NCBI GenBank assembly: GCA_030428885.1
Contig: JAUIEJ010000006.1
Coordinates: 248,001 to 312,000 of the forward strand
Length of the DNA: 64,000 nt
Direction of reading: 5' to 3'
Source: Gemmatimonadota bacterium
GTDB taxonomy: Bacteria > Gemmatimonadota > Gemmatimonadetes > Longimicrobiales > Gaopeijiaceae
Under the pieces are notes generated by a model. That model saw only the letters and a list, made by a program, of their open reading frames with translations, was not told where the DNA came from and did not search any database. The translations under genes were made by a program, and so were the position numbers. Positions 1-64,000 of the stretch are shown one piece after another; within the stretch, counting starts at the first letter, position 1; every line of letters begins with the position of its first letter.

Positions 1-525
1 CCCGAACATCTCGAGTCCGGCGACGCGACCGAGCTCGAGAACTGCCGAACCCACGCCGCCGGCCGCCCCATGTACGAGGAGCCTCTCCCCCGGCTTCGCC
101 CGTCCGTACCGATGCAAGTGGAGATGTGCGGTCAGGTAGTTCGCAACCAGGCAGGTCGCCACGGCTGCGTCCACACCCTCGGGGACGGAAACGAGGTCGG
201 TCACGGGTAGGCAGATGGACTCCGTGTAGCCCCCGCCGAACCCCACGCTCCAGGTGGTCGCGGCCACCCTCTGCCCCACCGTGGGCGTCGAAACCCCCGG
301 GCCGAGCTTGTCGATTCTGCCCACCACGTCTTCACCGAGAGTGAAGGGCACGGGGGGGCAGCCCGGTAGTCGACGCCAACGTCGGTACATGAGGTCGAAC
401 CCGGACACGCCCGCGGCCTCCACGGCCACCCGAGCCATACCCGGTCCGGGTTCGGGAGGCTCTTCGGTGATCGGAACGAGAACCTCGGGTCCACCGTGAT
501 TCGATACGACGATGCGGCGTATCAC
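1..525 (-). CDS. Zinc-type alcohol dehydrogenase / quinone oxidoreductase family protein (partial)
   Basis: The first 175 residues of an MDR-superfamily oxidoreductase are present; the rest runs off the left edge. The N-terminal GroES-like half reads SNHGGPEVLVP, then GVSGFDLMYR and PFTLGEDVVGR, typical of quinone oxidoreductases that lack the catalytic zinc. The cofactor loop HGAAGGVGSAVLELGR near residues 153-168 is the NAD(P)H-binding motif. The start is a GTG at 525, two bases after the stop of the GyrI-like gene, so the two are probably translationally coupled. The expected reaction is NAD(P)H-dependent reduction of quinones or enones; the substrate cannot be read from the sequence. Confidence 0.85.
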   Translation of the reverse strand, partial: MIRRIVVSNHGGPEVLVPITEEPPEPGPGMARVAVEAAGVSGFDLMYRRWRRLPGCPPVPFTLGEDVVGRIDKLGPGVSTPTVGQRVAATTWSVGFGGGYTESICLPVTDLVSVPEGVDAAVATCLVANYLTAHLHLHRYGRAKPGERLLVHGAAGGVGSAVLELGRVAGLEMFG

Positions 526-527
526 GC

Positions 528-986
528 TCACTCCACCGGCAGATAGATCTCCGTGTGAAGCTCCTCCGCCGGGACCGCACCCGGGTCGTCGACGTAGATC
601 TCCCACCCCGTGCCCGGGCGGCGGCCGAGTTCGCTGGCCCGCCCGAACACACGGCCCCACGACTGACCCATGGTATCGTAGCCCCCCTGGTGCACGACCC
701 GAAGCACGTCGCCGCCCGAGGTCACGCCCGCCGTGATCTCACCTTCGCCCTCGACCTCTCCCTCGACGAAGCAGCCGGCGTGCACGTCGGCAATCCCGGA
801 TTCCATGTCCATGCCGCACCAGACGGCGATGGGCGCCGAGGCGGGGGCGATGCCGCGGGAGTGTGCCCAACTCATGACCTTGGGGAGAACCTCGGCGAAG
901 TAGGCCGGCAGCTCGGACGTGTGCACCTTCCGGCGGATCCCCACGAAGTGCCGCGGGGACTGCTGCGTGAGTTCGACGTCGGACAT
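528..986 (-). CDS. GyrI-like small-molecule-binding domain protein
   Basis: About 152 residues resembling a stand-alone GyrI-like/AraC effector-binding domain (SOUL-type fold). It opens with MSDVELTQQSPRHFVGIRRK, continues with a LPAYFAEVLPKVMSWA helix, and ends with a WEIYVDDPG...ELHTEIYLPV strand pair, the usual family ending. No DNA-binding domain is attached. I prefer the ATG at 986 because residues upstream of it are low-complexity and non-homologous in character. It sits directly upstream of the quinone oxidoreductase gene. Family members bind small hydrophobic or cationic ligands, and some hydrolyse them; the ligand here is unknown. Confidence 0.75.
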   Translation of the reverse strand: MSDVELTQQSPRHFVGIRRKVHTSELPAYFAEVLPKVMSWAHSRGIAPASAPIAVWCGMDMESGIADVHAGCFVEGEVEGEGEITAGVTSGGDVLRVVHQGGYDTMGQSWGRVFGRASELGRRPGTGWEIYVDDPGAVPAEELHTEIYLPVE

Positions 987-1079
987 CGGTGGGCTCCGTA
1001 GGCAGGGGGATTCAGGGGCGTCGGGCAGGTGCACGATAACGGTGGAGGCCGCCGCGGTCTCGGTCGGAGGTGTGCACCG

Positions 1080-2846
1080 CTACCGCAGTCCCACACGAGG
1101 CAGCAACCGCACCACCCCCACCGCCCCCACCGCCGCCACGAGTCCCAGCCCCACCGCCCCCGCCACCTGCCCGTACAGGGCGTACCCGGTGGCGAACAGG
1201 GCCGCATAGACCGCCACGCACCCGAGGAACCAGGCCAGGGCGGCCGCGCTCACGCTTTCTCCCTCCGGGGCCGGCTGCACGCCCACCACCGCCCGCCACC
1301 CGCTGCCCACCGGCCGCATCTTCTCGTAGAAGGCGCGAAGGGTGGCCTCGTCGGTGGGGCGGGTGAGGAAGGTCACGATCACCCAGCCGATGGTGGTGAT
1401 GACGACCCCCATCACCAGGCGCATGGACGCCGACCAATCGGGCAGGCCCACCTGCACGTGGCCGAACTCGAACCAGACCGCCACGGCGAAGGAGATGACC
1501 ATGGCGCTCAGCTCGCTCCAGGCGTTGATGCGCCACCAGAACCACCGCAGCAGGAACACGAGGCCCGTGCCGGCGCCGATCTGGAGAAGGATCTGGAAGG
1601 CCTGCAGCGCCGTCTCCAGCCAGAGGGCCACGATGCCCATGAACACCGTGAGGACTACGGTGGTGATCCGGGCCACCGTGACGTAGTGACCTTCGTCGGC
1701 GTCGGTGCGCATGAACCGCCGGTAGACGTCCTGCACCACGTACGACGAGCCCCAGTTGAGATGGGTCGAGATCGTGGACATGTACGCCGCGGCCAGGGAG
1801 GCGACGACGAGTCCCAGGAGTCCCGTGGGAAGGAAGGAGAGCATGGCCGGATAGGCCAGGTCGTGGCCGAGAATGGCCGGGTCCACCGCAGGGAACGCCG
1901 CCTGGATCGCATCGAGGTCGGGAAACACCACTAGCGACGCCAGGGCCACCAGGATCCACGGCCAGGGGCGCAGACCGTAATGGGCCACGTTGAACCAGAG
2001 CACGGCCTTGAGGGAGTGGCTCTCGTCTTTCGCCGCGAGCATGCGCTGGGCCGCGTACCCGCCGCCACCGGGCTCCGCCCCGGGATACCAGGTGCTCCAC
2101 CACTGGACGGCGATGGGCACCACGAAGACCGCCGCCGCCGTGCTCCAGTCGCTGAAATCGGGCAGGAACGAGAGGCTGCCCTGCACGTTGGGATGGGCGA
2201 GGAGGGGTCCCAGGCCTCCGACGTCGGGATGCCCCACCGCCACCACCGCCGCCGCCACCGCCCCGATCATGGCGATGACGAAGAGCAGGAGATCGGTGGC
2301 CACGACGCCCCACAGTCCCGCCGTGGCCGAGTAGAGGAGCGTCACGGTGCCCGCCACCAGCACCACCGTGTAGCGATCGACCCCGAGCAACACGCCGCCG
2401 ATCTTGATGGCCGCCAGCGTCACCGTGGCCATGATCATGACGTTGAAGAACACACCCAGGTAGATGGCCCGGAAACCCCGGAGGAAGGCGGCGAGGCCCC
2501 CGGCGTAGCGCAGTTCGTAGAACTCCATGTCGGTCATGACCCCGGACCGCCGCCAGAGCTTCGCGTAGAAGAAGACCGTGAGCATGCCCGTGAGCACGAA
2601 CGCCCACCACACCCAGTTCCCGCTCACCCCGCTCGTGCGAACGATGTCGGTGACCAGGTTGGGCGTGTCGGTGCTGAAGGTCGTGGCCACCATGGAGGTG
2701 CCCAGCACCCACCACGGCAGGCTGCGCCCCGCGAGGAAGTACTCGGTGGCGTCCTGCCCGGCCCGCCGGGTGAAGGCGAGGCCGACCACCAGCACGACCG
2801 CGCCGTAGAGGGCCATGACGGCCCAGTCGAGGGACTGGAGGGTCAC
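1080..2846 (-). CDS. Sodium:solute symporter family (SSS) protein
   Basis: A polytopic inner-membrane protein of about 588 residues with roughly 13 hydrophobic helices, the size of the SSS/SLC5 family that couples Na+ influx to solute uptake. Family signatures include an N-terminal GLAFTRRAGQDATEYFLAGR and SLPWWVLGTSMVATTFSTDT (the conserved R-x-L-PWW and TxxST region in helices 2-3), and AAAYMSTISTHLNWGSSYVV in helix 8-9, which carries Na+-site residues. I chose the GTG at 2846, which has GGAG about 10 bases upstream; longer versions add arginine-rich sequence unlike the family. The transported solute is not evident. It lies upstream of the GyrI-like gene on the same strand. Confidence 0.9.
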   Translation of the reverse strand: MTLQSLDWAVMALYGAVVLVVGLAFTRRAGQDATEYFLAGRSLPWWVLGTSMVATTFSTDTPNLVTDIVRTSGVSGNWVWWAFVLTGMLTVFFYAKLWRRSGVMTDMEFYELRYAGGLAAFLRGFRAIYLGVFFNVMIMATVTLAAIKIGGVLLGVDRYTVVLVAGTVTLLYSATAGLWGVVATDLLLFVIAMIGAVAAAVVAVGHPDVGGLGPLLAHPNVQGSLSFLPDFSDWSTAAAVFVVPIAVQWWSTWYPGAEPGGGGYAAQRMLAAKDESHSLKAVLWFNVAHYGLRPWPWILVALASLVVFPDLDAIQAAFPAVDPAILGHDLAYPAMLSFLPTGLLGLVVASLAAAYMSTISTHLNWGSSYVVQDVYRRFMRTDADEGHYVTVARITTVVLTVFMGIVALWLETALQAFQILLQIGAGTGLVFLLRWFWWRINAWSELSAMVISFAVAVWFEFGHVQVGLPDWSASMRLVMGVVITTIGWVIVTFLTRPTDEATLRAFYEKMRPVGSGWRAVVGVQPAPEGESVSAAALAWFLGCVAVYAALFATGYALYGQVAGAVGLGLVAAVGAVGVVRLLPRVGLR

Positions 2847-3079
2847 GAATCGGGCTCCGATGGGGGACGGGGTGGAGAACCCACTCCCGGCGCGGCTACA
2901 AGAGGCGATCGCCGCAGTGGGGGCAAGGGCCGCCGCCGTCCGTCCCCGTGATCCGCCGCACCCGCGCGGCCGTTCACTGCAGAGACTCGTCCCTCGACTG
3001 CAGAACCGCCCCCAAGGCGTTGGGCGGTCCCGATCATCGACGGCGGCCCGTTCCCCGCCGTACCCCATGATGCCCGGGA

Positions 3080-4225
3080 GTGATATCGTGCCCGTGCGTC
3101 GACCCGTCCCTCGGTGTGGAGACCAGACCCCTCGTGGTGGACCGAGTACGCACCTGGTTCCTGATCCTCGCGGCGTGGACCGTTCCCGCAGTTCTGTCGT
3201 CGAGCCTCATCGTCGTGCGGTCCGCTGGCGATGGAGCGGTGCCGTCGTGGCCCGCCACATTCCTCCGGCAGCTTCCGAGTTGGTGGCTGTGGGCGGTTCT
3301 CACGCCCCTCGTCCTGTGGCTCGCCCGGCGGCTTCCCATCCGGGGCCGTCAGTGGTGGAAGCCCGTGGCCGTCCACGGCCTCGTGGGCGTGCTCGTTGTG
3401 GTGCTCTATCTGACCCTCGAGGCCCCGTTCGCCATCGCCCGGGAGGGTCGGATCATCACCCTGGCCACCTGGGCGCGGGCCTTCGAAGGGAGCGTCTCGT
3501 TTCAGTTCCTGACGAACTACCTGATCTACTTCGCCCTCGTGGGGGTCGGGCACGCCCTGAACGGCGCGGCGGAGCTCCGGGAGCGGGAAGTCCAGGCTTC
3601 CCGCCTCGAAGCCCAACTGGCCGAAGCCCGCTTGCGTTCGCTTCGGGCTCAGCTCCAACCCCACTTCCTCTTCAACACCCTCCACACCATCGGCGGGCTG
3701 GTGCGAGAGGGAGACGCGGATCGAGCCGTGCGCATGCTCACCGGGCTCTCCGGGCTGCTGCGCCACACGCTCGACCGGGTGGAGTCCCCTCGAATCCCAC
3801 TTCACGAAGAGTTGGAGGCACTGGAGCGGTATCTCGAGATCGAAGAGGTGCGGTTCGAGGACCGCCTCCAGGTCCAACGCCACATCGATCCCACCGTGAC
3901 CGACGCCCTCGTGCCCGCGCTCCTGCTCCAGCCCCTCGTGGAAAACGCTGTGCGTCACGGCATCGAGGACCGAATCGGCACGGGCCGGATTCGCATCGAG
4001 GCTCGGCGGGAGGTCGATGGGCTCGTCCTGCAGGTCTCGGACGACGGACGGGGACTACCGGCGGACTTCGATCTGGAGCGCGACGCCGGGGTGGGACTCG
4101 GGAGCACCCGTAGACGGCTCGACGAATGGTACGGGAGCGGGGCTTCGCTGAGGGCGGAACACCGGGCTCCCCACGGCACACGAATCACCGTTTCGATCCC
4201 GTGGGAGGATTCCATCCATGGCTGA
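3080..4225 (+). CDS. LytS/YehU-type sensor histidine kinase
   Basis: About 381 residues with four predicted N-terminal membrane helices (roughly residues 22-150), a coiled-coil linker rich in Glu/Arg, then a His_kinase (PF06580) domain. The phospho-acceptor motif is LRAQLQPHFLFNTLHTIGG. The N-box is LLLQPLVENAVRHGIEDR and the G-boxes are DDGRGLP and GVGLGSTRRRL. This family autophosphorylates and passes phosphate to LytTR regulators, and just such a gene overlaps its 3' end by 8 bases. The start is uncertain: GTG at 3080 has GGGAG touching it, and GTGs at 3116 and 3138 are possible. It is divergent from the symporter, but a regulatory link is only a guess. Confidence 0.9.
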   Translation: MISCPCVDPSLGVETRPLVVDRVRTWFLILAAWTVPAVLSSSLIVVRSAGDGAVPSWPATFLRQLPSWWLWAVLTPLVLWLARRLPIRGRQWWKPVAVHGLVGVLVVVLYLTLEAPFAIAREGRIITLATWARAFEGSVSFQFLTNYLIYFALVGVGHALNGAAELREREVQASRLEAQLAEARLRSLRAQLQPHFLFNTLHTIGGLVREGDADRAVRMLTGLSGLLRHTLDRVESPRIPLHEELEALERYLEIEEVRFEDRLQVQRHIDPTVTDALVPALLLQPLVENAVRHGIEDRIGTGRIRIEARREVDGLVLQVSDDGRGLPADFDLERDAGVGLGSTRRRLDEWYGSGASLRAEHRAPHGTRITVSIPWEDSIHG

Positions 4226-5081
4226 GCACCCCCCAGCGCGCCCGCCGGATGTGCTCCGGGCCCTGGTGGTGGACGACGAGCCCACGGCCCGCCGTGTCCT
4301 GGTGGGGCTCCTGGAGTCCCGGCCGGACGTGCGCGTGGTGGCGACCTGCGCGAACGGCACGGAAGCCGTCGCCGTACTCGCGGCGGAGCCCGTCGATGTC
4401 GTTTTTCTGGACATTCGCATGCCCGGCCTGGACGGGTTCGACGTCCTGGACTCCCTGGGGTCCGAATCCGAGCCCCCCCTCATCGTCTTCGTCACCGCCC
4501 ACGACGAACACGCCGTGCGAGCCTTCGAAGTGGGAGCCGTGGACTACCTGCTCAAGCCCTTCGACGACGACCGGTTCGCCGCCACCCTCGATCGGGTTCA
4601 GGCCCGACTCCGCACGAACCCGCGAGCGGTGCTGAGGCGACAGCTCCAGTCGTTGCTCGCCAGCCTCGACGACCCGGAGGGGGAGGCGGGTTCGGTGGGA
4701 GCCCTGAGCGCACCGGAGGGCCGAACCGCCGCGGCGTCGGGTCGGCGCCTGGCGGTCCGGCTCGGCCAACGGGTCGAGTTCGTGGAGGTGGCCGACATCG
4801 ACTGGGTCCAGGCCGAGAACTACTACGTTCGGCTCCACACCGCCGAACGGGAGTATCTGCTCCGCGACACCCTCACCCGCCTCGAGGGGCGTCTCGGCCA
4901 GGACGCCTTCCTTCGAGTTCACCGATCGGCCCTGGTGCGGGTCGACCGCGTCCGCTCCCTCCGCTCCCAGGACGGAGGCCCCACCGAGGTCGTCCTGGCC
5001 GATGGAACCGCCGTCCGGGTGAGTCGCAGTCGAAAGGCCGAGGTGCTCCGGCGGCTGGGACTCCCGGTCCGCGAACTCTGA
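4218..5081 (+). CDS. LytTR-family response regulator
   Basis: A 287-residue cytoplasmic transcription factor. The receiver domain spans about residues 13-130: acidic pocket VVDDE, phospho-acceptor Asp near residue 65 in VVFLDIRMPGLDGFDV, switch Thr in IVFVTAHDE, and the conserved Lys in DYLLKPFDDD. A linker leads to a LytTR DNA-binding domain (about residues 180-285) with DWVQAENYYVRLHT and FLRVHRSALVRVDRVRSL. The gene overlaps the preceding kinase by 8 bases, so the pair forms one transcription and signalling unit. LytTR proteins usually bind paired direct repeats upstream of target genes; no such site was identified here. Confidence 0.95.
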   Translation: MAEHPPARPPDVLRALVVDDEPTARRVLVGLLESRPDVRVVATCANGTEAVAVLAAEPVDVVFLDIRMPGLDGFDVLDSLGSESEPPLIVFVTAHDEHAVRAFEVGAVDYLLKPFDDDRFAATLDRVQARLRTNPRAVLRRQLQSLLASLDDPEGEAGSVGALSAPEGRTAAASGRRLAVRLGQRVEFVEVADIDWVQAENYYVRLHTAEREYLLRDTLTRLEGRLGQDAFLRVHRSALVRVDRVRSLRSQDGGPTEVVLADGTAVRVSRSRKAEVLRRLGLPVREL

Positions 5082-5085
5082 GCCC

Positions 5086-5835
5086 TCAGAATCGCCGGAA
5101 GCTCAGAATCTCCGACACGAAGTCACGGGGGCCGCCGATGTCCCGATGACGCTTGATCAGAAAGGGGGCCTCCCGGCTGATCCAGAACCGGTGGACTCCG
5201 TCCTGGGCAGCCTGCTCGATGACCCAACACTCGCACGCCACCCCGTCGACGGCCCGCAGCGGCTCCCGTCCCACCACTTCATAACTCAGCAGCGTACTCC
5301 CCATGGTTCCGTCGGATCGGGCCTGCAGCCCCGGGAGTCGGAACGTCGCGCCCACGTCCATGGGCATGAGGGCGGCCAGGGTCGGCGAGAAGCCGAGGTC
5401 GTCGACGAATCCGCCGTACTCGGCCTCGCCGGTGGAACGGAGCGGCTCACCGCCGCCCAGGGGGATTCGCACCCACTCGAAGCCCTCCGGCCCCGATTGC
5501 CCCACCGCGTACTCCTGGCCCCAGGCGAAGAACGGGCTCGCCATGTGCTCCAGGCGCAGCGTCGCTCCGTCGAGCACCCTGGAGTCGACGATCACCGCGC
5601 CGGGCATGTCGATGAGGTTCAGGACGCTGATCTTCGGTGTTCCATCGAGTTCGAACGGCCGCACCTCGTTGAAGAACCGCCCGAACGCGCTCCCGTATTC
5701 CACCTCGTAGGCGGAGAACTCGGGCACATCGAAGTGCTCGGGAGACAGCCGGATCACCGGATCGACCTGGGCCGCCGCGGGCGCCGCGGCGAGGATCAGT
5801 CCGCCGATCCCCGCGGCCGACGCCACTCGTACCAT
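5086..5835 (-). CDS. Exported protein of unknown function
   Basis: A protein of about 249 residues with a clear Sec signal peptide (MVRVASAAGIGGLILAAAP, cleavage after AAAQ), so probably periplasmic or surface exposed. The ATG at 5835 is chosen because AGGAG lies 6 bases upstream; a second ATG at 5853 has a poorer site. The mature part is rich in beta-strand patterns and ends in a segment (ECWVIEQAAQDGVHRFWIS...PFLIKRHRD) that recalls DUF3108-like outer-membrane-associated proteins, but I do not claim membership. It is convergent with the LytTR gene: the two TGA stops are only four bases apart in a short inverted repeat. Confidence 0.7.
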   Translation of the reverse strand: MVRVASAAGIGGLILAAAPAAAQVDPVIRLSPEHFDVPEFSAYEVEYGSAFGRFFNEVRPFELDGTPKISVLNLIDMPGAVIVDSRVLDGATLRLEHMASPFFAWGQEYAVGQSGPEGFEWVRIPLGGGEPLRSTGEAEYGGFVDDLGFSPTLAALMPMDVGATFRLPGLQARSDGTMGSTLLSYEVVGREPLRAVDGVACECWVIEQAAQDGVHRFWISREAPFLIKRHRDIGGPRDFVSEILSFRRF

Positions 5836-6024
5836 GATTCTCCTGCCTCGCATCCGTCCCCCCCTTTCGTCGCCATCGCGGTCGCCCGGATCCCCGATGT
5901 GGGACCCCGTGCCGACGAGCATGGAGGCGATCCCGGCAGGACGGGACGGGGGGATCGGCCGGTGAACCCGGAGGTGCAGCGAGCCGTGGCGAGGCCGCAG
6001 TGGCCGGTACTCGGCGCGGTCGGG

Positions 6025-6984
6025 TCAGGGAATCGACGACGTCCCGTCGGCCAGCCGCGCCGGGTACACCCCCTCGGAGTGAAGGGCGGCGAGGCGCTCC
6101 CGAACCCGGGGCAGGTCGTCGGCGAAGGTCATGCCGAACCAGTGGGCGCCGCCGGGGTGGGGGCGGAGGCGGATCCGGCCCGCGGCCGCGAGTCCGGTGA
6201 GAGCCGTGCTCAGGGCGTACTCGGCCCGGAGAGGGCCCGACGGATGGTCGTCGAGGCTCCGGGCGAATTCCGCCCATCCGTCTCGCAGGGCGGCCACCGC
6301 CCCCGAGGTCAGGCCCCACAGGTTCATGGAGACGGGTGTGTCGGGGGCGAAGGCCACGGGGGCGCCCTTCTCGGTGACGCCCTCCAGCATGGCGCAGCCG
6401 GTGCGGTGGCGGAGTTCGTGGACCTCCACGACTTCCACCCGGTCGTCTCCGTCGGCGTCGGGCACGCGGCGCACCCACCCCCGGGACACCCCGCCGTACC
6501 GGGACAGGACCGATCCAGCCGGGTAGGTCACCAGCACCACGTCGCCGTCGTCGGCCTCGTCCAGGGCCGCTTTCAGCGCCACCAGGCCCTCCCGCCCGTA
6601 GGCGTCGTCGGCGTTGGCCACGGCGAACGCGCCGTCGATGGTGGCGGCGGCGGCCAGGGTCGCGTGGGCGGTGCCCCACGGGCGGGTCCGGCCCTCGGGC
6701 GCGGTCATGCCGTCCGGCAGGGGGTGGACCTGGGCCACGGCGCGCATGGGAACCGACTCGCCCAGGGCCTCGGCGAAGACCGCCCGCACGGCCGCTTCGG
6801 CGCCGGGCCGGGTCAGGAGCACCAGTTCGCCGAATCCCGCGGCCCGGGCGTCGAAGGCGGTGTAGGCGCCCAGGGGCTCTCCGGCGGGACCCACCGGTTC
6901 GGTCTGTTTGTCGCCGCCGAAGCGAGTCCCCATGCCCCCGGCGAGGAGCACGAACGAGGGGGCGGGACCGTTCGTGGCGGTCAT
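6025..6984 (-). CDS. NTP transferase domain protein (sugar-phosphate nucleotidyltransferase-like)
   Basis: A protein of about 319 residues with a nucleotidyltransferase Rossmann-like fold. The N-terminal signature FVLLAGGMGTRFGGDKQTEP matches the G-G-x-G-T-R nucleotide-binding loop followed by a catalytic Lys, and AVANADDAYG carries the metal-binding acidic residues. Such enzymes make NDP-sugars or related activated compounds; the partner sugar is not evident. The start ATG at 6984 overlaps the stop of the upstream TPR gene in an ATGA junction. About 190 bases downstream, before the next gene on this strand, are empty. Confidence 0.85.
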   Translation of the reverse strand: MTATNGPAPSFVLLAGGMGTRFGGDKQTEPVGPAGEPLGAYTAFDARAAGFGELVLLTRPGAEAAVRAVFAEALGESVPMRAVAQVHPLPDGMTAPEGRTRPWGTAHATLAAAATIDGAFAVANADDAYGREGLVALKAALDEADDGDVVLVTYPAGSVLSRYGGVSRGWVRRVPDADGDDRVEVVEVHELRHRTGCAMLEGVTEKGAPVAFAPDTPVSMNLWGLTSGAVAALRDGWAEFARSLDDHPSGPLRAEYALSTALTGLAAAGRIRLRPHPGGAHWFGMTFADDLPRVRERLAALHSEGVYPARLADGTSSIP

Positions 6985-7625
6985 GGGTCGGTGTTCTCCA
7001 TCCATGCGACCTTGAGTCGGGCGCGTTCTTCGTCGGCCCAGGTCCCCATGGGCGTGCCGGCGTGGACGTCGGCGAGGCGCGCCAGTTCCGTGAGGGCCGC
7101 CGGGATGCGGTCGGTCTTGCAGAGCAGCTCCACCATCTCCCGGCCGATGGCGGCCGCGGCCGACGGAGACGTGTTCGGTGCGTCCCGAGCCGTGCGGAAC
7201 CACGCCAGCGCGTCGTCCGGGTGCTTCAGGTCGTCGCGCAGGAGACGGGCCAGACGCAGGCAGGGCTCGGGATGGTCGGGATGGCGAGCCACTTCGTCTT
7301 CCAGGGCCCTCTTCGCGCCCTCGAGGTCGCCGCGAAGCTTCAGCGCCTCCACCCGGGAATAGTCGGGCCGCACCGGACCTCCGTCGGGGTGGGCCACGAA
7401 CCCGAAGGCCGCGCCCACGCCCTCACTGAGCAGGAGGGTGGCGCCGCCGACGAAGGTCGTGATGGCCAGGGGGACGAGCAGGAACGCCCAGATTCCCCAC
7501 GTTCCGGACAGGGGCACGGCCAGGGCGAAGCCCATGAAGACGCCCGGAAACACGGCCCATCCGAAGGCCCGAACCCACCGACCGCGGGTCGCAGCGTCGA
7601 CGTCTCGAAGGCGGCGCGGAGTCAT
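6981..7625 (-). CDS. Membrane protein with C-terminal TPR-like repeats
   Basis: A protein of about 214 residues. Two hydrophobic helices lie near residues 18-65 (FGWAVFPGVFMGFALAVPL and GIWAFLLVPLAITTFVGGAT). A cytoplasmic region of helix-turn-helix TPR-like repeats follows: YSRVEALKLRGDLEGAKRAL, HPDHPEPCLRLARLLRDDL, DALAWFRTARD, and a last repeat LCKTDRIPAALTELARLA. TPRs mediate protein contacts, so a scaffold role is plausible, but no partner is indicated. The ATG at 7625 has GGAG close upstream. The gene overlaps the nucleotidyltransferase gene by 4 bases. Confidence 0.75.
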   Translation of the reverse strand: MTPRRLRDVDAATRGRWVRAFGWAVFPGVFMGFALAVPLSGTWGIWAFLLVPLAITTFVGGATLLLSEGVGAAFGFVAHPDGGPVRPDYSRVEALKLRGDLEGAKRALEDEVARHPDHPEPCLRLARLLRDDLKHPDDALAWFRTARDAPNTSPSAAAAIGREMVELLCKTDRIPAALTELARLADVHAGTPMGTWADEERARLKVAWMENTDP

Positions 7626-7778
7626 GTCTCCAACCTCTGGCTCCGCCCCCCTCGGCGAAAGGCCCGCCGGGCCCCCGGCCCCCGCGGCCCCGGAACACCG
7701 AGCCGGGGATTCGCTATTCAGCAGACCCGGGGATCCGACGCGGGACCCCGGCACGCGACCCCGGACCAGGAGGCATCC

Positions 7779-8717
7779 ATGGACATCGACATTCTCAAGA
7801 GAGGCGCAGTTGCGGGCTTCGTGGGGGCGATGGTGGTGGTGCTCTGGTTCCTGGGGGTCGACCTGGTGCGGGGTGAGCCCCTGGCCACGCCGGCTTTCGT
7901 GGCGTCGGCCCTTCTGGGGGGATCGGCCCTGGCCGCGGTTCCCGCCTACACCATTCTGCACTTCATGTCGTTTCAGGTGGTGGGCACCGCGACCTCGTGG
8001 GCCATGGACCGCCTGGGCGTCGTGGCGCCGACGCTCCTGGGGCTCGCGGTGGGATTCCTGCTCTTCGACCTGATCTTCTACGGAAGCGTGCTCTCCACCG
8101 GCGCCGACGTGGTGGCCGAACTCGGGTGGCCGCCGGTGCTGGTCGGCAACTTCCTGGCCGGCCTGGCCGTGACCCACACGATCCACCGGATGCAGGGCGA
8201 ACGCCGCGGCGGGTGGTTGTCGGAGGCCCTCCAGGGCCCGGTCGTGCGCGAGGGGATCACCGTGGGGCTGGTAGGCGCGTCGGCCGTGGCGCTCTGGTTC
8301 CTGATCGTCGACGCCGCCCAGGGCCAGGCGCTCCTCACGCCGTCGGCTCTCGGGGGACTCCTCCTCGCCGGCGAGACCGGAGCCGCCGCCATGGGCGTGA
8401 ACATGACGTGGGTCGTCGGCTACACCCTGGTCCACTTCGGGGTCTTCATCGGCCTGGGGATCCTCCTCGCGGCGGTGGCGGCCACCGGCGACGAGACCCC
8501 GCCCCTGGTGCTGGGCACCTTCCTCGCCTTCGTCACCTTCGAGGCCCTGGTCATGGGCGTGGTCGCCCTGCTTTCCCAGTTCCTGCCCCACGCCTGGTGG
8601 ACCGTCGCCGGAGCGAACCTCCTGGCCGCGGTGGCCATGGGCGCCCTTCTCTGGGCCCGACACCCGTCCATCGCCCGGGCCCTCTCCTCCGACGAGGTGC
8701 TGGTGGCAGCGGAGTAG
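7779..8717 (+). CDS. Polytopic membrane protein with internal duplication
   Basis: A 312-residue integral membrane protein with about eight hydrophobic helices and an evident two-fold repeat. GAVAGFVGAMVVVLWFLGVD near residue 9 is mirrored by GITVGLVGASAVALWFLIVD near residue 160, and each is followed by a short loop, a helix ending in HF, and a long C-terminal helix pair. The start is firm: AGGAGG sits 5 bases before the ATG. No known transporter signature was recognised; the function is unknown. It stands alone, convergent with the cytochrome oxidase operon across a strong hairpin. Confidence 0.8.
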   Translation: MDIDILKRGAVAGFVGAMVVVLWFLGVDLVRGEPLATPAFVASALLGGSALAAVPAYTILHFMSFQVVGTATSWAMDRLGVVAPTLLGLAVGFLLFDLIFYGSVLSTGADVVAELGWPPVLVGNFLAGLAVTHTIHRMQGERRGGWLSEALQGPVVREGITVGLVGASAVALWFLIVDAAQGQALLTPSALGGLLLAGETGAAAMGVNMTWVVGYTLVHFGVFIGLGILLAAVAATGDETPPLVLGTFLAFVTFEALVMGVVALLSQFLPHAWWTVAGANLLAAVAMGALLWARHPSIARALSSDEVLVAAE

Positions 8718-8724
8718 GACGCGA

Positions 8725-8757
8725 CGAGGGGGGCTCCCGACCCGGGAGCCCCCCTCG
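8725..8757. terminator. Bidirectional hairpin terminator
   Basis: A perfect 15-bp stem (8725-8739 with 8743-8757) closed by a 3-base loop. It lies between the convergent stops of the duplicated membrane protein and ctaF. No T-tract follows on either strand, which is common for terminators in very G+C-rich genomes, so termination efficiency is inferred from stem strength and position only. Confidence 0.75.
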
Positions 8758-8789
8758 ATGCAGCCTGTGGAAACCGCGGTGGGGGACGA

Positions 8790-9116
8790 CTACGCCCCGA
8801 CGCCCAGCCCCGGCACCACGTGGTAGAGCAGCATCAGCGCGCTCACCATGAAGATCGCCAGCACCATCCCCGCCAGGAACACGCCGGTGAAGAGTTTGGA
8901 GTCGAACTTCAGGTGCATGAAGAACATCACCACGATGACAAACTTGGCGAGGGAGAGGCCGAGGAGCAGGGGGACTTCCACCGCGCCCAGCTCCATGTAG
9001 TACGCCGCCACTTCGAGGGCCGTGAGGACGGCGAGAATTCCGCCGATGGCCCAATAGAAGCCCACCGAGGCGTGTCCCCCCTCACCGTGTCCGTGTGCGT
9101 CCGCATGACTCGACAT
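8790..9116 (-). CDS. ctaF: Cytochrome c oxidase subunit IV
   Basis: A 108-residue protein with a His-rich N-terminus (HADAHGHGEGGHA) and three hydrophobic helices. It contains the family sequence LAKFVIVVMFFMHLKFDSK, diagnostic of prokaryotic subunit IV of caa3/aa3-type oxidases. It is the last gene of the minus-strand cta operon, 10 bases after ctaE and just before the terminator hairpin. Subunit IV helps assemble or stabilise the CuB centre in the inner membrane and is not catalytic itself. Confidence 0.92.
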   Translation of the reverse strand: MSSHADAHGHGEGGHASVGFYWAIGGILAVLTALEVAAYYMELGAVEVPLLLGLSLAKFVIVVMFFMHLKFDSKLFTGVFLAGMVLAIFMVSALMLLYHVVPGLGVGA

Positions 9117-9126
9117 GGAGGCTCCG

Positions 9127-9726
9127 TTACTGGATGAGGTAGACGAGGACGAAGATCACGATCCAGACGATGTCGACGAAGTGCCAGTACAGACCGGCGA
9201 TCTCCACGTTCAATGCCTTGGACGGGGGCAGTTTGCCCCGGGCCGACATGACCCAGAGGGTCGTCAGCCACACGACGCCGAAGAACACGTGGGTGCCGTG
9301 GAACCCGGTGAGCACGTAGAACGACGAGCCCAGAAGGTTCGTGTCGAGGCCGAGTCCCTCGTGATAGAAGTGGCTGAACTCGTAGACCTGGAAGCCCAGG
9401 AAGGTGGCCCCGAGGAGGATCACCACGCCCAGCCAGATCATGGACAGCTTCCGGCTGCCTCGCTGCACGCCGTCGAGGGCGAGCACCATGGCCAGGGAGC
9501 TCATGAGCAGCACGAAGGTGCTGACGGTGGTAAGGGGGATGTCGAAGATCTCCCCACTGAACGGGCCCACGATGCTCTGGCCCTTGTAGACCATGTACGT
9601 GGAGATGAGCGTCCCGAAGAAGAGGCACTCCGACCCGATGAGGGTCCAGAAGCCCAGCTTCCAGGAGTTGAGCCCGGTCGAGGTGTAGTGGTGGTCGTCG
9701 TGGGCCACCGCGGCAGCTTCAGCCAT
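9127..9726 (-). CDS. ctaE: Cytochrome c oxidase subunit III
   Basis: A 199-residue, five-helix form of subunit III, as in Bacillus-type caa3 oxidases, rather than the seven-helix mitochondrial type. Family landmarks are NSWKLGFWTLIGSECLFFGT near the N-terminus and LTGFHGTHVFFGVVWL in the fourth helix, ending with YWHFVDIVWIVIFVLVYL. It lies 37 bases downstream of ctaD and 10 bases upstream of ctaF. It packs against subunit I in the membrane and helps keep the proton-uptake path stable. Confidence 0.95.
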   Translation of the reverse strand: MAEAAAVAHDDHHYTSTGLNSWKLGFWTLIGSECLFFGTLISTYMVYKGQSIVGPFSGEIFDIPLTTVSTFVLLMSSLAMVLALDGVQRGSRKLSMIWLGVVILLGATFLGFQVYEFSHFYHEGLGLDTNLLGSSFYVLTGFHGTHVFFGVVWLTTLWVMSARGKLPPSKALNVEIAGLYWHFVDIVWIVIFVLVYLIQ

Positions 9727-9763
9727 GTCTCGTCGTCGTCTCGATGGTCGGCGGGTCGGGCCG

Positions 9764-11611
9764 TCAGTGGCTCGACTTCAGGTGCTTGAACGGGTCTTCG
9801 AAGGCCCACATGAACACCCCGAACGTGGTGTAGGCGAGGCCGATGAGGGGCACCCACCAGACGCCGGTCATGACCAGGGCCCAGGTCGCCGTGACCCCCG
9901 AGGCCACCACGATGGGCCAGAACGACGGCCCGGGCATGACGGGTTCGGATTCGGGCTCGGCCAGCGTGACGGCTTCGATGGCCTCCCGCTCGGCGTCGTG
10001 CCACATGGGCTCCCTCGACCGGACCTCGGGCAGGGACGGGAAGTTGTAGTGGTGGGGCGGCGAGGGGATCGACCACTCCAGCGTGGGGGCTCCCCAGGGG
10101 TTCGAGCCGGCCGGGGCGCCGCTCCGGGCGCTCTTGATCACGTTGTAGAGCATGATCAGGGTGCTGACCCCGAGCATGAACCCGCCGATGGTGGAGAGCT
10201 GGTTGTAGAACTCCACTCCGAGCTCGGACTGGTACGTCCAGGTCCGGCGGGGCATGCCGAACATCCCCGAGAAGTGCATGGGGAAGAACGTGAGGTTGAA
10301 CCCGATGAGGGTGCTCCAGAAGTGCCAGGCCCCCAGCTTCTCGCTCATGTACCGGCCCGTCACCTTCGGGAACCAGTAGTAGAGGCCGCTGAACATGCCC
10401 AGCAGGATGCCGCCCACGATGACGTAGTGGAAGTGGGCCACCACGAAGTAGGAGTCGTGCTGCTGGAGGTCCACCGGGGCCGAGGCGTGCATGACGCCGG
10501 AAAGGCCACCCACGGTGAACAGCGCCACCAGACCGATGGCGAAGTTCATGGCGGTGGTGAAGCGAATGGCGCCACCCCACATGGTGGCCATCCAGTTGAA
10601 GATCTTCACCCCGGTGGGAATGGCGATGATCATCGTGGTGGCCACGAAGAAGGAGTCGGCGATGGGGCCGAGTCCCGACGTGAACATGTGGTGGCTCCAC
10701 ACGCCCCAGCCGATGAAGCCGATGAGCACGCCGGCGTAGACCACCACCGGATAGCCGAAGAGGGGCTTCCGGCTGAAGGCCGGGATCACGTCGCTGATCA
10801 CCCCGAACGCAGGCAGCACCAGGATGTAGACCTCCGGGTGACCGAAAATCCAGAAGAGGTGCTGCCACAGCACCGGGTCACCCCCGGCGGCCACGTTGAA
10901 GAAGTTGGCCGAGAAGAACCGGTCGAAGGCCAGCATGATGAGCGCCACGGCGATCACCGGGAGGGCCGTGATGAGCAGGAAGCTCGTCACGAAGGTCATC
11001 CAGGTGAACAGGGGCATGCGCATGAGCTTCATGCCCGGTGCCCGCAGATTGATGATCGTCGTGATGAAATTCACGCCGCCCATGATCGAGCTGACGCCCA
11101 GGATCGACAGCCCCAGCACCCAGAAGTCGACGTTGAGGCCGGGCGAGAACTGGGTCGACGTGAGGTTGGCGTATCCCACCCAGCTCGTGTTCGGGGCCGC
11201 CCCCACGAACCACGACGCGTTCAGGTAGAGTCCGCCGAAGAGGTAGATCCAGTAGGACAGGGCGTTGAGGCGCGGAAAGGCCACGTCCCGGGCCCCGATC
11301 TGGAGCGGAACGACGTAGTTGAAGAACGCCACCGCCATGGGCATGGCCACCAGGAAGATCATGGTGGTGCCATGCATGGTGAACAACTGGTTGTACAGCT
11401 CCGCCGAGATGAAGTCGTTCTCGGGCTTGAACAACTGGATGCGGATCAGCAGAGCTTCGAGCCCCCCCACCAGGAGGAAGAACACCGAGGTGAGGAAGTA
11501 CATGACGCCGATCCGCTTGTGATCGACGGTGGTGATCCAGCTCCACAGCCCCGTGGGCTCACCGTGGTGAGCGGTGTGGGGGGCGGCTGCGGTGTCGGTG
11601 GCTACGGACAT
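9764..11611 (-). CDS. ctaD: Cytochrome c oxidase subunit I
   Basis: A 615-residue haem-copper oxidase catalytic subunit that reduces O2 to water and pumps protons. Motifs seen: the haem a ligand in TMHGTTM, the CuB ligand and cross-linked Tyr in GHPEVYILVLP, the CuB His pair in WSHHMF, the K-channel Lys in PTGVKIF, and the haem ligands in HFHYV. GHPEVY with its Glu marks the A1 type. After the twelve-helix core (to about residue 500) there is an extension with two more hydrophobic segments (SFWPIVVASGVTATWALVMT and a final helix), as in caa3 enzymes. It lies between ctaC and ctaE. Confidence 0.97.
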   Translation of the reverse strand: MSVATDTAAAPHTAHHGEPTGLWSWITTVDHKRIGVMYFLTSVFFLLVGGLEALLIRIQLFKPENDFISAELYNQLFTMHGTTMIFLVAMPMAVAFFNYVVPLQIGARDVAFPRLNALSYWIYLFGGLYLNASWFVGAAPNTSWVGYANLTSTQFSPGLNVDFWVLGLSILGVSSIMGGVNFITTIINLRAPGMKLMRMPLFTWMTFVTSFLLITALPVIAVALIMLAFDRFFSANFFNVAAGGDPVLWQHLFWIFGHPEVYILVLPAFGVISDVIPAFSRKPLFGYPVVVYAGVLIGFIGWGVWSHHMFTSGLGPIADSFFVATTMIIAIPTGVKIFNWMATMWGGAIRFTTAMNFAIGLVALFTVGGLSGVMHASAPVDLQQHDSYFVVAHFHYVIVGGILLGMFSGLYYWFPKVTGRYMSEKLGAWHFWSTLIGFNLTFFPMHFSGMFGMPRRTWTYQSELGVEFYNQLSTIGGFMLGVSTLIMLYNVIKSARSGAPAGSNPWGAPTLEWSIPSPPHHYNFPSLPEVRSREPMWHDAEREAIEAVTLAEPESEPVMPGPSFWPIVVASGVTATWALVMTGVWWVPLIGLAYTTFGVFMWAFEDPFKHLKSSH

Positions 11612-11654
11612 GTCTCCAACTCGTTCGAGGGCGGCTCGAGGGAGGAACTCGGGA

Positions 11655-12785
11655 TCAGCGCAAGCTGAAGAGGTAGGCGGCCACGGCCCGGACCTGCTCT
11701 TCGCTCAGGTTCGTGGCAGGCCAGTTCCCCCCCGGCACGTTCACGCCGGGCATGAGCGCTCCGGGCTTGACGTCCTGGGGCGCGGTGATCCACTGCACCA
11801 GATTTTCCGGGGTGTTCTCGAGCCAGCCGGCGGCGATGCTCGAGCGCTGACCCAGGAGGGTCAGGTTGGGGGCGATCTCCCCCTGGGCGTTGGTGCCGGC
11901 GATGGCATGACACGCCACGCAGGTCTGGGAGTGGAAGATCTCCCGCCCCTGTTCCACCAGGGGATCGATCTGAGCCGTCTGGACGGGGGCCTGGGCGGCC
12001 TCCCCGGCCTCGGTCGTGTCGACCGGGGCCGTCATGGGCGCCGTCACGGGCTCGGCCAGTTCGGCCTGCCAGGCGGCGAATTCCTGATCGCTCTCCACCA
12101 CGACCCGGAATCCCATGAGGGAGTGGGAGGCGCCGCAGAACTCGGCGCACTGCCCCCAGAAGGTGCCCGCCTCGGACGCCGTGAGGTGGATCCAGTTGTA
12201 CTCCGGATCCTCCCCTTCGGGCCGGAGCCGCACCGGGTTGGCGTCGCGCTTTCCGCCGAGCATGGGCACCCAGAACGAGTGGATCACGTCGGCCGACGAG
12301 ATGCGGAAGCTGACGGGCCGGTTCACGGGGATGTGCACCTCGTTGGCCGTCACCAGACCCGAGTCCGGGTACCGGAACTCCCACCAGTACTGATGCCCGA
12401 TGACGTCCACGACCAGGGCGTTTTCCGGATCGCCCTGTTGGGTCGAGAACACGGCCTGGATCGTGGGAATGGCGATGGCCACCACGATGAGCGCCGGAGC
12501 GACCGTCCAGCCGATCTCGAGTCCCATGTGCCCGTGGACCTGCTTGGGAACCGGCTGATCGGGCCGCGCACGGAAGCGGACGAGGATGTAGGCCAGCGCC
12601 ACCCAGACCACCACCAGGATCCCCAGCGTCCACCAGAAGATGTCGACGTAGAGTTCGTGGATCACCGACGCGAAGTCGGAGGTGGGATGGATGCTCGACT
12701 GGGGATGGGCCTCGCGGTCGAACGTGCAGCTCGCCGTGAGCAGGGCCACCACCCAGGTACCCAGGAGCGTGCGGAGGGACTTCAT
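11655..12785 (-). CDS. ctaC: Cytochrome c oxidase subunit II fused to cytochrome c (caa3 type)
   Basis: A protein of about 376 residues. The N-terminus MKSLRTLLGTWVVALLTASC ends in a lipobox Cys, so the subunit is probably a lipoprotein. Two membrane helices follow (near residues 45-72 and 95-115), then a cupredoxin domain with aromatic patch HQYWWEF and CuA ligands in CAEFCGASHSLMGF. The C-terminal cytochrome c domain has haem site CVACH and a distal Met (GALMPGV). Electrons thus pass from haem c to CuA to subunit I. The ATG at 12785, 10 bases after the Trm112-like stop, is the better start. Confidence 0.96.
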   Translation of the reverse strand: MKSLRTLLGTWVVALLTASCTFDREAHPQSSIHPTSDFASVIHELYVDIFWWTLGILVVVWVALAYILVRFRARPDQPVPKQVHGHMGLEIGWTVAPALIVVAIAIPTIQAVFSTQQGDPENALVVDVIGHQYWWEFRYPDSGLVTANEVHIPVNRPVSFRISSADVIHSFWVPMLGGKRDANPVRLRPEGEDPEYNWIHLTASEAGTFWGQCAEFCGASHSLMGFRVVVESDQEFAAWQAELAEPVTAPMTAPVDTTEAGEAAQAPVQTAQIDPLVEQGREIFHSQTCVACHAIAGTNAQGEIAPNLTLLGQRSSIAAGWLENTPENLVQWITAPQDVKPGALMPGVNVPGGNWPATNLSEEQVRAVAAYLFSLR

Positions 12786-12795
12786 GTCGATGGGG

Positions 12796-13089
12796 TCAGG
12801 GGGTCGGGGCATCGACGGCCGCGTCGCCCGTCAGGGCGTGGACGTCGATCGACTCGTCGATGAGCATGATCGGGATATCGTCGCGGACCGGATAGGCCAC
12901 CCGACCGTCGTCCCGGAGAAGCAGGGCCTCGAAACCGGGCTGGACCGGATCCCCCCCTCGATTGGTCAGCGAACCCGCGCCCGCGGCCGCGTTCACGCGC
13001 GCGACCAACCCGTCGTCGGCGAGAGCGACGGCGCGGTGGGTCTCGGGGCAGACCAGGATGTCGAGCAACTCGGGGTCGAGCGGGGACAA
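12796..13089 (-). CDS. Trm112/UPF0434-like small zinc-binding protein
   Basis: A 97-residue Trm112-family protein with PELLDILVCPETHRAVALA at the N-terminus and GRVAYPVRDDIPIMLIDESI at the C-terminus, the typical two-part signature. Only one Cys of the usual zinc ribbon is visible, as in many bacterial versions. Eukaryotic and archaeal Trm112 activates methyltransferases; the bacterial partner is usually unknown. It begins with TTG at 13089, supported by GGAGG 7 bases upstream. It heads the cytochrome oxidase operon with only 10 bases before ctaC. Confidence 0.85.
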   Translation of the reverse strand: MSPLDPELLDILVCPETHRAVALADDGLVARVNAAAGAGSLTNRGGDPVQPGFEALLLRDDGRVAYPVRDDIPIMLIDESIDVHALTGDAAVDAPTP

Positions 13090-13258
13090 GGCGATCCTCC
13101 CTGTCTCGGGCCGGGGTCCCGTTGGTTCCGGAGCGCAATAAGCTACTCAACCTCCGCCACTTTGGCGAGGGAGCGGGAACCATCGGAATGGCCGCCTGGA
13201 ACGCGTGTTTCCCGCACCGGTAGAAGCGGGGGTCCAACGACTCGCTCCCGGAGACGTC

Positions 13259-13816
13259 ATGCCCCCCGCGCCACCCGCCGGTCCCGCCGGGATTCGAGGT
13301 CGCCTGCGTCGGCGGCCCCTCCTGGTGCTCGCCCTGGCCGTGGTGGGACCGGGGGTCGCCTGCGCCGCCGCCCCCGGGACCTTCGACCCGGCGGTACCCG
13401 TTCCCCCGTTCGCCACCCTCGCCGCCGACGCCCCCGGGCCTCCCCAGGAGCACGCCTGGGTGATCTTCGGCGCCGACACGGTGGTGGCCGAGGTGGCCTC
13501 CACTCCCCAGGCCCGGGAGCAGGGCCTGATGTTCCGCGAGTCCCTGGCCGACGACACCGGCATGCTGTTCGTTTTCGCCGAGCCGGCGATTCGGGGCTTC
13601 TGGATGCGGAACACCTACGTCGACCTCGACATCGCCTTCATGGACGCCGCCTATCGGGTGACGGAGATCCACCAGCGCGAGGCCATGGACGCCGAGGCCC
13701 GGGACAGCACCGAGCCGTTCATGTACGCGTTGGAGGTGCCCCGGGGCTGGCTCGAGGCGCACGGCGTCGAGGTGGGAGACACGGCCCGCATCGAGATGCG
13801 ACGCCTCGGCGGCTGA
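13259..13816 (+). CDS. DUF192 family exported protein
   Basis: A protein of about 185 residues. A hydrophobic signal segment (LRRRPLLVLALAVVGPGVAC, possibly lipoprotein-like) precedes a DUF192 domain: TPQAREQGLMFRESLADDTG, MLFVFAEPAIRGFWMRNTYV, DLDIAFMDAAYRVTEI, ending in LEVPRGWLEAHGVEVGD. DUF192 proteins are small periplasmic beta proteins of unknown biochemical role. The ATG at 13259 is favoured over an upstream GTG at 13205 because GGAG lies 6 bases before it. It is divergent from the cta operon and convergent with the aminotransferase gene. Confidence 0.88.
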   Translation: MPPAPPAGPAGIRGRLRRRPLLVLALAVVGPGVACAAAPGTFDPAVPVPPFATLAADAPGPPQEHAWVIFGADTVVAEVASTPQAREQGLMFRESLADDTGMLFVFAEPAIRGFWMRNTYVDLDIAFMDAAYRVTEIHQREAMDAEARDSTEPFMYALEVPRGWLEAHGVEVGDTARIEMRRLGG

Positions 13817-13831
13817 CCGGCGTCAGCCGCC
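13808..13831. terminator. Short bidirectional hairpin over two stop codons
   Basis: A 9-bp perfect stem (13808-13816 with 13823-13831) and a 6-base loop. Each arm contains the TGA of one of the two convergent genes. It may act as a terminator for both; no T-tract is present. Confidence 0.5.
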
Positions 13832-14992
13832 TCGTCCCACCGCGGTCAGAACGTCGGCCAGGGCGGCCACGTCGCCTTCGTCGTTGTAGACATGGGGGCT
13901 CACCCTGAGCGACGTGCCCCGGATCGACACCGACACACCCCGGTCGGCCAACCGCGCCCGTAGCCCCTGGAGGTCCACCCCCGCGGGCATGCGCAGACCG
14001 AAGAGGTGGGGGCTTCGCCACGCCGGATCGGCCACCCGGAACCCGGCGGCCACGGCCGCGTCCAGGAGGGGCGCCGAGAGGCGGGCCGTGTAGTCCGAGA
14101 TGCCCTCGGGGGTCCAGCCCAGGACGAGATCCAACGCCGCCACGGCGCCGGGCAGCAGCGCGAAGTTCGACCGCTCCCCCACGTCGTAACGGATGGCCCC
14201 GGGCTGGTAGGCGTCCTGGTAGTCCACCAGCCCCCCGAAGTCCTCGCTCCCCGCACGGGCGATCCACGTCTCCTCCAGGGGGACTCCGTCGTCGAAGCGG
14301 GGACCGAACCAGCCGAACGCCACCGAGTAGGGGCCCAGCATCCACTTGTAGGCCGCCACCAGAAGCGCATCAGGGCGCACCTCCCGGACGTCGAATGGCA
14401 CGGCGCCCACCGATTGGGTGCCGTCGACCACCAGGGCGGCCCCCACCTCGCGACACCGACGCCCCACGGCGGCCAGATCGAAACGGGTGCCGTCGGTCCA
14501 GTGCACCGTGGGCAGCGCCACCACCGCCGTGTCGCCGTCCACCGCCTCCAGGAGCGCGGCGTTCCAGGCCTCGCCGGGCGTCGCCCCCCCGGGTCGTTCC
14601 ACGGTGATCAGTCGGGCGCCGACCTCCTGGGCCCGGCGGCGCCACGCGTACACGTTGCCCGGAAACTGCTCGGCCACCACCACGATGCGCTGGTCCCGGG
14701 CCACCGGAAGGTTCCGGGCCGCCACGGCCACGCCGTAGGAGACGGCGGGGAGCAGGGCGACCCGCTGGGCCCGGTCCGATCCCACCAGACCCGCGAAGCG
14801 CTCCCGGGCCGCGTCGGAGGTGTCGAAGAAGTCGGCGGGCCCGACCTCCGTGGGCACGCGCTTGCGGCGCAGACCCGCCACGATGGCGTCCTCCACGGGG
14901 CGGGCCAGGGGGGACATGTACGCGCAGTTCAGGTAGTGGAGGCCTTCGGGAAGCTGGAAGACGCTCTTCTGGCAGGTTCGAACCGGGTTCAC
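13823..14992 (-). CDS. Class V aminotransferase family PLP enzyme
   Basis: A protein of about 389 residues with fold-type I PLP architecture. It opens with LPEGLHYLNCAYMSPLARPV, a usual start for cysteine-desulfurase-like class V enzymes. The cofactor Asp lies in LVVDGTQSVGAVPFD and the Schiff-base Lys in LLVAAYKWMLGPYSVAF. It lacks an obvious mobile loop Cys, so a desulfurase role is not supported; kynureninase-like or isopenicillin-epimerase-like relatives are possible. The GTG at 14992 is chosen because upstream residues are Pro/Arg-rich filler; no clear ribosome-binding site precedes it. It is divergent from the D-aminoacylase gene. Confidence 0.85.
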   Translation of the reverse strand: MNPVRTCQKSVFQLPEGLHYLNCAYMSPLARPVEDAIVAGLRRKRVPTEVGPADFFDTSDAARERFAGLVGSDRAQRVALLPAVSYGVAVAARNLPVARDQRIVVVAEQFPGNVYAWRRRAQEVGARLITVERPGGATPGEAWNAALLEAVDGDTAVVALPTVHWTDGTRFDLAAVGRRCREVGAALVVDGTQSVGAVPFDVREVRPDALLVAAYKWMLGPYSVAFGWFGPRFDDGVPLEETWIARAGSEDFGGLVDYQDAYQPGAIRYDVGERSNFALLPGAVAALDLVLGWTPEGISDYTARLSAPLLDAAVAAGFRVADPAWRSPHLFGLRMPAGVDLQGLRARLADRGVSVSIRGTSLRVSPHVYNDEGDVAALADVLTAVGRGG

Positions 14993-15129
14993 GGGGCAGG
15001 GGAGCGGCGGGGAACGGGGGGGTCGGCGACGGGGCGCAACATGTCCCGGCGCCGGCGCGCTGTACAGGAACGCGCTCCCCCACCCACATTGCCCCGCCAC
15101 CGAGTCCCCCCGTGAAGGAGCTTCGCCCC

Positions 15130-16863
15130 ATGGGCCCCTCCCGCCGCCGTCCACCCCATCTCACCGCCCCGGTCCTGGCCGCCCTCGCCCTGTCGGCGGC
15201 GACCCTGGCCTGCGGGGGCTCGGGGTCCGACGCCGTCCCGCCCCTCACCCTCCTGGTGTCGGGAGGCACGGTGATCGACGGCACCGGGGCCGCCGGAGTC
15301 ACGGCCGACGTGGGCATCGCCGGCGACCGCGTCGTCTGGATGGGGGCCCCGGGAACGGCCACCGCACCCGATACGTTGGACGCCGGCGGGTTGGTGGTGG
15401 CGCCGGGGTTCCTCGACGTGCACAGCCATACCTCGCCCCGGATCGCCAGCCCCGACGGGCGCCTCAACGAAGGGGTGGTCCGCCAGGGCGTGACCACGGT
15501 GGTCGGGGGGCCCGACGGGTACTTCTCGCCGGCCATGATCCGGGATCTGGTGGCGGCCCACGACTCCCTGGGCATCGGCACCAACGTGGCCTACTACGTG
15601 GGCCACAACGGCATCCGGGCCGACGTCATGGGCGACGACCCCCAGCGGGCCCCCACGGACGACGAGCTGGAGGCCATGCGGGCCCAGGTCCGGGAGGGCA
15701 TGGAGCTGGGAGCCGTGGGCTTCTCCACGGGGCTCATGTACGAGCCGGGCATGTTCGGCGCCACGGACGAGGTGGTGGCCATGGCCGCCGAGGTGGCCCC
15801 CTACGGCGGCATCTACGACTCCCACGTGCGGAATCCGGTCCACGCCCTCCTGGATTCGGATCGGGAGGTGGTGCGCATCGCCGAGGAGGCGGGCATCGGC
15901 GGTAAGATCGGCCATCTGAAGGCCGTGGGACTCCACAACGCCGGAGTCATCGGACAGATCGTCGCCCTCGTCGAGGAGTCCCGTGGCCGCGGCCTGGAGA
16001 TCGTCTCGGACCAGTACCCCTACGACGGGGCCGCCACGGCCCCCATCGAGGGCATCCTCGTACCCCCCGCCGACGCCCCGGGCCTCGACACCTTCACCCG
16101 GCTCCTCACGGCCCAGCGGGCCCCCACCGCCGCCGATCTCGCCGCCGCCCGGGAGGAACTCCGGGCCGCCTTCGCCGACCCGGCAGCCTGGGCCGCGCTG
16201 AAGGAGTCCAGCGAGAACGGGGTCGACGGTGGCTTCGCGTGGCTCAAGGCCACCGGCTACACGAGCATGCGCGTGGTGAGCGCACCGTCCCGCCCCGAAC
16301 TGGTGGGCCGCTACCTGTCGGAGTTGGCCGAGGAGTCGGGGCGCGATCCCTTCCGGGTCGTCACCGACCTGGTGGCGTCGGGCGAGGCCGTGAACATCAC
16401 CCTGGGCGCCATCGACGAGGCCGACGTCCGGGAACTCATGATCCAGCCCTGGAACATGATCGCCAGCGACGGGGCCTGGGCCGACGGGAGCGATTCACCC
16501 GACGGGCATCCCCGCAGCGCCGGGACGTTTCCCCGCTTCCTGGGCCACTACGTCCGGGACCAGGGCGTGCTGCCCCTGGAGGAGGCCGTGCGGAAGATCA
16601 CCTCGCTCCCGGCCGACTTCCTGGGCCTGGGCAGCCGGGGTCGCCTCGCCCCGGGGCTCGCCGCCGACCTCGCGATCTTCGACGCCGCCACCATCATCGA
16701 CCGCTCCGACTGGGATCACCCCAACCGGTTCGCGGACGGGGTGATCCACGTGGTGGTGAACGGCGTCCCGGTGCTTCGCGACGGCGCCATGACCGGCGAA
16801 GCCCCGGGCCGGGTGGTGCGGCCCGAGCGTTCGGCTACAGACCCAGCCAGTAGTTCACCTTGA
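15130..16863 (+). CDS. N-acyl-D-amino-acid deacylase (D-aminoacylase) family amidohydrolase
   Basis: A protein of about 577 residues. An N-terminal signal with lipobox-like LSAATLACGGS suggests export or a lipoprotein. The amidohydrolase fold begins LLVSGGTVIDGTG. The metal site includes the HSH in GFLDVHSHTSPRI, a Lys/His region GGKIGHLKAVG, and the late Asp in MIASDGAWADGSD; GLGSRGRLAPGLAADLAIFD closes the outer beta sandwich. The family hydrolyses N-acyl-D-amino acids to D-amino acids and a carboxylate. The ATG at 15130, with AAGGAG 9 bases upstream, is preferred over GTG at 15112. Its last 29 bases overlap the convergent DUF5916 gene. Confidence 0.9.
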   Translation: MGPSRRRPPHLTAPVLAALALSAATLACGGSGSDAVPPLTLLVSGGTVIDGTGAAGVTADVGIAGDRVVWMGAPGTATAPDTLDAGGLVVAPGFLDVHSHTSPRIASPDGRLNEGVVRQGVTTVVGGPDGYFSPAMIRDLVAAHDSLGIGTNVAYYVGHNGIRADVMGDDPQRAPTDDELEAMRAQVREGMELGAVGFSTGLMYEPGMFGATDEVVAMAAEVAPYGGIYDSHVRNPVHALLDSDREVVRIAEEAGIGGKIGHLKAVGLHNAGVIGQIVALVEESRGRGLEIVSDQYPYDGAATAPIEGILVPPADAPGLDTFTRLLTAQRAPTAADLAAAREELRAAFADPAAWAALKESSENGVDGGFAWLKATGYTSMRVVSAPSRPELVGRYLSELAEESGRDPFRVVTDLVASGEAVNITLGAIDEADVRELMIQPWNMIASDGAWADGSDSPDGHPRSAGTFPRFLGHYVRDQGVLPLEEAVRKITSLPADFLGLGSRGRLAPGLAADLAIFDAATIIDRSDWDHPNRFADGVIHVVVNGVPVLRDGAMTGEAPGRVVRPERSATDPASSSP

Positions 16864-19600
16864 TCATGAACACGTTGTCGGCGGGGGCGTCGAAGAGGGC
16901 GCCCACGTCGCGGCCGAAGTCGAACGACCCATCGCCGATGCGGCCGCGCTGCTGCCGCTGCCAGACGAGGAAGACGGTGGAGCCCGGACGGTATTCCCAC
17001 CGGAGCACCGCGTTGCCCACCAGCGACCGCTGGTTGAAGTCCCGGTCGCCGAAGGAGTAGTCGGCCACGCCGTCGCCGTCGAAGTCCACGTTCTGGGTGA
17101 CGGAGCCGTCGTCGTCGGTGGTGGCGCAGATGGTGCCGCCGGCGCACCGGATGCCCCCGTCCACTGCAGAGGCCTGGCCCTCGGCGAAGTCCACGAAATC
17201 GTAGCTGTACGGGGCCGCGAGCTGGCGGTATCCCAGGTAGTCGCCGCTGGAGAGAAGGGGCTGAGCGAAGAGCTGGAACGTCAGGGTGGGCGAGACGCTG
17301 AAGTCGAGACGGGTCTCCATGGACACGGTGTTGCGCTCGAGCTCCGCGAAGAGGTAGCGCCGCCCGTAGGTGGGCTCGAAGTCCAGGGTCGCCGTGGACG
17401 TCACGTACTGGGAGGCGTCGGTGGAGCGCTCGAAGCGAGGCTGGACCGACAGCTCCACCCGGGGCGAGGGCCGGAACTGCATCTCCCCCCCCACGCTCCA
17501 GTTTCCGCCGCTGTCCTCGAACCCGGTGCGAACCTCACCGCCGAACCCGAAGCTGAACGACTTCCGCCGATCGGAATTGAAGCGGAGCGAGGCCCGGGCC
17601 GAACCCGGATCCTGCATCACTGGGCCGCCCCGGGTCGTGTTGCGGGAGTAGTTGTTGGGGTTCACCGAGAAGTCGGCGTTCACACCCCACCAGTTCAACA
17701 ACTCGCCCCGGCTGTTGAGGCTGAAGCTCCCGGACGTCTGGGCCCGGCGCCACGACGACCACGAACCGATGTCGTCCAGCGCTTCGTGGCTCCAGTTGTG
17801 GAAGGTGAAGAAGTTGATGTTGTAATTGCGGAACAGGCTCCCGGGCTGGATCTCCCGGTAACTCACCCGCATGCCCGCGTCCAGCTTCTCGGAATCGGTG
17901 CTGAAGCCCAGGTCGTTCACCTCGAAGCCCGAGGTCACCTGAGCAAACCAGAGGCCGCCGGTCCAGTGGCGGCCGTTCTGCTTGTCGAGCTGGAGCCGCC
18001 AGGTCATGCCGCTCAGGGACGTGGCCGTGGAATCCACCGACAGGCGCGACGCGTCGGGGCGCTGGTAGAGGTGGTTGCTGGCCCGCTGGATCCGGATCAT
18101 GGCGGTGGAGTCACCCCGGACGTGACTCCCGGCCAGGAAGCCGCCGATCTTCCACGTCCGATTCGCCCACTGGTGCTCGAAGTTCACCCCGGCGGAGAAC
18201 GCCGACGACGTGAGGAAATCGAAGGCGCCACCCGACGGGAGATCCCGATTCGCCGCCGTGACGATTCCCCCGATCTGGGTCAGCCCCCCGCGAAGGTCCT
18301 GCTGGGCCCGCACCACGCCGTACTGGGTCCGGGGTTCCACGATGTAGGCGTCGATGGCGGACTGACCATCGGCGGAGATGAGGGCCTCGCCGCTCTCCTG
18401 GTCGGTGACCGCGGCCAGGGCTCCCACCGAGAGCCCCCCGGCCGTACGCCCCGTGAGCTTGGCCGCCCCGAGGATCGTGGCGTTGTCGGGGCGGCTGACG
18501 AACTCGGCGCCCGAGGGGCTGCCGCCCTGGGGTGAGCGCCCGATACGCCGGGAGTAGAAGAGGCTGTTCCGCCGTCCCGACAGCCCGAAGTTCAGGATCT
18601 GGGCGTCTTCGACGAAAAACGGCCGGCGCTCCTCCTGGAACACCTCGAAGGCGCTCAGGTTGATGACCGCGGGATCGGACTCCACCTGACCGAAGTCCGG
18701 GTTCAGGGTGGCGTCGAGGGTGAACGCAGACCCGAGGCCGAACCGCAGGTCCATGCCCATGCGGCCGGTGGCGTCCGTACCGTCGAAGAACGGATTGCCG
18801 TCTTCCGTGGGACCCCGGTGCAGGGAGCTCAACACGTAGGGCCGAGCTTCGATGCGACGCACCGACGAGGGAATGCGCACGCCCTCGAGGGTGCCGAACT
18901 GGCTCACCAGACCCTCCACCACCCGGGACTTCAGGGAGAGGTAGCTGAGCTCGTTGGACGCCAGCCGGCGGCGGGACACGTTGATGCCCCACGTCTGGAC
19001 GTCGGCGTTGGAGTCGTACCGGATCTGGGAGAGGGGAATCCGCAGCTCCGCCACCCACCCCTGGTTGTCGCGGGTCACCGCCGACTCCCAGACCGCGTTC
19101 CACGCGTCGTCCTGGCGCTCGTCGTCGTAGAGGTACTCGTCCCGCTGGACGTTGGCCGCGCTCACCTGGAATACGTAGCCGGTGCGGCGGTCGAGATTGG
19201 GATCGAGCTGGATGCGGACGAAGTCGAATTGGCCCTGCTGGTCGCGGCGAACGATCTGGTCGGCGATGCCGGCGGGATCGTCGTCGAACATGCGGGCCAC
19301 GACGTAGAGAGCGTCGTCGGAGAAGGCGAAGCGGACCTCGGTGTCGTGCTCGGCCGGGCCGCCCTCCACCGGTTCCCCCTGGATGAATCCCCGGACCGGC
19401 GGCACGTCGGCCCAGGCCGCATCGTCCATGCGTCCGTCGATGGAGATGGACTCGACCACGGAACCGGCCGTGACCACCGGACGCTCGGGACGGGAGACCC
19501 CGCCCCCGCGGCTTCCGCCGTCACCCTCCTGGGCCAGGAGCGTGCCGGGAGCGGCGACGAGAAGGGGCACCGCAACGGCGGCGGCGAGGAAGGGACGCAT
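16835..19600 (-). CDS. DUF5916 outer-membrane protein with CBM9-like domain
   Basis: A 921-residue protein. The signal peptide MRPFLAAAVAVPLLVAAPG is cleaved near LLAQ. A CBM9-like beta-sandwich (about residues 45-230) contains ISIDGRMDDAAWADVPPV, RFAFSDDALYVVARMFDDD and WVAELRIPLSQIRYD. A long DUF5916 region follows (DPAVINLSAFEVFQEERRPF, FVEDAQILNFG, SLFYSRRIGRSPQG) and continues as alternating beta strands to the C-terminus, consistent with an outer-membrane barrel. The family is common in Bacteroidota and Gemmatimonadota and its substrate is unknown. It is the last gene of the Yip1-TRAP-TAXI operon, 8 bases after the TAXI gene. Confidence 0.9.
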   Translation of the reverse strand: MRPFLAAAVAVPLLVAAPGTLLAQEGDGGSRGGGVSRPERPVVTAGSVVESISIDGRMDDAAWADVPPVRGFIQGEPVEGGPAEHDTEVRFAFSDDALYVVARMFDDDPAGIADQIVRRDQQGQFDFVRIQLDPNLDRRTGYVFQVSAANVQRDEYLYDDERQDDAWNAVWESAVTRDNQGWVAELRIPLSQIRYDSNADVQTWGINVSRRRLASNELSYLSLKSRVVEGLVSQFGTLEGVRIPSSVRRIEARPYVLSSLHRGPTEDGNPFFDGTDATGRMGMDLRFGLGSAFTLDATLNPDFGQVESDPAVINLSAFEVFQEERRPFFVEDAQILNFGLSGRRNSLFYSRRIGRSPQGGSPSGAEFVSRPDNATILGAAKLTGRTAGGLSVGALAAVTDQESGEALISADGQSAIDAYIVEPRTQYGVVRAQQDLRGGLTQIGGIVTAANRDLPSGGAFDFLTSSAFSAGVNFEHQWANRTWKIGGFLAGSHVRGDSTAMIRIQRASNHLYQRPDASRLSVDSTATSLSGMTWRLQLDKQNGRHWTGGLWFAQVTSGFEVNDLGFSTDSEKLDAGMRVSYREIQPGSLFRNYNINFFTFHNWSHEALDDIGSWSSWRRAQTSGSFSLNSRGELLNWWGVNADFSVNPNNYSRNTTRGGPVMQDPGSARASLRFNSDRRKSFSFGFGGEVRTGFEDSGGNWSVGGEMQFRPSPRVELSVQPRFERSTDASQYVTSTATLDFEPTYGRRYLFAELERNTVSMETRLDFSVSPTLTFQLFAQPLLSSGDYLGYRQLAAPYSYDFVDFAEGQASAVDGGIRCAGGTICATTDDDGSVTQNVDFDGDGVADYSFGDRDFNQRSLVGNAVLRWEYRPGSTVFLVWQRQQRGRIGDGSFDFGRDVGALFDAPADNVFMIKVNYWLGL

Positions 19601-19608
19601 GGAAGACT

Positions 19609-20553
19609 CTATCGGGTTGCGCCCAGGGCGGCCTCCGTTCCCGGGTGGAGGGGGATCGGGGCGTCGGACAGGGCGGAGAGATCGATCTGGGCGGCCATTT
19701 CGTGTGCCGCCTCCAGGGAGACACCGGTACCCCCCAAAATGTTTACCACGTCGGCCACCAGCCCCGGGTCGAGGTCGTCCCGGGCCACGATCCAGTTCAT
19801 CATGGCCGCCGTCGGGACGGGAGTATCGACGCCGGGGTACACACCCGAAGGAATCCGCCCCGCCGTGTGGTAGGGGTGGGCCTCCCGGAGCCGCGCCACG
19901 CCCTCGTCGTCCAGGGCCAGGAGCTCCACCCCCCCGGCCGTGAGGGCCTCCAGAACGGCCGACGCCGGGTATCCCACCGACAGGATGGCCACGTCCAGAG
20001 CGCCGTCCCGCAGCGCAGCCGCGGACTCGGAGAACGAGAGGAAACGTTCCTCCACGTCGTCGTAGCCCAGGCCGTACGCTTCCAGGAGTTGCCGGGCCAC
20101 CTGCTCCGTTCCCGACCCCGGCGAGCCCACCGAGACCCGCAGCCCCCGGGCGTCGGCCAGGGTCTCCACGCCCTGGCCCGATCGAACCAGGACGTGGGTG
20201 AGATTCGGGTAGAGGGGGCCCACGATGCGGAGGGCGTCGAAGGGTGCGTCGAACCCGTCGCCTCCGCTCCAGGCTTCGTACACGGGCCCGCCCAGGGCGA
20301 ACCCGAGGTCGATCTGCCCCGCCCGAATCCGGTTGATGTTCTCCACCGATCCCCCGGTCACCTCGGCGGTGACCTGCCGTCCGCTCCCGGGGGTGGAGAG
20401 ACGGGCCGCCAGCGCTCCGCCCAGGGGATAGTAGACACCCCCCGTTCCCCCGGTGCCCAGCGACAGGAAGGTGGTGCCGCCCTCCCCGCCCCCGCACGCC
20501 GCGACGGCGAGAGTGGCGGCCAGGGCCGATGCAACGGAACGACGACGACGCAT
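19609..20553 (-). CDS. TAXI-family TRAP transporter solute-binding protein
   Basis: A 314-residue periplasmic binding protein. The signal ends in a lipobox-like AVAACGGG, so it is probably a lipoprotein. TAXI signatures are LGTGGTGGVYYPLGGALAA, GSVENINRIRAGQIDLGF, and ADARGLRVSVGSPGSGTEQV. These proteins deliver solutes, often C4-dicarboxylates or glutamate, to a fused TRAP permease; the next gene upstream is that permease, with 4 bases between them. The ligand cannot be inferred. Its small size is normal for the family. Confidence 0.93.
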   Translation of the reverse strand: MRRRRSVASALAATLAVAACGGGEGGTTFLSLGTGGTGGVYYPLGGALAARLSTPGSGRQVTAEVTGGSVENINRIRAGQIDLGFALGGPVYEAWSGGDGFDAPFDALRIVGPLYPNLTHVLVRSGQGVETLADARGLRVSVGSPGSGTEQVARQLLEAYGLGYDDVEERFLSFSESAAALRDGALDVAILSVGYPASAVLEALTAGGVELLALDDEGVARLREAHPYHTAGRIPSGVYPGVDTPVPTAAMMNWIVARDDLDPGLVADVVNILGGTGVSLEAAHEMAAQIDLSALSDAPIPLHPGTEAALGATR

Positions 20554-20557
20554 GGAG

Positions 20558-22309
20558 CTACCGGGCCGGGGGGACCAACAGGGCGAGTCCCAGGATGGCG
20601 AGGCCGAACCCGTCGGTCCACACGCCTGGGAAGATCAGGGCGAGGGCCGCGGCGGCCAGGAGTCCCCGAAACACCGGAGACAGGGGACCCCTGAGCCACC
20701 CCATCCCCGCCGCCGCCAACGCCGTGACTCCGGCCGTGGCCGTGGTCACGGCGAGCAGGATCTCCCCGACCCCACCCTGGAGGAGGAGGGGCGGACCGTA
20801 CACGAACATGAACGGCACGAGAAAGCCGGCGCCGGCCAGGACCATGGCGTGGAGGGCCGTGGTCATCGGCGAGGCTCCGCTGAGGCCCGCGGCGGCGTAC
20901 GCGGCCAGCGACACCGGGGGCGTGACGTTGGAGATGCAGCCGAAGTAGAAGATGAAGAGGTGGGCCGCCAGGAGGGGCACCCCCAACTCCACCAGCGCCG
21001 GCGCGCCCAGCGCCGCCAGCACCACGTAGGCTGCCGTGGTGGGGAGCCCCATGCCCAGCACGATGGAGCCCAGCGCCGTGAGTCCCAGGGCCGGGAGCAG
21101 GTGCCCTCCCGAGAGGGTGACGATGAGGCCCGAGAGACGAAGACCGATTCCCGTGAGCGACGCCACCCCCACCACGATGCCGGCGGCGGCACAGGCGGCC
21201 GCCACCTGGACCGCCCCGGTTGCCGCACCTTCCACGGCCCGGCGCAGCGCCGGTCCGTCGAGTCGAGGGCGACGGAGGAGTCCCACACCCACGGCCGAGG
21301 TCACGCCCCAGAAGGCGGCCCGCATGGGCGACCGGCCCGTGGCCAGGAAGAACACCACCACCGCCAGGGGCAGGAGCAGGGGGAGCCGGACCAGCACCGG
21401 CCCGTCGTCGGCGTCGGTGCCCGGGTCGGGTTCGATCCCCATGCGCCCGGCCCGGAAGTGGATGGCCATGAGGAGGGCCACGTAGTACAGGGCCGCCGGT
21501 ACCGCCGCGGCCAACGCCACCTGGGCGTAGGGAATGCTCGTCCAGGTGGCCAGGATGAAGGCCCCGGCCCCCATGACCGGGGGCATGAGCTGTCCTCCGG
21601 TGCTGGCCGCCGCCTCGATGGCGCCGGCGAAAGCGGGGCGGAAGCCGGCGCGCTTCATGAGGGGGATGGTGAACGACCCCGTGGTCACCACGTTGGCCAC
21701 GGCGCTTCCCGAGAGGGACCCCATGAAGGCACTGGCCACCGCCGCCGTCTTGGCGGGGCCGCCTCGGGTGCGGCCCGCCACGCCCCGGGCCAGGGCGATG
21801 AGCAGCGCCCCCCCTCCCGCGGCGTCCAGGAGCGCGCCGAAGAGAATGAAGAGGTAGACGAAGTCGGCGCTGACCCCCAGGGGCACGCCCCAGATGCCCT
21901 CGGTGGAGAGGTAGAGATGTTCGATGAGTCGACCGGGGCCGTACCCTCGATGGGCCAGGATGCCCGGCAGATGCGGTCCCGCCACCGCGTAGACCAGCGC
22001 CGCCACCGCCACCGTCACCAGGCCCCACCCGGTGGTGCGACGGGCCAACTCCAGGACCGCCACCACCGCCACCCCGCCCAACACCAGATCGGCGGCGGTG
22101 GGCGCTCCGGAGCGACGGACGAGTTCGGTATGCTGGGTGACGAGATAGAGGCAGGCCACCACCGTGGCCGAGGCCAGGATCCACGCCAGGACCCGATCCC
22201 GCGCCGACGGCTCCCCGGTCCCTCGGCGCACCCCTACCCCGGCGAACGCCAAGCACGCCAGAAGCGCGAGGTGGACGGGCCGCTGGACCAGGGCCGTGAA
22301 GGGCGCCAC
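20558..22309 (-). CDS. TRAP transporter fused permease (4TM-12TM)
   Basis: At least 583 residues with about 16 hydrophobic helices, the fused DctQM-type permease paired with TAXI proteins. Conserved sequences include EGIWGVPLGVSADFVYLFIL, FMGSLSGSAVANVVTTGSF, GAIEAAASTGGQLMPPVMGA, LGMGLPTTAAYVVLAALGAP and FGCISNVTPPVSLAAYAAAG. The start is uncertain. The first standard codon in frame is GTG at 22309, but family-like sequence (AVLLLAGATAAFHLWSAGV) continues 28 codons upstream to a CTG at 22393, 10 bases after the Yip1 stop, with no ATG, GTG or TTG between. Translation may begin at that CTG. Confidence 0.92.
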   Translation of the reverse strand: MAPFTALVQRPVHLALLACLAFAGVGVRRGTGEPSARDRVLAWILASATVVACLYLVTQHTELVRRSGAPTAADLVLGGVAVVAVLELARRTTGWGLVTVAVAALVYAVAGPHLPGILAHRGYGPGRLIEHLYLSTEGIWGVPLGVSADFVYLFILFGALLDAAGGGALLIALARGVAGRTRGGPAKTAAVASAFMGSLSGSAVANVVTTGSFTIPLMKRAGFRPAFAGAIEAAASTGGQLMPPVMGAGAFILATWTSIPYAQVALAAAVPAALYYVALLMAIHFRAGRMGIEPDPGTDADDGPVLVRLPLLLPLAVVVFFLATGRSPMRAAFWGVTSAVGVGLLRRPRLDGPALRRAVEGAATGAVQVAAACAAAGIVVGVASLTGIGLRLSGLIVTLSGGHLLPALGLTALGSIVLGMGLPTTAAYVVLAALGAPALVELGVPLLAAHLFIFYFGCISNVTPPVSLAAYAAAGLSGASPMTTALHAMVLAGAGFLVPFMFVYGPPLLLQGGVGEILLAVTTATAGVTALAAAGMGWLRGPLSPVFRGLLAAAALALIFPGVWTDGFGLAILGLALLVPPAR

Positions 22310-22403
22310 CCCCGCCGACCAGAGGTGGAACGCCGCCGTGGCCCCGGCGAGAAGCAGGACCGCCCGGCGGGTCCCCGCGGCGCCGTCGGTCAGGAGTCCC
22401 CCG

Positions 22404-23123
22404 TCACGCCTGGAAGATCGCCACCACGCCCACGAAGGCCACCAGCACCCCCACGGTGACGGTACAGGCCACCGCCGCCGAACGCCGGGGCTCGAAGCGG
22501 GAGATGGCGAGACCCAGGAGCATATACGCCCAGAGGGAGAAGAGGTCGAGGCCGTTGAGGAATGCCCCCAGGTAGCCCTCCAGGCCCGGCACGAACGTCC
22601 CCACGCTCAGGACCAACTGAGGATCCCGCCGGGCGATGCGCAGGGGGACGATGAGAAGGCTGCCCAGGGCCGGAATCAGCATGACGTGGCCGTACGCCGA
22701 CAGCACCTGGCGGAATCCGACCCGGTCACCCAGGACGAAGGCGAATACGCCCGTGACGATCCCGCAGAAGATGGCCGCAGCCACGAACCAGAAGATGGGC
22801 GAGGCCACCGCTCCACCGATGCGGTAGATGTTGCCCGCCCCGGCCATCTCGGGCGGGACCTCCTGACCCGCCTCCAGGAGCTGGGCCCGGACCATCTCCG
22901 TCCAGACCTCGGGCGGAACCGCCGCCACCGCCACCGAGGTCAGCACCCCCCCGAGGAGGAGCGCCCAGAACCACGCCGGATTCTCCTTGAGGCGGTCGAA
23001 GAGCTGGAGGGGTGAGACGAACACCTGCACGACCCGGAGCGGGAACGCCGGGAGGCGCTCCGGGGAGGCGGCGTCGGGGGCGTCGAGGTCGGCACGGGGT
23101 GTGGGATCGCCGGGAATGGCCAT
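22404..23123 (-). CDS. Yip1-domain membrane protein
   Basis: A protein of about 239 residues. After a soluble N-terminus comes a Yip1-like region: LRVVQVFVSPLQLFDRLKEN, then WFWALLLGGVLTSVAVAAV and four more hydrophobic helices (GGAVASPIFWFVAAAIFCG, SAYGHVMLIPALGSLLIVPL, FLNGLDLFSLWAYMLLGLAI, and a last helix). The central VFxSPxxxF...NPxWxxxL pattern is typical. Function in bacteria is unknown. The ATG at 23123 has GGAG 7 bases upstream. It heads the TRAP-TAXI-DUF5916 operon and is divergent from the large amidohydrolase. Confidence 0.85.
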   Translation of the reverse strand: MAIPGDPTPRADLDAPDAASPERLPAFPLRVVQVFVSPLQLFDRLKENPAWFWALLLGGVLTSVAVAAVPPEVWTEMVRAQLLEAGQEVPPEMAGAGNIYRIGGAVASPIFWFVAAAIFCGIVTGVFAFVLGDRVGFRQVLSAYGHVMLIPALGSLLIVPLRIARRDPQLVLSVGTFVPGLEGYLGAFLNGLDLFSLWAYMLLGLAISRFEPRRSAAVACTVTVGVLVAFVGVVAIFQA

Positions 23124-23271
23124 GGGTGTCTCCGAGTGCGGTTCGCGGGACCGGGCTACGGCGCCCCGGGGGGTCGCCTTCACCGCCGTTGCCGAGGCGC
23201 GTCGCTTTCGCCAGGCACCGCCAGCGGGAATATTGGCGCTTCCAACGTCTCCCGCGAGCCGCGAGCCCCCG

Positions 23272-26200
23272 ATGCGCCTTCCCTCCGCCACCGTCGCCTT
23301 CGTCCTCGCCTGCTTCATGGGCACCACCGGACTCGCCGCGGCCCAGGACGCGCCCGCCGACTCCGCCGACACCCCGGCCGCCGGCGACCTGCCCCTGGAG
23401 CCGGGGCGGACGCTGTCGGGCGCCTTCACCGAGGGGTCGTGGATCTCGGTGGACGTGAGCCCCGACGGCGCCACGGTGGTGTTCGACTTCCTGGGCGACC
23501 TCTACACCGTGCCCCTGGCCGGAGGCGACGCCGCTCGTCTCACCTCGGGCATGGCTTTCGACGCCCAGCCCCGGTGGTCGCCCGACGGCGAGTGGATCGT
23601 CTTCACGTCGGATCGGGACGGGGGCCAGAACATCTGGATGATGCGGGCCGACGGCAGCGACACGGTGCAGATCTCGAAGGGTGAGGCGAACCGGGCCGAG
23701 AGTCCCGACTTCACCCCCGACGGCGACTACGTCGTGGCCACCATGGGCATGGGCAACTTCCGCTTCGGCGGCAATCCGAAGCTGCGCCTCTTCCACGTGG
23801 ACGGCGGCGGCGGCGTAGACCTCATCGAGGGCGACAACCCGCCCAAGACCCTGGGGGCCACGGTGAGCCCCGACGGCCGCTGGATCTGGTTCGCCCAGCG
23901 CACCAGCGGCGGCGACTGGACCTACAACGCCCCCCTGCCCCAGTACGAGATCCGGGCCTACGATCGCGACACGGGGGAGAGCTACGACCGCATCGGTCGA
24001 TGGGGCGGCGCCTTTCGGCCCACCCTTTCTCCCGACGGCACCCACCTGGTGTACGGCACGCGCCACGACGCCAGCACGGGACTCCGGATCCGGAATCTGG
24101 ACACCGGCGACGACCGGTGGTTGGCCCATCCGGTCCAACACGACGACCAGGAATCCCGGGCCACCCTGGACGTGCTCCCGGGCATGAGCTTCATCCCCGA
24201 CGGAAGCGAACTCGTGGCGTCGTACGGCGGGCGCATCTGGCGGATCCCGGTGGCCGGGGGACCGGCGATCCAAGTGCCCTTCCGGGTGCAGGCCGACGTG
24301 CCCCTGGGCCCCGAGGTGGACTTCGATTACCCCATCGAAGACACCCCCTCCTTCACGGTGCGCCAGATCCGGGACGCCGTCCCCTCCCCCGACGGAAGCC
24401 GCCTGGCGTTCACGGCCCTGGATCACCTGTACGTGAGCGACGCCGACGGGTCCGACCCCCGGCGCCTCACCGAGTCCGACGGCGTATCGGAGCACCAGCC
24501 CACCTGGTCTCCCGACGGCCGCTCCATCGCCTACGCCACCTGGTCGGACACGGGCGAGGGCGGGATCTACCGGGTATCGGTGGACGGGGGAGACGCCCGG
24601 CGGCTCACCACGGACACGGGGATCTGGGTGTCGCCGGCGTGGTCGCCCGACGGGGAGCGCATCGTGGCCCTGCGAGGCTTCGCCCGGGACTTCCTCACCG
24701 ATGCCGGGCCCGGCGCCGCCGGGGCGGCTCGGGAGCTGGCGTGGATTCCCGCCGGGGGCGGCGACGCCACCACCATCATGCCGGCGGGGAACCGGAGTGC
24801 CCCCCACTTCACCGGCACCGGCGAGCGCATCCACCTCTTCCGGAGTCCCGACGCCCTGGTCTCGGTGCGCTGGGACGGCACGGACGAGAAGACCCACGTG
24901 CAGGTGCGGGGCGGTCGGGCCCCGGGGCAGACCACCGGGCAGTCGCCCAGTGTGGTGCGCATGGCCCCGGTGGGTGACCAGGCCATGGCCCTCATCCAGG
25001 GCCAGCTCTACACCGTCACCGTGCCCCGGGTGGGGGAGGCCCCCACCATCAGCGTGGGCAATCCCGACAACGCGGCCTTCCCGGCGGCGAAACTCACCCG
25101 GTTCGGCGCCGAATTCCCCGCCTGGAGCGGCGACGGCCGTTCGGTGCACTGGTCGCTGGGCAACGCCCATTTCGTCTACGACCTCGACGCGGCCCGGGCC
25201 TTCGCCGACAGCGTGGAGGCCGCCGGCGACGCGGACGACGATGACGACGACCCCGAGTACGAGCCCCGGGAATTCCGGGTCGTGGTGGAGGCCCAGCGGG
25301 ACCTCCCCGATGGAGTGCTGGCCCTGCGGGGCGCCCGGATCGTGACCATGCGGGGCGACGAGGTGATCGAAAACGGCGACCTGGTGATCCGGGGCAACCG
25401 CATCGAGGCCGTGGGACCCCGGGGCGAGGTGGACATCCCCGCCGAGGCCGAGGTGATGGAGGTGGACGGTGCCACCATCGTGCCCGGGTTCGTGGACACC
25501 CATTCCCACATGTGGCCGTCCTGGGGCATCCATCGGAAGGACCAGTGGATCTACCATGCCAACCTGGCCTGGGGCGTGACCACCACCCGCGACCCCCAGA
25601 CGTCCAGCACCGACGTCCTCACCTACGCCGATCTGGTCCGCACCGGGGAGGTGGTGGGTCCCCGCATCTACTCCACGGGCCCCGGGGTCTTCTTCCAGGA
25701 GAACCTGGGATCGCTGGACGAGGCCCGGGACCTCATGCGGCGCTACGCCGACTACTACGACACCAAGACCCTCAAGATGTACGTGGCGGGCACCCGGAAG
25801 CAGCGCCAGTGGATCATCCAGGCCGCCCGGGAGGAGGGAATCATGCCCACCACCGAGGGCTCACTGAACCTCAAGCAGAACCTCACGGAGACCATGGACG
25901 GATACCCGGGGCTGGAACACTCCATTCCCGTGTATCCCCTCTACGACGACCTGCTCCAGCTCTTCGTGGCCACCGGCCGCACCTACACCCCCACCCTCCT
26001 GGTGTCCTACGGAGGGCCCTGGGCCGAGAACTACTGGTACGTGACGGACCCGCCCCACGACGACGCCAAGGTCCGCACCTTCATGCCCCACGGCGAGGTG
26101 GACGCGGCGGCCCGTCGCCGAAACGCCGGGTGGTTCCTGCCCGAGGAGCACGTCTTCGAAGACCACGCCGTCTTCGCACGGGACCTGGTGGAGGCGGGCG

Positions 26201-26568
26201 GGAAGGTGGGCGTGGGCAGCCACGGCCAGTTCCAGGGGCTGGGCTACCACTGGGAACTGTGGTCGGTGGCCAGCGCCGGCATGGACAACCACGACGCCCT
26301 CCGGGTGGCCACCCTCTACGGCGCCCAGGCCATCGGCCTCGATGGGGACCTGGGGTCCCTGGAACCGGGAAAGCTGGCCGACCTCGTCGTTCTGGACGAC
26401 AACCCGCTCCAGAACCTCCGGGCCACGGAGCGCATCCGTCAGGTGATGATGAACGGACGGCTGTACGACGGAGCGTCGCTCACGGAGATCTTCCCCCGTG
26501 GGCGGGCGCTCCCCCGACCGTGGTGGATGGACGACGAGCCCGGCCAGCTTCCCGGCGTGGGGCGCTGA
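23272..26568 (+). CDS. TolB-propeller / amidohydrolase fusion protein
   Basis: A 1098-residue exported protein. The signal peptide ends near TTGLAAAQ. Residues about 40-640 form WD40/PD40 TolB-type repeats, with SPDG motifs in FDAQPRWSPDGEWIVFTSDR, PTLSPDGTHLVYGTR, QPTWSPDGRSIAYATW and SPAWSPDGERIVAL. An acidic linker (DADDDDDDPEYEP) precedes an imidazolonepropionase-like amidohydrolase: LALRGARIVTMRGDEVIENG, metal ligands in GFVDTHSHMWPSW, TLKMYVAGTRKQRQ, VGVGSHGQFQGLGYH, and SLEPGKLADLVVLDDNPL. The combined architecture is frequent in Gemmatimonadota and Bacteroidota; the substrate is unknown. No strong promoter was identified in the 148-base divergent gap. Confidence 0.92.
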   Translation: MRLPSATVAFVLACFMGTTGLAAAQDAPADSADTPAAGDLPLEPGRTLSGAFTEGSWISVDVSPDGATVVFDFLGDLYTVPLAGGDAARLTSGMAFDAQPRWSPDGEWIVFTSDRDGGQNIWMMRADGSDTVQISKGEANRAESPDFTPDGDYVVATMGMGNFRFGGNPKLRLFHVDGGGGVDLIEGDNPPKTLGATVSPDGRWIWFAQRTSGGDWTYNAPLPQYEIRAYDRDTGESYDRIGRWGGAFRPTLSPDGTHLVYGTRHDASTGLRIRNLDTGDDRWLAHPVQHDDQESRATLDVLPGMSFIPDGSELVASYGGRIWRIPVAGGPAIQVPFRVQADVPLGPEVDFDYPIEDTPSFTVRQIRDAVPSPDGSRLAFTALDHLYVSDADGSDPRRLTESDGVSEHQPTWSPDGRSIAYATWSDTGEGGIYRVSVDGGDARRLTTDTGIWVSPAWSPDGERIVALRGFARDFLTDAGPGAAGAARELAWIPAGGGDATTIMPAGNRSAPHFTGTGERIHLFRSPDALVSVRWDGTDEKTHVQVRGGRAPGQTTGQSPSVVRMAPVGDQAMALIQGQLYTVTVPRVGEAPTISVGNPDNAAFPAAKLTRFGAEFPAWSGDGRSVHWSLGNAHFVYDLDAARAFADSVEAAGDADDDDDDPEYEPREFRVVVEAQRDLPDGVLALRGARIVTMRGDEVIENGDLVIRGNRIEAVGPRGEVDIPAEAEVMEVDGATIVPGFVDTHSHMWPSWGIHRKDQWIYHANLAWGVTTTRDPQTSSTDVLTYADLVRTGEVVGPRIYSTGPGVFFQENLGSLDEARDLMRRYADYYDTKTLKMYVAGTRKQRQWIIQAAREEGIMPTTEGSLNLKQNLTETMDGYPGLEHSIPVYPLYDDLLQLFVATGRTYTPTLLVSYGGPWAENYWYVTDPPHDDAKVRTFMPHGEVDAAARRRNAGWFLPEEHVFEDHAVFARDLVEAGGKVGVGSHGQFQGLGYHWELWSVASAGMDNHDALRVATLYGAQAIGLDGDLGSLEPGKLADLVVLDDNPLQNLRATERIRQVMMNGRLYDGASLTEIFPRGRALPRPWWMDDEPGQLPGVGR

Positions 26569-26587
26569 CGCGTTGGTTCCGCGTCAG
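26565..26587. terminator. Bidirectional hairpin over two stop codons
   Basis: An 8-bp stem CTGACGCG/CGCGTCAG (26565-26572 with 26580-26587) and a 7-base loop. It covers the stop codons of the amidohydrolase and the convergent lipoprotein gene. It is the only candidate terminator between them. Confidence 0.55.
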
Positions 26588-27447
26588 TCCTCCATGCCGC
26601 CGTCGTCCAGGACGATGTGCTGGACCACGACCATGTCGAGGCCCAGGGGCACGGGCGCCATGCTCACGTCCATGGAGCCCCGGAGGCGGGCCTCCACGTA
26701 CTGCTGGACGACCAGATTCCGGGACGAGTCCCACAGGTACCAGCCCGAGCCCTCGCCGGCCACGTCCTGACGGATCTCGGCACCGTCCTGCATGGTCTCG
26801 GTGACCCGCTCGTCGTACGAGGTGAAGGCCACCTTCAGGTAGGTCCCGCCGGCCACCGTCGTGTCGCCCACCACGGTGAAGTCGTAGATGGTGGTGCCCT
26901 CGCTGGTGCCCGCGTCCTCGTCGGTGGCGATGGTCACGGTGTCGGTCCACATCTCCCCGACGGTCACCGCTCGCCCCGGCAGGCGCGGGAAGAAGCTCGC
27001 CGCCATGGTGGCGGGGCTCACGGCCTGGGCCGATACGCCCTGGATCTCGGGAGCCGAGACCAGGGTGCCCACACCGCGCCGGTCGATGGAGAAGACGATG
27101 GGCCCGCCGATCTCCGACTCGTCGCCGCGCTGGGAGCCGGCGAGGGGGTTGGAGGCGGCGATGTCGAACTCCCGGTAGGAGGCGGTGACTTCCACCGCGT
27201 CGCCGCCGCCGGCGTAGGCGAGGTCGAGGACGGCGCTCATGGCGACGGAGACCTCCATGGTCTGGCCGCCGGCATCGATCTCCATGTCCACGGTGTCGCC
27301 CTGGAGGTAGGTCACGGCGCCGCCCGGAGGCACGGCGTAGGCCAGCGCCGGGGGGCCGGCCATGTCGGCGGCCGACGAGCCTCCGCCGGCGCAGGCGGCC
27401 AGGGGCAGAGCCAGGGCGAGGGTCGGAACGAGGGGTCGGAAACGCAT
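26584..27447 (-). CDS. Putative lipoprotein of unknown function
   Basis: A 287-residue protein with an N-terminal signal ending in a lipobox (LALPLAACAGG). The mature part is a beta-rich domain with patterns TYLQGDTVDMEIDAGGQTME, PIVFSIDRRGVGTLVSAPEI, TVGEMWTDTVTIATDED and GSGWYLWDSSRNLVVQQYVE. These resemble DUF6263-like cell-surface proteins, but I would not assign the family firmly. It probably sits in the outer-membrane leaflet. It is convergent with the amidohydrolase and divergent from the small gene at 27645. Confidence 0.7.
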   Translation of the reverse strand: MRFRPLVPTLALALPLAACAGGGSSAADMAGPPALAYAVPPGGAVTYLQGDTVDMEIDAGGQTMEVSVAMSAVLDLAYAGGGDAVEVTASYREFDIAASNPLAGSQRGDESEIGGPIVFSIDRRGVGTLVSAPEIQGVSAQAVSPATMAASFFPRLPGRAVTVGEMWTDTVTIATDEDAGTSEGTTIYDFTVVGDTTVAGGTYLKVAFTSYDERVTETMQDGAEIRQDVAGEGSGWYLWDSSRNLVVQQYVEARLRGSMDVSMAPVPLGLDMVVVQHIVLDDGGMED

Positions 27448-27644
27448 GGAAGAGGACTCCGGAAGGATCGGGTTCGGGGTTCGGCGAAGGCGTGGCCGGG
27501 GGAACGCACGGCCGGTTCACGCAGTATCGCGTACGACTCCATGGAGGGGAATCTTCACGGCGGGGGCGGCCTTGGCCCGGCGTCGCGCCCGGCGTTATCG
27601 TCCGAGGCTATCCCCGCACACCGCACGCTGCAGAGGTCGTCGTC

Positions 27645-28208
27645 ATGTCGTTCCGAACCAATCCCGACCGTATTCTGGAGAACATCGATCGGGCCCGGAG
27701 CCGCGACGACGGCGGCCTGCGGGCCGGTTCCGACCGGCAGGCGTCGGGACGGGAGCTCGACACGGCGGTCCCCGAGGTGGACGCCACCACCCCCGAGCGC
27801 ATGAAGCGGATCTTCGCCGCACTGGAGCGCTCCTACACTTCCTGCGCCCAGTCCGCGGCCCTGGGACCCCTGGCCCATCGCTTCCAGGCCGTGGGCGACG
27901 TGAACGAGCACCGGGCCGTGGGCGACGTGAGCGTCTCGATCCGCTGGCTCGATCACGACCGCAACGACGATTTCGGCATGTCGCCCTTCGAGATCGTGCC
28001 CAACGACCTGGTGGAGGCCCGGAAGGCCACCAAGACCACCCGCCCCGACGTCAACGCGCTGCGGGTGCTCCGGCACCGACTCCGCACCGGCGTCCAGGAG
28101 GCGTGGCAGAAGGTCGAGCCCCGGGTGCGCGACGCCCTGCGGGATCGGGCCGACATGGGCCACGTCGAGGTCCAGGTCACCATGGACCTCCGGCCCGTCG
28201 AGTTCTGA
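27645..28208 (+). CDS. Conserved-looking hypothetical protein
   Basis: A 187-residue soluble protein with no signal or membrane helix and no domain I recognise. It has a charged helical start (FRTNPDRILENIDRARSRDD), a segment with regular beta pattern (RAVGDVSVSIRWLDHDRNDD), and helices ending in VEVQVTMDLRPVEF. The start is the first ATG after the divergent gap; no strong Shine-Dalgarno is seen. Its TGA overlaps the proposed CTG start of the next gene. Codon use matches the neighbours, supporting a real gene. Confidence 0.65.
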   Translation: MSFRTNPDRILENIDRARSRDDGGLRAGSDRQASGRELDTAVPEVDATTPERMKRIFAALERSYTSCAQSAALGPLAHRFQAVGDVNEHRAVGDVSVSIRWLDHDRNDDFGMSPFEIVPNDLVEARKATKTTRPDVNALRVLRHRLRTGVQEAWQKVEPRVRDALRDRADMGHVEVQVTMDLRPVEF

Positions 28209-29107
28209 GCGGCGTTCTCGTCGTCTTCCTGGACGGGGTCGGCATCGGTCCCGACGACCCCGACGTCAATCCGTTCCTCCAGGCCCGGCTTCCCCATCTG
28301 GGGGAGTGGCTGGGAGGACGCCTCCCCACCCTGGAGGGTCTCGCCTCGGGTCCGCCCGAGGGCGCCGTCGCCCGGGTGATCCCCCTGGATGCGGCCCTGG
28401 GTGTGGAGGGCCTGCCCCAGAGCGGCACGGGTCAGGCCACCCTCCTCACGGGCCACAACGGCGCCGAACTCCACGGCGGCCACTTCGGGCCCTGGGTTCC
28501 CGTGAAGCTCCGGCCCCTGGTGGAGGAGGAGAGCTGGCTGCGCCGGGCCGTGGACGCGGGCCGCCGCGTGGCCTTCGCCAACGCCTACCCCCGGGGATGG
28601 CCGGGCGAAGGGCGGGGCCGCCGGGTGGCGGGACCGCCCCTGGCCGCCCGGGGGGCGGGGCTCCTCACCCGGGATCACACGGCGCTGGGGCGCCGGGGGG
28701 CGGTGTCCAGCGAGATCGTCAACGACGGGTGGCGGCGATGGCTCGGCGACGATGCGGCGCCCGTGGTGACGGCGGAGGCGGCGGGAGGCGTCCTGGCCGA
28801 GATCGCCGCGGAGCACGACCTCACCCTCTTCGCCCACTACTCCACCGACACGGCGGGACATCGGGGCGGGATGGAGGGGGGTGTGGCGGCGCTGGAGCGG
28901 GTCGATGCGTTCCTCGGGGGACTCCGGGCCGATCTGCCGCCCGACACGACCCTTCTCCTGTTGAGCGATCACGGCAACATCGAAGACGTCCGGGGCGGCC
29001 ACACCCGGAACCCGGCCCTGGGGCTCGAGATGGGGCCGACCCTCGGCGCCATGGAGAGCCTGACGGACGTGACGGCGGCGGTGCTGGGGGCTCTGGGGAT
29101 CCGGTAG
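28205..29107 (+). CDS. Phosphopentomutase/iPGM-like metalloenzyme
   Basis: About 300 residues of the alkaline-phosphatase superfamily (PF01676-type). Metal and active-site motifs: Asp in VVFLDGVGIGPDD, the nucleophile region PQSGTGQATLLTGHNG, FAHYSTDTAGHRGG, and LLLLSDHGNIEDVRGGHTRN, which supplies the late Asp-His and His ligands. No ATG, GTG or TTG exists near the natural N-terminus. The only sensible start is CTG at 28205, overlapping the preceding TGA as CTGA, so the protein begins (M)SGVLVVFLDGVGIG like its relatives. It probably transfers or hydrolyses a phosphate; the substrate is unknown. Confidence 0.85.
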   Translation: MSGVLVVFLDGVGIGPDDPDVNPFLQARLPHLGEWLGGRLPTLEGLASGPPEGAVARVIPLDAALGVEGLPQSGTGQATLLTGHNGAELHGGHFGPWVPVKLRPLVEEESWLRRAVDAGRRVAFANAYPRGWPGEGRGRRVAGPPLAARGAGLLTRDHTALGRRGAVSSEIVNDGWRRWLGDDAAPVVTAEAAGGVLAEIAAEHDLTLFAHYSTDTAGHRGGMEGGVAALERVDAFLGGLRADLPPDTTLLLLSDHGNIEDVRGGHTRNPALGLEMGPTLGAMESLTDVTAAVLGALGIR

Positions 29108-29119
29108 TCCCGACGGGGC

Positions 29120-30928
29120 ATGTCATCGCCCCGGGCTCGGACCGATCGTGGGGGCGTGACCACCGCCAGCCCCCCCGCTCCGCCCTCCGCCCCACCCCGG
29201 ATCCTCGGGCGCCTGCTCGTGGAAGAGGGACACGTCAGCCCCGACCGGGTGGAGACGGCCCTCCGGGAACAGGCGGGAACGGGACTGCGCCTCGGCGAAC
29301 TGCTGGTGCAGAAGGGATGGGTGGATGCCGAAGTGGTGGCCCGGATGCTGGCGCGGCAGCTCGGCCTCACGTACCGGGCCCACCCCCTCGGAGCCGACCC
29401 GGCCGCGGCGGGCCTCCTGGACGCCGATCGGGCCCGGGCCGGGGCGGTCCTGCCCCTGGACGCGGGGCCTCGCCGCCTCCGCCTGGCCATGGCCGACCCC
29501 CTGGACCTGGATACCGTGCGGGACGTGGGCTTCCGCACGGGCCGCCGCGTCGAGGCCGTGGTGGTGTCGCCTCGGGCACTGGCTCGAGGGCTCGACGCGG
29601 CCTACGGCGGCACGGTGGATCGGATCGTGGCGGACCTGGACACGGGCGCCGCTCCCGACGACGACACCGACGATCTGGAGCGGGCGGCGTCGTCCACGCC
29701 GGTGGTGCGGTTGGTGGACGGCCTCCTGGAAGCGGCGGCCGCCGCCGGGGCATCGGATGTCCACCTGGAGCCCGTGGATGAAGGCCTGCGTGTGCGGTTC
29801 CGGATCGACGGCGTACTCGGGACCAGCCACACCCTCCCCGGCGGCGTGCGCGACGCCGTGCTGTCCCGGCTGAAGATCCTGGCGGGAATGGACATCGCGG
29901 TGCGCCGGCGGCCCCAGGACGGGGGATTCGGGCTGACCCACGGCGAGCGCTCCCTCTCACTCCGGGTGTCGACCCTGCCGGCGGGAAAGGGCGAGAAGGC
30001 GGTGATCCGGCTGCTGGACCCCGGCCGGGTTCCCGGCGGCCTGGACGCCCTGGGCTTCGCCCCCGCCGACGAAGCCCGGATCCGACGGGTGCTGGAGGCG
30101 GGACAGGGCGTGCTCCTGGCCACCGGGCCCACGGGAAGCGGGAAGAGCAGCACCCTGCAGGCGGCCCTCCGGGCGGTGGACCGGGAGCGCCTCAACGTCG
30201 TGGCCCTGGAGGACCCGGTGGAGTACCGGGTGCCCGGGGTGGTCCACGTACAGATGGCCAGCCGGGCGGGGCTCACCTTCGCCTCGGCGCTCCGGGCGGT
30301 GCTCCGCCAGGACCCGGACGTGGTCATGGTGGGCGAGATCCGGGACCGGGAAACCGCCGAGATCGCCATGGCCGCGGCCGTGACGGGGCACCTCGTTCTC
30401 TCCAGCCTCCACACCACCGACGCCCCGGGCGCCGTGGCGAGGCTGCTCCACATGGGCGTGCCGCCCTACCTGGTGGCCGCGGGGCTGGCGGGGGTCGTGG
30501 CCCAGCGCCTGGTGCGCCGGGTCTGCCGTGGGTGCCGGGGACGGGGTTGCGAGGGGTGCCGCGACGGCCTCTCGGGCCGAACGGGGGTCTTCCAGGTGCT
30601 GGTGGTGGACGAACGTCTCCGGGAGGCCGTGGCCACGGGCGCGTCCACGGCGACCATCCGACGGCTGGCCCGAGAGGCGGGCATGGGGACCCTGGCCGAC
30701 GACGCCCGTCGAGCCATCGCCGAGGGCACCACCGTGCCCCACGAGGCGGCCCGGGTGGTCCGGGGCGACCCCGGCGCCTCGAACCCGTGCGAGGGCTGCG
30801 GCGGCGTGGTTCCCGCCGAGGCCCGCGCGTGCCCCTGGTGCGGCCGACCCCGGGGGCGGTGGTGCCGTTGTGGCACCCGGCTCCGGCCCGGATGGCGGTT
30901 CTGTCCGAGTTGTGCCCGGACCCCCTGA
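29120..30928 (+). CDS. GspE/PilB-type secretion ATPase with C-terminal zinc-ribbon tail
   Basis: A 602-residue hexameric ATPase. The N-terminal MshEN/GspE domain is ILGRLLVEEGHVSPDRVETA. The core has DVHLEP, Walker A GPTGSGKSSTLQAAL, Asp box LEDPVEYRVPGVVHVQ, Walker B VVMVGEIRDRETAE and the His box HLVLSSLHTTDAPGAV. The usual tetra-Cys is CRGCRGRGCEGC. Unusually, after the standard end near residue 545 there is a tail with four further Cys pairs (CEGC, CPWC, CRC, CPSC), a double zinc ribbon. It powers type II secretion or type IV pili, but no other such gene is near. A GTG at 29156 is an alternative start. Confidence 0.93.
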   Translation: MSSPRARTDRGGVTTASPPAPPSAPPRILGRLLVEEGHVSPDRVETALREQAGTGLRLGELLVQKGWVDAEVVARMLARQLGLTYRAHPLGADPAAAGLLDADRARAGAVLPLDAGPRRLRLAMADPLDLDTVRDVGFRTGRRVEAVVVSPRALARGLDAAYGGTVDRIVADLDTGAAPDDDTDDLERAASSTPVVRLVDGLLEAAAAAGASDVHLEPVDEGLRVRFRIDGVLGTSHTLPGGVRDAVLSRLKILAGMDIAVRRRPQDGGFGLTHGERSLSLRVSTLPAGKGEKAVIRLLDPGRVPGGLDALGFAPADEARIRRVLEAGQGVLLATGPTGSGKSSTLQAALRAVDRERLNVVALEDPVEYRVPGVVHVQMASRAGLTFASALRAVLRQDPDVVMVGEIRDRETAEIAMAAAVTGHLVLSSLHTTDAPGAVARLLHMGVPPYLVAAGLAGVVAQRLVRRVCRGCRGRGCEGCRDGLSGRTGVFQVLVVDERLREAVATGASTATIRRLAREAGMGTLADDARRAIAEGTTVPHEAARVVRGDPGASNPCEGCGGVVPAEARACPWCGRPRGRWCRCGTRLRPGWRFCPSCARTP

Positions 30929-30937
30929 CTCCAGGGG
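30922..30937. terminator. Possible terminator hairpin
   Basis: A 6-bp stem CCCCTG/CAGGGG with a 4-base loop at the stop of the GspE-like gene, in the 22-base gap before the convergent zinc-ribbon gene. It is short and lacks a T-tract. Confidence 0.35.
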
Positions 30938-30950
30938 CGACCACCGGGGG

Positions 30951-31292
30951 CTACTGAAGGGCCGCCGGAGCCGGCTGCCGGTTGCCTTCCGACGGCGGAA
31001 CGAGGCGGGAGCGAGCGTCCCGGGGGAGGGGGAGGAGGTGCACCAGGTATCCCAGGGCCAGGACGGCCACGAAGACCGCGAGAACGAACCGGGCCGCCGG
31101 GCCCAGACGGGCGCCCGTGACGGGGACAGGACTCTGAATGGGCGAGGTCCGCCGGAGCCCCCCGGACTCCTGCAGGAGGGTGTCCATCTGGGCCCCGCAA
31201 CGTCCGCACAGGCGGAACATGGCCGGGTTCACCGCCCAGCAATGGGGGCAGATGGACGGGGCCCGGGGCGGGCCGGCGTCGGGCCGGGTCAC
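30951..31292 (-). CDS. Zinc-ribbon, single-membrane-helix protein
   Basis: A 113-residue protein. The N-terminal zinc ribbon is CPHCWAVNPAMFRLCGRCGA (two C-x2-C pairs). A linker is followed by one hydrophobic helix, FVLAVFVAVLALGYLVHLL, so the ribbon is probably tethered to the membrane. Function is unknown; similar ribbons occur on regulators and scaffold proteins. The GTG at 31292 overlaps the upstream TGA in a GTGA junction, which fixes the start. It is convergent with the GspE-like gene, whose own C-terminal tail is also a zinc ribbon. Confidence 0.75.
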   Translation of the reverse strand: MTRPDAGPPRAPSICPHCWAVNPAMFRLCGRCGAQMDTLLQESGGLRRTSPIQSPVPVTGARLGPAARFVLAVFVAVLALGYLVHLLPLPRDARSRLVPPSEGNRQPAPAALQ

Positions 31293-32005
31293 GAGCCTCG
31301 CCGTTTCACGTCGCGGATCAGGCGGTCCACCGGGTCGCCGGCCCGGGGCCAGAGCACCCGCTCCGAGACCCGGTTCAGGGCCTGGCGGACCTTCACGAAG
31401 TCCCGACCGACGCCGTCGAAGACCGCCTGCACCCCCAGGGCCTCGGCTTCCTGGCTCCGGGCCGCCTCGGCGTAGCCCGTGGCTCCCAGGCGGTCGAAGT
31501 AGTCCAGGGGCGGTCCCCCCCGGGTGCGCCGGCGGGTGGCCAGGTAGTCGGGAAACAGTCCGGCCAGCCAGAGGGAGAAGTTGCCCAGGTGGGTGCGGAG
31601 CAGGAACGCCCGCCGGGCGTCGGCCGTGCGGAGCTGGGCCAACAGGTCCACGAGATAGAAGTACTCCTGGTCGTCGTCGTCGCTGGGCCGATAGGCGGCC
31701 CGCGCCCGTCCGAACCCCGCCACCAGGGAGGCCACGAAGTCGGCGATGGCCGCATCGTCGATACCGCTTTCGAGCAGGGCCTGCCGCACGAGAACGAAGA
31801 AGACCACGCCGGGCGAGACCCGGACGTCGGGATCGGTGAGGATCGCGTTGCGGACCCGGGGGTCGTCCAGCAACGCATCCACCCCGTGGGCTTCCAGGCG
31901 CTCCCGGGCCGACGCCCGCAGTTCGGCGTCGTCGCGCCCCAGGAGGTCCACCAGGTGCAGGGCGTCGGTGCGCGTCATGGACGCGCGGATCGTGGGGAGG
32001 ATCAT
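31289..32005 (-). CDS. Hypothetical soluble protein
   Basis: A 238-residue, mostly helical protein with no signal peptide or membrane helix. No domain was recognised. Visible features are an Asp-rich loop (YRPSDDDDQEYFYLVDLL) and a long amphipathic C-terminus with alternating Arg/Leu (DFVKVRQALNRVSERVLW). The ATG at 32005 has GGAG about 9 bases upstream. It is co-transcribed with the zinc-ribbon membrane protein through a 4-base overlap and is divergent from the NtrY-like kinase. A role linked to either neighbour is only a guess. Confidence 0.7.
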   Translation of the reverse strand: MILPTIRASMTRTDALHLVDLLGRDDAELRASARERLEAHGVDALLDDPRVRNAILTDPDVRVSPGVVFFVLVRQALLESGIDDAAIADFVASLVAGFGRARAAYRPSDDDDQEYFYLVDLLAQLRTADARRAFLLRTHLGNFSLWLAGLFPDYLATRRRTRGGPPLDYFDRLGATGYAEAARSQEAEALGVQAVFDGVGRDFVKVRQALNRVSERVLWPRAGDPVDRLIRDVKRRGS

Positions 32006-32193
32006 GGCCGGGCTCCTTCCTTGCCGCGTATTCGGGCCCGCGTCTACCTTCGTTCACCGGAGGCGCCGGCCCTCCACGGATCCTACACGGACCGTGTTTC
32101 GCCGGGTTCCGCCCCCCTCCGGGCAGAATCCACGGCGGCGAGTCGCGGCGCAAGCGTCGTCGACGGTCTACCACGCCGCACCCAGGAGTGTCG

Positions 32194-33414
32194 GTGGTTC
32201 GCATCACGAGCTTTCGCAGCCGGGTCTTCGCGGCGCTGCTCGCGGTGGCCGTGGTCCCCACCGCCCTCGCCCTGGCCGGAAGCGTTCTGGCCCTCCGTCA
32301 GGTGGGGTCCACCACCGGAACCCTGGGCCCCTGGTCGGCCGTGGCCGAGTCGGGTCGGGAGCTCGTGGAGGCCGCCCGGGCCGCCGCGCCCGGCGACACC
32401 GTGGTGGAGCGGGCCGCCGCGGCCCACACCGAGGCCCTGTCGGCCAGTGTGCGCCATTCCCGGCTGTATGCCCTGGTGACGGACCGATCCGTGCGGCTCC
32501 TGCCCTGGGCCGCCCTGGCCACGATCCTCTTCCTGGCCGGGTTGTCAGCGTGGGTCGCGCGCCTCCTGGCCCGGAACTTCTCGTCGCCCATCTCCGAGCT
32601 GGTGGGGTGGACCGAACTCATCGCCGCCGGCGAGCCCCTGCCGCCGGAGCAGGGCAAACAGACCGGCGTGCGCGAATACCGGGCGTTGCGCCGGGCGCTG
32701 CGCACCGGCGCCCGCCGCCTGGACGAAGCCCGGAAGCAGCAGGTGGAAGGCGCCCGCCTCCGGGCCTGGACCGAGATGGCGCGGCGCGTCGCCCACGAGA
32801 TCAAGAACCCCCTGACGCCCATGCGCATGAGCGCCTCGGCGCTGGCCCGCAACGACGACCCCAAGGTGCGGCAGGCCGCCGAGATGCTCCTGGAAGAGGT
32901 GGCCCGCCTCGACGACATGGCCCGGACCTTCGCCCGCTTCGGACGGCCCCCCGAGGGCCCCGCCGCCGAGGTGGATCTGGTGGAGCTCGCCCGGGGGATC
33001 GTGGCCGGCTTCGACGACGGCGACGCCCCGGTGCGATTCCACACCCAGGCCCCGGTCCCCCTGGTCCACGGTCACTACGACGTCCTGGGGCAGGCTCTGC
33101 GCAATCTGGTGGTCAACGCCGTGGAGGCGGTCACCGAGGGCGGGGGCTCCCGCATCGACGTGGTGGTGGAGGCCGCCGACGGAGGGGCCCGGGTGCTCGT
33201 GCGCGACGACGGCCCCGGGATCCGCGCCGAGCTCCTGGAGGAGATCTGGCAACCCGACGTCACCACCCGTCACCGGGGTTCGGGATTGGGCCTCGCCATG
33301 GTCCGCCGGGCCGCCGAGATCCACGGGGGAACCGCCCGGGCGTGGAATCGCATCGAAGGGGGCGCCGAATTCGAGCTCCGGCTCCCTCGAACCCCGCCCG
33401 GCGACGGGGCGTAG
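32194..33414 (+). CDS. NtrY-like sensor histidine kinase
   Basis: A protein of about 406 residues. One membrane helix near the N-terminus ([19 protein letters not shown]), a periplasmic segment of about 70 residues, a second helix ([20 protein letters not shown]), a HAMP-like linker, then HisKA with phospho-acceptor [20 protein letters not shown] and HATPase_c with [26 protein letters not shown] and [23 protein letters not shown] is typical of NtrY kinases. The GTG at 32194 has AGGAG 5 bases upstream and is preferred over GTG at 32188. It is followed after 10 bases by its sigma-54 regulator partner. Confidence 0.92.
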
Positions 33415-33424
33415 AAGCGACGCC

Positions 33425-34789
33425 ATGGACATTCTCATCGTCGACGACGAAGGCAACATCCGACGCTCGCTCCGGGCCCTCCTGGAGGTGGAGGGTCACC
33501 ACGTCACCGAGGCGGGCTCGGCCGAAGACGCCCTGGAGCAGCTCGGGAGCATGCGGTCCCCCGACGTGATCCTCCTGGATCTTGCCCTCCCGGGCTCCAC
33601 GGGACTCCAGGCCCTGCCCCGGCTCCAGGAGGCGGCGCCGGCGGCCGCCGTGGTCATGATGAGCGGCCAGGCGTCCCTCTCCGACGCCGTGGAGGCCACG
33701 CGCCTGGGCGCCTTCCACTTCATCGAGAAGCCTCTCTCTCCCGAAGCGGTGCTCCTCACGGTGCGAGGGGCCGGCGAGGTGGCCCGGGCTCGGGACCTCA
33801 CCCGGGCCCTCCGGGAGGAACTGGGCCCCGACGCCGAACTGGTGGGGAGTTCGCCCGCCATGGAGCGGGTCCGGGAGGTGATCCGGAAGGTGGCCCCCAC
33901 CGACGCCCGGGTGCTCATCACCGGCGAAAGCGGCACGGGGAAGGAACTCGCCGCCGCCGCCATCCACGGCCTCTCGGAACGCCGGGGCCGGCCCTTCATT
34001 CGCGTCAACTCGGCCGCCATCCCCCGGGACCTGGTGGAGAGCGAGATGTTCGGCCACGAGAAGGGGGCCTTCACCGGCGCCACCGAGCGACGCAGGGGCC
34101 GATTCGAGCTGGCCGACGGCGGCACCCTCTTCCTGGACGAGGTGGCGGATCTGGGCCCCGAGGCCCAGGCCAAGCTGCTCCGGGTGCTGGAGTCGGGGGT
34201 GGTGGAGCGGGTGGGCGGTCAGCGGGGCATCACCGTCGATGTCCGGGTGGTGGCCGCCACCAATCGGGATCTCCGGGTGGCCGTGGACGAGGGACGCTTC
34301 CGGGAGGACCTCCTCTTCCGCCTGGACGTGGTCCCCCTGCGCATGCCCCCCCTCCGGGAGCGGGCCGGCGACGTGCCCCTCCTGGTGCAGCACGCCATTC
34401 GCCGGCTCCAGGCCCGGCACGGGCTGCCCGCCGTGCATTTCCGGTCCGACGCCTTCGAGGCGCTCCGATCGTACCGCTGGCCGGGCAACGTGCGGGAGCT
34501 CCTGAACGTCGTGGAGCGCCTCACCATTCTCCACGCCGGAGAGGACGTCACCGCCGACGACGTCCGCCCCGTGTTGTCGGGAGGCGCCCCGCCCCGGGGC
34601 CCCGCCTTCGACCCCGACGACGAACGGGATCTCCGGGATCGCCTGGACGACTTCGAACGCACCCTCATCGAGGAGGCCCTGGAGCACACCCGGGGCAACG
34701 TCACCGAAGCCGCCCGCACGCTCCGCACCGATCGCGCGAACCTCTATCGACGCATGCGTCGCCTGGGCCTCCGGGACGACGAACGCTGA
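33425..34789 (+). CDS. Sigma-54-dependent response regulator, NtrX/NtrC family
   Basis: A 454-residue activator. Receiver domain: acidic start ILIVDDEGN, phospho-acceptor Asp in [13 protein letters not shown], Lys in [14 protein letters not shown]+ domain: Walker [14 protein letters not shown], sigma-54 contact loop EKGAFTGA, Walker [14 protein letters not shown], and the arginine-finger region [14 protein letters not shown]. The C-terminal Fis-type helix-turn-helix is [20 protein letters not shown]. It drives transcription from sigma-54 promoters after phosphorylation by the upstream kinase. No rpoN gene or clear -24/-12 site was found here. The operon continues into envelope and amino-acid genes. 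Confidence 0.95.
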
Positions 34790-34838
34790 CCGTGGCCGCG
34801 GTCGCTCCCCTCGGGGCGGCCGGGCCCAGGGAGACACC

Positions 34839-36545
34839 ATGAGGCTCCGACCCTTCCTCGCCACGCTGGCCCTCGCCGGGGCCCTCCTTCCGGCCCCCCA
34901 ACCGTCGGCGGCCCAGCAAACCGCAGACGAGGGCGACCTGCCTCCCGCGTTCGTGGAGGGGGTGCTGGCCTTCCTGAACGACCCCACCACCACGCGTCTG
35001 AACGGATTCACCCGCATCGCCCCGGGCCGGGAGCTCGCCGGAGCCGTGGGCGTGCTCGGCGGCGACCTCGTGGTGGCGGGCACCCTGGCCGGCGACCTGG
35101 TCCTGGTGAACGGCGACCTCACCATCACCGAGAGCGGGCGGATCACGGGCGACGTGCTCATCGTGGGCGGGCGGGTGATCGACGCCCCCGAGGGGGCCGT
35201 GGGGGGCGAGATGGAGGTGCACCCCGAGCGGCTGCGGGTCGTGGCCCGCCGGGGGGAGGTGGAACTCACCCCGGGTTCATCGGCGAGCCGCCGGGGCCTC
35301 TACATCGGGGGCGCCCGGATCACGGTGCGGTCGGGCACGAACTACAACCGGATCGAGGGGCTGCCGGTGCTCTTCGGACCCGTCTTCCGTACCTCCGGGG
35401 CCAACCCCCTCCGGGTCGACGCACTGGGAATCTGGCGCACCGAACACGACCAGACCCGCGACGACCTGGGGTACCGCTTCGCCGTCGACCAGACGTTCGG
35501 CCCGCCCACGGCCCGCCTGGGCCTGGGCATCGGCGCCTTCTCCCAGGTGACGCCCATCGAATCGTGGGGGCTCACCGACGTGGAGGCGTCCCTGACGTCC
35601 TTCCTCTTCCACGTGGACTATCGGGACTACTTCGAGGAGCGGGGCTGGCACGCCTGGGCTCGGGCCCAGATTCCGGGCACGGCCGCCGAGTTCCAGCTCG
35701 AGTACCGCAATCTCGACGTCACTTCGCTCCCCACCGGGAGTCCCTGGACCCTTCGGCGCAACGACCGACCCTGGAGGGCCCAGCCCCTCGTGCCCGACGG
35801 CGACCTGGAGACCCTCACCGCCCGGCTCGTGTGGGACGAGCGCAACGAGACGGACGATCCCACCGACGGGTGGTATGCGTCGGGCCGCATCACCCGGGGA
35901 CTCCGAGGGGAGCTGGGCCTGGCTTCGCCGGTGGACGAATTCCTCGAACCCGTGGGTGAGGCCACGGTGGTGGATCCGGGCTTCACCACCGGGTTCGTCG
36001 AGTTCCGCCGGTACGCCCGCCTGTCGCCCGACCAGGATCTGGCGTTCCGCTTCGTCGCCGCCGGATCCCTGGACGGCGACCTGCCGCCGTCGTTCTTCCA
36101 GCACACCCTGGGGGGTGAGGGCTCGCTGCCCGGCTACCGCCTCCACGAGCTGGATTGCGGCGCGCGGAGCGCGTTGCTGCCCTACGTCCACCGGGGCACC
36201 GCCGAACCCGAGCCCGTCTACGGTCGATACGGGTGCGGTCGCGTGGCCCTCTTCCAGCTCCAGTACCGTGGACGCCTGGAACTCGGCTTTCTCGGTGCCG
36301 GCACGAACCAGGGCTTCGACCCCGACGGCGGGTGGTTCGACGGCATCGACCTGAACCCGTCGTGGCTGCTCTTCTTCGACGCCGGGCGGGGATGGAGCCA
36401 GGAGGGGGACTTCCCCGACGAGTCGGCGGTGGCCGATCTGGGGGCGGGCCTCACCATCGGAGGGCTCGGGGCCTACTGGGCGTATCCCCTCAGCGGCGAC
36501 GACCGGCGCATCAACTTCTTCGTGCGTCTCCAGCGTCGCTTCTGA
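34839..36545 (+). CDS. Omp85/BamA-like surface antigen with N-terminal beta-helix-like repeats
   Basis: A 568-residue protein. The signal peptide ends near PSAAQQ. Residues about 65-125 contain short repeats (GVLGGDLVVAGTLAGDLVLV, NGDLTITESGRITGDVLIVG) that look like a small polymer-forming, bactofilin-like beta helix. The rest is a bacterial-surface-antigen (PF01103) barrel with LGGEGSLPGYRLHELDC near the usual GG-LRGY motif, FQLQYRGRLELGFLGAG, and a final strand ending in Phe (FFVRLQRRF), the outer-membrane insertion signal. POTRA domains are absent. It follows NtrX by 49 bases in the same operon. Its role could be outer-membrane assembly or transport. Confidence 0.85.
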   Translation: MRLRPFLATLALAGALLPAPQPSAAQQTADEGDLPPAFVEGVLAFLNDPTTTRLNGFTRIAPGRELAGAVGVLGGDLVVAGTLAGDLVLVNGDLTITESGRITGDVLIVGGRVIDAPEGAVGGEMEVHPERLRVVARRGEVELTPGSSASRRGLYIGGARITVRSGTNYNRIEGLPVLFGPVFRTSGANPLRVDALGIWRTEHDQTRDDLGYRFAVDQTFGPPTARLGLGIGAFSQVTPIESWGLTDVEASLTSFLFHVDYRDYFEERGWHAWARAQIPGTAAEFQLEYRNLDVTSLPTGSPWTLRRNDRPWRAQPLVPDGDLETLTARLVWDERNETDDPTDGWYASGRITRGLRGELGLASPVDEFLEPVGEATVVDPGFTTGFVEFRRYARLSPDQDLAFRFVAAGSLDGDLPPSFFQHTLGGEGSLPGYRLHELDCGARSALLPYVHRGTAEPEPVYGRYGCGRVALFQLQYRGRLELGFLGAGTNQGFDPDGGWFDGIDLNPSWLLFFDAGRGWSQEGDFPDESAVADLGAGLTIGGLGAYWAYPLSGDDRRINFFVRLQRRF

Positions 36546-36559
36546 CGCTGCCGTCCGCC

Positions 36560-37201
36560 GTGATCGTCCGTCCCGTTCTCGTCGTCCTCTGCGCGGCCCT
36601 GGCGGCCTTCGGCGCCCGCCCCGGGGCCGTTGCCGCGCAGGACGAGGAGACGTGGATCTCGGTGGAACCCCGCACCGGCGGCGTGGTGGTGGAGCTCGGC
36701 GCGCTCCTGGAGGACCGGGCCCTGGCCAACGCCGTCCACGAGGGGCTTCCGCTGCGCATCAGCGTCGACGCCGAGTTGTGGGCCGATCGCCTCTTCGATT
36801 CGGAGGAAGGGCGGGAGTCGTGGAAGGCCAGCGTGTTGTACGATCCCGTGACGCTTCGCTACGAGGTCCAGGTCGGGCAGGCCGAGGCGGTGGAATTCCG
36901 CACGCTGGACGAGGCCCGGGACCACCTCCAGCGGTCGTTCCAGTTGGGACTGCGTCCGGCGAGGCCCGGCCGGTACTACTACCTTGCCTCCGTGGAGATG
37001 GCGACCCTCTCCCTCTCCGACCTGGAAGAGCTGCGTCGGTGGCTGTCGGGTGATCTGGCCCCGGCCGTGGGGGGCGACGCGCCCGTGGACGGCGCCGTGG
37101 CCCGGGGGGTCCGCCGGCTCTTCGTCCGGGCCCTGGGACTGCCCACGCGCCGGGTGCGACTCCGGACCGAGGCGTTCACCTTCGAAGGGGGATCCCAGTG
37201 A
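36560..37201 (+). CDS. DUF4390 family exported protein
   Basis: A protein of about 213 residues. A signal peptide (VLVVLCAALAAFGARPGAVAA) is followed by a DUF4390-like domain: GVVVELGALLEDRALANAVH, PLRISVDAELWADRLFDSEE, SVLYDPVTLRYEVQV, and PGRYYYLASVEMATLSLSDL. DUF4390 genes are often found beside NtrY/NtrX kinases in other bacteria, which fits this operon. The biochemical role is unknown; the mature protein is probably periplasmic. The GTG at 36560 starts 14 bases after the Omp85-like gene. Its end overlaps the next gene by 4 bases (GTGA). Confidence 0.82.
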   Translation: MIVRPVLVVLCAALAAFGARPGAVAAQDEETWISVEPRTGGVVVELGALLEDRALANAVHEGLPLRISVDAELWADRLFDSEEGRESWKASVLYDPVTLRYEVQVGQAEAVEFRTLDEARDHLQRSFQLGLRPARPGRYYYLASVEMATLSLSDLEELRRWLSGDLAPAVGGDAPVDGAVARGVRRLFVRALGLPTRRVRLRTEAFTFEGGSQ

Positions 37202-38367
37202 CGGCGACCCGCGATCGGGATTCCCGAATCCTGCATCACGTGAGAGGGCTCCGGGACGAGTTCGTGGACTACGTGTCGGCCCTCTGCCGCATCGAGTCGC
37301 CTACCGACCGCCCCGAGACCCAGGCCCGGGTGCACGCCGTCCTCGGTCCCAGCTTCCAGGACCTGGGCTACGACGTGCGCATCGTGCCGGGAAGGACCAG
37401 CGGCGATCACTTCCTCGCCGTGCCCCGACGCCGCCCCCGACAGGGACGACAGCTTCTCGTGGGACACAGCGACACGGTCTGGCCCGTGGACACGCTGGAG
37501 CACATGCCCGTGCGCCTGGAGGGCGGACGCCTCCACGGGCCCGGCACCCTGGACATGAAGGGCGGCGTCGCGCTCATGGTGTTCGCGCTCCGGACGTTGA
37601 GGCAGTTGGAGCTGGAGCCGCCGCTGGCCCCGGTGGTCTTCATCAACGCCGACGAGGAGGTGGGCAGCCCCGACTCGAAGCGGCACATGCGGCGCCTCGC
37701 CCGGCGGGTGGATCGGGCCCTGGTCCTGGAGCCGGCCCTGGGACCCCGGGGCCTCATCAAGACGGCCCGGAAGGGCGTGGGGCAGTTCCATGTGCGGATC
37801 CGGGGCCGGGCCTCCCACGCGGGCCTCGATCCCGAGTCCGGGGCCAGTGCCATCCAGGAACTGTCCAACGTGATCCAGGCGCTCCACGGCCTCACCGATC
37901 CCCAGCGGGGCACCACCGTCAACGTGGGGGTGGTCCGGGGGGGCACCCGGGCCAACGTGGTGGCGGCCGACGCCACCGCCATCGTGGACCTCCGGGTGAC
38001 CACCGCCGAGGAGGGCCGCCGCCTCGAAGAGTCCATCGGCTCGCTTCGCCCCCGCACACCGGGGGTCTCCCTCGAGATCACGGGAGGCATGCGGGCGGCG
38101 CCCCTGGAGCGCACCCCCCGCAATCGACGGCTCTGGAGCCAGGCCCGGGAGGCGGGTGTATCGCTGGGCCTGACCCTGGACGAGACCCTGGCCGGGGGGG
38201 GCTCCGACGGCAACACCACCAGCCTCTACACCGCCACCCTCGACGGCCTGGGGTGCGTGGGCGACGGTGCCCACGCCGACCACGAACACATCGAGGTCGA
38301 CCCGTCGCTGGAGCGGTGCGCTCTCCTGGCTCGCCTCCTTCTCACCCCCCTGGACGCGGGCCCGTGA
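37198..38367 (+). CDS. M20-family amidohydrolase (probable N-acyl/succinyl-L-amino-acid hydrolase)
   Basis: A 389-residue cytoplasmic M20/ArgE/DapE-type enzyme. Zinc ligands and catalytic residues: LVGHSDTVWP, GTLDMKGG, the Glu pair in INADEEVGSPDS, and the late His in GDGAHADHEHIEV. The dimerisation lid contains RIRGRASHAGLDPE. Family members cleave N-acyl groups from amino acids or short peptides. The direct 4-base overlaps with a GNAT gene and an N-acylamino-acid racemase gene suggest the N-succinyl-L-amino-acid hydrolase step of a D- to L-amino-acid conversion route. That assignment is inference from context; a glutamate carboxypeptidase-like activity is the alternative. Confidence 0.9.
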   Translation: MTATRDRDSRILHHVRGLRDEFVDYVSALCRIESPTDRPETQARVHAVLGPSFQDLGYDVRIVPGRTSGDHFLAVPRRRPRQGRQLLVGHSDTVWPVDTLEHMPVRLEGGRLHGPGTLDMKGGVALMVFALRTLRQLELEPPLAPVVFINADEEVGSPDSKRHMRRLARRVDRALVLEPALGPRGLIKTARKGVGQFHVRIRGRASHAGLDPESGASAIQELSNVIQALHGLTDPQRGTTVNVGVVRGGTRANVVAADATAIVDLRVTTAEEGRRLEESIGSLRPRTPGVSLEITGGMRAAPLERTPRNRRLWSQAREAGVSLGLTLDETLAGGGSDGNTTSLYTATLDGLGCVGDGAHADHEHIEVDPSLERCALLARLLLTPLDAGP

Positions 38368-39203
38368 GTGCCGAGTGGACCATCCGCCCCCTGGAGGGCA
38401 TCGAGGAGTACCGGGCCTGCGTGGACCTCCAGGAAGACACCTGGGGAAAGGGATTCTCGGAACGGGTGGCGCCGGCCATCCTCAAGGTGTCCCAGATTCT
38501 CGGAGGCGTGGCTTCGGGGGCGTTCGATCCCGACGGGCGGCTCGTGGGGTTCGTGTTCGGCATGACGGGCCCGCGGGACGGGACTCCGGTGCACTGGTCC
38601 GACATGCTGGCCGTGCGCCCCGAGGCCCGGGGCACCGGATTGGGGCGCCGGCTGAAGCTGCACCAGCGGGATCGGGTCCTGGCCCTGGGCGTGGAGGTCA
38701 TGCACTGGACCTTCGATCCCCTCCGGACCCGGAACGCCCACCTCAACTTCTCCCGCCTGGGCATCACGGCGCCCGAGTACGTGGAGGACATGTACGGCCA
38801 GACCGATTCCCCCCTCCACCGGGGCATCGGCACGGACCGGTTCGTGGCCCGGTGGGAGATGGCCTCGCCCCGGGTCGAGGGCCGTCTCGACGGGACCCGG
38901 CCCGGCCCCACGCGCGACGCGCTGGCGCATTGTCCCGCCGCGGTGGACCGGGCCGAAGCCGGCAGCGCCCACCGGCCCCGGCCCACCGACCCCCGCCTGG
39001 GCCTGGATCATCCCCGCCTCCGGGTGGTGGTCCCGCCCGACATCGGCGCCCTCATGGACGACGATCCCGTTCTGGCCCTGGGCTGGCGCCAGGCCACCCG
39101 CGCCGCGTTGTCCCACTATCTGGCCCGGGGCTGGACCGCCCGGGAGTTCGTCCGGGACCCCCACGCCCCCGCCTACATCCTCGTGCGAGATTCGGCCCCA
39201 TGA
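38364..39203 (+). CDS. GNAT-family N-acyltransferase
   Basis: A 279-residue cytoplasmic protein with GNAT signatures: WTIRPLEGIEEYRACVDLQE, the acetyl/succinyl-CoA-binding strand and loop DMLAVRPEARGTGLGRRLKL, and a family-specific WTFDPLRTRNAHLNFSRLG that is characteristic of the GNAT genes next to OSBS/NSAR enzymes. The last 80 residues (about 195-279) are a less conserved extension. It begins with GTG in a GTGA overlap with the M20 gene and ends in an ATGA overlap with the racemase gene. By context it should acylate amino acids, probably with succinyl-CoA; the substrate is unproven. Confidence 0.88.
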   Translation: MSAEWTIRPLEGIEEYRACVDLQEDTWGKGFSERVAPAILKVSQILGGVASGAFDPDGRLVGFVFGMTGPRDGTPVHWSDMLAVRPEARGTGLGRRLKLHQRDRVLALGVEVMHWTFDPLRTRNAHLNFSRLGITAPEYVEDMYGQTDSPLHRGIGTDRFVARWEMASPRVEGRLDGTRPGPTRDALAHCPAAVDRAEAGSAHRPRPTDPRLGLDHPRLRVVVPPDIGALMDDDPVLALGWRQATRAALSHYLARGWTAREFVRDPHAPAYILVRDSAP

Positions 39204-40303
39204 AGATCGAACGCGCCGTCCTGAGAGAAGTCCCCCTGCGCCTCCGGGAGTACTTCGAGATCTCCAGCGGGGGCCAGCAGGACCGGCGCGTGCTGCTCCT
39301 CACGCTCTTCGCCGAGGGGATCGAGAGCTGGAGCGAATGCGTGGTCATGGAGACCCCGTCGTACTCGTCCGAGACCACCGAAACCGCGTGGCACGTCCTC
39401 ACCGACGTGATCCTTCCCGCCGTGGTGGGCCGCACGGTGGACGATCCCTCCACCGACCTGCTCGCCCCGGTGGCGTGGATCCGGGGCCATCCCATGGCGC
39501 GGGCGGCCGTGGAGATGGCCGGATGGGACCTCGCGGCCCGGGAGCGGGGCGTCTCCCTCTCGGCGCTGCTCGGAGGCGTGAGGGATCGCGTACCGGTGGG
39601 GGTCAGCGTGGGACTCCAGTCCAGCGACGACGCCCTCCACGACGCCGTGGCCGGGTACGTGGAGGCCGGATACTCCCGGGTGAAGATCAAGATCAAGCCG
39701 GGACGGGACCTGGAGATGCTCCGGGGACTCCGGACCCGCTTTCCCGACGTGCCGTTCATGGCCGACGCCAATTCGGCCTACACCCTGGACGACCTGCCGC
39801 GCCTCGAGCCGTTCGACGAACTCGATCTCATGATGATCGAGCAGCCCCTGGCCCACGACGACGTGCTGCACCACGCCCGCCTCCAGGCGCGACTCTCCAC
39901 CCCGGTGTGCCTCGACGAGTCCATCGAATCCGACGGCGACGCCGAACTCGCCCTGGAACTCGGGGCCTGCCGCACCATCAACATCAAGCCCGCCCGGGTG
40001 GGCGGGTTCGCCGAAAGCCGGGCGATCCACGACCGGATGGTGGCGGCGGGACTCCCGGTGTGGTGCGGCGGCATGCTGGAGTCGGGCATCGGCCGGGCCT
40101 ACAACGTGGCGCTGGCCTCGCTCCCCGGCTTCACCCTCCCGGGCGACATCTCGGCGAGCCGCCGCTACTGGGAGCGGGACATCGTGACGCCCGAATTCGA
40201 GGTCCACGACGGCCACATGGCCGTGCCCACGGGGCCCGGCATCGGCGTGGAGGTGGACGTGGACCGCATCGAGGCCCTCACGGTCCGCCGGGCCGAGTTC
40301 TGA
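39200..40303 (+). CDS. o-Succinylbenzoate synthase / N-acylamino-acid racemase (enolase superfamily)
   Basis: A 367-residue muconate-lactonising-subgroup enzyme. The catalytic pair is the K-x-K of YSRVKIKIKPG. Mg2+ ligands are Asp in FMADANSAY, Glu in MMIEQPLAHDD and Asp in VCLDESIES, and the opposite-face Lys is in INIKPARVGG. These residues fit both OSBS (menaquinone synthesis) and N-succinylamino-acid racemase, which are promiscuous for each other's reaction. No other men gene is present, while a GNAT and an M20 gene overlap it, so racemase activity is favoured. The 3' end overlaps glcF on the other strand by 26 bases. Confidence 0.92.
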   Translation: MKIERAVLREVPLRLREYFEISSGGQQDRRVLLLTLFAEGIESWSECVVMETPSYSSETTETAWHVLTDVILPAVVGRTVDDPSTDLLAPVAWIRGHPMARAAVEMAGWDLAARERGVSLSALLGGVRDRVPVGVSVGLQSSDDALHDAVAGYVEAGYSRVKIKIKPGRDLEMLRGLRTRFPDVPFMADANSAYTLDDLPRLEPFDELDLMMIEQPLAHDDVLHHARLQARLSTPVCLDESIESDGDAELALELGACRTINIKPARVGGFAESRAIHDRMVAAGLPVWCGGMLESGIGRAYNVALASLPGFTLPGDISASRRYWERDIVTPEFEVHDGHMAVPTGPGIGVEVDVDRIEALTVRRAEF

Positions 40304-41636
40304 TCCACCCGGCCCGGCGGTAGCTCTCGGCCAGGAGCTCCACCGGGTGGGCCACGTCCATGGCGGCGCCCTCCTCGTGGAGGTGGGCCGCGATCTGCAT
40401 CATGCATCCGGGATTCCCCGTGGCGACGCATCGGGCCTCGGTGTCGGCCAGGGCCCGGGCACGATCGGCACCGATGGCGCCCCCCAGCTCGGGGTGGGTG
40501 ACCCCGTAGATTCCCGCGCCGCCGCAGCACTCCTCGGGCCCCTGGGCACGGCGGACCTCGAGACCGGGGATGGCGGCCAGCATCCGCAGCGGTGCGTCGC
40601 CCACGTCCTGGGCGTTGTGGAGGTGGCAGGGGGGATGGTAGGCCACCGTCCCCACCAGGGGCGCGCCTCGTCGGGGCCCCCACACCGCCACCGCTTCGTG
40701 GACGTCCAGGGTGCGCTCCGAGAGGCGGAGCGCTCGGTCCGCCCATGCCGGGTCGTGGGCCAACCAGTGGCCGTACTCCTTCATGGCGGCCCCGCACCCG
40801 GCGGCGTCCACCACCATGCGGTCCACTCCGGCCCGCTCGAAGGCGGCGATGTTGGCCCGGGCCCGGACCCGGGCGCCTTCCAGGTCGCCGGCGTGGGCGT
40901 GGAGGGCGCCGCAGCACCCCTGTCCCGGCACGGGGCGAACGTCCACCCCGTGCACCTCCAGCACCGCCGCCGTGGCGCGACCCACCCGGGCGTAGAGGGC
41001 GCCCTGGACACACCCCGCGAGGACGCCGGCGGTGGCGAACCCGGTGGCCTCCGGCGGCGGGGGTCGGGGCGGGGACGGCTCCGACGCCGCGTCCGTCCCG
41101 TTCCCGCCCAGGACGCCGGGACGCCAGGGCGCCGATCCCGCCACCATGAGAAGGGCCCGGCGCAGCGCGCCCAGCCGTCCCATCCGGGGCAGGAGGCGGG
41201 ACAGGAGCCGCGCCCCGCCCGTGTCCCGCGCGAGTCGTCCGAGGCCGAAGACCCACCGGATCCGCCGGGACGAGGCGAAGAGCCGGAGGAACCCGCGGGT
41301 CGCCGGAGCCGGGGTCCGGGCCTCCCGGGCGGTGGCTCGGGCGTGCTCCAGAAGTCGGCCGTAGGGCACGCCGCTGGGGCACACGGGCTCGCACGCCCGG
41401 CATCCCAGACAGCGATCCAGATGCGACTGGAAGGCGTCGGAAACCGGGTCGAGTCGTCCCTCCGCCACCGCACGCATGAGGTGCAGCCGCCCCCGGGGCG
41501 AGTCGGCTTCGTCGCCGAGGCGCACGTAGGTGGGGCAGGCCGGCAGGCAGAAGCCGCAGTGCACGCAGGTGTCCAGCGCCTCGGCCTCGCCGGCCAGGGC
41601 CCGGGCCAGGGGGCCGTGGGCTTCGCCTCCCTTCAC
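40278..41636 (-). CDS. glcF: Glycolate-oxidase-type iron-sulfur subunit
   Basis: A 452-residue protein. Two 4Fe-4S clusters are shown by CVHCGFCLPACP near residue 20 and CLGCRACEPVCP near residue 75. Two CCG domains follow, with GQGCCGAL, YHPPCHLHN and EECCGGAGIYG, which hold further redox centres or bind partners. It carries electrons from the flavin subunit to quinone. It begins with GTG in a GTGA overlap with the flavin-subunit gene directly upstream. Glycolate or D-lactate are the usual substrates of such complexes; which applies here is not evident. Confidence 0.93.
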   Translation of the reverse strand: MKGGEAHGPLARALAGEAEALDTCVHCGFCLPACPTYVRLGDEADSPRGRLHLMRAVAEGRLDPVSDAFQSHLDRCLGCRACEPVCPSGVPYGRLLEHARATAREARTPAPATRGFLRLFASSRRIRWVFGLGRLARDTGGARLLSRLLPRMGRLGALRRALLMVAGSAPWRPGVLGGNGTDAASEPSPPRPPPPEATGFATAGVLAGCVQGALYARVGRATAAVLEVHGVDVRPVPGQGCCGALHAHAGDLEGARVRARANIAAFERAGVDRMVVDAAGCGAAMKEYGHWLAHDPAWADRALRLSERTLDVHEAVAVWGPRRGAPLVGTVAYHPPCHLHNAQDVGDAPLRMLAAIPGLEVRRAQGPEECCGGAGIYGVTHPELGGAIGADRARALADTEARCVATGNPGCMMQIAAHLHEEGAAMDVAHPVELLAESYRRAGWIRTRPGGP

Positions 41637-44143
41637 GGTGTGGGCTCCCCAGCGGGAAAGGGGCCCGGAGGAAGAATGCCCGCCGGGTCGAAGGACTCCT
41701 TGAGGCCCGCGGCCCACTCCCGGGCCACCGCGTCGTCGAGCCCCGCTCCCGGGTCGGGTCCCGCTCCCCCGGGGAGGGCCACCCACCCCCGCCCCCGGTC
41801 CACGGCGAGCCATCCGGCAAAGGGCGCCCCGGCCTCGTCGGCCTGGGTGCGCCCTCGGGCCAGCAGCTCGTCGCCGGCCCCGGCGGGTCCGGCCAGGGGC
41901 GCCCGTCCCGGGGCGCCGACGGCCGGGGCCCGGAGCCCCGCCCGGACCAGAGCCCCGTCCGCCGCGTCCGCTTCCCGCGCCGCGGGCAGGACCCGGCCCA
42001 GGCGATGGCGTAGTTCGGCCACCTCCGCCGCGGATCCCATCCCCCGAACCGCCAGCGTGGCCCCGAGGTCGTCCCACCCCAGCTCCACCGCCACCGGGGG
42101 CCAATCCAGGGCGGCGGCCTCCAGAGCGGGACCCATGAGGGCTTCGGGCCGGGGCGCCTGAAGCACCCAGCTCCGGTCCACGGCGGCCCGGGGGTGGAGG
42201 CGGAGGGTGACCGTGGCCAGGACGCCCAGGGCTCCCCGGCTTCCCACCACCAGGCGCACCAGGTCGAACCCCGCCACGTTCTTCACCACGCCCCCTCCCA
42301 GCCGGAGCACCCGTCCGTCGCCCGTGACGAGGGCGAGCCCCAGGACCAGGTCCCGGACGCCGCCGAGGCGAGCAGCCACGGCGCTCTCGGGGGCACCCAG
42401 GACCACTTGACCCACGGTCGCCCCCTCGAGTCCAGGTCCGTCCACGGGCCACCACTGACCGCTCCGGGCCGTCTGCGTCGCCAGCGTCGACAGGGGCATG
42501 GCCGCCCCGGCCGTGACGGTGAGATCGGCGGGCTCGTATCGCTCCACGTCGCCCCATCGGCGGCAGTCCAGCTCCAGGTCCGCCCAGCCCGGCGTGTCTC
42601 CCAGGGGGTCCACCCGCCACCCCCGCTCCGACGCCTCGGCCAGGGTCGCGGCCAGCTCCTCCAGGGTGCGCGGCGCCGCCTCGGGGCGGACTCCGGCCCG
42701 ACGGGGCGGAGCGTCCCGACGCCAGGGGGGGCCCTCGGCCCCGTCGGGCAGGACCTTGCCCGGGTTCCAGAGCCCCTGGGGGTCGAACACCCGGCGCACC
42801 CGGGCCATGGCGTCGAGTTCGGCCGGTCCGTGGACCAGGGCCATGTAGGGACGTTTGTCCAGGCCGACCCCGTGCTCGCCGGTGATGGTGCCGCCCGCCT
42901 CCACGCACACCTCCATGATCTCCCTGCTCGCCACCTCCACCCGGGCCACCCACGCCGGATCCCGTCGGTCGAAGAGGATGTTGGGGTGCAGGTTCCCGTC
43001 GCCGGCGTGGAAGACGTTGGCCACGTGCAGGTCGTGGGCCCGGGCGATGGCTTCGATGCGCCCCAGCACCTCGGGAAGACGGGAGCGGGGGACGGTGGCG
43101 TCCTGCACCACCATGTCGGGCGCCAGGCGGCCCATGGCCCCGAAGGCCTTCTTCCGGCCCTTCCAGAGCTGGGCCCGGGCGTCGGGATCCCGGGCTCGCC
43201 GCACCTCGGTGGCCCCGTGCTCCCGGCACAGGCCCTCGGCCCGATCGGCCTCGTCGTCCAGGGCCGAGTCGGGCCCGTCGAACTCCACAACCAGCACCGC
43301 CGCCGCCGCGCGGGGGTACCCGGCGGCGAAGACGCTCTCCTCCACCGCGGTGATGGTGGCCCGGTCCAGGATCTCCAGCGCGGCAGGAAGCAGTCCCGAG
43401 GCGATGATGGCCGTCACGGCGGCGCCGGCCTCCTCGAGCCGGGCGAACGCCGCCAGCAGGGTCCGCACGCCCTCGCTCACGGGGACCAGTCCCACCTCGA
43501 TCTCCGTGGCCAGCCCGAAACACCCTTCCGAGCCCACGAACAGCCCCACGAGGTCGGGCGCGCCGGGCCCGGCGTCCCCTCCCAGCTCGGCCACCCGCCC
43601 GCCCGCTCCCACGACCGTCAGGCCCCGCACGTACCGGCGGGTCACCCCGTACTTGAGGCAGTGGGGCCCACCGGAGTTCTCCGCCACGTTGCCTCCCAGC
43701 GTGCACGCCGTCTGGGACGACGGGTCGGGGGCGTAGTGGAGGCCGTGGGGCGCCGCGGCTCGGGAGAGGTCGGCATTGAGCACGCCGGCCTGGACACGGG
43801 CCCGGCGGTTGGCGGGCTCCAGGGCAAGGATCCGCCGCATGCGCGCCGTGCCCACCATCACGGCCCCGGGCCCGGCCAGCGCTCCTCCCGACAGTCCGGT
43901 CCCGGCGCCCCGGGGCACCACGGGCACGCCGGCCCCGTGGAGGCGCTCCACGGCCCACGCCGTTTCGTCGGTGTCCAGGGGGAGCACCACCGCCGAGGGG
44001 CGGCGCCGGTAGTGGGGCAGGCCGTCGGCCTCGTAGACCAGGAGCCGGTCCGGGTCGGTGATGACCGCGGCATCGCCCAGGCGGCGACGAAGGTCCCGGA
44101 CCAGGGCCGGGGACGGAGCGGGGGGGTGGGGGTCGGGGGTCAC
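41633..44143 (-). CDS. GlcD-GlcE fusion FAD-binding oxidase
   Basis: An 836-residue protein combining two subunits that are usually separate. Residues about 1-460 are GlcD-like: PRGAGTGLSGGALAGPGAVM and CTLGGNVAENSGG (FAD binding), then the FAD-oxidase C-terminal domain with VFHAGDGNLHPNILFDRRD and ITGEHGVGLDKR. After a linker (about 460-500) a second FAD-binding domain of GlcE type follows: GPGLEGATVGQVVLG, GGGVVKNVAGFDLVRLVVGS and GALGVLATVTLRLHP. With GlcF it should oxidise glycolate, D-lactate or a similar 2-hydroxy acid. The GTG start overlaps the upstream stop as GTGA. A continuous reading frame makes a frameshift artefact unlikely. Confidence 0.92.
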   Translation of the reverse strand: MTPDPHPPAPSPALVRDLRRRLGDAAVITDPDRLLVYEADGLPHYRRRPSAVVLPLDTDETAWAVERLHGAGVPVVPRGAGTGLSGGALAGPGAVMVGTARMRRILALEPANRRARVQAGVLNADLSRAAAPHGLHYAPDPSSQTACTLGGNVAENSGGPHCLKYGVTRRYVRGLTVVGAGGRVAELGGDAGPGAPDLVGLFVGSEGCFGLATEIEVGLVPVSEGVRTLLAAFARLEEAGAAVTAIIASGLLPAALEILDRATITAVEESVFAAGYPRAAAAVLVVEFDGPDSALDDEADRAEGLCREHGATEVRRARDPDARAQLWKGRKKAFGAMGRLAPDMVVQDATVPRSRLPEVLGRIEAIARAHDLHVANVFHAGDGNLHPNILFDRRDPAWVARVEVASREIMEVCVEAGGTITGEHGVGLDKRPYMALVHGPAELDAMARVRRVFDPQGLWNPGKVLPDGAEGPPWRRDAPPRRAGVRPEAAPRTLEELAATLAEASERGWRVDPLGDTPGWADLELDCRRWGDVERYEPADLTVTAGAAMPLSTLATQTARSGQWWPVDGPGLEGATVGQVVLGAPESAVAARLGGVRDLVLGLALVTGDGRVLRLGGGVVKNVAGFDLVRLVVGSRGALGVLATVTLRLHPRAAVDRSWVLQAPRPEALMGPALEAAALDWPPVAVELGWDDLGATLAVRGMGSAAEVAELRHRLGRVLPAAREADAADGALVRAGLRAPAVGAPGRAPLAGPAGAGDELLARGRTQADEAGAPFAGWLAVDRGRGWVALPGGAGPDPGAGLDDAVAREWAAGLKESFDPAGILPPGPFPAGEPTP

Positions 44144-44922
44144 GACCCCGACGATACGTTCCCCTCGACGACCGTGTCCACGTACTCCTCCACCGCCGCC
44201 AGGGAGCGACGGGCCGCCCCGTCGAGTCCCGGAGGCACCGTGTCTCCGTAGATCGCCCGGAAGAGGGCGTCGCCGGCGAGCCCCGGATGTTCCCGTCGGA
44301 GCTCCCGCACCTGGGCGATGCGAGTGCGGCGATGGGCCTCGAACCGGTCCAACGCCGCGTACGGTTCGTGCAGATCCGGGCCGTGGCCCGGGTGGATCAC
44401 CGCCAGGTCCAGCCCCCGCACCCGCTCCAGGGACGCGAGATAGTCGGCCACGCACCCGGCGTATTCGGCCACCCAGGTGGTATGGCCGTGGCCCAGGACG
44501 TGATCGCCGGCGAAGAGGGCCCGGGCCCCGGGCCAGTACCAGGCGAGGTGATCCCGGGTGTGCCCGGGCGTCGGGACCGCCACCAGACGCCCCCCGTCGA
44601 ACGGAACCTCTTCGTCCACGGCCGGCGCCCGGGCCCGTTCATGCCCGGCCCCCACCACGTCCACCTCCGGGTGCCCCGCCGCTGCGAACTCGGCGAGGAG
44701 GCGGTCCACGCCACCTGCGTGATCACCGTGGCCGTGGGTCAGCACCAGACGGACGCGGCGGGCGCCCTCGGTGGAACGAACGAGGGCCCGGACGTGGTCG
44801 TCCACGTCCGGGCCCGGGTCCAGGATCACGAGGTCGTCGTGCCCCAGGAGATAGGTGACGGTCCCGTCGAAGGTGAAGGGCCCGGGGTTGTCCGCCCGGA
44901 TCCGCCTCAGGGGAGAAGTCAC
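44140..44922 (-). CDS. Metallo-beta-lactamase-fold hydrolase (LACTB2-like)
   Basis: A 260-residue MBL-fold protein. Zinc ligands: LVLTHGHGDHAGG (H-x-H-x-D-H), the His in VPTPGHTRDHLAWY, Asp in LFAGDHVLGHG and His in AVIHPGHGPDL. The C-terminal helical extension with FEAHRRTRIAQVREL resembles LACTB2-type hydrolases, whose members include thioesterases and endoribonucleases. It opens with GTG at 44922, preferred over longer forms with unrelated N-terminal sequence. It overlaps the glcD-glcE fusion by 4 bases, so one operon. The substrate is unknown. Confidence 0.88.
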   Translation of the reverse strand: MTSPLRRIRADNPGPFTFDGTVTYLLGHDDLVILDPGPDVDDHVRALVRSTEGARRVRLVLTHGHGDHAGGVDRLLAEFAAAGHPEVDVVGAGHERARAPAVDEEVPFDGGRLVAVPTPGHTRDHLAWYWPGARALFAGDHVLGHGHTTWVAEYAGCVADYLASLERVRGLDLAVIHPGHGPDLHEPYAALDRFEAHRRTRIAQVRELRREHPGLAGDALFRAIYGDTVPPGLDGAARRSLAAVEEYVDTVVEGNVSSGS

Positions 44923-44938
44923 CGCCTGTGGTGCGCCG

Positions 44939-45409
44939 TCAGCGGCGCTCCGCCGCGATCTGCTCGGCCAGCTTGTCGGCCACACCGGAGATGGCGGCCT
45001 CGTCGTCCTCGGTGAAGGCGGCCTCGTCGGACGAATCCAGATCGATCTGCCCGAAGATGTCGTCGCCGGCCCGGATCAGAACCACCATCTCCGACCGGAC
45101 GTCGGGATCGCAGGCCAGGTAGTTCTCCACCTTCGACACGTCGTCGACGATGAGGTTGGCCTTCTCCACCACCGCGGTCCCGCACACGCCCGTGCCTACG
45201 GGGATCTTGGCGTGTTCGGTGGGCGACCCCACGTAGTTGTGGAGCCAGAGCTCCTCGCCGCCCTCACCCAGGAGGTAGACACCGACCCAGTCGAAGCGGG
45301 GATCGGACTTCGCGATGCGCTTCACGGCTTGCCGGAGGAGGGCGTCGGAAAGGTGCCCTTCGTCCCGCATCTGCTGCAGGTCCTTGATGAGCTCGGTGGC
45401 GTCCAGCAT
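44939..45409 (-). CDS. GAF-domain protein, free methionine-(R)-sulfoxide reductase-like
   Basis: A 156-residue single GAF domain. It resembles fRMsr enzymes in VGVYLL, HAKIPVGTGVCGTAVVEKAN, NYLACDPDVRSEMVVLI and FGQIDLDSSDEAAF. Two of the three Cys used by characterised fRMsr proteins are in place (GVCG and LACD); the first, normally a few residues before IPVG, is missing here. Activity is therefore possible but uncertain. The ATG is preceded by AGGGGA at a suitable distance, and a 6-bp hairpin (45438-45453) lies in the leader. It sits 16 bases before the MBL gene. Confidence 0.82.
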   Translation of the reverse strand: MLDATELIKDLQQMRDEGHLSDALLRQAVKRIAKSDPRFDWVGVYLLGEGGEELWLHNYVGSPTEHAKIPVGTGVCGTAVVEKANLIVDDVSKVENYLACDPDVRSEMVVLIRAGDDIFGQIDLDSSDEAAFTEDDEAAISGVADKLAEQIAAERR

Positions 45410-45511
45410 GAGGTCGTGTCCCCTGGTGGTTCGTGTACGGCCCCCGAGGGCCGGTGATGAAATCGATGCAGGCTTCGTAGCCTGTAAGCGTAGAGCCGAT
45501 GCCTTCGCTCG

Positions 45512-46576
45512 TCAACGCGGCGTGAAGTCGGTCCCGGTCTCCAGGCTCCGGACGAATGCGGCCAGGAGCCGGGCCGTGTGTTCCAGATCGGCCATGGAGA
45601 CCACCTCGTTGGGCGAATGCATGTAGCGATTCGGCACCGAGACCAGGCCCGTGGGCACGCCCGTGCGGGTGAGATGGATCCCGTCGGCGTCGGTGCGGGT
45701 GGCCCGGGGCGACGCCTGGATCGAGTAGGGAATGCCTTCGGCTTCGGCCACCTCCGCCAGCCGCTCGAACACGACCGGATGGGCCGCCGATCCCCGGCTC
45801 AGCACCGGCCCCCCGCCCACCTTGTGGTCACCGAGTTCCTTCTTGGGCACGTCGGGGACGTCGGTGCTGAAGGTCACGTCGACCACCAGCGCCACGTGGG
45901 GCTCCAGGGCGAAGGCGCTGGAGCGGGCCCCACCCCCCTGGTATCCGATCTCCTCCTGGGCCGTGGCCACGGCCCAGGCCCCCGCCGCGGCAGGCGGATC
46001 GTCGGCCAACATGCGCAGCGCCTCCAGCACGACGAAGGCCCCGATCCGGTTGTCGATGGCCCGACTCGCGATCCGGTCGCCGGCCAACTCGATCATGCCC
46101 TGATCCAGCACCATGGGGTCGCCCACGCGGAGTCCCATCGTTACCGCGGCATCCTTGTCCGCCGCACCCACGTCCACCCACAGGTCGGTGGTCTTCGACG
46201 CCTTGGACCGCTCGTCGGGCTTGATGAGGTGGATGGCCTTCTTGCCGATGACCCCGGGCAGATCGCCGTCCCGGGTGAGGATCCGGACCCGCTGTCCCAC
46301 GAGGACCTGGGGGTCCCAGCCGCCGATCTCATCGACGTAGAGGAAGCCCTCGTCGTCGATGTGGGTCACCTGCAGGCCGATTTCGTCGATGTGGCCCGCC
46401 ATCATGACCCGGGGGGCGCCGTCGGGGCGAACCGAGGCCACGGAATTGCCGCTCACGTCCACGGAGACGTCCCGGGCGAAGGTCTCGGCTTCGGCCCGCC
46501 ACACACGGGCCGGACGAACCTCGAAGCCCGAGGGGCCGGGTGCATCGAGGAGCTGCTGCAGGAAGGAGCGGTTCAT
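45512..46576 (-). CDS. M42-family metallopeptidase
   Basis: A 354-residue aminopeptidase of the endoglucanase/FrvX type. Metal ligands: His-Asp in MMAGHIDEIGL, Asp in ASRAIDNRIGAF, catalytic Glu pair in VATAQEEIGYQGG, Asp in LVVDVTFSTDV, and late His in VPNRYMHSPNEV. M42 enzymes form large tetrahedral complexes that trim N-terminal residues from peptides. The ATG at 46576 is supported by a downstream sequence matching the family N-terminus (LLDAPGPSGFE). Upstream is a palindrome that overlaps a possible -10 sequence. Confidence 0.93.
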   Translation of the reverse strand: MNRSFLQQLLDAPGPSGFEVRPARVWRAEAETFARDVSVDVSGNSVASVRPDGAPRVMMAGHIDEIGLQVTHIDDEGFLYVDEIGGWDPQVLVGQRVRILTRDGDLPGVIGKKAIHLIKPDERSKASKTTDLWVDVGAADKDAAVTMGLRVGDPMVLDQGMIELAGDRIASRAIDNRIGAFVVLEALRMLADDPPAAAGAWAVATAQEEIGYQGGGARSSAFALEPHVALVVDVTFSTDVPDVPKKELGDHKVGGGPVLSRGSAAHPVVFERLAEVAEAEGIPYSIQASPRATRTDADGIHLTRTGVPTGLVSVPNRYMHSPNEVVSMADLEHTARLLAAFVRSLETGTDFTPR

Positions 46577-46617
46577 GGGACCCCGGGCTCGATTCGACGG
46601 AGGCGGATTCGCGGGCA

Positions 46618-46634
46618 GCCCGTATTGTACGGGC
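46618..46634 (-). promoter_or_regulatory. Operator-like palindrome upstream of the M42 peptidase gene
   Basis: GCCCGTA-TTG-TACGGGC, two perfect 7-bp arms around 3 bases, lies about 42 bases before the ATG of the M42 gene. On the minus strand it contains TACAAT, a good -10 hexamer, so a bound repressor would block transcription. No convincing -35 was found. Role inferred from shape and position only. Confidence 0.4.
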
Positions 46635-46687
46635 CCAGGGGCCCTCGGTCGATGGCGGAACGCGACGCCTTCGTGACGCGATGGCGG

Positions 46688-47218
46688 CTAACCGTCGTCC
46701 CGGGTCCGGGACGGATCGACTTCGTTGCGCGGGTCCAGCCCCGCCGCGGAGGCGGCGGAGCGGTCGGACTCGGGGGGCGCCGAACCGAATCCCGGGGGGC
46801 CCCCCCCTCCGAAGGGCATGCCCGGCGTCACGATGCCCACGCGGAGCGTGCCGTCTTCCTGCATGCGCCGGATGCGAGCGGTAGCCGCGTTGCGGATCCA
46901 GCGACGCGTGGTGGGAATCAGGAGCGAGAACCCCGCAACGTCGGTGAGGAGTCCCGGCGTGAGGAGGAAGGCGCCTCCCACGAGCACGGCCAGACCGTCC
47001 ATGAGGGGTCCCCCGGGCATCTGCCCCTGGGCGAGCTCCCGCTGGAAGGCCGCCAGGGTCCGCACTCCCTGGGAACGGGCCAGGGCCGCGCCCACCACGC
47101 CGGTCCCGAAGACCAGGAGAAGGGTGGGCCACAGACCGACCCACTGCCCGAGCTGGATGAGGAGCATCAGTTCCAGCAGGGGGACGACGACGAACAGAAG
47201 AGCGAGACGTGCGAACAT
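46688..47218 (-). CDS. FxsA-family membrane protein
   Basis: A 176-residue protein. The FxsA core spans about residues 1-125: FARLALLFVVVPLLELMLLI, QLGQWVGLWPTLLLVFGTG, VVGAALARSQG, then a third hydrophobic helix GLAVLVGGAFLLTPGLLTDV with the conserved LLTPG. A Gly/Pro-rich tail follows. FxsA is known from phage exclusion effects in E. coli, but its normal function is unclear. The ATG at 47218 starts exactly at the family N-terminus. It is divergent from ispH, with 89 bases between. Confidence 0.9.
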   Translation of the reverse strand: MFARLALLFVVVPLLELMLLIQLGQWVGLWPTLLLVFGTGVVGAALARSQGVRTLAAFQRELAQGQMPGGPLMDGLAVLVGGAFLLTPGLLTDVAGFSLLIPTTRRWIRNAATARIRRMQEDGTLRVGIVTPGMPFGGGGPPGFGSAPPESDRSAASAAGLDPRNEVDPSRTRDDG

Positions 47219-47307
47219 GGAGACAGGTACCCGAAACCCGGAACTCCGGGTCCGCCCCGGTGTCTCGGAGGGTTCCCGAGGCGCCCCTCCCACGACACCT
47301 TGGTGCC

Positions 47308-48546
47308 ATGGAACAGACCTATTTTCGGAAGGGCTTCGGACTCAAGGCCGAGGTGAAGCCCCTCATCGATGCCGAGTACCACTCCGAGATCGTCCACAGG
47401 ATCCGGGCCCGGGGCTACGAGGACCGCTTCGGCGACGTCACGGTGCGTCTCGCCCAGGAATTCGGCTTCTGCTACGGCGTGGATCGGGCCGTGGACTACG
47501 CCTACGAGACGGTCCACAAGTTTCCCGACCGCACCATCTACCTGGTGGGTGAGATCATCCACAATCCCCACGTGAACCGTCGCATGACGGAGATGGGGAT
47601 CGAGTTCATCTACCCCGACGACGAGGGCGCTTTCGACTTCGGCCACGTCACCGCCGACGACGTGGTGCTGCTCCCGGCGTTCGGGGTCACCATCGACGAC
47701 TTCGAACGCCTCAAGGGCATCGGCTGCATCCTGGTGGACACCACCTGCGGCTCGGTGCTCCACGTCTGGAAGCGGGTGGAGAGCTACGCCCGCGACGGCT
47801 TCACGGCCCTCATCCACGGCAAGTACAAGCACGAGGAATCCCGGGCCACCGCCTCCCAGGCGCTGAAGTACCCGGGAGGGAAGTACCTCATCGTGCGGGA
47901 CATGGGCGAGGCCATGCTGGTCTGCGACTTCATCGCCCGGCGGGAGGGGCACCTCTCCCGGGAGGCGTTCCTGGAGCGCTTCATGGACCGCTACAGCGAG
48001 GGCTTCGACCCGGATCGGGACCTGGATCGCATCGGGGTGGCCAACCAGACCACCATGCTGGCCAACGAGTCCCTGGCCATCGGGGGGAGAGTGCGTCAGG
48101 CCATGGTGGAGCGGTACGGCGAGGAAGCCGTGGACGCCCACTACCGCTCCTTCGGCACCATCTGCTCGGCCACCCAGGAGCGGCAGGACGCGGTGAAGGA
48201 GATGATGTCCGAGCCGCCCGATCTCATGGTGGTGATCGGAGGATACAATTCCTCCAACACGAACCACCTGGCCCACATGTGCCGGGAGTACACCACCACG
48301 TACCACGTCGAGGACGCGGCGTGCATCGACGTGGAGACCGGGACGATCCGCCACAAGCCCGAACTCGCCGCCGAACACCCCGAGTCCACCGAGACCGACT
48401 GGCTGCCGGAGGGCCCCTTCAGCCTGGGGATCACGGCGGGGGCGTCGACGCCCAACAACAAGATCGGCGAGGCCATCGTGCGGATCCTGAAGATCCGGGG
48501 CATCGAGCCGGTCCTCACCGGGCAGCCGGAGGGCGCGCCGGCGTGA
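47308..48546 (+). CDS. ispH: 4-Hydroxy-3-methylbut-2-enyl diphosphate reductase
   Basis: A 412-residue protein of the long IspH type found in cyanobacteria and plants, rather than the roughly 310-residue E. coli form. The three cluster Cys are in EFGFCYGVDRAVD, LVDTTCGSVLHVW and FGTICSATQERQD; substrate His residues are in LVGEIIHNPHVN and LIHGKYKHEESRA. It performs the last step of the MEP isoprenoid pathway, making IPP and DMAPP. The ATG at 47308 fits the family N-terminus. The TGA stop lies at the edge of the palindromic element that follows. Confidence 0.96.
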   Translation: MEQTYFRKGFGLKAEVKPLIDAEYHSEIVHRIRARGYEDRFGDVTVRLAQEFGFCYGVDRAVDYAYETVHKFPDRTIYLVGEIIHNPHVNRRMTEMGIEFIYPDDEGAFDFGHVTADDVVLLPAFGVTIDDFERLKGIGCILVDTTCGSVLHVWKRVESYARDGFTALIHGKYKHEESRATASQALKYPGGKYLIVRDMGEAMLVCDFIARREGHLSREAFLERFMDRYSEGFDPDRDLDRIGVANQTTMLANESLAIGGRVRQAMVERYGEEAVDAHYRSFGTICSATQERQDAVKEMMSEPPDLMVVIGGYNSSNTNHLAHMCREYTTTYHVEDAACIDVETGTIRHKPELAAEHPESTETDWLPEGPFSLGITAGASTPNNKIGEAIVRILKIRGIEPVLTGQPEGAPA

Positions 48547-48551
48547 TGGGC

Positions 48552-48669
48552 GGGTAGGTGGGAGGCGGCGGGGGTCCACCGTGGGACCCTCGCGAAGCCG
48601 ACGCTTCGCTCACGGCTGCGCCGTGGCCGTCTTCTCGAGGGTCCCACGGCGGACCCCCGCCTTCCGGGC
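48552..48669 (+). repeat. 118-bp structured repeat unit, copy 1
   Basis: The order is: 19-bp end repeat, 26-bp stem arms (48567-48592 with 48636-48661, one mismatch) enclosing a 43-base loop, then tail TTCCGGGC. The loop core, AGCCGACGCTTCGCT followed by CACGGCTGCGCCGTG and GCCGTCTT, is shared with copy 2 apart from one base. Inside the loop, CACGGC-TGC-GCCGTG and GCGAAGC-CGAC-GCTTCGC can form two smaller hairpins. Confidence 0.85.
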
Positions 48670-48762
48670 TGGATGCGATCACGCCGGCGCCCATCAGGGC
48701 GCGTCGGACCGGCGCGCTGCCCCGGCCCTCGTTTCCTTACGTGTCCTCTGGGGGCCCAACCG

Positions 48763-48779
48763 CCCCTCCCTCCCTCCCC
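48763..48779 (-). other. G-quadruplex motif in the centre of the element
   Basis: On the minus strand four G-runs are separated by single A bases (GGGG-A-GGG-A-GGG-A-GGGG), the loop length that gives very stable quadruplexes. A fifth G-run (GGGGG) lies a few bases upstream on the same strand. It falls in the unique segment between the two inverted repeat units. Confidence 0.7.
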
Positions 48780-48825
48780 TCCGGTCCCCCAGCGGTGCTC
48801 CGTGAGCGCCCGGGGAAGGCCGCCC

Positions 48826-48943
48826 GCCCGGAAGGCGCCGGGCCCCGCGCGGCATTGCCCGAAGACGGCCACGGCGCAGCCGTGAGCGTAGCGTCGGCTC
48901 CGGGCAATGCCGCGCGGGGCCCGGCGCCGCCTCCCACCTACCC
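48826..48943 (-). repeat. 118-bp structured repeat unit, copy 2 (inverted)
   Basis: Same length and order as copy 1 but on the opposite strand. Stem arms are 28 bp and perfect (48834-48861 with 48901-48928), enclosing a 39-base loop. The end repeat, loop core and TTCCGGGC tail match copy 1. Beyond the shared basal GGCG/CGCC pairs, the stem sequence is wholly different yet still fully self-complementary. Confidence 0.85.
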
Positions 48944-49408
48944 CCCGATGCCCTTCCCCAGGCGCTTCAGGAGATCCCGCGCCTCATCTTGATCGCCGGC
49001 ATCCAGCGTCCCCATGAGCTCGGCGATGTAGGCCGCGTGCCCCGGGAAGACCTCGGCCACCAGCGCCCGACCGGCCTCGGTGAGGTGGGCGGTGACCACC
49101 CGGCGGTCGGTCTCGCTCCGGCACCGCTCCACCAGGCCCTGGGCCTCGAGGCGGTCCATGACGTAGGTCACGTTGCCGCCCGTGACCAGGAGCTTGTCGG
49201 CGAGCTCGCCCAGGGGGAGAGGGCCCAGGTGATGGAGGGCCTCCAGGATCCCGAACTGGGGCGTGGTGAGGCCGTACTCCGCCACCTTGGTCGAGACCGC
49301 CCGGGCCACGGTGGAGTAGGCCCGTGCCAGGGCGATCCAGAGGCGCAGTGCCCGTTCCTCGTCGGCCGACCAGGTGCGTTCGGCCGGCTCGGTGCGGGTG
49401 TCGGTCAA
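48938..49408 (-). CDS. MarR-family transcriptional regulator
   Basis: A protein of about 156 residues with a winged helix-turn-helix. The core reads GLTTPQFGILEALHHLGPLP, LGELADKLLVTGGNVTYVMD (recognition helix) and RLEAQGLVERCRSETDRRVV, ending with a long dimerisation helix. The TTG at 49408 lies 4 bases after the lpdA stop and fits the start of the family domain; a GTG at 49462 is the alternative. The last residues (Gly-Gly) and the TAG stop come from the end repeat of the adjacent element, so the C-terminus may be altered. It is likely co-transcribed with lpdA; its targets are unknown. Confidence 0.88.
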   Translation of the reverse strand: MTDTRTEPAERTWSADEERALRLWIALARAYSTVARAVSTKVAEYGLTTPQFGILEALHHLGPLPLGELADKLLVTGGNVTYVMDRLEAQGLVERCRSETDRRVVTAHLTEAGRALVAEVFPGHAAYIAELMGTLDAGDQDEARDLLKRLGKGIGG

Positions 49409-49412
49409 CGGA

Positions 49413-50828
49413 TCAGATGTGGAGGGCCCGGCCCAGGGCCGACAGCGCGCCCTCACCCACACCCTCCGACAGGGTGGGATGGGGGTGGATGGCCCGCTCC
49501 ATCTCCTCGACGGTGGATTCGAGATGGCGTCCCACCACGAACTCGGCGATGAGTTCAGTGGCGTGGGGACCCACGATGTGGGCGCCCAGGATCTCCGAGT
49601 ACTTCGTATCGCGGATCACCTTGATGAAGCCCTCGGCGTGGCCCGAGGCCACGGCGCGGCCGATGCCGACCCACGGGAACTTGCCCACCTCGATGTCGTG
49701 GCCGGCCTCCTTGGCCTGCGCCTCGGTGAGCCCCACCGACGCCACCTCGGGATGGCAGTAGGTGCAGTTGGGCACGTTGTCGTAGTCCACCGTGTGGTGC
49801 CCCTGGCCCGCGATGTGCTCGACGCACACCACGCCCTCGTGCATGCCCTTGTGGGCCAGCAACTGACGGCCCGCCACGTCGCCGATGGCGTACACGCCGT
49901 CGACGTTGGTGCGCATCCGGGCGTCGACCTCGATGAAGCCGCGCTCGTCCTTCGCGACGCCGGCGGCCTCGAGTCCCACATCTTCGGAGTTGGGCACCCG
50001 GCCCACGGCCGACAGCACGTAGTCCACCTTCATCTCGTGGACCTCGCCCTTGGCGTCCTTGAAGGTGACCTGGACTCCGTCGTCCTGGATGTCCGCCGTC
50101 TCGAAGCGGGCGCCCGTGTGGATGTCCATGCCCCGCTTCTTGTAGGTGCGGGCCATGAAGGCCGAGACCTCTTCGTCTTCCAGGGGCAGGACCCGGTCCA
50201 GGGCCTCCACGATGGTGATCTTCGTGCCGTAGGCGTCGTAGACGTCGGCGAACTCCATGCCGATGGCGCCGGCGCCCACGATGAGGAGCGACTCCGGGGC
50301 CCGGGTCTGCATGAGGGCGCCCGTGGACGACCAGATGCGATCTTCGTCGATCTTGAGCGACGGCAGGTCCCGGGGACGGGAGCCGGTGGCCACGATGATG
50401 TGATCGCCTTCCAGCGTCGTCTTCTCGCCGTCGGCGTCCACTTCCACCCGGCCGCCGCCGAGGAGGCGGCCGTAGCCCTGGACGTGGGTGATCTTGTTCT
50501 TCTTGAACAGGCCGGCGATGCCCCGGCTCAGTTGATCGGCGACCTTCCGGCTCCGCTCCTGGGCCGGACCCAGATCGAACGTCATGTCGGACGCGTGGAT
50601 GCCGTGCTTCTCGGCCGACTTCATCTCGTTCACCAGAAACGCGCTGGTGAGCATGGCCTTGGTGGGAATGCACCCGATGTTCAGGCACACGCCGCCGAGC
50701 TTCTCGGCTTCGATGCAGGCCACGTTCATGCCGAGCTGGGTGGCCCGGATGGCGGCGATGTAGCCGCCGGGGCCGCTCCCCACGACGATGAGATCGAACC
50801 GGTTGTCGCCGCTGCCGTTCGCCGCCAC
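49413..50828 (-). CDS. lpdA: Dihydrolipoyl dehydrogenase (E3)
   Basis: A protein of about 471 residues. FAD-binding DLIVVGSGPGGYIAAIRA, redox disulfide GGVCLNIGCIPTKAML, NAD-binding LIVGAGAIGMEFADV, second FAD motif DGVYAIGDVAG, and the interface His-Glu in IHPHPTLSEG are all present. It re-oxidises the lipoyl arms of 2-oxoacid dehydrogenase complexes and reduces NAD+; the pdh operon lies about 5 kb away in this window. GTG at 50828 is chosen because GAGG sits 5 bases upstream; GTG at 50834 is equally in frame. A MarR gene follows after 4 bases. Confidence 0.96.
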   Translation of the reverse strand: MAANGSGDNRFDLIVVGSGPGGYIAAIRATQLGMNVACIEAEKLGGVCLNIGCIPTKAMLTSAFLVNEMKSAEKHGIHASDMTFDLGPAQERSRKVADQLSRGIAGLFKKNKITHVQGYGRLLGGGRVEVDADGEKTTLEGDHIIVATGSRPRDLPSLKIDEDRIWSSTGALMQTRAPESLLIVGAGAIGMEFADVYDAYGTKITIVEALDRVLPLEDEEVSAFMARTYKKRGMDIHTGARFETADIQDDGVQVTFKDAKGEVHEMKVDYVLSAVGRVPNSEDVGLEAAGVAKDERGFIEVDARMRTNVDGVYAIGDVAGRQLLAHKGMHEGVVCVEHIAGQGHHTVDYDNVPNCTYCHPEVASVGLTEAQAKEAGHDIEVGKFPWVGIGRAVASGHAEGFIKVIRDTKYSEILGAHIVGPHATELIAEFVVGRHLESTVEEMERAIHPHPTLSEGVGEGALSALGRALHI

Positions 50829-51047
50829 AGTCACCTCGCTTGATGGAAACGCCGGCCGGGAGGGTCCCGCCGGCGATGGGGCCGCTGGAGCCTCCGAAGG
50901 TAGGCGTCGCGAGCGGGCGAAGTAAACCCCGCGAAGGCCCCGCCCGCGCCCGCCCACGGGCGGCCGACGCGACCATTCCGCGAGGGGCCGTGGGGTCCTA
51001 CGTTGGGTCTGCCCGTCCTGGCGCCCCCCATTGCATCGAGGTCCGTC

Positions 51048-51599
51048 ATGCTGCAGCTCGCCATCGTCGCGGTGATCGTCGTGGTCGTCGCCATGATGTA
51101 CAACTCCCTGGTCCGGCTGCGGGAAACCGCCGACGGCGCCTGGGCCGACGTCGACGTCCAGTTGAAGCGCCGTCACGACCTGATCCCCAACCTGGTGGAG
51201 ACGGTGAAGGGGTACGCGACCCACGAGAAGGGCACCTTCGAGGCCGTGGTCGAGGCCCGGTCCCGGGCCATGGGCGCGTCCACGCCGGCCGAGGCGGCCG
51301 CGGCCGAAAACATGCTCACCGGCGCGTTGAAGTCCCTCTTCGCTCTGGCCGAGAACTACCCCCAGCTCCGGGCGTCGGAGAACTTCGGGCGGCTCCAGGC
51401 CACCCTGGCCGACCTGGAAGACGACATCCAGAAGTCCCGCCGGTACTACAACGCGGTGGTGCGGGACTACAACACGAAGATCGGGGTCGTCCCCACCAAC
51501 CTCGTGGCCCGGACCTTCGGCTTCCGCGAGCGGGAGTTCTTCGAGGCCGAGATCGGCGAGCGCCAGGTACCGAAGGTCGAGTTCGGGGACTCGGAGTGA
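51048..51599 (+). CDS. LemA family protein
   Basis: A 183-residue protein. One N-terminal membrane helix (LQLAIVAVIVVVVAMMYNSL) is followed by the LemA helical domain: RLRETADGAWADVDVQLKRR, HDLIPNLVETVKGYATHEKG, FALAENYPQLRASENF and YYNAVVRDYNTKIGVVPTNL. The function is unknown, but LemA genes often precede DUF2207 or TPM-domain membrane proteins, as here. The ATG at 51048 has GAGG 6 bases upstream. It overlaps the DUF2207 gene by 4 bases (GTGA). Confidence 0.95.
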   Translation: MLQLAIVAVIVVVVAMMYNSLVRLRETADGAWADVDVQLKRRHDLIPNLVETVKGYATHEKGTFEAVVEARSRAMGASTPAEAAAAENMLTGALKSLFALAENYPQLRASENFGRLQATLADLEDDIQKSRRYYNAVVRDYNTKIGVVPTNLVARTFGFREREFFEAEIGERQVPKVEFGDSE

Positions 51600-53362
51600 C
51601 CCCGGGGGCGCGTCGGCGGGGGCCCTTCGGCGCCCTCCGCCGGGCCCTCGGCGGGGCCGTCCTGGGCCTCCTCGCCGCTGTGGCCGGGGTGGCGGCCCAG
51701 GGCCGGACCCTGACCCTGGAGGAATTCAACGCCTCCATCACCGTCAACTCCGACGCCACCCTCGACGTGGTGGAGAGCATGCGGTTCCGGTTCGACGGGT
51801 CGTGGAACGGGGTGTTTCGCTCCATTCCCGTGGAGATGGAGGACTCCCGGGGGCTCCGGGACCAGATCCGCCTCGACGTGCGCTCGGTGGTGGACGGCAG
51901 CGGAACCGGGCTGCGCTACGAGCTCTCCCGGGAGGGCCGGAACCGGAAGATCAAGATCTGGGTGCCCGACGCCACGAACCGCACCGAGACCATCTCCATC
52001 CGATACGGGGTCCGGAACGGGCTGCGGTTCTTCGAGAACCACGACGAGCTCTACTGGAACGTCACGGGCAACGATTGGGACGTGCCCATCCAGCGCGCCG
52101 TGGCCCGGATCGTCCTTCCGGAGGGTGCCACCGGCCGACGCGTCACGGCCTACACCGGTCCCTGGGGCTCCCGCACCAACGACGCCGCCATCACGGAATT
52201 AGAAGAAGGATTTTTGTTCGAAGCCGACGATCTGGCGTTTCGTGAGGGTATGACTGCCGTCGTGGGGTGGGACCCGGGCCTGGTGGACCGCCCCACTCCG
52301 GTGGATCGGGGGCTGTGGTTCCTCACGCTGAACTGGCCTCTCCTCGTCCCGTTCCTGAGCCTCGCAGGCATGTGGCGCCTCTGGCTGGCCCGAGGCAAGG
52401 ACCCGGTCGCCCTCCCCGTCGCACCCCGCTACGAACCTCCCGAGGGCTTCACTCCCGGGACCGCCGGGACCCTGGTGGACAACACGGTGGACATGCGGGA
52501 TGTGACGGCGACCCTCGTGGACCTGGCCGTGCGGGGGTACCTGCGCATCGAGGAGATCGAGCAGGGCGCCATCGCCCGGGTGTTCACCAAACCCGACTAC
52601 CGGTTCGTGCGTCTGGGCGGCGACAAGGGCGCGCTCAAGACCCACGAGCGACGGCTGCTCCACGGGGTGTTCGGGGGACGCCGGGACGTCACCACCGACG
52701 ATCTCGAGAACACCTTCTACCGGGAGATTCCCAAGATCAAGGACGCCATCTACGACGAACTCATCGAGGAGGGCTACTACGCCCGGCGACCCGACAAGGT
52801 GCTGGGCGCCTACATCGGAATCGGCATCCTGGTGAGCGTGGCCTGCACCATGCTGTTCCTCTTCCTGGCCGCGGCCGCCGGGGCGGCCCCGCTGGCCGCC
52901 ATCATCGGAGGGATCGGCGCGGGGTTGCCCGTCCTCGGCTTCGGCGTCGTGATGCCGGCCCGGACGGTGAAGGGGGCCCGGAAGATGGAAGAGGTGCTGG
53001 GCTTCGAGGAGTTCCTCGAGCGGGTGGAGTCGGATCGGTTCCGGCGCATGGTGAAGGGCCCGGAACAGTTCGAGGCGTATCTGCCCTTCGCCATGGCCCT
53101 CCAGGTCGACAAGCAGTGGGCCCGGGCCTTCGAGAAGATGTACGCCGAGGCCGCGACGCGATCCAGCGGGTGGTACGTGGGGAGAGGGGGTCCCACGTCG
53201 TTCTCGCCGTCGGATCTGGTGTCCAATCTCTCGTCGGTGTCGAGCCGAACGGGCTCGGCCATGACCTCGTCGCCCCGCAGTTCCTCGTCGAGTTCGGGCT
53301 TCAGCGGCGGGGGCGGATTCAGCGGGGGCGGAGGGGGAGGCGGCGGGGGTGGCGGGTTCTAG
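51596..53362 (+). CDS. DUF2207 domain membrane protein
   Basis: A 588-residue protein. The signal peptide is near residues 15-35 (ALGGAVLGLLAAVAGVAAQ). A DUF2207 ectodomain follows: LEEFNASITVNSDATLDVVE, SMRFRFDGSWNGVFRSIPV and LYWNVTGNDWDVPIQRA. A membrane helix (LNWPLLVPFLSLAGMWRLWL), a winged-helix-like cytoplasmic region (TATLVDLAVRGYLRIEEIEQ), two more helices, and the typical Gly/Ser-rich C-terminus complete it. The pairing with LemA is common but its role is unknown. Around 52195-52222 a run of A/T-rich codons including TTA, TTT and TTG stands out from the rest. Confidence 0.93.
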   Translation: MTPGARRRGPFGALRRALGGAVLGLLAAVAGVAAQGRTLTLEEFNASITVNSDATLDVVESMRFRFDGSWNGVFRSIPVEMEDSRGLRDQIRLDVRSVVDGSGTGLRYELSREGRNRKIKIWVPDATNRTETISIRYGVRNGLRFFENHDELYWNVTGNDWDVPIQRAVARIVLPEGATGRRVTAYTGPWGSRTNDAAITELEEGFLFEADDLAFREGMTAVVGWDPGLVDRPTPVDRGLWFLTLNWPLLVPFLSLAGMWRLWLARGKDPVALPVAPRYEPPEGFTPGTAGTLVDNTVDMRDVTATLVDLAVRGYLRIEEIEQGAIARVFTKPDYRFVRLGGDKGALKTHERRLLHGVFGGRRDVTTDDLENTFYREIPKIKDAIYDELIEEGYYARRPDKVLGAYIGIGILVSVACTMLFLFLAAAAGAAPLAAIIGGIGAGLPVLGFGVVMPARTVKGARKMEEVLGFEEFLERVESDRFRRMVKGPEQFEAYLPFAMALQVDKQWARAFEKMYAEAATRSSGWYVGRGGPTSFSPSDLVSNLSSVSSRTGSAMTSSPRSSSSSSGFSGGGGFSGGGGGGGGGGGF

Positions 53363-53771
53363 CGGAAGGCCGCGCCGGGGGCCCCCCGACGAACGGGACG
53401 TGGCCCAGGTGCATCTCATCGACGGGCACACGGTGCTCGTGGGGCGCTCGGCCCGGGACAACGACACCCTCTCCCTGAAGGTGGCGCGCCCCCGGGACGT
53501 CTGGCTCCACGCGGCCGGCGTGCCGGGAAGCCATGTGGTGGTCCGGCGTGGCGACGACGGCGAGGTGCCCCGGAGCGTCCTGGAACGGGCCGCACGATTG
53601 GCGGTGCGCCACTCGAAAGCCCGGAACGCACGGGGCAAAGTGCCTGTGCACTGGTGTTTCGCCGGGGAGGTGAGCAAGGTTCGGGGCGCCCCCCCGGGTC
53701 AGGTGCGTCTGGGGCGCTTCGACGTGATTCGGGTGTATGCCGGAGGGGCGGACGACGACGAGGAGGGGTAG
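53349..53771 (+). CDS. Stand-alone NFACT-R (DUF814) RNA-binding domain protein
   Basis: A protein of about 140 residues made of a single NFACT-R domain: VHLIDGHTVLVGRSARDNDT, LSLKVARPRDVWLHAAGVPG, SHVVVRRGDDGEVP, HSKARNARGKVPVHWCFAGE and VRLGRFDVIRVYAGG. In full-length RqcH/Rqc2 proteins this domain binds RNA on stalled 50S subunits; here the N-terminal NFACT-N and helical parts are absent. It begins with GTG at 53349, inside the end of the DUF2207 gene, with a strong GGAGG-rich upstream. An internal GTG at 53400 is possible. The function of the isolated domain is uncertain. Confidence 0.85.
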   Translation: MAGSSGRPRRGPPDERDVAQVHLIDGHTVLVGRSARDNDTLSLKVARPRDVWLHAAGVPGSHVVVRRGDDGEVPRSVLERAARLAVRHSKARNARGKVPVHWCFAGEVSKVRGAPPGQVRLGRFDVIRVYAGGADDDEEG

Positions 53772-54479
53772 GTGAGTGACACAACGACGCTGTTGAACCG
53801 GCTCCTGGAGCCCGACGACACCCCCCCGCCGGCAGTGCGGGAGGCCGAGGCCGACATCCGGGCCTGGGGGCTGACCCTGGCCATCGCCGGTGCCTTCGGG
53901 CCCATTTGGGCTGTGCTCCTGAAGCAGATGGCCCTGGGCATCTCTCCCTGGTGGCTGGCGGTGTACGCCGCCGTGCTCCTGGTGCTCTTCCATCACCCGC
54001 CGGCCCGGGGACTGCGGAAGGCCCGGGCCATCGTGCGCAAATGGGACGAGGTGGAGGTCCAGGGAGCCCTGGAAGCCGGAGGCGCGGCCTCCGATCCCCG
54101 CGTCCGGATCGCCGAGCAGATGGCCCGGCGGGTGGTGCGGCACCCCACGGCCGACGCCGCCGTGAAGGAGTCGGCGGCCGAACTCTACCGGGCCATCCGG
54201 CGCACCGCCCAGGACCGCCGTACCCTGGAAGTGGTGGACGAAGCGGCCCGCTGGCGCCGGCGGGACGAGGCCACCGAACGGTCCCTGAGCGACGCCCGGG
54301 ACTTCGTGGCCTCCCGGGAGGGCGAACTACTCTCGTCGCTGGAGCAGCTCCACCGGGCGGTCATCTCCCGGGACGCCGATCTGGCGGCGGAGATCCGCAC
54401 TCTGGCGGCCTCCCTGCTGGAACGGGCCCGGGCCGAGGCCGATCTGGAACGCTGGCTGGAAGGCGGGGAGCTTACCTAG
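53772..54479 (+). CDS. Hypothetical membrane protein with C-terminal helical domain
   Basis: A 235-residue protein. Two membrane helices lie near residues 32-80 (AWGLTLAIAGAFGPIWAVLL and PWWLAVYAAVLLVLFHHPPA). The rest is a long, charged, probably coiled-coil helical domain (DEVEVQGALEAG, AARWRRRDEATERSLSD, LAASLLERARAEADLERWLE). No family recognised. It starts with GTG directly after the NFACT-R stop, with GGAGGGG upstream, so it completes the LemA-DUF2207-NFACT-R operon. Its stop overlaps the convergent phosphodiesterase stop by 8 bases. Confidence 0.75.
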   Translation: MSDTTTLLNRLLEPDDTPPPAVREAEADIRAWGLTLAIAGAFGPIWAVLLKQMALGISPWWLAVYAAVLLVLFHHPPARGLRKARAIVRKWDEVEVQGALEAGGAASDPRVRIAEQMARRVVRHPTADAAVKESAAELYRAIRRTAQDRRTLEVVDEAARWRRRDEATERSLSDARDFVASREGELLSSLEQLHRAVISRDADLAAEIRTLAASLLERARAEADLERWLEGGELT

Positions 54480-55815
54480 CGTCCCCGGCTCCCAGCACGC
54501 CGTCCCAGGTCGCGGCGTCGCCGTCGATGTCGGCCGCGGGAGTCAGTCCCAGAAGCTCGGTTACCAGCGGATACACGTCGACGTTGGCGAAGGGCGGAAG
54601 GGTCTGTCCGCCCCGGAGCCGGGGGCCCGCGGCCACGAAGAGCGACCGCATGGAGAGCAGCCTGTTGTTCCACCCGTGGGTGAATCCGCCCTGGGCCGGT
54701 CGGTCGTTTTCCGGGTAGACCACCCACCCCGAGTCGGGCATGACGACGAGGTCGCCCATGCGGGGGTTGCCCCGGTAGTGCAGTCGCTCCGGCGTCTCGT
54801 CGGCGAGCCACACGGACACGTGCTCCAGCGCCTGGTCGATGCTGTCCCGCACCGCCCGGATCCGTTCCGGGCTCCCCTCCACCCAGAGATTGCCCGTGGG
54901 ACCCGATTCGGGCATGCGGATGCCCTCCATGGAGCCCAGGGCGTCGGCCACGTAGAGGGTGGTCTCGGGAGTGTAGCCGTCCATGCCGTGGTCGCTCACC
55001 ACGATGACCGTGATGCGGTCGCCGTGGGGAAGGGCGGCCAGCCCCTCGATCAGTCGGCCCAGGGTGGCGTCGATGCGGGCCACGGCCTCGGCCAGTTCCG
55101 GGCTGTCGGGTCCGAAGCCGTGGCCCGCGTCGTCGGTGTCGCTGAGATAGAGGGTCACGAGGTGAGGGCGGAACTCGGGCGGCCACTGGAGCCACTCCAG
55201 CACCTGCTGCACCCGATCTTCGTGGGGCCGCTCGTGTTCGTACACCTTCCAGTGACTCGGACGCACCCCGGCCACGTCGGCCTCGGAGCCGACCCAGTAG
55301 TAGCAGGCCGCCACCATGCCCTGGGTCTCGGCCGTGACCCAGAGGGGCTCCCCGTCGTACCAGGTGCCGTCTTCCACCTTCTCCCGATCCGAGAGCCGGT
55401 AGATGGCGTCCCGCTCCTCGTCGTAGAACGTGTTGGCCACCAGCCCGTGGCGCGCCGGGTAGAGACCGGTGGCGATGGAGTAGTGGTTGGGATAGGTCTT
55501 GGGGGGATACACCGGGATCATCCCCTCACGGGCCCACACACCCTGCTGCGCCAGGGTCGTGAGGGTCGGCGGCGCGTGCTGCTGGACGTAGCGGGAGGCG
55601 AATCCGTCCAGCGACACCAGCACCACGTAGGGCGCATCCATCCACCGTTCGGCGTTGCGGCCACCCGTGGGCGCCTGGGGGTCGGCGGCCACGGGGGCCT
55701 CGGCCGGAGGCGCCGAGGGCTCGGGCGCCCCACACCCCCCCACGCCGAAGAAGAGCAGCGCCGCGGCGCGGAGAGCCCGGGGCGAGGAGATCCGGAAACG
55801 AGATCGTCGGAACAT
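54472..55815 (-). CDS. Nucleotide pyrophosphatase/phosphodiesterase family protein
   Basis: A 447-residue exported enzyme. The signal peptide ends in a lipobox-like FFGVGGCGAP. Alkaline-phosphatase-superfamily motifs: first Asp in VVLVSLDGFASRYV, nucleophile Thr in YPPKTYPNHYSIATGLYP, LYLSDTDDAGHGFGPDSP, IVVSDHGMDGYTP, and His in GFTHGWNNRL, together the NPP-family two-zinc site. Substrates of such enzymes include nucleotides, NAD+ and phosphodiesters; it probably acts in the periplasm or at the surface. It follows pdhC on the same strand after a 104-base gap, so may be separately transcribed. Confidence 0.92.
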   Translation of the reverse strand: MFRRSRFRISSPRALRAAALLFFGVGGCGAPEPSAPPAEAPVAADPQAPTGGRNAERWMDAPYVVLVSLDGFASRYVQQHAPPTLTTLAQQGVWAREGMIPVYPPKTYPNHYSIATGLYPARHGLVANTFYDEERDAIYRLSDREKVEDGTWYDGEPLWVTAETQGMVAACYYWVGSEADVAGVRPSHWKVYEHERPHEDRVQQVLEWLQWPPEFRPHLVTLYLSDTDDAGHGFGPDSPELAEAVARIDATLGRLIEGLAALPHGDRITVIVVSDHGMDGYTPETTLYVADALGSMEGIRMPESGPTGNLWVEGSPERIRAVRDSIDQALEHVSVWLADETPERLHYRGNPRMGDLVVMPDSGWVVYPENDRPAQGGFTHGWNNRLLSMRSLFVAAGPRLRGGQTLPPFANVDVYPLVTELLGLTPAADIDGDAATWDGVLGAGDAR

Positions 55816-55919
55816 GATGAGTCGGACGCGGGGGGACGGGACGGGCACCCCCAAGATACGGCACCGGGGCGGAGGCGCGACGGCCCCCACCCCGGTTCCC
55901 GGCCTGCGTTCCGGCTCCG

Positions 55920-57206
55920 TTACACCAGAATGGCCGCCGGCTCTTCGAGCATGGCCTTCAGGGTCCGGAGGAACCGCGAACCCTGGGCACCGTCGATGAC
56001 CCGGTGGTCGCAGCTCATGGTCACCCGCATGCGGGGGCGGATCACCACCTGACCGTCCACCGCCACCGGCGTGTCTTCCACGCCCCCGACGGCGAGGATC
56101 CCCGCCTCCGGCGGATTGATGATGGCCGTGAACTCGTGGATGCCGAACATGCCCAGGTTGGAGACGGAGAAGGTGGCGCCGGTGTACTCGTCGGGCTTGA
56201 GCTTCTTCTCCCGGGCCCGGCCCGCCATCTCCTTCACCTCGCGGCTGATCTGGACCAGGCCCTTCCGGTCCGCGTGCTTCACCACCGGGGTGATGAGGCC
56301 GTCGTCCACCGCCACGGCCACGCCCATGTGGACGTGGTGGAACCGTTTGATGTGGTCGCCGTGCCATGCCGCGTTGCACTCGGGGTGCCGCGCCAGAGCG
56401 GCGGCGGTGGCCTTCAGGACGAAATCGTTGAAGGACACCTTGTCGCCCGACCCCTCCACCAGGGCGTTGACCCGCTTCCGGGCGTCCACAACCCGCCCCA
56501 TGTCCACATCCATGGTGAGGAAGAAGTGGGGCACGGGCGCCAGGGACTCGGTGAGGCGTCGGGCGATGGTCTTCCGCATCTGCGAGACCTTCACCTCGTC
56601 GTGGCCCTCGGCGGCCCCGGCATCGGACCAGGGCCGGGGTGCCGGAGCGCCGGACGCGGCCGGCGCCGCCGTGGACGGGGCGGCGTCCCGGGCCGCTTCC
56701 ACGTCGCGCTTCACGATCCGCCCGCCGGGTCCCGACCCCTCCAGGGAGCCCAGATCCACGCCCGCGTCCTCGGCGAGGCGCCGGGCCAGGGGCGAGGCCT
56801 TCACCCGGCTCCCGTCGGCGGCGGGGGCCGCAGCCGGCGCCTCGACGGTCTCCGCCGACCCGGGATCGCTCTCGTTCGACGGCGCGGACGGCGCCTCGCC
56901 CGAATCGCCCGACTCCTTGTCGGACTTGGATTTGGCTCCCGCTCCCACAAGGTCGGAGATGTCCTCGTCGGCCCCGGCGATGACGGCGATGACCTCACCC
57001 ACCGGAGCCGTTCCACCCTCGGTCAGGAGGATCGTCCGGAGGGTTCCGTCTCCCCGGGCCACGAGTTCCATGGTCGCCTTGTCGGTCTCGATCTCGGCCA
57101 GGATGTCGCCGTTCTTCACGGCGTCGCCCTCGGCCTTCAACCACTTCACGACCTGCCCCTCCTCCATGGTGGGAGAGAGGGCTTCCATGTGGACCTTCGT
57201 CGCCAT
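55920..57206 (-). CDS. pdhC: Pyruvate dehydrogenase complex dihydrolipoamide acetyltransferase (E2)
   Basis: A 428-residue protein. One lipoyl domain has the lipoylated Lys near residue 43 in EIETDKATMELVARGDG. A Pro/Ala/Glu-rich linker leads to a peripheral-subunit-binding domain (ASPLARRLAEDAGVDLGSLE, near 135-170), a second linker, and the acyltransferase domain ending in the catalytic MSCDHRVIDGAQG. It transfers the acetyl group to CoA and forms the core of the complex. It lies 38 bases after pdhB. The partner E3, lpdA, is encoded about 5 kb away. Confidence 0.95.
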   Translation of the reverse strand: MATKVHMEALSPTMEEGQVVKWLKAEGDAVKNGDILAEIETDKATMELVARGDGTLRTILLTEGGTAPVGEVIAVIAGADEDISDLVGAGAKSKSDKESGDSGEAPSAPSNESDPGSAETVEAPAAAPAADGSRVKASPLARRLAEDAGVDLGSLEGSGPGGRIVKRDVEAARDAAPSTAAPAASGAPAPRPWSDAGAAEGHDEVKVSQMRKTIARRLTESLAPVPHFFLTMDVDMGRVVDARKRVNALVEGSGDKVSFNDFVLKATAAALARHPECNAAWHGDHIKRFHHVHMGVAVAVDDGLITPVVKHADRKGLVQISREVKEMAGRAREKKLKPDEYTGATFSVSNLGMFGIHEFTAIINPPEAGILAVGGVEDTPVAVDGQVVIRPRMRVTMSCDHRVIDGAQGSRFLRTLKAMLEEPAAILV

Positions 57207-57244
57207 AGGCTCGGGACTCTCGGGTCTTGAGGGTTACGGGAGAT

Positions 57245-58225
57245 TCAGCGGTACAGCACCCGGTTGCACGCGGCCACCACCCGCTCGGCGGAGGGCTTGG
57301 CCAACTGCTCCAGGTTCTTGGCGTAGGGCATGGGCACGTCGGCCTGGGTCACCCGCACCACCGGGGCGTCGAGCCAGTCGAAGGCCTCTTCCTGGACCAG
57401 CGACACGATCTGGGCTCCCACGCCGGCGAACGACCATCCCTCCTCGAGGTAGACGGCCCGGTTGGTCTTCCGCACCGAGGCCAGGATCGTCTCCACGTCC
57501 AGGGGACGGATGGTGCGCAGGTCCACCACCTCGGCGCTCACGCCGTCCTTCTCGAGCTTGCGCGCGGCCTGGAGCGCCACGTGCACCGTCTTTCCGTGGG
57601 TGAGGATCGTGACGTCGTCCCCCTCCTGCTTCACGTCGGCCACGCCCAGGGGAATCACGAAGTCGTCGTCGTCGGGCACGTCGCCCTTCATGTTGTAGAG
57701 GAGCTCGCCCTCCATGAACGCCACGGGATCGGGATCCCGGATGGCCGCCTTGAGGAGCCCCTTGGCGTCGGCCGGAGTCGCCGGCGTCACCACCTTCACT
57801 CCGGGCGCGTGCACGTAGTACGTCTCGCACGCCTGGGAATGCTGGGCCGAGAGCTGGAGCGCGGCGCCGTTGGGGCCCCGGAACACGATGGGACAGGGAA
57901 TCTGGCCCCCCGACATGTACCGGATCTTGGCGGCGTGGTTGATGACCTGGTCCAGGGCCAGGATCGAGAAGTTGAAGGTCATGAACTCGATCACCGGCTT
58001 GAGCCCGGCCATGGCGGCGCCCACGCCCAGCCCGGCGAACCCCAATTCGGCGATGGGCGAGTCCACCACCCGCCGATCTCCGAAGGCGTCCAGCAGTCCC
58101 TTGGAGACCTTGTAGGCCCCGTCGTACTCCGCCACCTCCTCGCCCATGAGGAAGACGTCGGGGTCCCGCTCCATCTCTTCGCGGAGGGCCTGGTTCAGGG
58201 CCTCCCGATAGGTCATCTCGGCCAT
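57245..58225 (-). CDS. pdhB: Pyruvate dehydrogenase E1 component, beta subunit
   Basis: A 326-residue transketolase-like subunit: TYREALNQALREEMERDPDV, FLMGEEVAEYDGAYKVSKGL, VDSPIAELGFAGLGVGAAMA, and the C-terminal domain VVTPATPADAKGLLKAAIRD with TILTHGKTVHVALQAARKLE. The MGEEVAEYDGAYKV stretch is typical of the alpha2-beta2 E1. Its ATG shares one base with the pdhA stop (TGATG), so the two are tightly coupled, as expected for equal amounts of subunits. Confidence 0.95.
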   Translation of the reverse strand: MAEMTYREALNQALREEMERDPDVFLMGEEVAEYDGAYKVSKGLLDAFGDRRVVDSPIAELGFAGLGVGAAMAGLKPVIEFMTFNFSILALDQVINHAAKIRYMSGGQIPCPIVFRGPNGAALQLSAQHSQACETYYVHAPGVKVVTPATPADAKGLLKAAIRDPDPVAFMEGELLYNMKGDVPDDDDFVIPLGVADVKQEGDDVTILTHGKTVHVALQAARKLEKDGVSAEVVDLRTIRPLDVETILASVRKTNRAVYLEEGWSFAGVGAQIVSLVQEEAFDWLDAPVVRVTQADVPMPYAKNLEQLAKPSAERVVAACNRVLYR

Positions 58226-59304
58226 CAGACGGATCCCTCCGGGCGCTCGCGCCCGTCGAAGAACATCCGGCCGTCGCCCAGTTCGGCGTAGACGTCGGCG
58301 TAGAGCTCGGAGGGGTCGGGGAATGGCGACTCGTCGGCGAAGTCGAAGGCCTCCTGGGCCGTGGTGCGCGCCTCCGAATCCATGGCTTCCAGCGACTCCT
58401 GGTCGAGATGCCCCCCCTCCAGCAGCACGTCCCGGAGCGTGGCGATGGGATCGGCGTTCTTCACCTTGCCCTCGACCTCCTCCTTGCTGCGGTAGGTCCC
58501 CGAGACGGGGTCCGACATGGAGTGCCCCTTGAAGCGGTAGGTGCGGAGATCCACGAACCGGGGCCCGCCCCCGCCCCGCACGCCGGCGGCGAGGTCGCGG
58601 AAGGCGACGAAGGTCTCCAGCACGTCCTGGCCGTCGACGATGGAGGTGGGGATTCCGTACGAGCAGGCCTTCTCGTGGATCTCGGTCCGGGACACCCGGG
58701 AGAAGGCGGTACCCATGCCGTACTCGTTGTTCTCCACCACGTAGATCACCGGGAGATTCCAGACGGCGCTCATGTTGAGGGCCTCGTGAAACGCGCCCTG
58801 GTTCACGGCGGCGTCTCCCATGAAGCAGACCACCACGTGGTCTTCGTCGCGGTACCGGATCTTCCATCCCATGCCCGACGCCAGGGGCACCTGGGCGCCG
58901 ACGATGCCGTGCCCTCCCATGAAGCGACGCTCGTAGTCGAAGAGGTGCATGGAGCCCCCCTTCCCCTTGGAGCACCCGGTGGCCCGGCCGAACAACTCGG
59001 CCATGACCGCCCCGGCGTCGATGCCCTTGGCCAGCGCCTGGGTGTGCTCCCGATAGGCGCTGATGACGTAGTCGCCTTCGTCCAGGGCCAGAATCGACCC
59101 GGCGGCCGCCGCCTCCTGACCGATGTGGAGGTGGCAGAACCCGCCGATCTTGCCGATGGCGTACGCCTCTTCGGCCTTCTCCTCGAAGCGCCGGTACAGG
59201 AGCATCTCCCGCATGAGGCGCAGCGCGGTATCGGGATCGACGCCGCGGAGTCCTCCCGCGCCGTCGGTCCGGGTCTCGTCGTCGACTGTCTTGGTCTCGG
59301 CCAT
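58225..59304 (-). CDS. pdhA: Pyruvate dehydrogenase E1 component, alpha subunit
   Basis: A 359-residue ThDP-binding subunit. It has MLLYRRFEEKAEEAYAIGKI, HIGQEAAAAGSILALDEGDY, the phosphorylation-loop-like CSKGKGGSMHLFDYERRFMG and the cofactor motif GDAAVNQGAFHEALNMSAVW...ENN (GDA instead of the usual GDG). It decarboxylates pyruvate and passes the hydroxyethyl group to the E2 lipoyl arm. It starts 8 bases after the lipA stop, so lipoate synthesis and the enzyme needing it are made together. Confidence 0.95.
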   Translation of the reverse strand: MAETKTVDDETRTDGAGGLRGVDPDTALRLMREMLLYRRFEEKAEEAYAIGKIGGFCHLHIGQEAAAAGSILALDEGDYVISAYREHTQALAKGIDAGAVMAELFGRATGCSKGKGGSMHLFDYERRFMGGHGIVGAQVPLASGMGWKIRYRDEDHVVVCFMGDAAVNQGAFHEALNMSAVWNLPVIYVVENNEYGMGTAFSRVSRTEIHEKACSYGIPTSIVDGQDVLETFVAFRDLAAGVRGGGGPRFVDLRTYRFKGHSMSDPVSGTYRSKEEVEGKVKNADPIATLRDVLLEGGHLDQESLEAMDSEARTTAQEAFDFADESPFPDPSELYADVYAELGDGRMFFDGRERPEGSV

Positions 59305-59312
59305 GGAGGATC

Positions 59313-60434
59313 TCAGGAGGGGGCCGTGCCGTGCCGACCCACCTCGATCTGGACGAGATCGGGACGACGCTGGTTCAGTTCGGGGCGAAGCTCCGCGGGG
59401 GCCGGAATGTCGGCCTCCAACACGTCGGTGATGCGGCCGGGTCCACCCGCCTCGACCTCCCGGGCCTGCTCCTTGGCGTGGTAGCTGGAGCGGACCAGGG
59501 GACCGGACTCGACGTGGCGGAAGCCGTATTCCTCTTCACCGATGCGCTTCCACTCGGCGAATTCGTCGGGCGTGACCCATCGGGCCACGGGAATGTGCTG
59601 GGGAGACGGGCGCAGGTACTGGCCCAGGGTGAGGATGTCCACCGCGGCCTCCCGCAGGTCGATCATGGCCTGGCGAATCTCGTGGGGCTCCTCACCCATG
59701 CCCAGGATCAGGCCCGTCTTGGTGAGGATCTCGGGCGCGATCTTCTTCGAGGCGCCCAGGAACGAGATGGAGCGCCAGTACCGGCCGCCGGGCCGCACGT
59801 CGGGATGCAGCCGCTCCACCGTCTCGAGGTTGTGGCCCAGGATCGCCGGGCGGGCCTCGAGAACGGTGGCCAGAGCCGCCTCGTCGCCCTTGAAGTCGGG
59901 GATCAGGACCTCCACGGAGCATGCCGGGAGCCGGTCCATGATCTGCCGGATCGTGTCGGCGTAGATCGACGCGCCGCCGTCATCGAGTTCGTCGCGATTC
60001 ACGCTGGTGATGACGACGTGCTCGAGCTCCATGGCTGCGCAGGTGTCGGCCACCCGGCGCGGCTCGTCCAGGTCGAGTTCGGTGGGCATGCCGTGAGCCA
60101 CACCGCAGTACTTGCACGCCCGGGTGCAGACGTCGCCCAGGATCATGAAGGTGGCGGTGCCCGCCTCCCAGCACTCGCCGATGTTGGGGCACCCGGCCTC
60201 TTCGCAGACGGTGTGGAGCGACTCGCTCCGCATCATCTTCTGAAGGCGCATGTAGTTGGCACCGCCGGGCGAGCGCACCTTCAACCACTCGGGCTTCCGG
60301 GCCCGGAGGGGAATGGTGTCCAGACCCTCGTGCGCACGAATGCGCGAGGTGCCCTTGGGCTTCACCAGCCCGGTGTCCTTTCCTTCGGGTGCGTATCCGC
60401 GGGGGGACACGGTCCCGGTCGCTGCGTCACTCAC
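59313..60434 (-). CDS. lipA: Lipoyl synthase
   Basis: A 373-residue radical-SAM enzyme. The auxiliary cluster Cys are in CEEAGCPNIGEC and the SAM-binding cluster is CTRACKYC; a SSYHAKEQ segment near the C-terminus holds the conserved Ser cluster ligand (RSSYHA). It inserts two sulfurs into octanoyl-protein to make lipoate. The length is longer than the E. coli enzyme because of an N-terminal tail. The GTG at 60434 follows a clean GGAGGA ribosome-binding site. It leads the pdh operon; a promoter is at 60599-60628. Confidence 0.96.
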   Translation of the reverse strand: MSDAATGTVSPRGYAPEGKDTGLVKPKGTSRIRAHEGLDTIPLRARKPEWLKVRSPGGANYMRLQKMMRSESLHTVCEEAGCPNIGECWEAGTATFMILGDVCTRACKYCGVAHGMPTELDLDEPRRVADTCAAMELEHVVITSVNRDELDDGGASIYADTIRQIMDRLPACSVEVLIPDFKGDEAALATVLEARPAILGHNLETVERLHPDVRPGGRYWRSISFLGASKKIAPEILTKTGLILGMGEEPHEIRQAMIDLREAAVDILTLGQYLRPSPQHIPVARWVTPDEFAEWKRIGEEEYGFRHVESGPLVRSSYHAKEQAREVEAGGPGRITDVLEADIPAPAELRPELNQRRPDLVQIEVGRHGTAPS

Positions 60435-60527
60435 GGTGATCCTCCTCCGGCCCGGAGAGGGCCCGGCCGGTGTGGAGGCGCCGGCAGCCAAGGGCGGTCG
60501 GCGACCCGTTGTCGTCGTGGAGTCGGA

Positions 60528-60552
60528 GAAACGACCGTCGTGCAGTCGTTTC
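60528..60552 (-). promoter_or_regulatory. Operator-like inverted repeat in the lipA leader
   Basis: GAAACGAC and GTCGTTTC, perfect 8-bp arms separated by 9 bases, lie between the promoter and lipA. This spacing suits a dimeric regulator such as a redox or pyruvate sensor, or it may form a leader hairpin. Evidence is symmetry and position only. Confidence 0.45.
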
Positions 60553-60598
60553 GGGATCCGGTCGAGATGGGTGGGACTCCATCCTGCCGGAGCCTGAA

Positions 60599-60628
60599 AT
60601 CATAGCCGGAGGCGGAGGGGCGGTACAA
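60599..60628 (-). promoter_or_regulatory. Sigma-70-type promoter of lipA-pdhA-pdhB-pdhC
   Basis: On the minus strand TTGTAC (-35) and TATGAT (-10) are separated by 18 bases, about 165 bases upstream of the lipA start codon. Both hexamers match the consensus in 4-5 of 6 positions, unusual in sequence this rich in G+C. It is the best promoter candidate in the window. Confidence 0.55.
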
Positions 60629-60643
60629 GACGGCCCCGGTTCG

Positions 60644-61792
60644 TCAGAGACCGACCCCCAGGCCCCGCACGGCCCATCCCAGGGCGAACCCCAGGTAGTT
60701 GCCCACGGCGTACCCCATGAGCCCCACGAGGATTCCGGGGAGGATCAGCCCTCGCCACTGCCGCGAAACGGCCACGGCCAGCGCGCTGCTGGGACCCCCC
60801 ACCGCCGCCTGGGAGGCCACGCTCAGCGTGCCGAGATCCAGGCGCGCCCACCGACCCACCCCGTAGACGACGGCGCCGTGGACGGCCACCACCACCAGGG
60901 TGTAGAAGAAGACCTCCACGCCCACGGCCACGATTTCGGCCACCCGGGAGTGGATGCCGATGACCACGAAGAAGAGGTGGAGGGCCACGTTGCCGAGCTG
61001 GAGCGCACCCCGGGGAGTGCGGAAGGGCGCGGTCTGCCCCACGGCGAGGGCGAGGGTGGTGAGCCAGAGCACCGCGGGGATCGCCGGGACGGCCCGCCCC
61101 AGGGCGTCGGCCGCCAGGAGCAGGACGAGACCGGTGGCCGCCAGGAGGGCCAGGTCCAGGGTGGACACGGGGAGGCGGGCGAAGAAGGGGTGGTCCTGAC
61201 CGGCGTCGTCTTCGTCGTCGGCGCCGGCCACGAAGGACTCGGGCACCTCCGGGTAGTATCGCTTCAGCCACACGGGGAGCATGAGGGTGGCGCCGAGCCA
61301 CAACCCGGTGGTGAGGTTGTCGGCGGCCGTGGCCCCGGCGAAGAGGGTGTCGGGAAGCTCGAGGCCCCGGCCCACGGCCACGAAGTTGACCGATCCCCCC
61401 GAGTAGGTGCCGGTGAGGGTTCCGGCGAGCTTCCAGGTCTCCCCGCCGAAGGCCCCGGAGAAGAGGAAGGCGCCGGCGAAGGCGCCCAGGGCCGTGCCGG
61501 CGCACGCGAGGGCGAAAGCGGCCAGTACCCGGGGTCCGGCGCGACGGACGTCGGCCAGATTCACGGCCAGGAGCAGCCAGGCGATGGCCAGCGACGTCAC
61601 GGGGCCGCCGATGCCGTCGTAGACGGGCGACGACTCCGGGACCAGGCCCGCGTTGGAGAGGACGGCCCCGAAGACGATGCACAGCAGGGAGGCCCCCACC
61701 TTCGACAGGGCAGGGACCCGGTGGTCCAGGATGAACGCAAGGGCGGCGACGGCGGCCACGACGGCCGCCACGGCCAGCGGCGTTTCGATCAC
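60644..61792 (-). CDS. DUF819 family membrane protein
   Basis: A 382-residue polytopic protein with about ten hydrophobic helices. Its patterns fit DUF819 (YjcL-like): LSKVGASLLCIVFGAVLSNA, TSLAIAWLLLAVNLADVRRA, LTGTYSGGSVNFVAVGRGLE, LFAGATAADNLTTGLWLGAT and a late SVASQAAVGGPSSALAVAVS. The two Gly-rich halves (TYSGGS and VGGPS) recall inverted-repeat transporters, but no substrate is known. GTG at 61792 overlaps the LOG gene stop as GTGA. The 209 bases downstream hold the lipA promoter. Confidence 0.88.
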   Translation of the reverse strand: MIETPLAVAAVVAAVAALAFILDHRVPALSKVGASLLCIVFGAVLSNAGLVPESSPVYDGIGGPVTSLAIAWLLLAVNLADVRRAGPRVLAAFALACAGTALGAFAGAFLFSGAFGGETWKLAGTLTGTYSGGSVNFVAVGRGLELPDTLFAGATAADNLTTGLWLGATLMLPVWLKRYYPEVPESFVAGADDEDDAGQDHPFFARLPVSTLDLALLAATGLVLLLAADALGRAVPAIPAVLWLTTLALAVGQTAPFRTPRGALQLGNVALHLFFVVIGIHSRVAEIVAVGVEVFFYTLVVVAVHGAVVYGVGRWARLDLGTLSVASQAAVGGPSSALAVAVSRQWRGLILPGILVGLMGYAVGNYLGFALGWAVRGLGVGL

Positions 61793-62619
61793 ACCGAAGC
61801 CCGGTCGTCGTCCCGGTCCAGCGACGCCCGCGCCACCGACGGGCGGTGCCCGTTCTGCGCCTCGTATCGGTGGAGGACGTGCTCCACGACCTCCTGGGGG
61901 TCGTCGGTGAGGTACAGGAGCTCCAGATCGCCGGTGGAGACCTTGCCCTCGGCCATCATGCGGGTCTTGATCCACTCCACCATGCCGCCCCAGTAGTCCC
62001 GCCCCACCAGGACCACGGGGAAGTTCCGCACCTTTCCCGTCTGGATGAGGGTCAGGGCCTCGAAGAGCTCGTCCATGGTGCCGAACCCGCCGGGGAAGAT
62101 GACGAAGGCATCGGCGTACTTCACGAACATGGTCTTCCGGACGAAGAAGTACCGGAAGTCCACGGAGTGGTCCACGAAGGGGTTGGTACCCTGCTCGAAG
62201 GGCAGTTCGATGTTGCAGCCGATGGAGGCCACCCCGGCCTCCCGGGCGCCCCGATTGGCGGCCTCCATCATGCCGGGGCCGCCGCCCGTGATGATGCCGA
62301 AGCCCGCCTCCCCCAGGAGTCGGGCGGTGTCGACGCACTTCTGGTACATGACGTCCCGGGGTCGCACCCGGGCCGAGCCGAACACCGACACGCAGGGTCC
62401 CTGGCCCGTCATGGCTTCGAAGCCTTCCACGAACTCGCCCATGATCCGGAAGATCCGCCACGAATCCAGCGCCAGGGCGAACTTCGGCGACCGGGAGAGC
62501 TCTTCGACGGTGGTCTGGAGAAACCGCTCGTCTTCCGTCTCCCGGGAGGGCGGCGGCGGCGGCACCACCTCCTGCTCACCGGGAATGGCCGCGCCTTCGT
62601 CGAAGGGCAGGTCGCTCAC
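61789..62619 (-). CDS. LOG family (TIGR00730-type) nucleoside-phosphate-binding protein
   Basis: A 276-residue Rossmann-like protein. Core motifs: CVSVFGSARVRP, GFGIITGGGPGMMEAANRGA, and the family signature FVIFPGGFGTMDELFEALTL (PGGxGTxxE). LOG proteins release cytokinin-type bases from nucleotides; many bacterial members act as nucleotide 5'-monophosphate phosphoribohydrolases, and some are hypothetical. The acidic N-terminal 50 residues and Asp/Arg-rich C-terminus are extra to the core. Both ends share 4-base GTGA overlaps with neighbours, so it is in the middle of a three-gene operon. Confidence 0.93.
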   Translation of the reverse strand: MSDLPFDEGAAIPGEQEVVPPPPPSRETEDERFLQTTVEELSRSPKFALALDSWRIFRIMGEFVEGFEAMTGQGPCVSVFGSARVRPRDVMYQKCVDTARLLGEAGFGIITGGGPGMMEAANRGAREAGVASIGCNIELPFEQGTNPFVDHSVDFRYFFVRKTMFVKYADAFVIFPGGFGTMDELFEALTLIQTGKVRNFPVVLVGRDYWGGMVEWIKTRMMAEGKVSTGDLELLYLTDDPQEVVEHVLHRYEAQNGHRPSVARASLDRDDDRASV

Positions 62620-63425
62620 GCGTCGCCCCCGGTGAATGCGGTGGCGTCGGCGCGCACTGTGCCCATCATTTCGGTGTGGGCCTCGTAGTCGAGGTTCCCC
62701 GACGCCATCTCGGCATCGAAGACATCCAGCAGGTGCTCGTAGTACCCTCGCGCGGCCTCCGCATCTCCGGCTTCCGCAACCGCCTGGCCCGCAGCGTAGA
62801 GGAGCAGCAGGTGGTCCGGCCCCGTCGCGAGACCTTCCTCCGCCGTGGCGATCGCCCCCGTCAGATCCCCCGCGGTCCGTTGCAGCGTCGACTTGTGGAA
62901 GAGGCCGTCCAGATCGAGGGGGGCGGCCCGGTCGTACGCCTGGATCGCCATGGGGACGAACTGGGCCGCCTGGACCGAATCTCCGGCGGCCGATGCACGC
63001 ATCACGCGGTCGAAGAGGGCATCCGCTGCTTGCCGCGGCGTCATGGAGTTGAGGTCGACGGCCGCCGCTCCCGTGGCCGGTGCCTGGGTGGGCACGGGAG
63101 CCACCTGGTCGGGGCGCAGGATCGGCCAGGCCACCACCAGGATCAGGAGGATCAGCAGGCCCCCGGCGAACCACCACGCCACGTTGGGATCGCCGGAGCC
63201 GCCCCCCACCTCGGCCCCGGCGGCCGCGCCGGCTCCCGCCGATTTCCGGGAAGCGCCACCGCCTCCCCCGGACCCCGCACCGCACTGGGTGCAGAATCGC
63301 GCACCGGCCTGGAGGGATGCACCACACTGGGTGCAGTGACGGGCCTTCAGAGGAGTCCCACAGTTGCCGCAGAAGTTGCCGCTGGCAGCGCTGCCGCACT
63401 TGGGACAGGTCTTGGACGGTGTCAT
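62616..63425 (-). CDS. Double zinc-ribbon membrane protein with TPR-like C-terminus
   Basis: A 269-residue protein. Two zinc ribbons are at the N-terminus: CPKCGSAASGNFCGNC (residues about 7-23) and CTQCGASLQAGARFCTQC (about 31-48). A Gly/Ala-rich linker and one membrane helix (WWFAGGLLILLILVVAWPIL) follow, then an extracytoplasmic helical region with TPR-like repeats (QAAQFVPMAIQAYDRAAPLD, GDLTGAIATAEEGLATGPD and GDAEAARGYYEHLLDVFDAE). Function unknown. It resembles the ribbon-plus-helix protein at 30951 in layout. It precedes the LOG gene by a GTGA overlap and follows the M14-like gene by 34 bases. Confidence 0.8.
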   Translation of the reverse strand: MTPSKTCPKCGSAASGNFCGNCGTPLKARHCTQCGASLQAGARFCTQCGAGSGGGGGASRKSAGAGAAAGAEVGGGSGDPNVAWWFAGGLLILLILVVAWPILRPDQVAPVPTQAPATGAAAVDLNSMTPRQAADALFDRVMRASAAGDSVQAAQFVPMAIQAYDRAAPLDLDGLFHKSTLQRTAGDLTGAIATAEEGLATGPDHLLLLYAAGQAVAEAGDAEAARGYYEHLLDVFDAEMASGNLDYEAHTEMMGTVRADATAFTGGDA

Positions 63426-63459
63426 GGAATCAGGGTTCTTCCGGACAAAGATGAGGAGG

Positions 63460-64000
63460 TCACTGGAACACGCGCTCGGGAGATCCCACCAGGGCCCGGA
63501 ACAGGATGGGCCACGTGGCCATGGACTGCCCCCGATAGTTGGGCTGGAATCCGAAGAGGGTCACCGAGCCCTGGCCCACCCGGGCCTCCACGATGGCCGG
63601 CTTTCCGGCCACGTGTTCGGGCCCCAGCACCCATCCCGACATCAGGGGCTGATCGGCGAACCGGGCCAGAACGCGGACCGTGGGATCGGTGACGTCGAAG
63701 GCCCGACTGCTGCGCCAGAACCACGAGGCCACCTCGGGCTCCAGGCCCTGGGCGAAGGGATCGTCTTCGAGCTCCAGCGACAGGAGCGACCCCGGAATGT
63801 AGAAGTCCTGCGGCGGGAGTCGATCCACGGCGTTGTCCACGCCCAGGTCGAAGAGATCGACGGCCAGCTCGGTGGCCTCCTCGATGGCCACGAGGCGTCC
63901 CCCGTTCCGCACGAAGTCCCGGAGCGCACGCTGGCCGTCCTCGCCGATCCCCCCGGTGTACTCGTCGGGAAGGACGCCCTCCGAGAAACCCTCGACGATG
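63460..64000 (-). CDS. C-terminal part of a probable M14-peptidase-family protein (partial)
   Basis: The last 180 residues of a larger protein whose beginning lies beyond the right edge. The fragment has a class-I-glutamine-amidotransferase-like (ThuA/DUF4350-like) character: LPDEYTGGIGEDGQRALRDF, VRNGGRLVAIEEATELAVDL, and GQGSVTLFGFQPNYRGQSMA. This tail is common after zinc-carboxypeptidase (M14) domains in Gemmatimonadota and Bacteroidota, which is why I suggest that family; no catalytic residues are visible in the window. It is upstream of the zinc-ribbon gene on the same strand. Confidence 0.6.
   Translation of the reverse strand, partial: IVEGFSEGVLPDEYTGGIGEDGQRALRDFVRNGGRLVAIEEATELAVDLFDLGVDNAVDRLPPQDFYIPGSLLSLELEDDPFAQGLEPEVASWFWRSSRAFDVTDPTVRVLARFADQPLMSGWVLGPEHVAGKPAIVEARVGQGSVTLFGFQPNYRGQSMATWPILFRALVGSPERVFQ

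Follow-up and report, generated by a model that had tools for sequence, protein, structure and literature searches.

Head-to-head hairpins in an ispH–marR gap belong to an apparently undescribed palindrome family of the Longimicrobiales

The gap between the convergent ispH-type and marR-type genes of a Gemmatimonadota genome (G000) holds two long hairpins that point at each other. They belong to a small hairpin family in the Longimicrobiales (Gemmatimonadota) that is apparently undescribed so far. The unit of the family is a single hairpin, in which a stem of free sequence, mostly 20–39 bp long, is capped by a conserved core of about 41 nt. Whereas dispersed palindromes are normally recognised by stem conservation, this family conserves the tip and lets the stem sequence vary freely while its pairing stays nearly perfect, and so separates a constraint on structure from a constraint on sequence. 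The best explanation, to which we give about even credence, is that the island consists of two new, REP-like DNA palindromes, placed head-to-head, that are kept and extended by snap-back copying.

In the window (the whole 64-kb stretch of DNA analysed here), the ispH-type gene (47209–48546, + strand; name from the first-pass annotation) lies upstream of hairpin B and has orthologues in 13 relatives, and the marR-type regulator gene (48938–49462, − strand; family by inspection only) lies upstream of hairpin A. The stretch from 48546 to 48950 carries both hairpins. Hairpin B (48567–48661, + strand) starts about 20 nt past the ispH stop, with the + strand as its mRNA-sense reading, and has a 31-bp stem (48567–48597 paired with 48631–48661) and a loop of 33 nt. 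Hairpin A (48834–48928, − strand) begins about 10 nt past the marR stop, is read in mRNA sense on the − strand, and has a perfect 28-bp stem (48834–48861 with 48901–48928) and a loop of 39 nt. On their better-folding strands, the conserved cores are located at 48594–48634 in B (− strand; GAAGACGGCCACGGCgcaGCCGTGAGCGAAGCGTCGGCTTC, with a GCGNAGC, or GNA, mini-hairpin) and at 48861–48901 in A (+ strand; mini-hairpin GCGTAGC). Hairpins A and B have in common these 41 nt or so at the tip and an outer flank containing GGGTAGGTGGGAGGC, found at 48551–48570 (+ strand) for B and at 48925–48943 (− strand) for A, but their stems of 28–31 bp are unrelated. They are the sole hairpins with a stem score of at least 16 across the window; in the 400 kb scanned of contig C2 of the same genome, only four hairpins reached this score, three ordinary ones of 16 bp and an imperfect one of 24 bp. 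The 405-nt stretch has a DNA folding z of −11. No sigma-70 promoter was found between A and B, and no terminator-like site in 48300–49300 by a scan limited to loops of 3–8 nt.

In total, 47 copies were found in ten genomes from three genera of one Longimicrobiales family, in which 10 of 121 genomes have copies, with about 1–11 detected per genome. The source genus (that of the window) has them in G000, the window genome, and in G001, G003 and G004, with none detected in G002 and G005. Genus g4 carries copies in G008 and G142–G144, and genus g6 in G010 and G099. A search of the genome and its relatives for further copies, proposed as a check when the island was first described, thus found several: those in the source genome are C and D and, by covariance models, F, F2, one behind dcd, one on contig C10 and one at 449.6 kb of C2. 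Across the copies the loop varies from 21 to 52 nt and has inner hairpins of its own. Sampling 395 genomes of the phylum brought in no additional genus, the exact core pattern searched in one genome per species (84,980 species) matched only MAGs of the Longimicrobiales/Gemmatimonadetes, and plasmid, phage and viral collections yielded no family member; these many-genome searches used strict prefilters and may miss remote members. Rfam gave no family above its gathering score, the low matches below it being mainly to miRNA-hairpin models, and nothing on such hairpins in Gemmatimonadota was found in the open-access literature.

Some MAG contigs (C19, C32 and C219 of G003, C358 of G004 and C80 of G008) start or stop inside a hairpin or no more than about 200 bp from one, and the hairpins explain some of the assembly breaks in these genomes. 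Copy numbers in the fragmented assemblies are therefore underestimates, and the orientation of the core there may be unreliable. Contigs that begin or end at hairpins are also what a fold-back artefact of assembly or sequencing might give, but the same core is present in genomes of separate records and in the single-contig genome G001, at orthologous sites, and such independent genomes make an artefact extremely unlikely.

The island had been described in the first-pass annotation as a palindromic element of two inverted 118-bp units with no coding frame, resembling a MITE with terminal inverted repeats (TIRs) and a GATG target duplication. The palindromic structure is real, being made up of 19-bp perfect ends (the terminal inverted repeat GGGTAGGTGGGAGGCGGCG) and two hairpins of about 95 bp that are inverted relative to each other. 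The 118-bp units hold up as far as the core and the outer flank go, while the stems of about 30 bp are unrelated, so that the units are not whole copies of each other. The ends of the element overlap coding sequence, namely the stop codon of ispH, which runs to 48546, and the final marR codons, and the marR stop TAG (48938–48940) lies inside the right ‘TIR’ and within the outer flank of A. In G000 and G001 this stop codon is part of a GGGTAGG adjoining the hairpin, and in G004 marR reads on for a few codons. The right GATG (48947–48950) corresponds to Gly-Ile codons of marR that relatives without hairpins in the gap also have, and the left GATG overlaps the stop codon of ispH. The two GATGs match by coincidence, and we reject both a target duplication and the MITE interpretation. 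What repeats is the single hairpin, and each ‘TIR’ is the outer flank of one such hairpin (the left one that of B).

Movement of the island as a MITE with 22-bp TIRs, by a transposase encoded elsewhere, is accordingly very improbable. It would suit the empty and occupied alleles, the several copies, the head-to-head pairs with common outer flanks and the two stem types of g4 that recur as pairs at several loci, but hairpins often occur singly, other copies do not keep the ‘TIR’ sequence, and the stems of the source genus differ from copy to copy. The family as a whole has neither the constant TIRs nor the target-site duplication of a MITE.

Of the 47 copies, 33 lie 3–84 nt past a stop codon and in one orientation, with the gene strand reading GCTNCGC (32 behind called genes, plus the dcd copy of G001, whose gene was uncalled). 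Some of the remaining copies are at contig ends, and true exceptions are few, such as a copy on C324 of G003 and the second copies of the G010 pairs. Paired units, which occur in the window, on C8 of G000, on C63, C80 and C88 of G008, and in G010, are arranged head-to-head. Copies in G010 are located at rpoC/rpsL, at tuf/rpsJ and behind secA (gene names by inspection of the translations), and the secA sites are occupied also in G099, G143 and G144. Behind a secA-like gene on C157 of G008, a short piece (L139, 3767–3804) resembles hairpin flank, and may be a decayed copy at the site occupied in G143, G144, G010 and G099.

The ispH–marR gap has two hairpins in G000 and one in G001, and is without a hairpin in G003, G005, G006, G010 and G099; G004 and G009 have ordinary hairpins of 15–16 bp instead (the G002 match ends before the gene end). 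With these orthologous gaps lacking the element, which had been named beforehand as a sign of mobility, and with multiple copies in the genome and its relatives, we accept that it comes and goes. The OmpA–PDH site, behind OmpA, is occupied in G000 and G001 and is a short gap without a hairpin in G003. At both of these sites the stems of G000 and G001 differ. The dcd site is occupied in G000, G001 and G003, where the three stems are unrelated but the inner hairpin of the core is shortened in the same way; it is empty in G005, G009, G010, G099 and the g4 genomes (the G004 contig stops within the gap, and part of G002 is masked there). Shared sites with unrelated stems, together with empty alleles, indicate that sites are inherited, that stems are replaced, and that sites are gained or lost. 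Since unconstrained intergenic sequence would be saturated at this protein divergence, the differing stems need no more than a pairing constraint. In G142, chimeric single hairpins, with the left half of one g4 stem type and the right half of the other, are found at loci orthologous to those on C80 and C5 of G008. The fixed orientation after stops, the conserved cap with free stems and the sites common to species were not foreseen by the first-pass annotation.

Most copies are thus placed where terminators also lie, past stops and often between convergent genes. A lineage-specific two-way terminator or insulator, in which an RNA hairpin at each 3′ end would stop or protect transcripts and the core would bind a termination or RNA-processing factor, is a possible explanation that we consider somewhat unlikely. 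It is favoured further by the ordinary hairpin that takes the place of the element in the ispH–marR gap of G004 and G009, and by the G010 copies at the rpoC/rpsL and tuf/rpsJ borders. The likeness to intrinsic bidirectional terminators (PMC5381666) extends to the hairpin behind the stop, the convergent genes and the compensatory changes in the stem; the differences are a much longer stem, a conserved structured tip, and the absence of a U-tract from the window copies (no T-run follows the stems of copies A–D). In several g4 copies the gene and the hairpin are separated by a T-rich stretch that resembles a terminator, which also speaks against a terminator role of the hairpin itself.

The stem pairs provide a further distinction. 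At 870 positions in 36 copies, 831 pairs are Watson–Crick, 6 are G–T and 15 are A–C on the mRNA strand, and 18 are other combinations. In intrinsic terminators of Bacillus cereus, G–U is the intermediate in 89.5% of resolved AU–GC switches (PMC5381666). Measured against that ratio, 6 G–T to 15 A–C gives a P of about 6e-11, while the departure from symmetry is weak (P 0.08). G–U is not preferred on the mRNA strand of the hairpin stems, opposite to what is known of terminators. G003 has two duplicates separated by 2.1 kb, between which six stem pairs differ, four of them with full compensation, and in g4 stem type L four adjacent pairs have been replaced as a block in both arms of the copy on C157. 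A guide or antisense role of the stems was considered and rejected, since a search found no significant match of the stems elsewhere in the genome.

The structure alignment covers 47 complete copies (49 rows with two partial ones), and the proposed structure combines the outer stem with P2, which is short, P3, which is an inner hairpin, and a GC mini-hairpin of two pairs. Covariation, first detected on 17 copies, sits in the outer stem and P3; in the 47 copies there are 254 compensatory cells, compared to 76 in shuffles, and the signal is destroyed by sliding the pairing. P2 is largely G–U pairs and the mini-hairpin is invariant, so both of these parts are less secure. Of the 47 rows, 46 contain GCGNAGC, as matched by a covariance model trained on copies that mostly have GCGAAGC. 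Sequences of the form d(GCGNAGC) are extraordinarily stable DNA mini-hairpins that follow a GNA rule (PMC4686876). By DNA energies the better fold belongs to the strand opposite the upstream mRNA in 45 of the 47 copies, and by RNA energies in 38. The copies are related, and neither these counts nor others over copies are independent trials. This antisense preference is another point against a terminator.

Beyond each window hairpin is an inverted copy of the adjoining gene end. A diverged copy of the ispH 3′ end, about 50 nt long (48678–48725, − strand; source 48495–48547), starts 16 nt beyond hairpin B and is identical over 13 bp at the stop codon. At 48805–48819 (+ strand), 14 nt beyond hairpin A, 15 nt of the marR 3′ end (source 48952–48966) are repeated in inverted form with one mismatch (14/15). 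Since the ends of both genes are coding sequence, copying ran from the gene to the distal side. Over 17 copies of the source genus, the two flanks of a hairpin resembled each other more than permuted flanks did (P 0.0017 for 60 nt, 0.013 for 90 nt; copy F was left out, as part of its outer stem would count as flank), with the signal driven by A and B and weak for C and G004. Genera g4 and g6 showed no such excess of own-flank over permuted-flank similarity, the permutation null in g4 being higher because g4 copies share flanks.

It is established for E. coli that template switching acts at quasipalindromes and makes them perfect (PMC7202029). Inverted gene-end copies are the trace that snap-back synthesis across a hairpin would be expected to leave, and the same copying could also account for the near-perfect stems and their turnover. 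The preferred reading is then that the hairpin acts as DNA, folded on the strand opposite the upstream mRNA, and that template switching at the hairpin during replication would both repair the stem and copy the adjoining gene end in inverted form. Through such snap-back copying the stems would turn over while their pairing persists. The cap would be kept by the binding of a putative structure-recognising factor, which may also spread the hairpin, and hairpins at gene ends may in addition form a two-way barrier to convergent transcription. We infer mobility of the core from the copy number and the empty sites. No trans-acting factor for the hairpins was found; reverse transcriptase is absent from G000–G005 and present in some g4 and g6 genomes. 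The quasipalindromes (PMC7202029) resemble the hairpins in that their arms are made more perfect, to which the present family adds the inverted flank copies, but they are isolated hot spots, whereas the hairpins are a dispersed family with a conserved cap.

A more far-reaching version, which we advance with low confidence, is that these hairpins form a ‘capped palindrome’ class. In this class a conserved, branched single-stranded DNA cap with a GNA mini-hairpin, having arrived at a gene end, would repeatedly template snap-back copying of neighbouring sequence, both the stem and the inverted gene end would be written from the host gene, and the cap would be propagated by a putative structure-recognising enzyme acting on the strand opposite the mRNA. 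The replaced stems at common sites and the inverted gene-end copies offer natural cases for the study of template switching in bacteria, and a hairpin-binding factor is predicted in these Gemmatimonadota.

Among known systems, REP/BIME sequences are alike in being short extragenic palindromes near gene 3′ ends and in convergent gaps, with head-to-head dimers and a patchy distribution between species. REP sequences are GTAG- or CGTC-tagged, lie near gene 3′ ends (many <20 bp) and form head-to-head dimers; their stems are 5–13 bp, their loops 2–20, and their families are defined by stem sequence (PMC3733652). The present hairpins, in contrast, have hypervariable stems that are mostly 20–39 bp and loops of 21–52, with conservation in the apical core instead, and number about 1–11 per genome compared to tens to thousands for REP. 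They also lack a constant GTAG/CGTC tag: by inspection, GTAGG precedes A, B, C and some G001 copies, and is absent from D, F, most G003 copies and most g4 copies. No REP-type Y1 (RAYT) transposase (PF01797) was detected in G000–G005, the six searched genomes of the source genus, or in G008, and of 12 genomes searched only G143 and G010 have PF01797. Membership in RAYT-type REP/BIME was therefore rejected on tag, stem size and RAYT, although the gene-3′-end location and the dimers agree. A proposal made for REP/BIME, a site at convergent gene ends where a chromosome-structure or replication protein (gyrase, a nucleoid protein or a fork barrier) recognises cruciform DNA, is improbable here. The convergent location, Watson–Crick pairing and head-to-head pairs are consistent with such a site, but so few copies per genome, and none detected in two members of the source genus, G002 and G005, argue against a general chromosomal need.

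Integron attC sites are found behind a gene in fixed orientation. They are palindromic hairpins with little stem conservation, of which the bottom strand folds and is recognised (PMC2727003), and the hairpin family is similar in its little-conserved stem sequence, its folding antisense strand and its oriented placement after genes. However, attC sites are conserved at the boundary boxes R′ and R″ and variable at the tip (PMC2727003), the reverse of the hairpin family, and R″/R′ boxes at the stem base were not seen in the hairpin flanks by inspection. The neighbours of attC are cassettes, while those of the hairpins include syntenic chromosomal genes. The family is filed as a new variant of extragenic palindromic repeat, outside every named family.

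Other repeats were observed close to the hairpins. A different intergenic repeat, GATTGGGGGCGC...GCGCCCCCAAATCGACATTTC, occurs several times near hairpins in G000, including between F and F2 on C8 (L073, about 1850–2290) and behind dcd (L181). In G001, an array of tandem units, each about 237 bp long (L081, C1:1532977–1534024), lies just 3′ of the dcd hairpin. Half-hairpins in tandem copies stand beside a complete hairpin behind OmpA in G001 (L072/L076) and on C71 of G003 (L053), and might have been left by slipped or repeated template switching.
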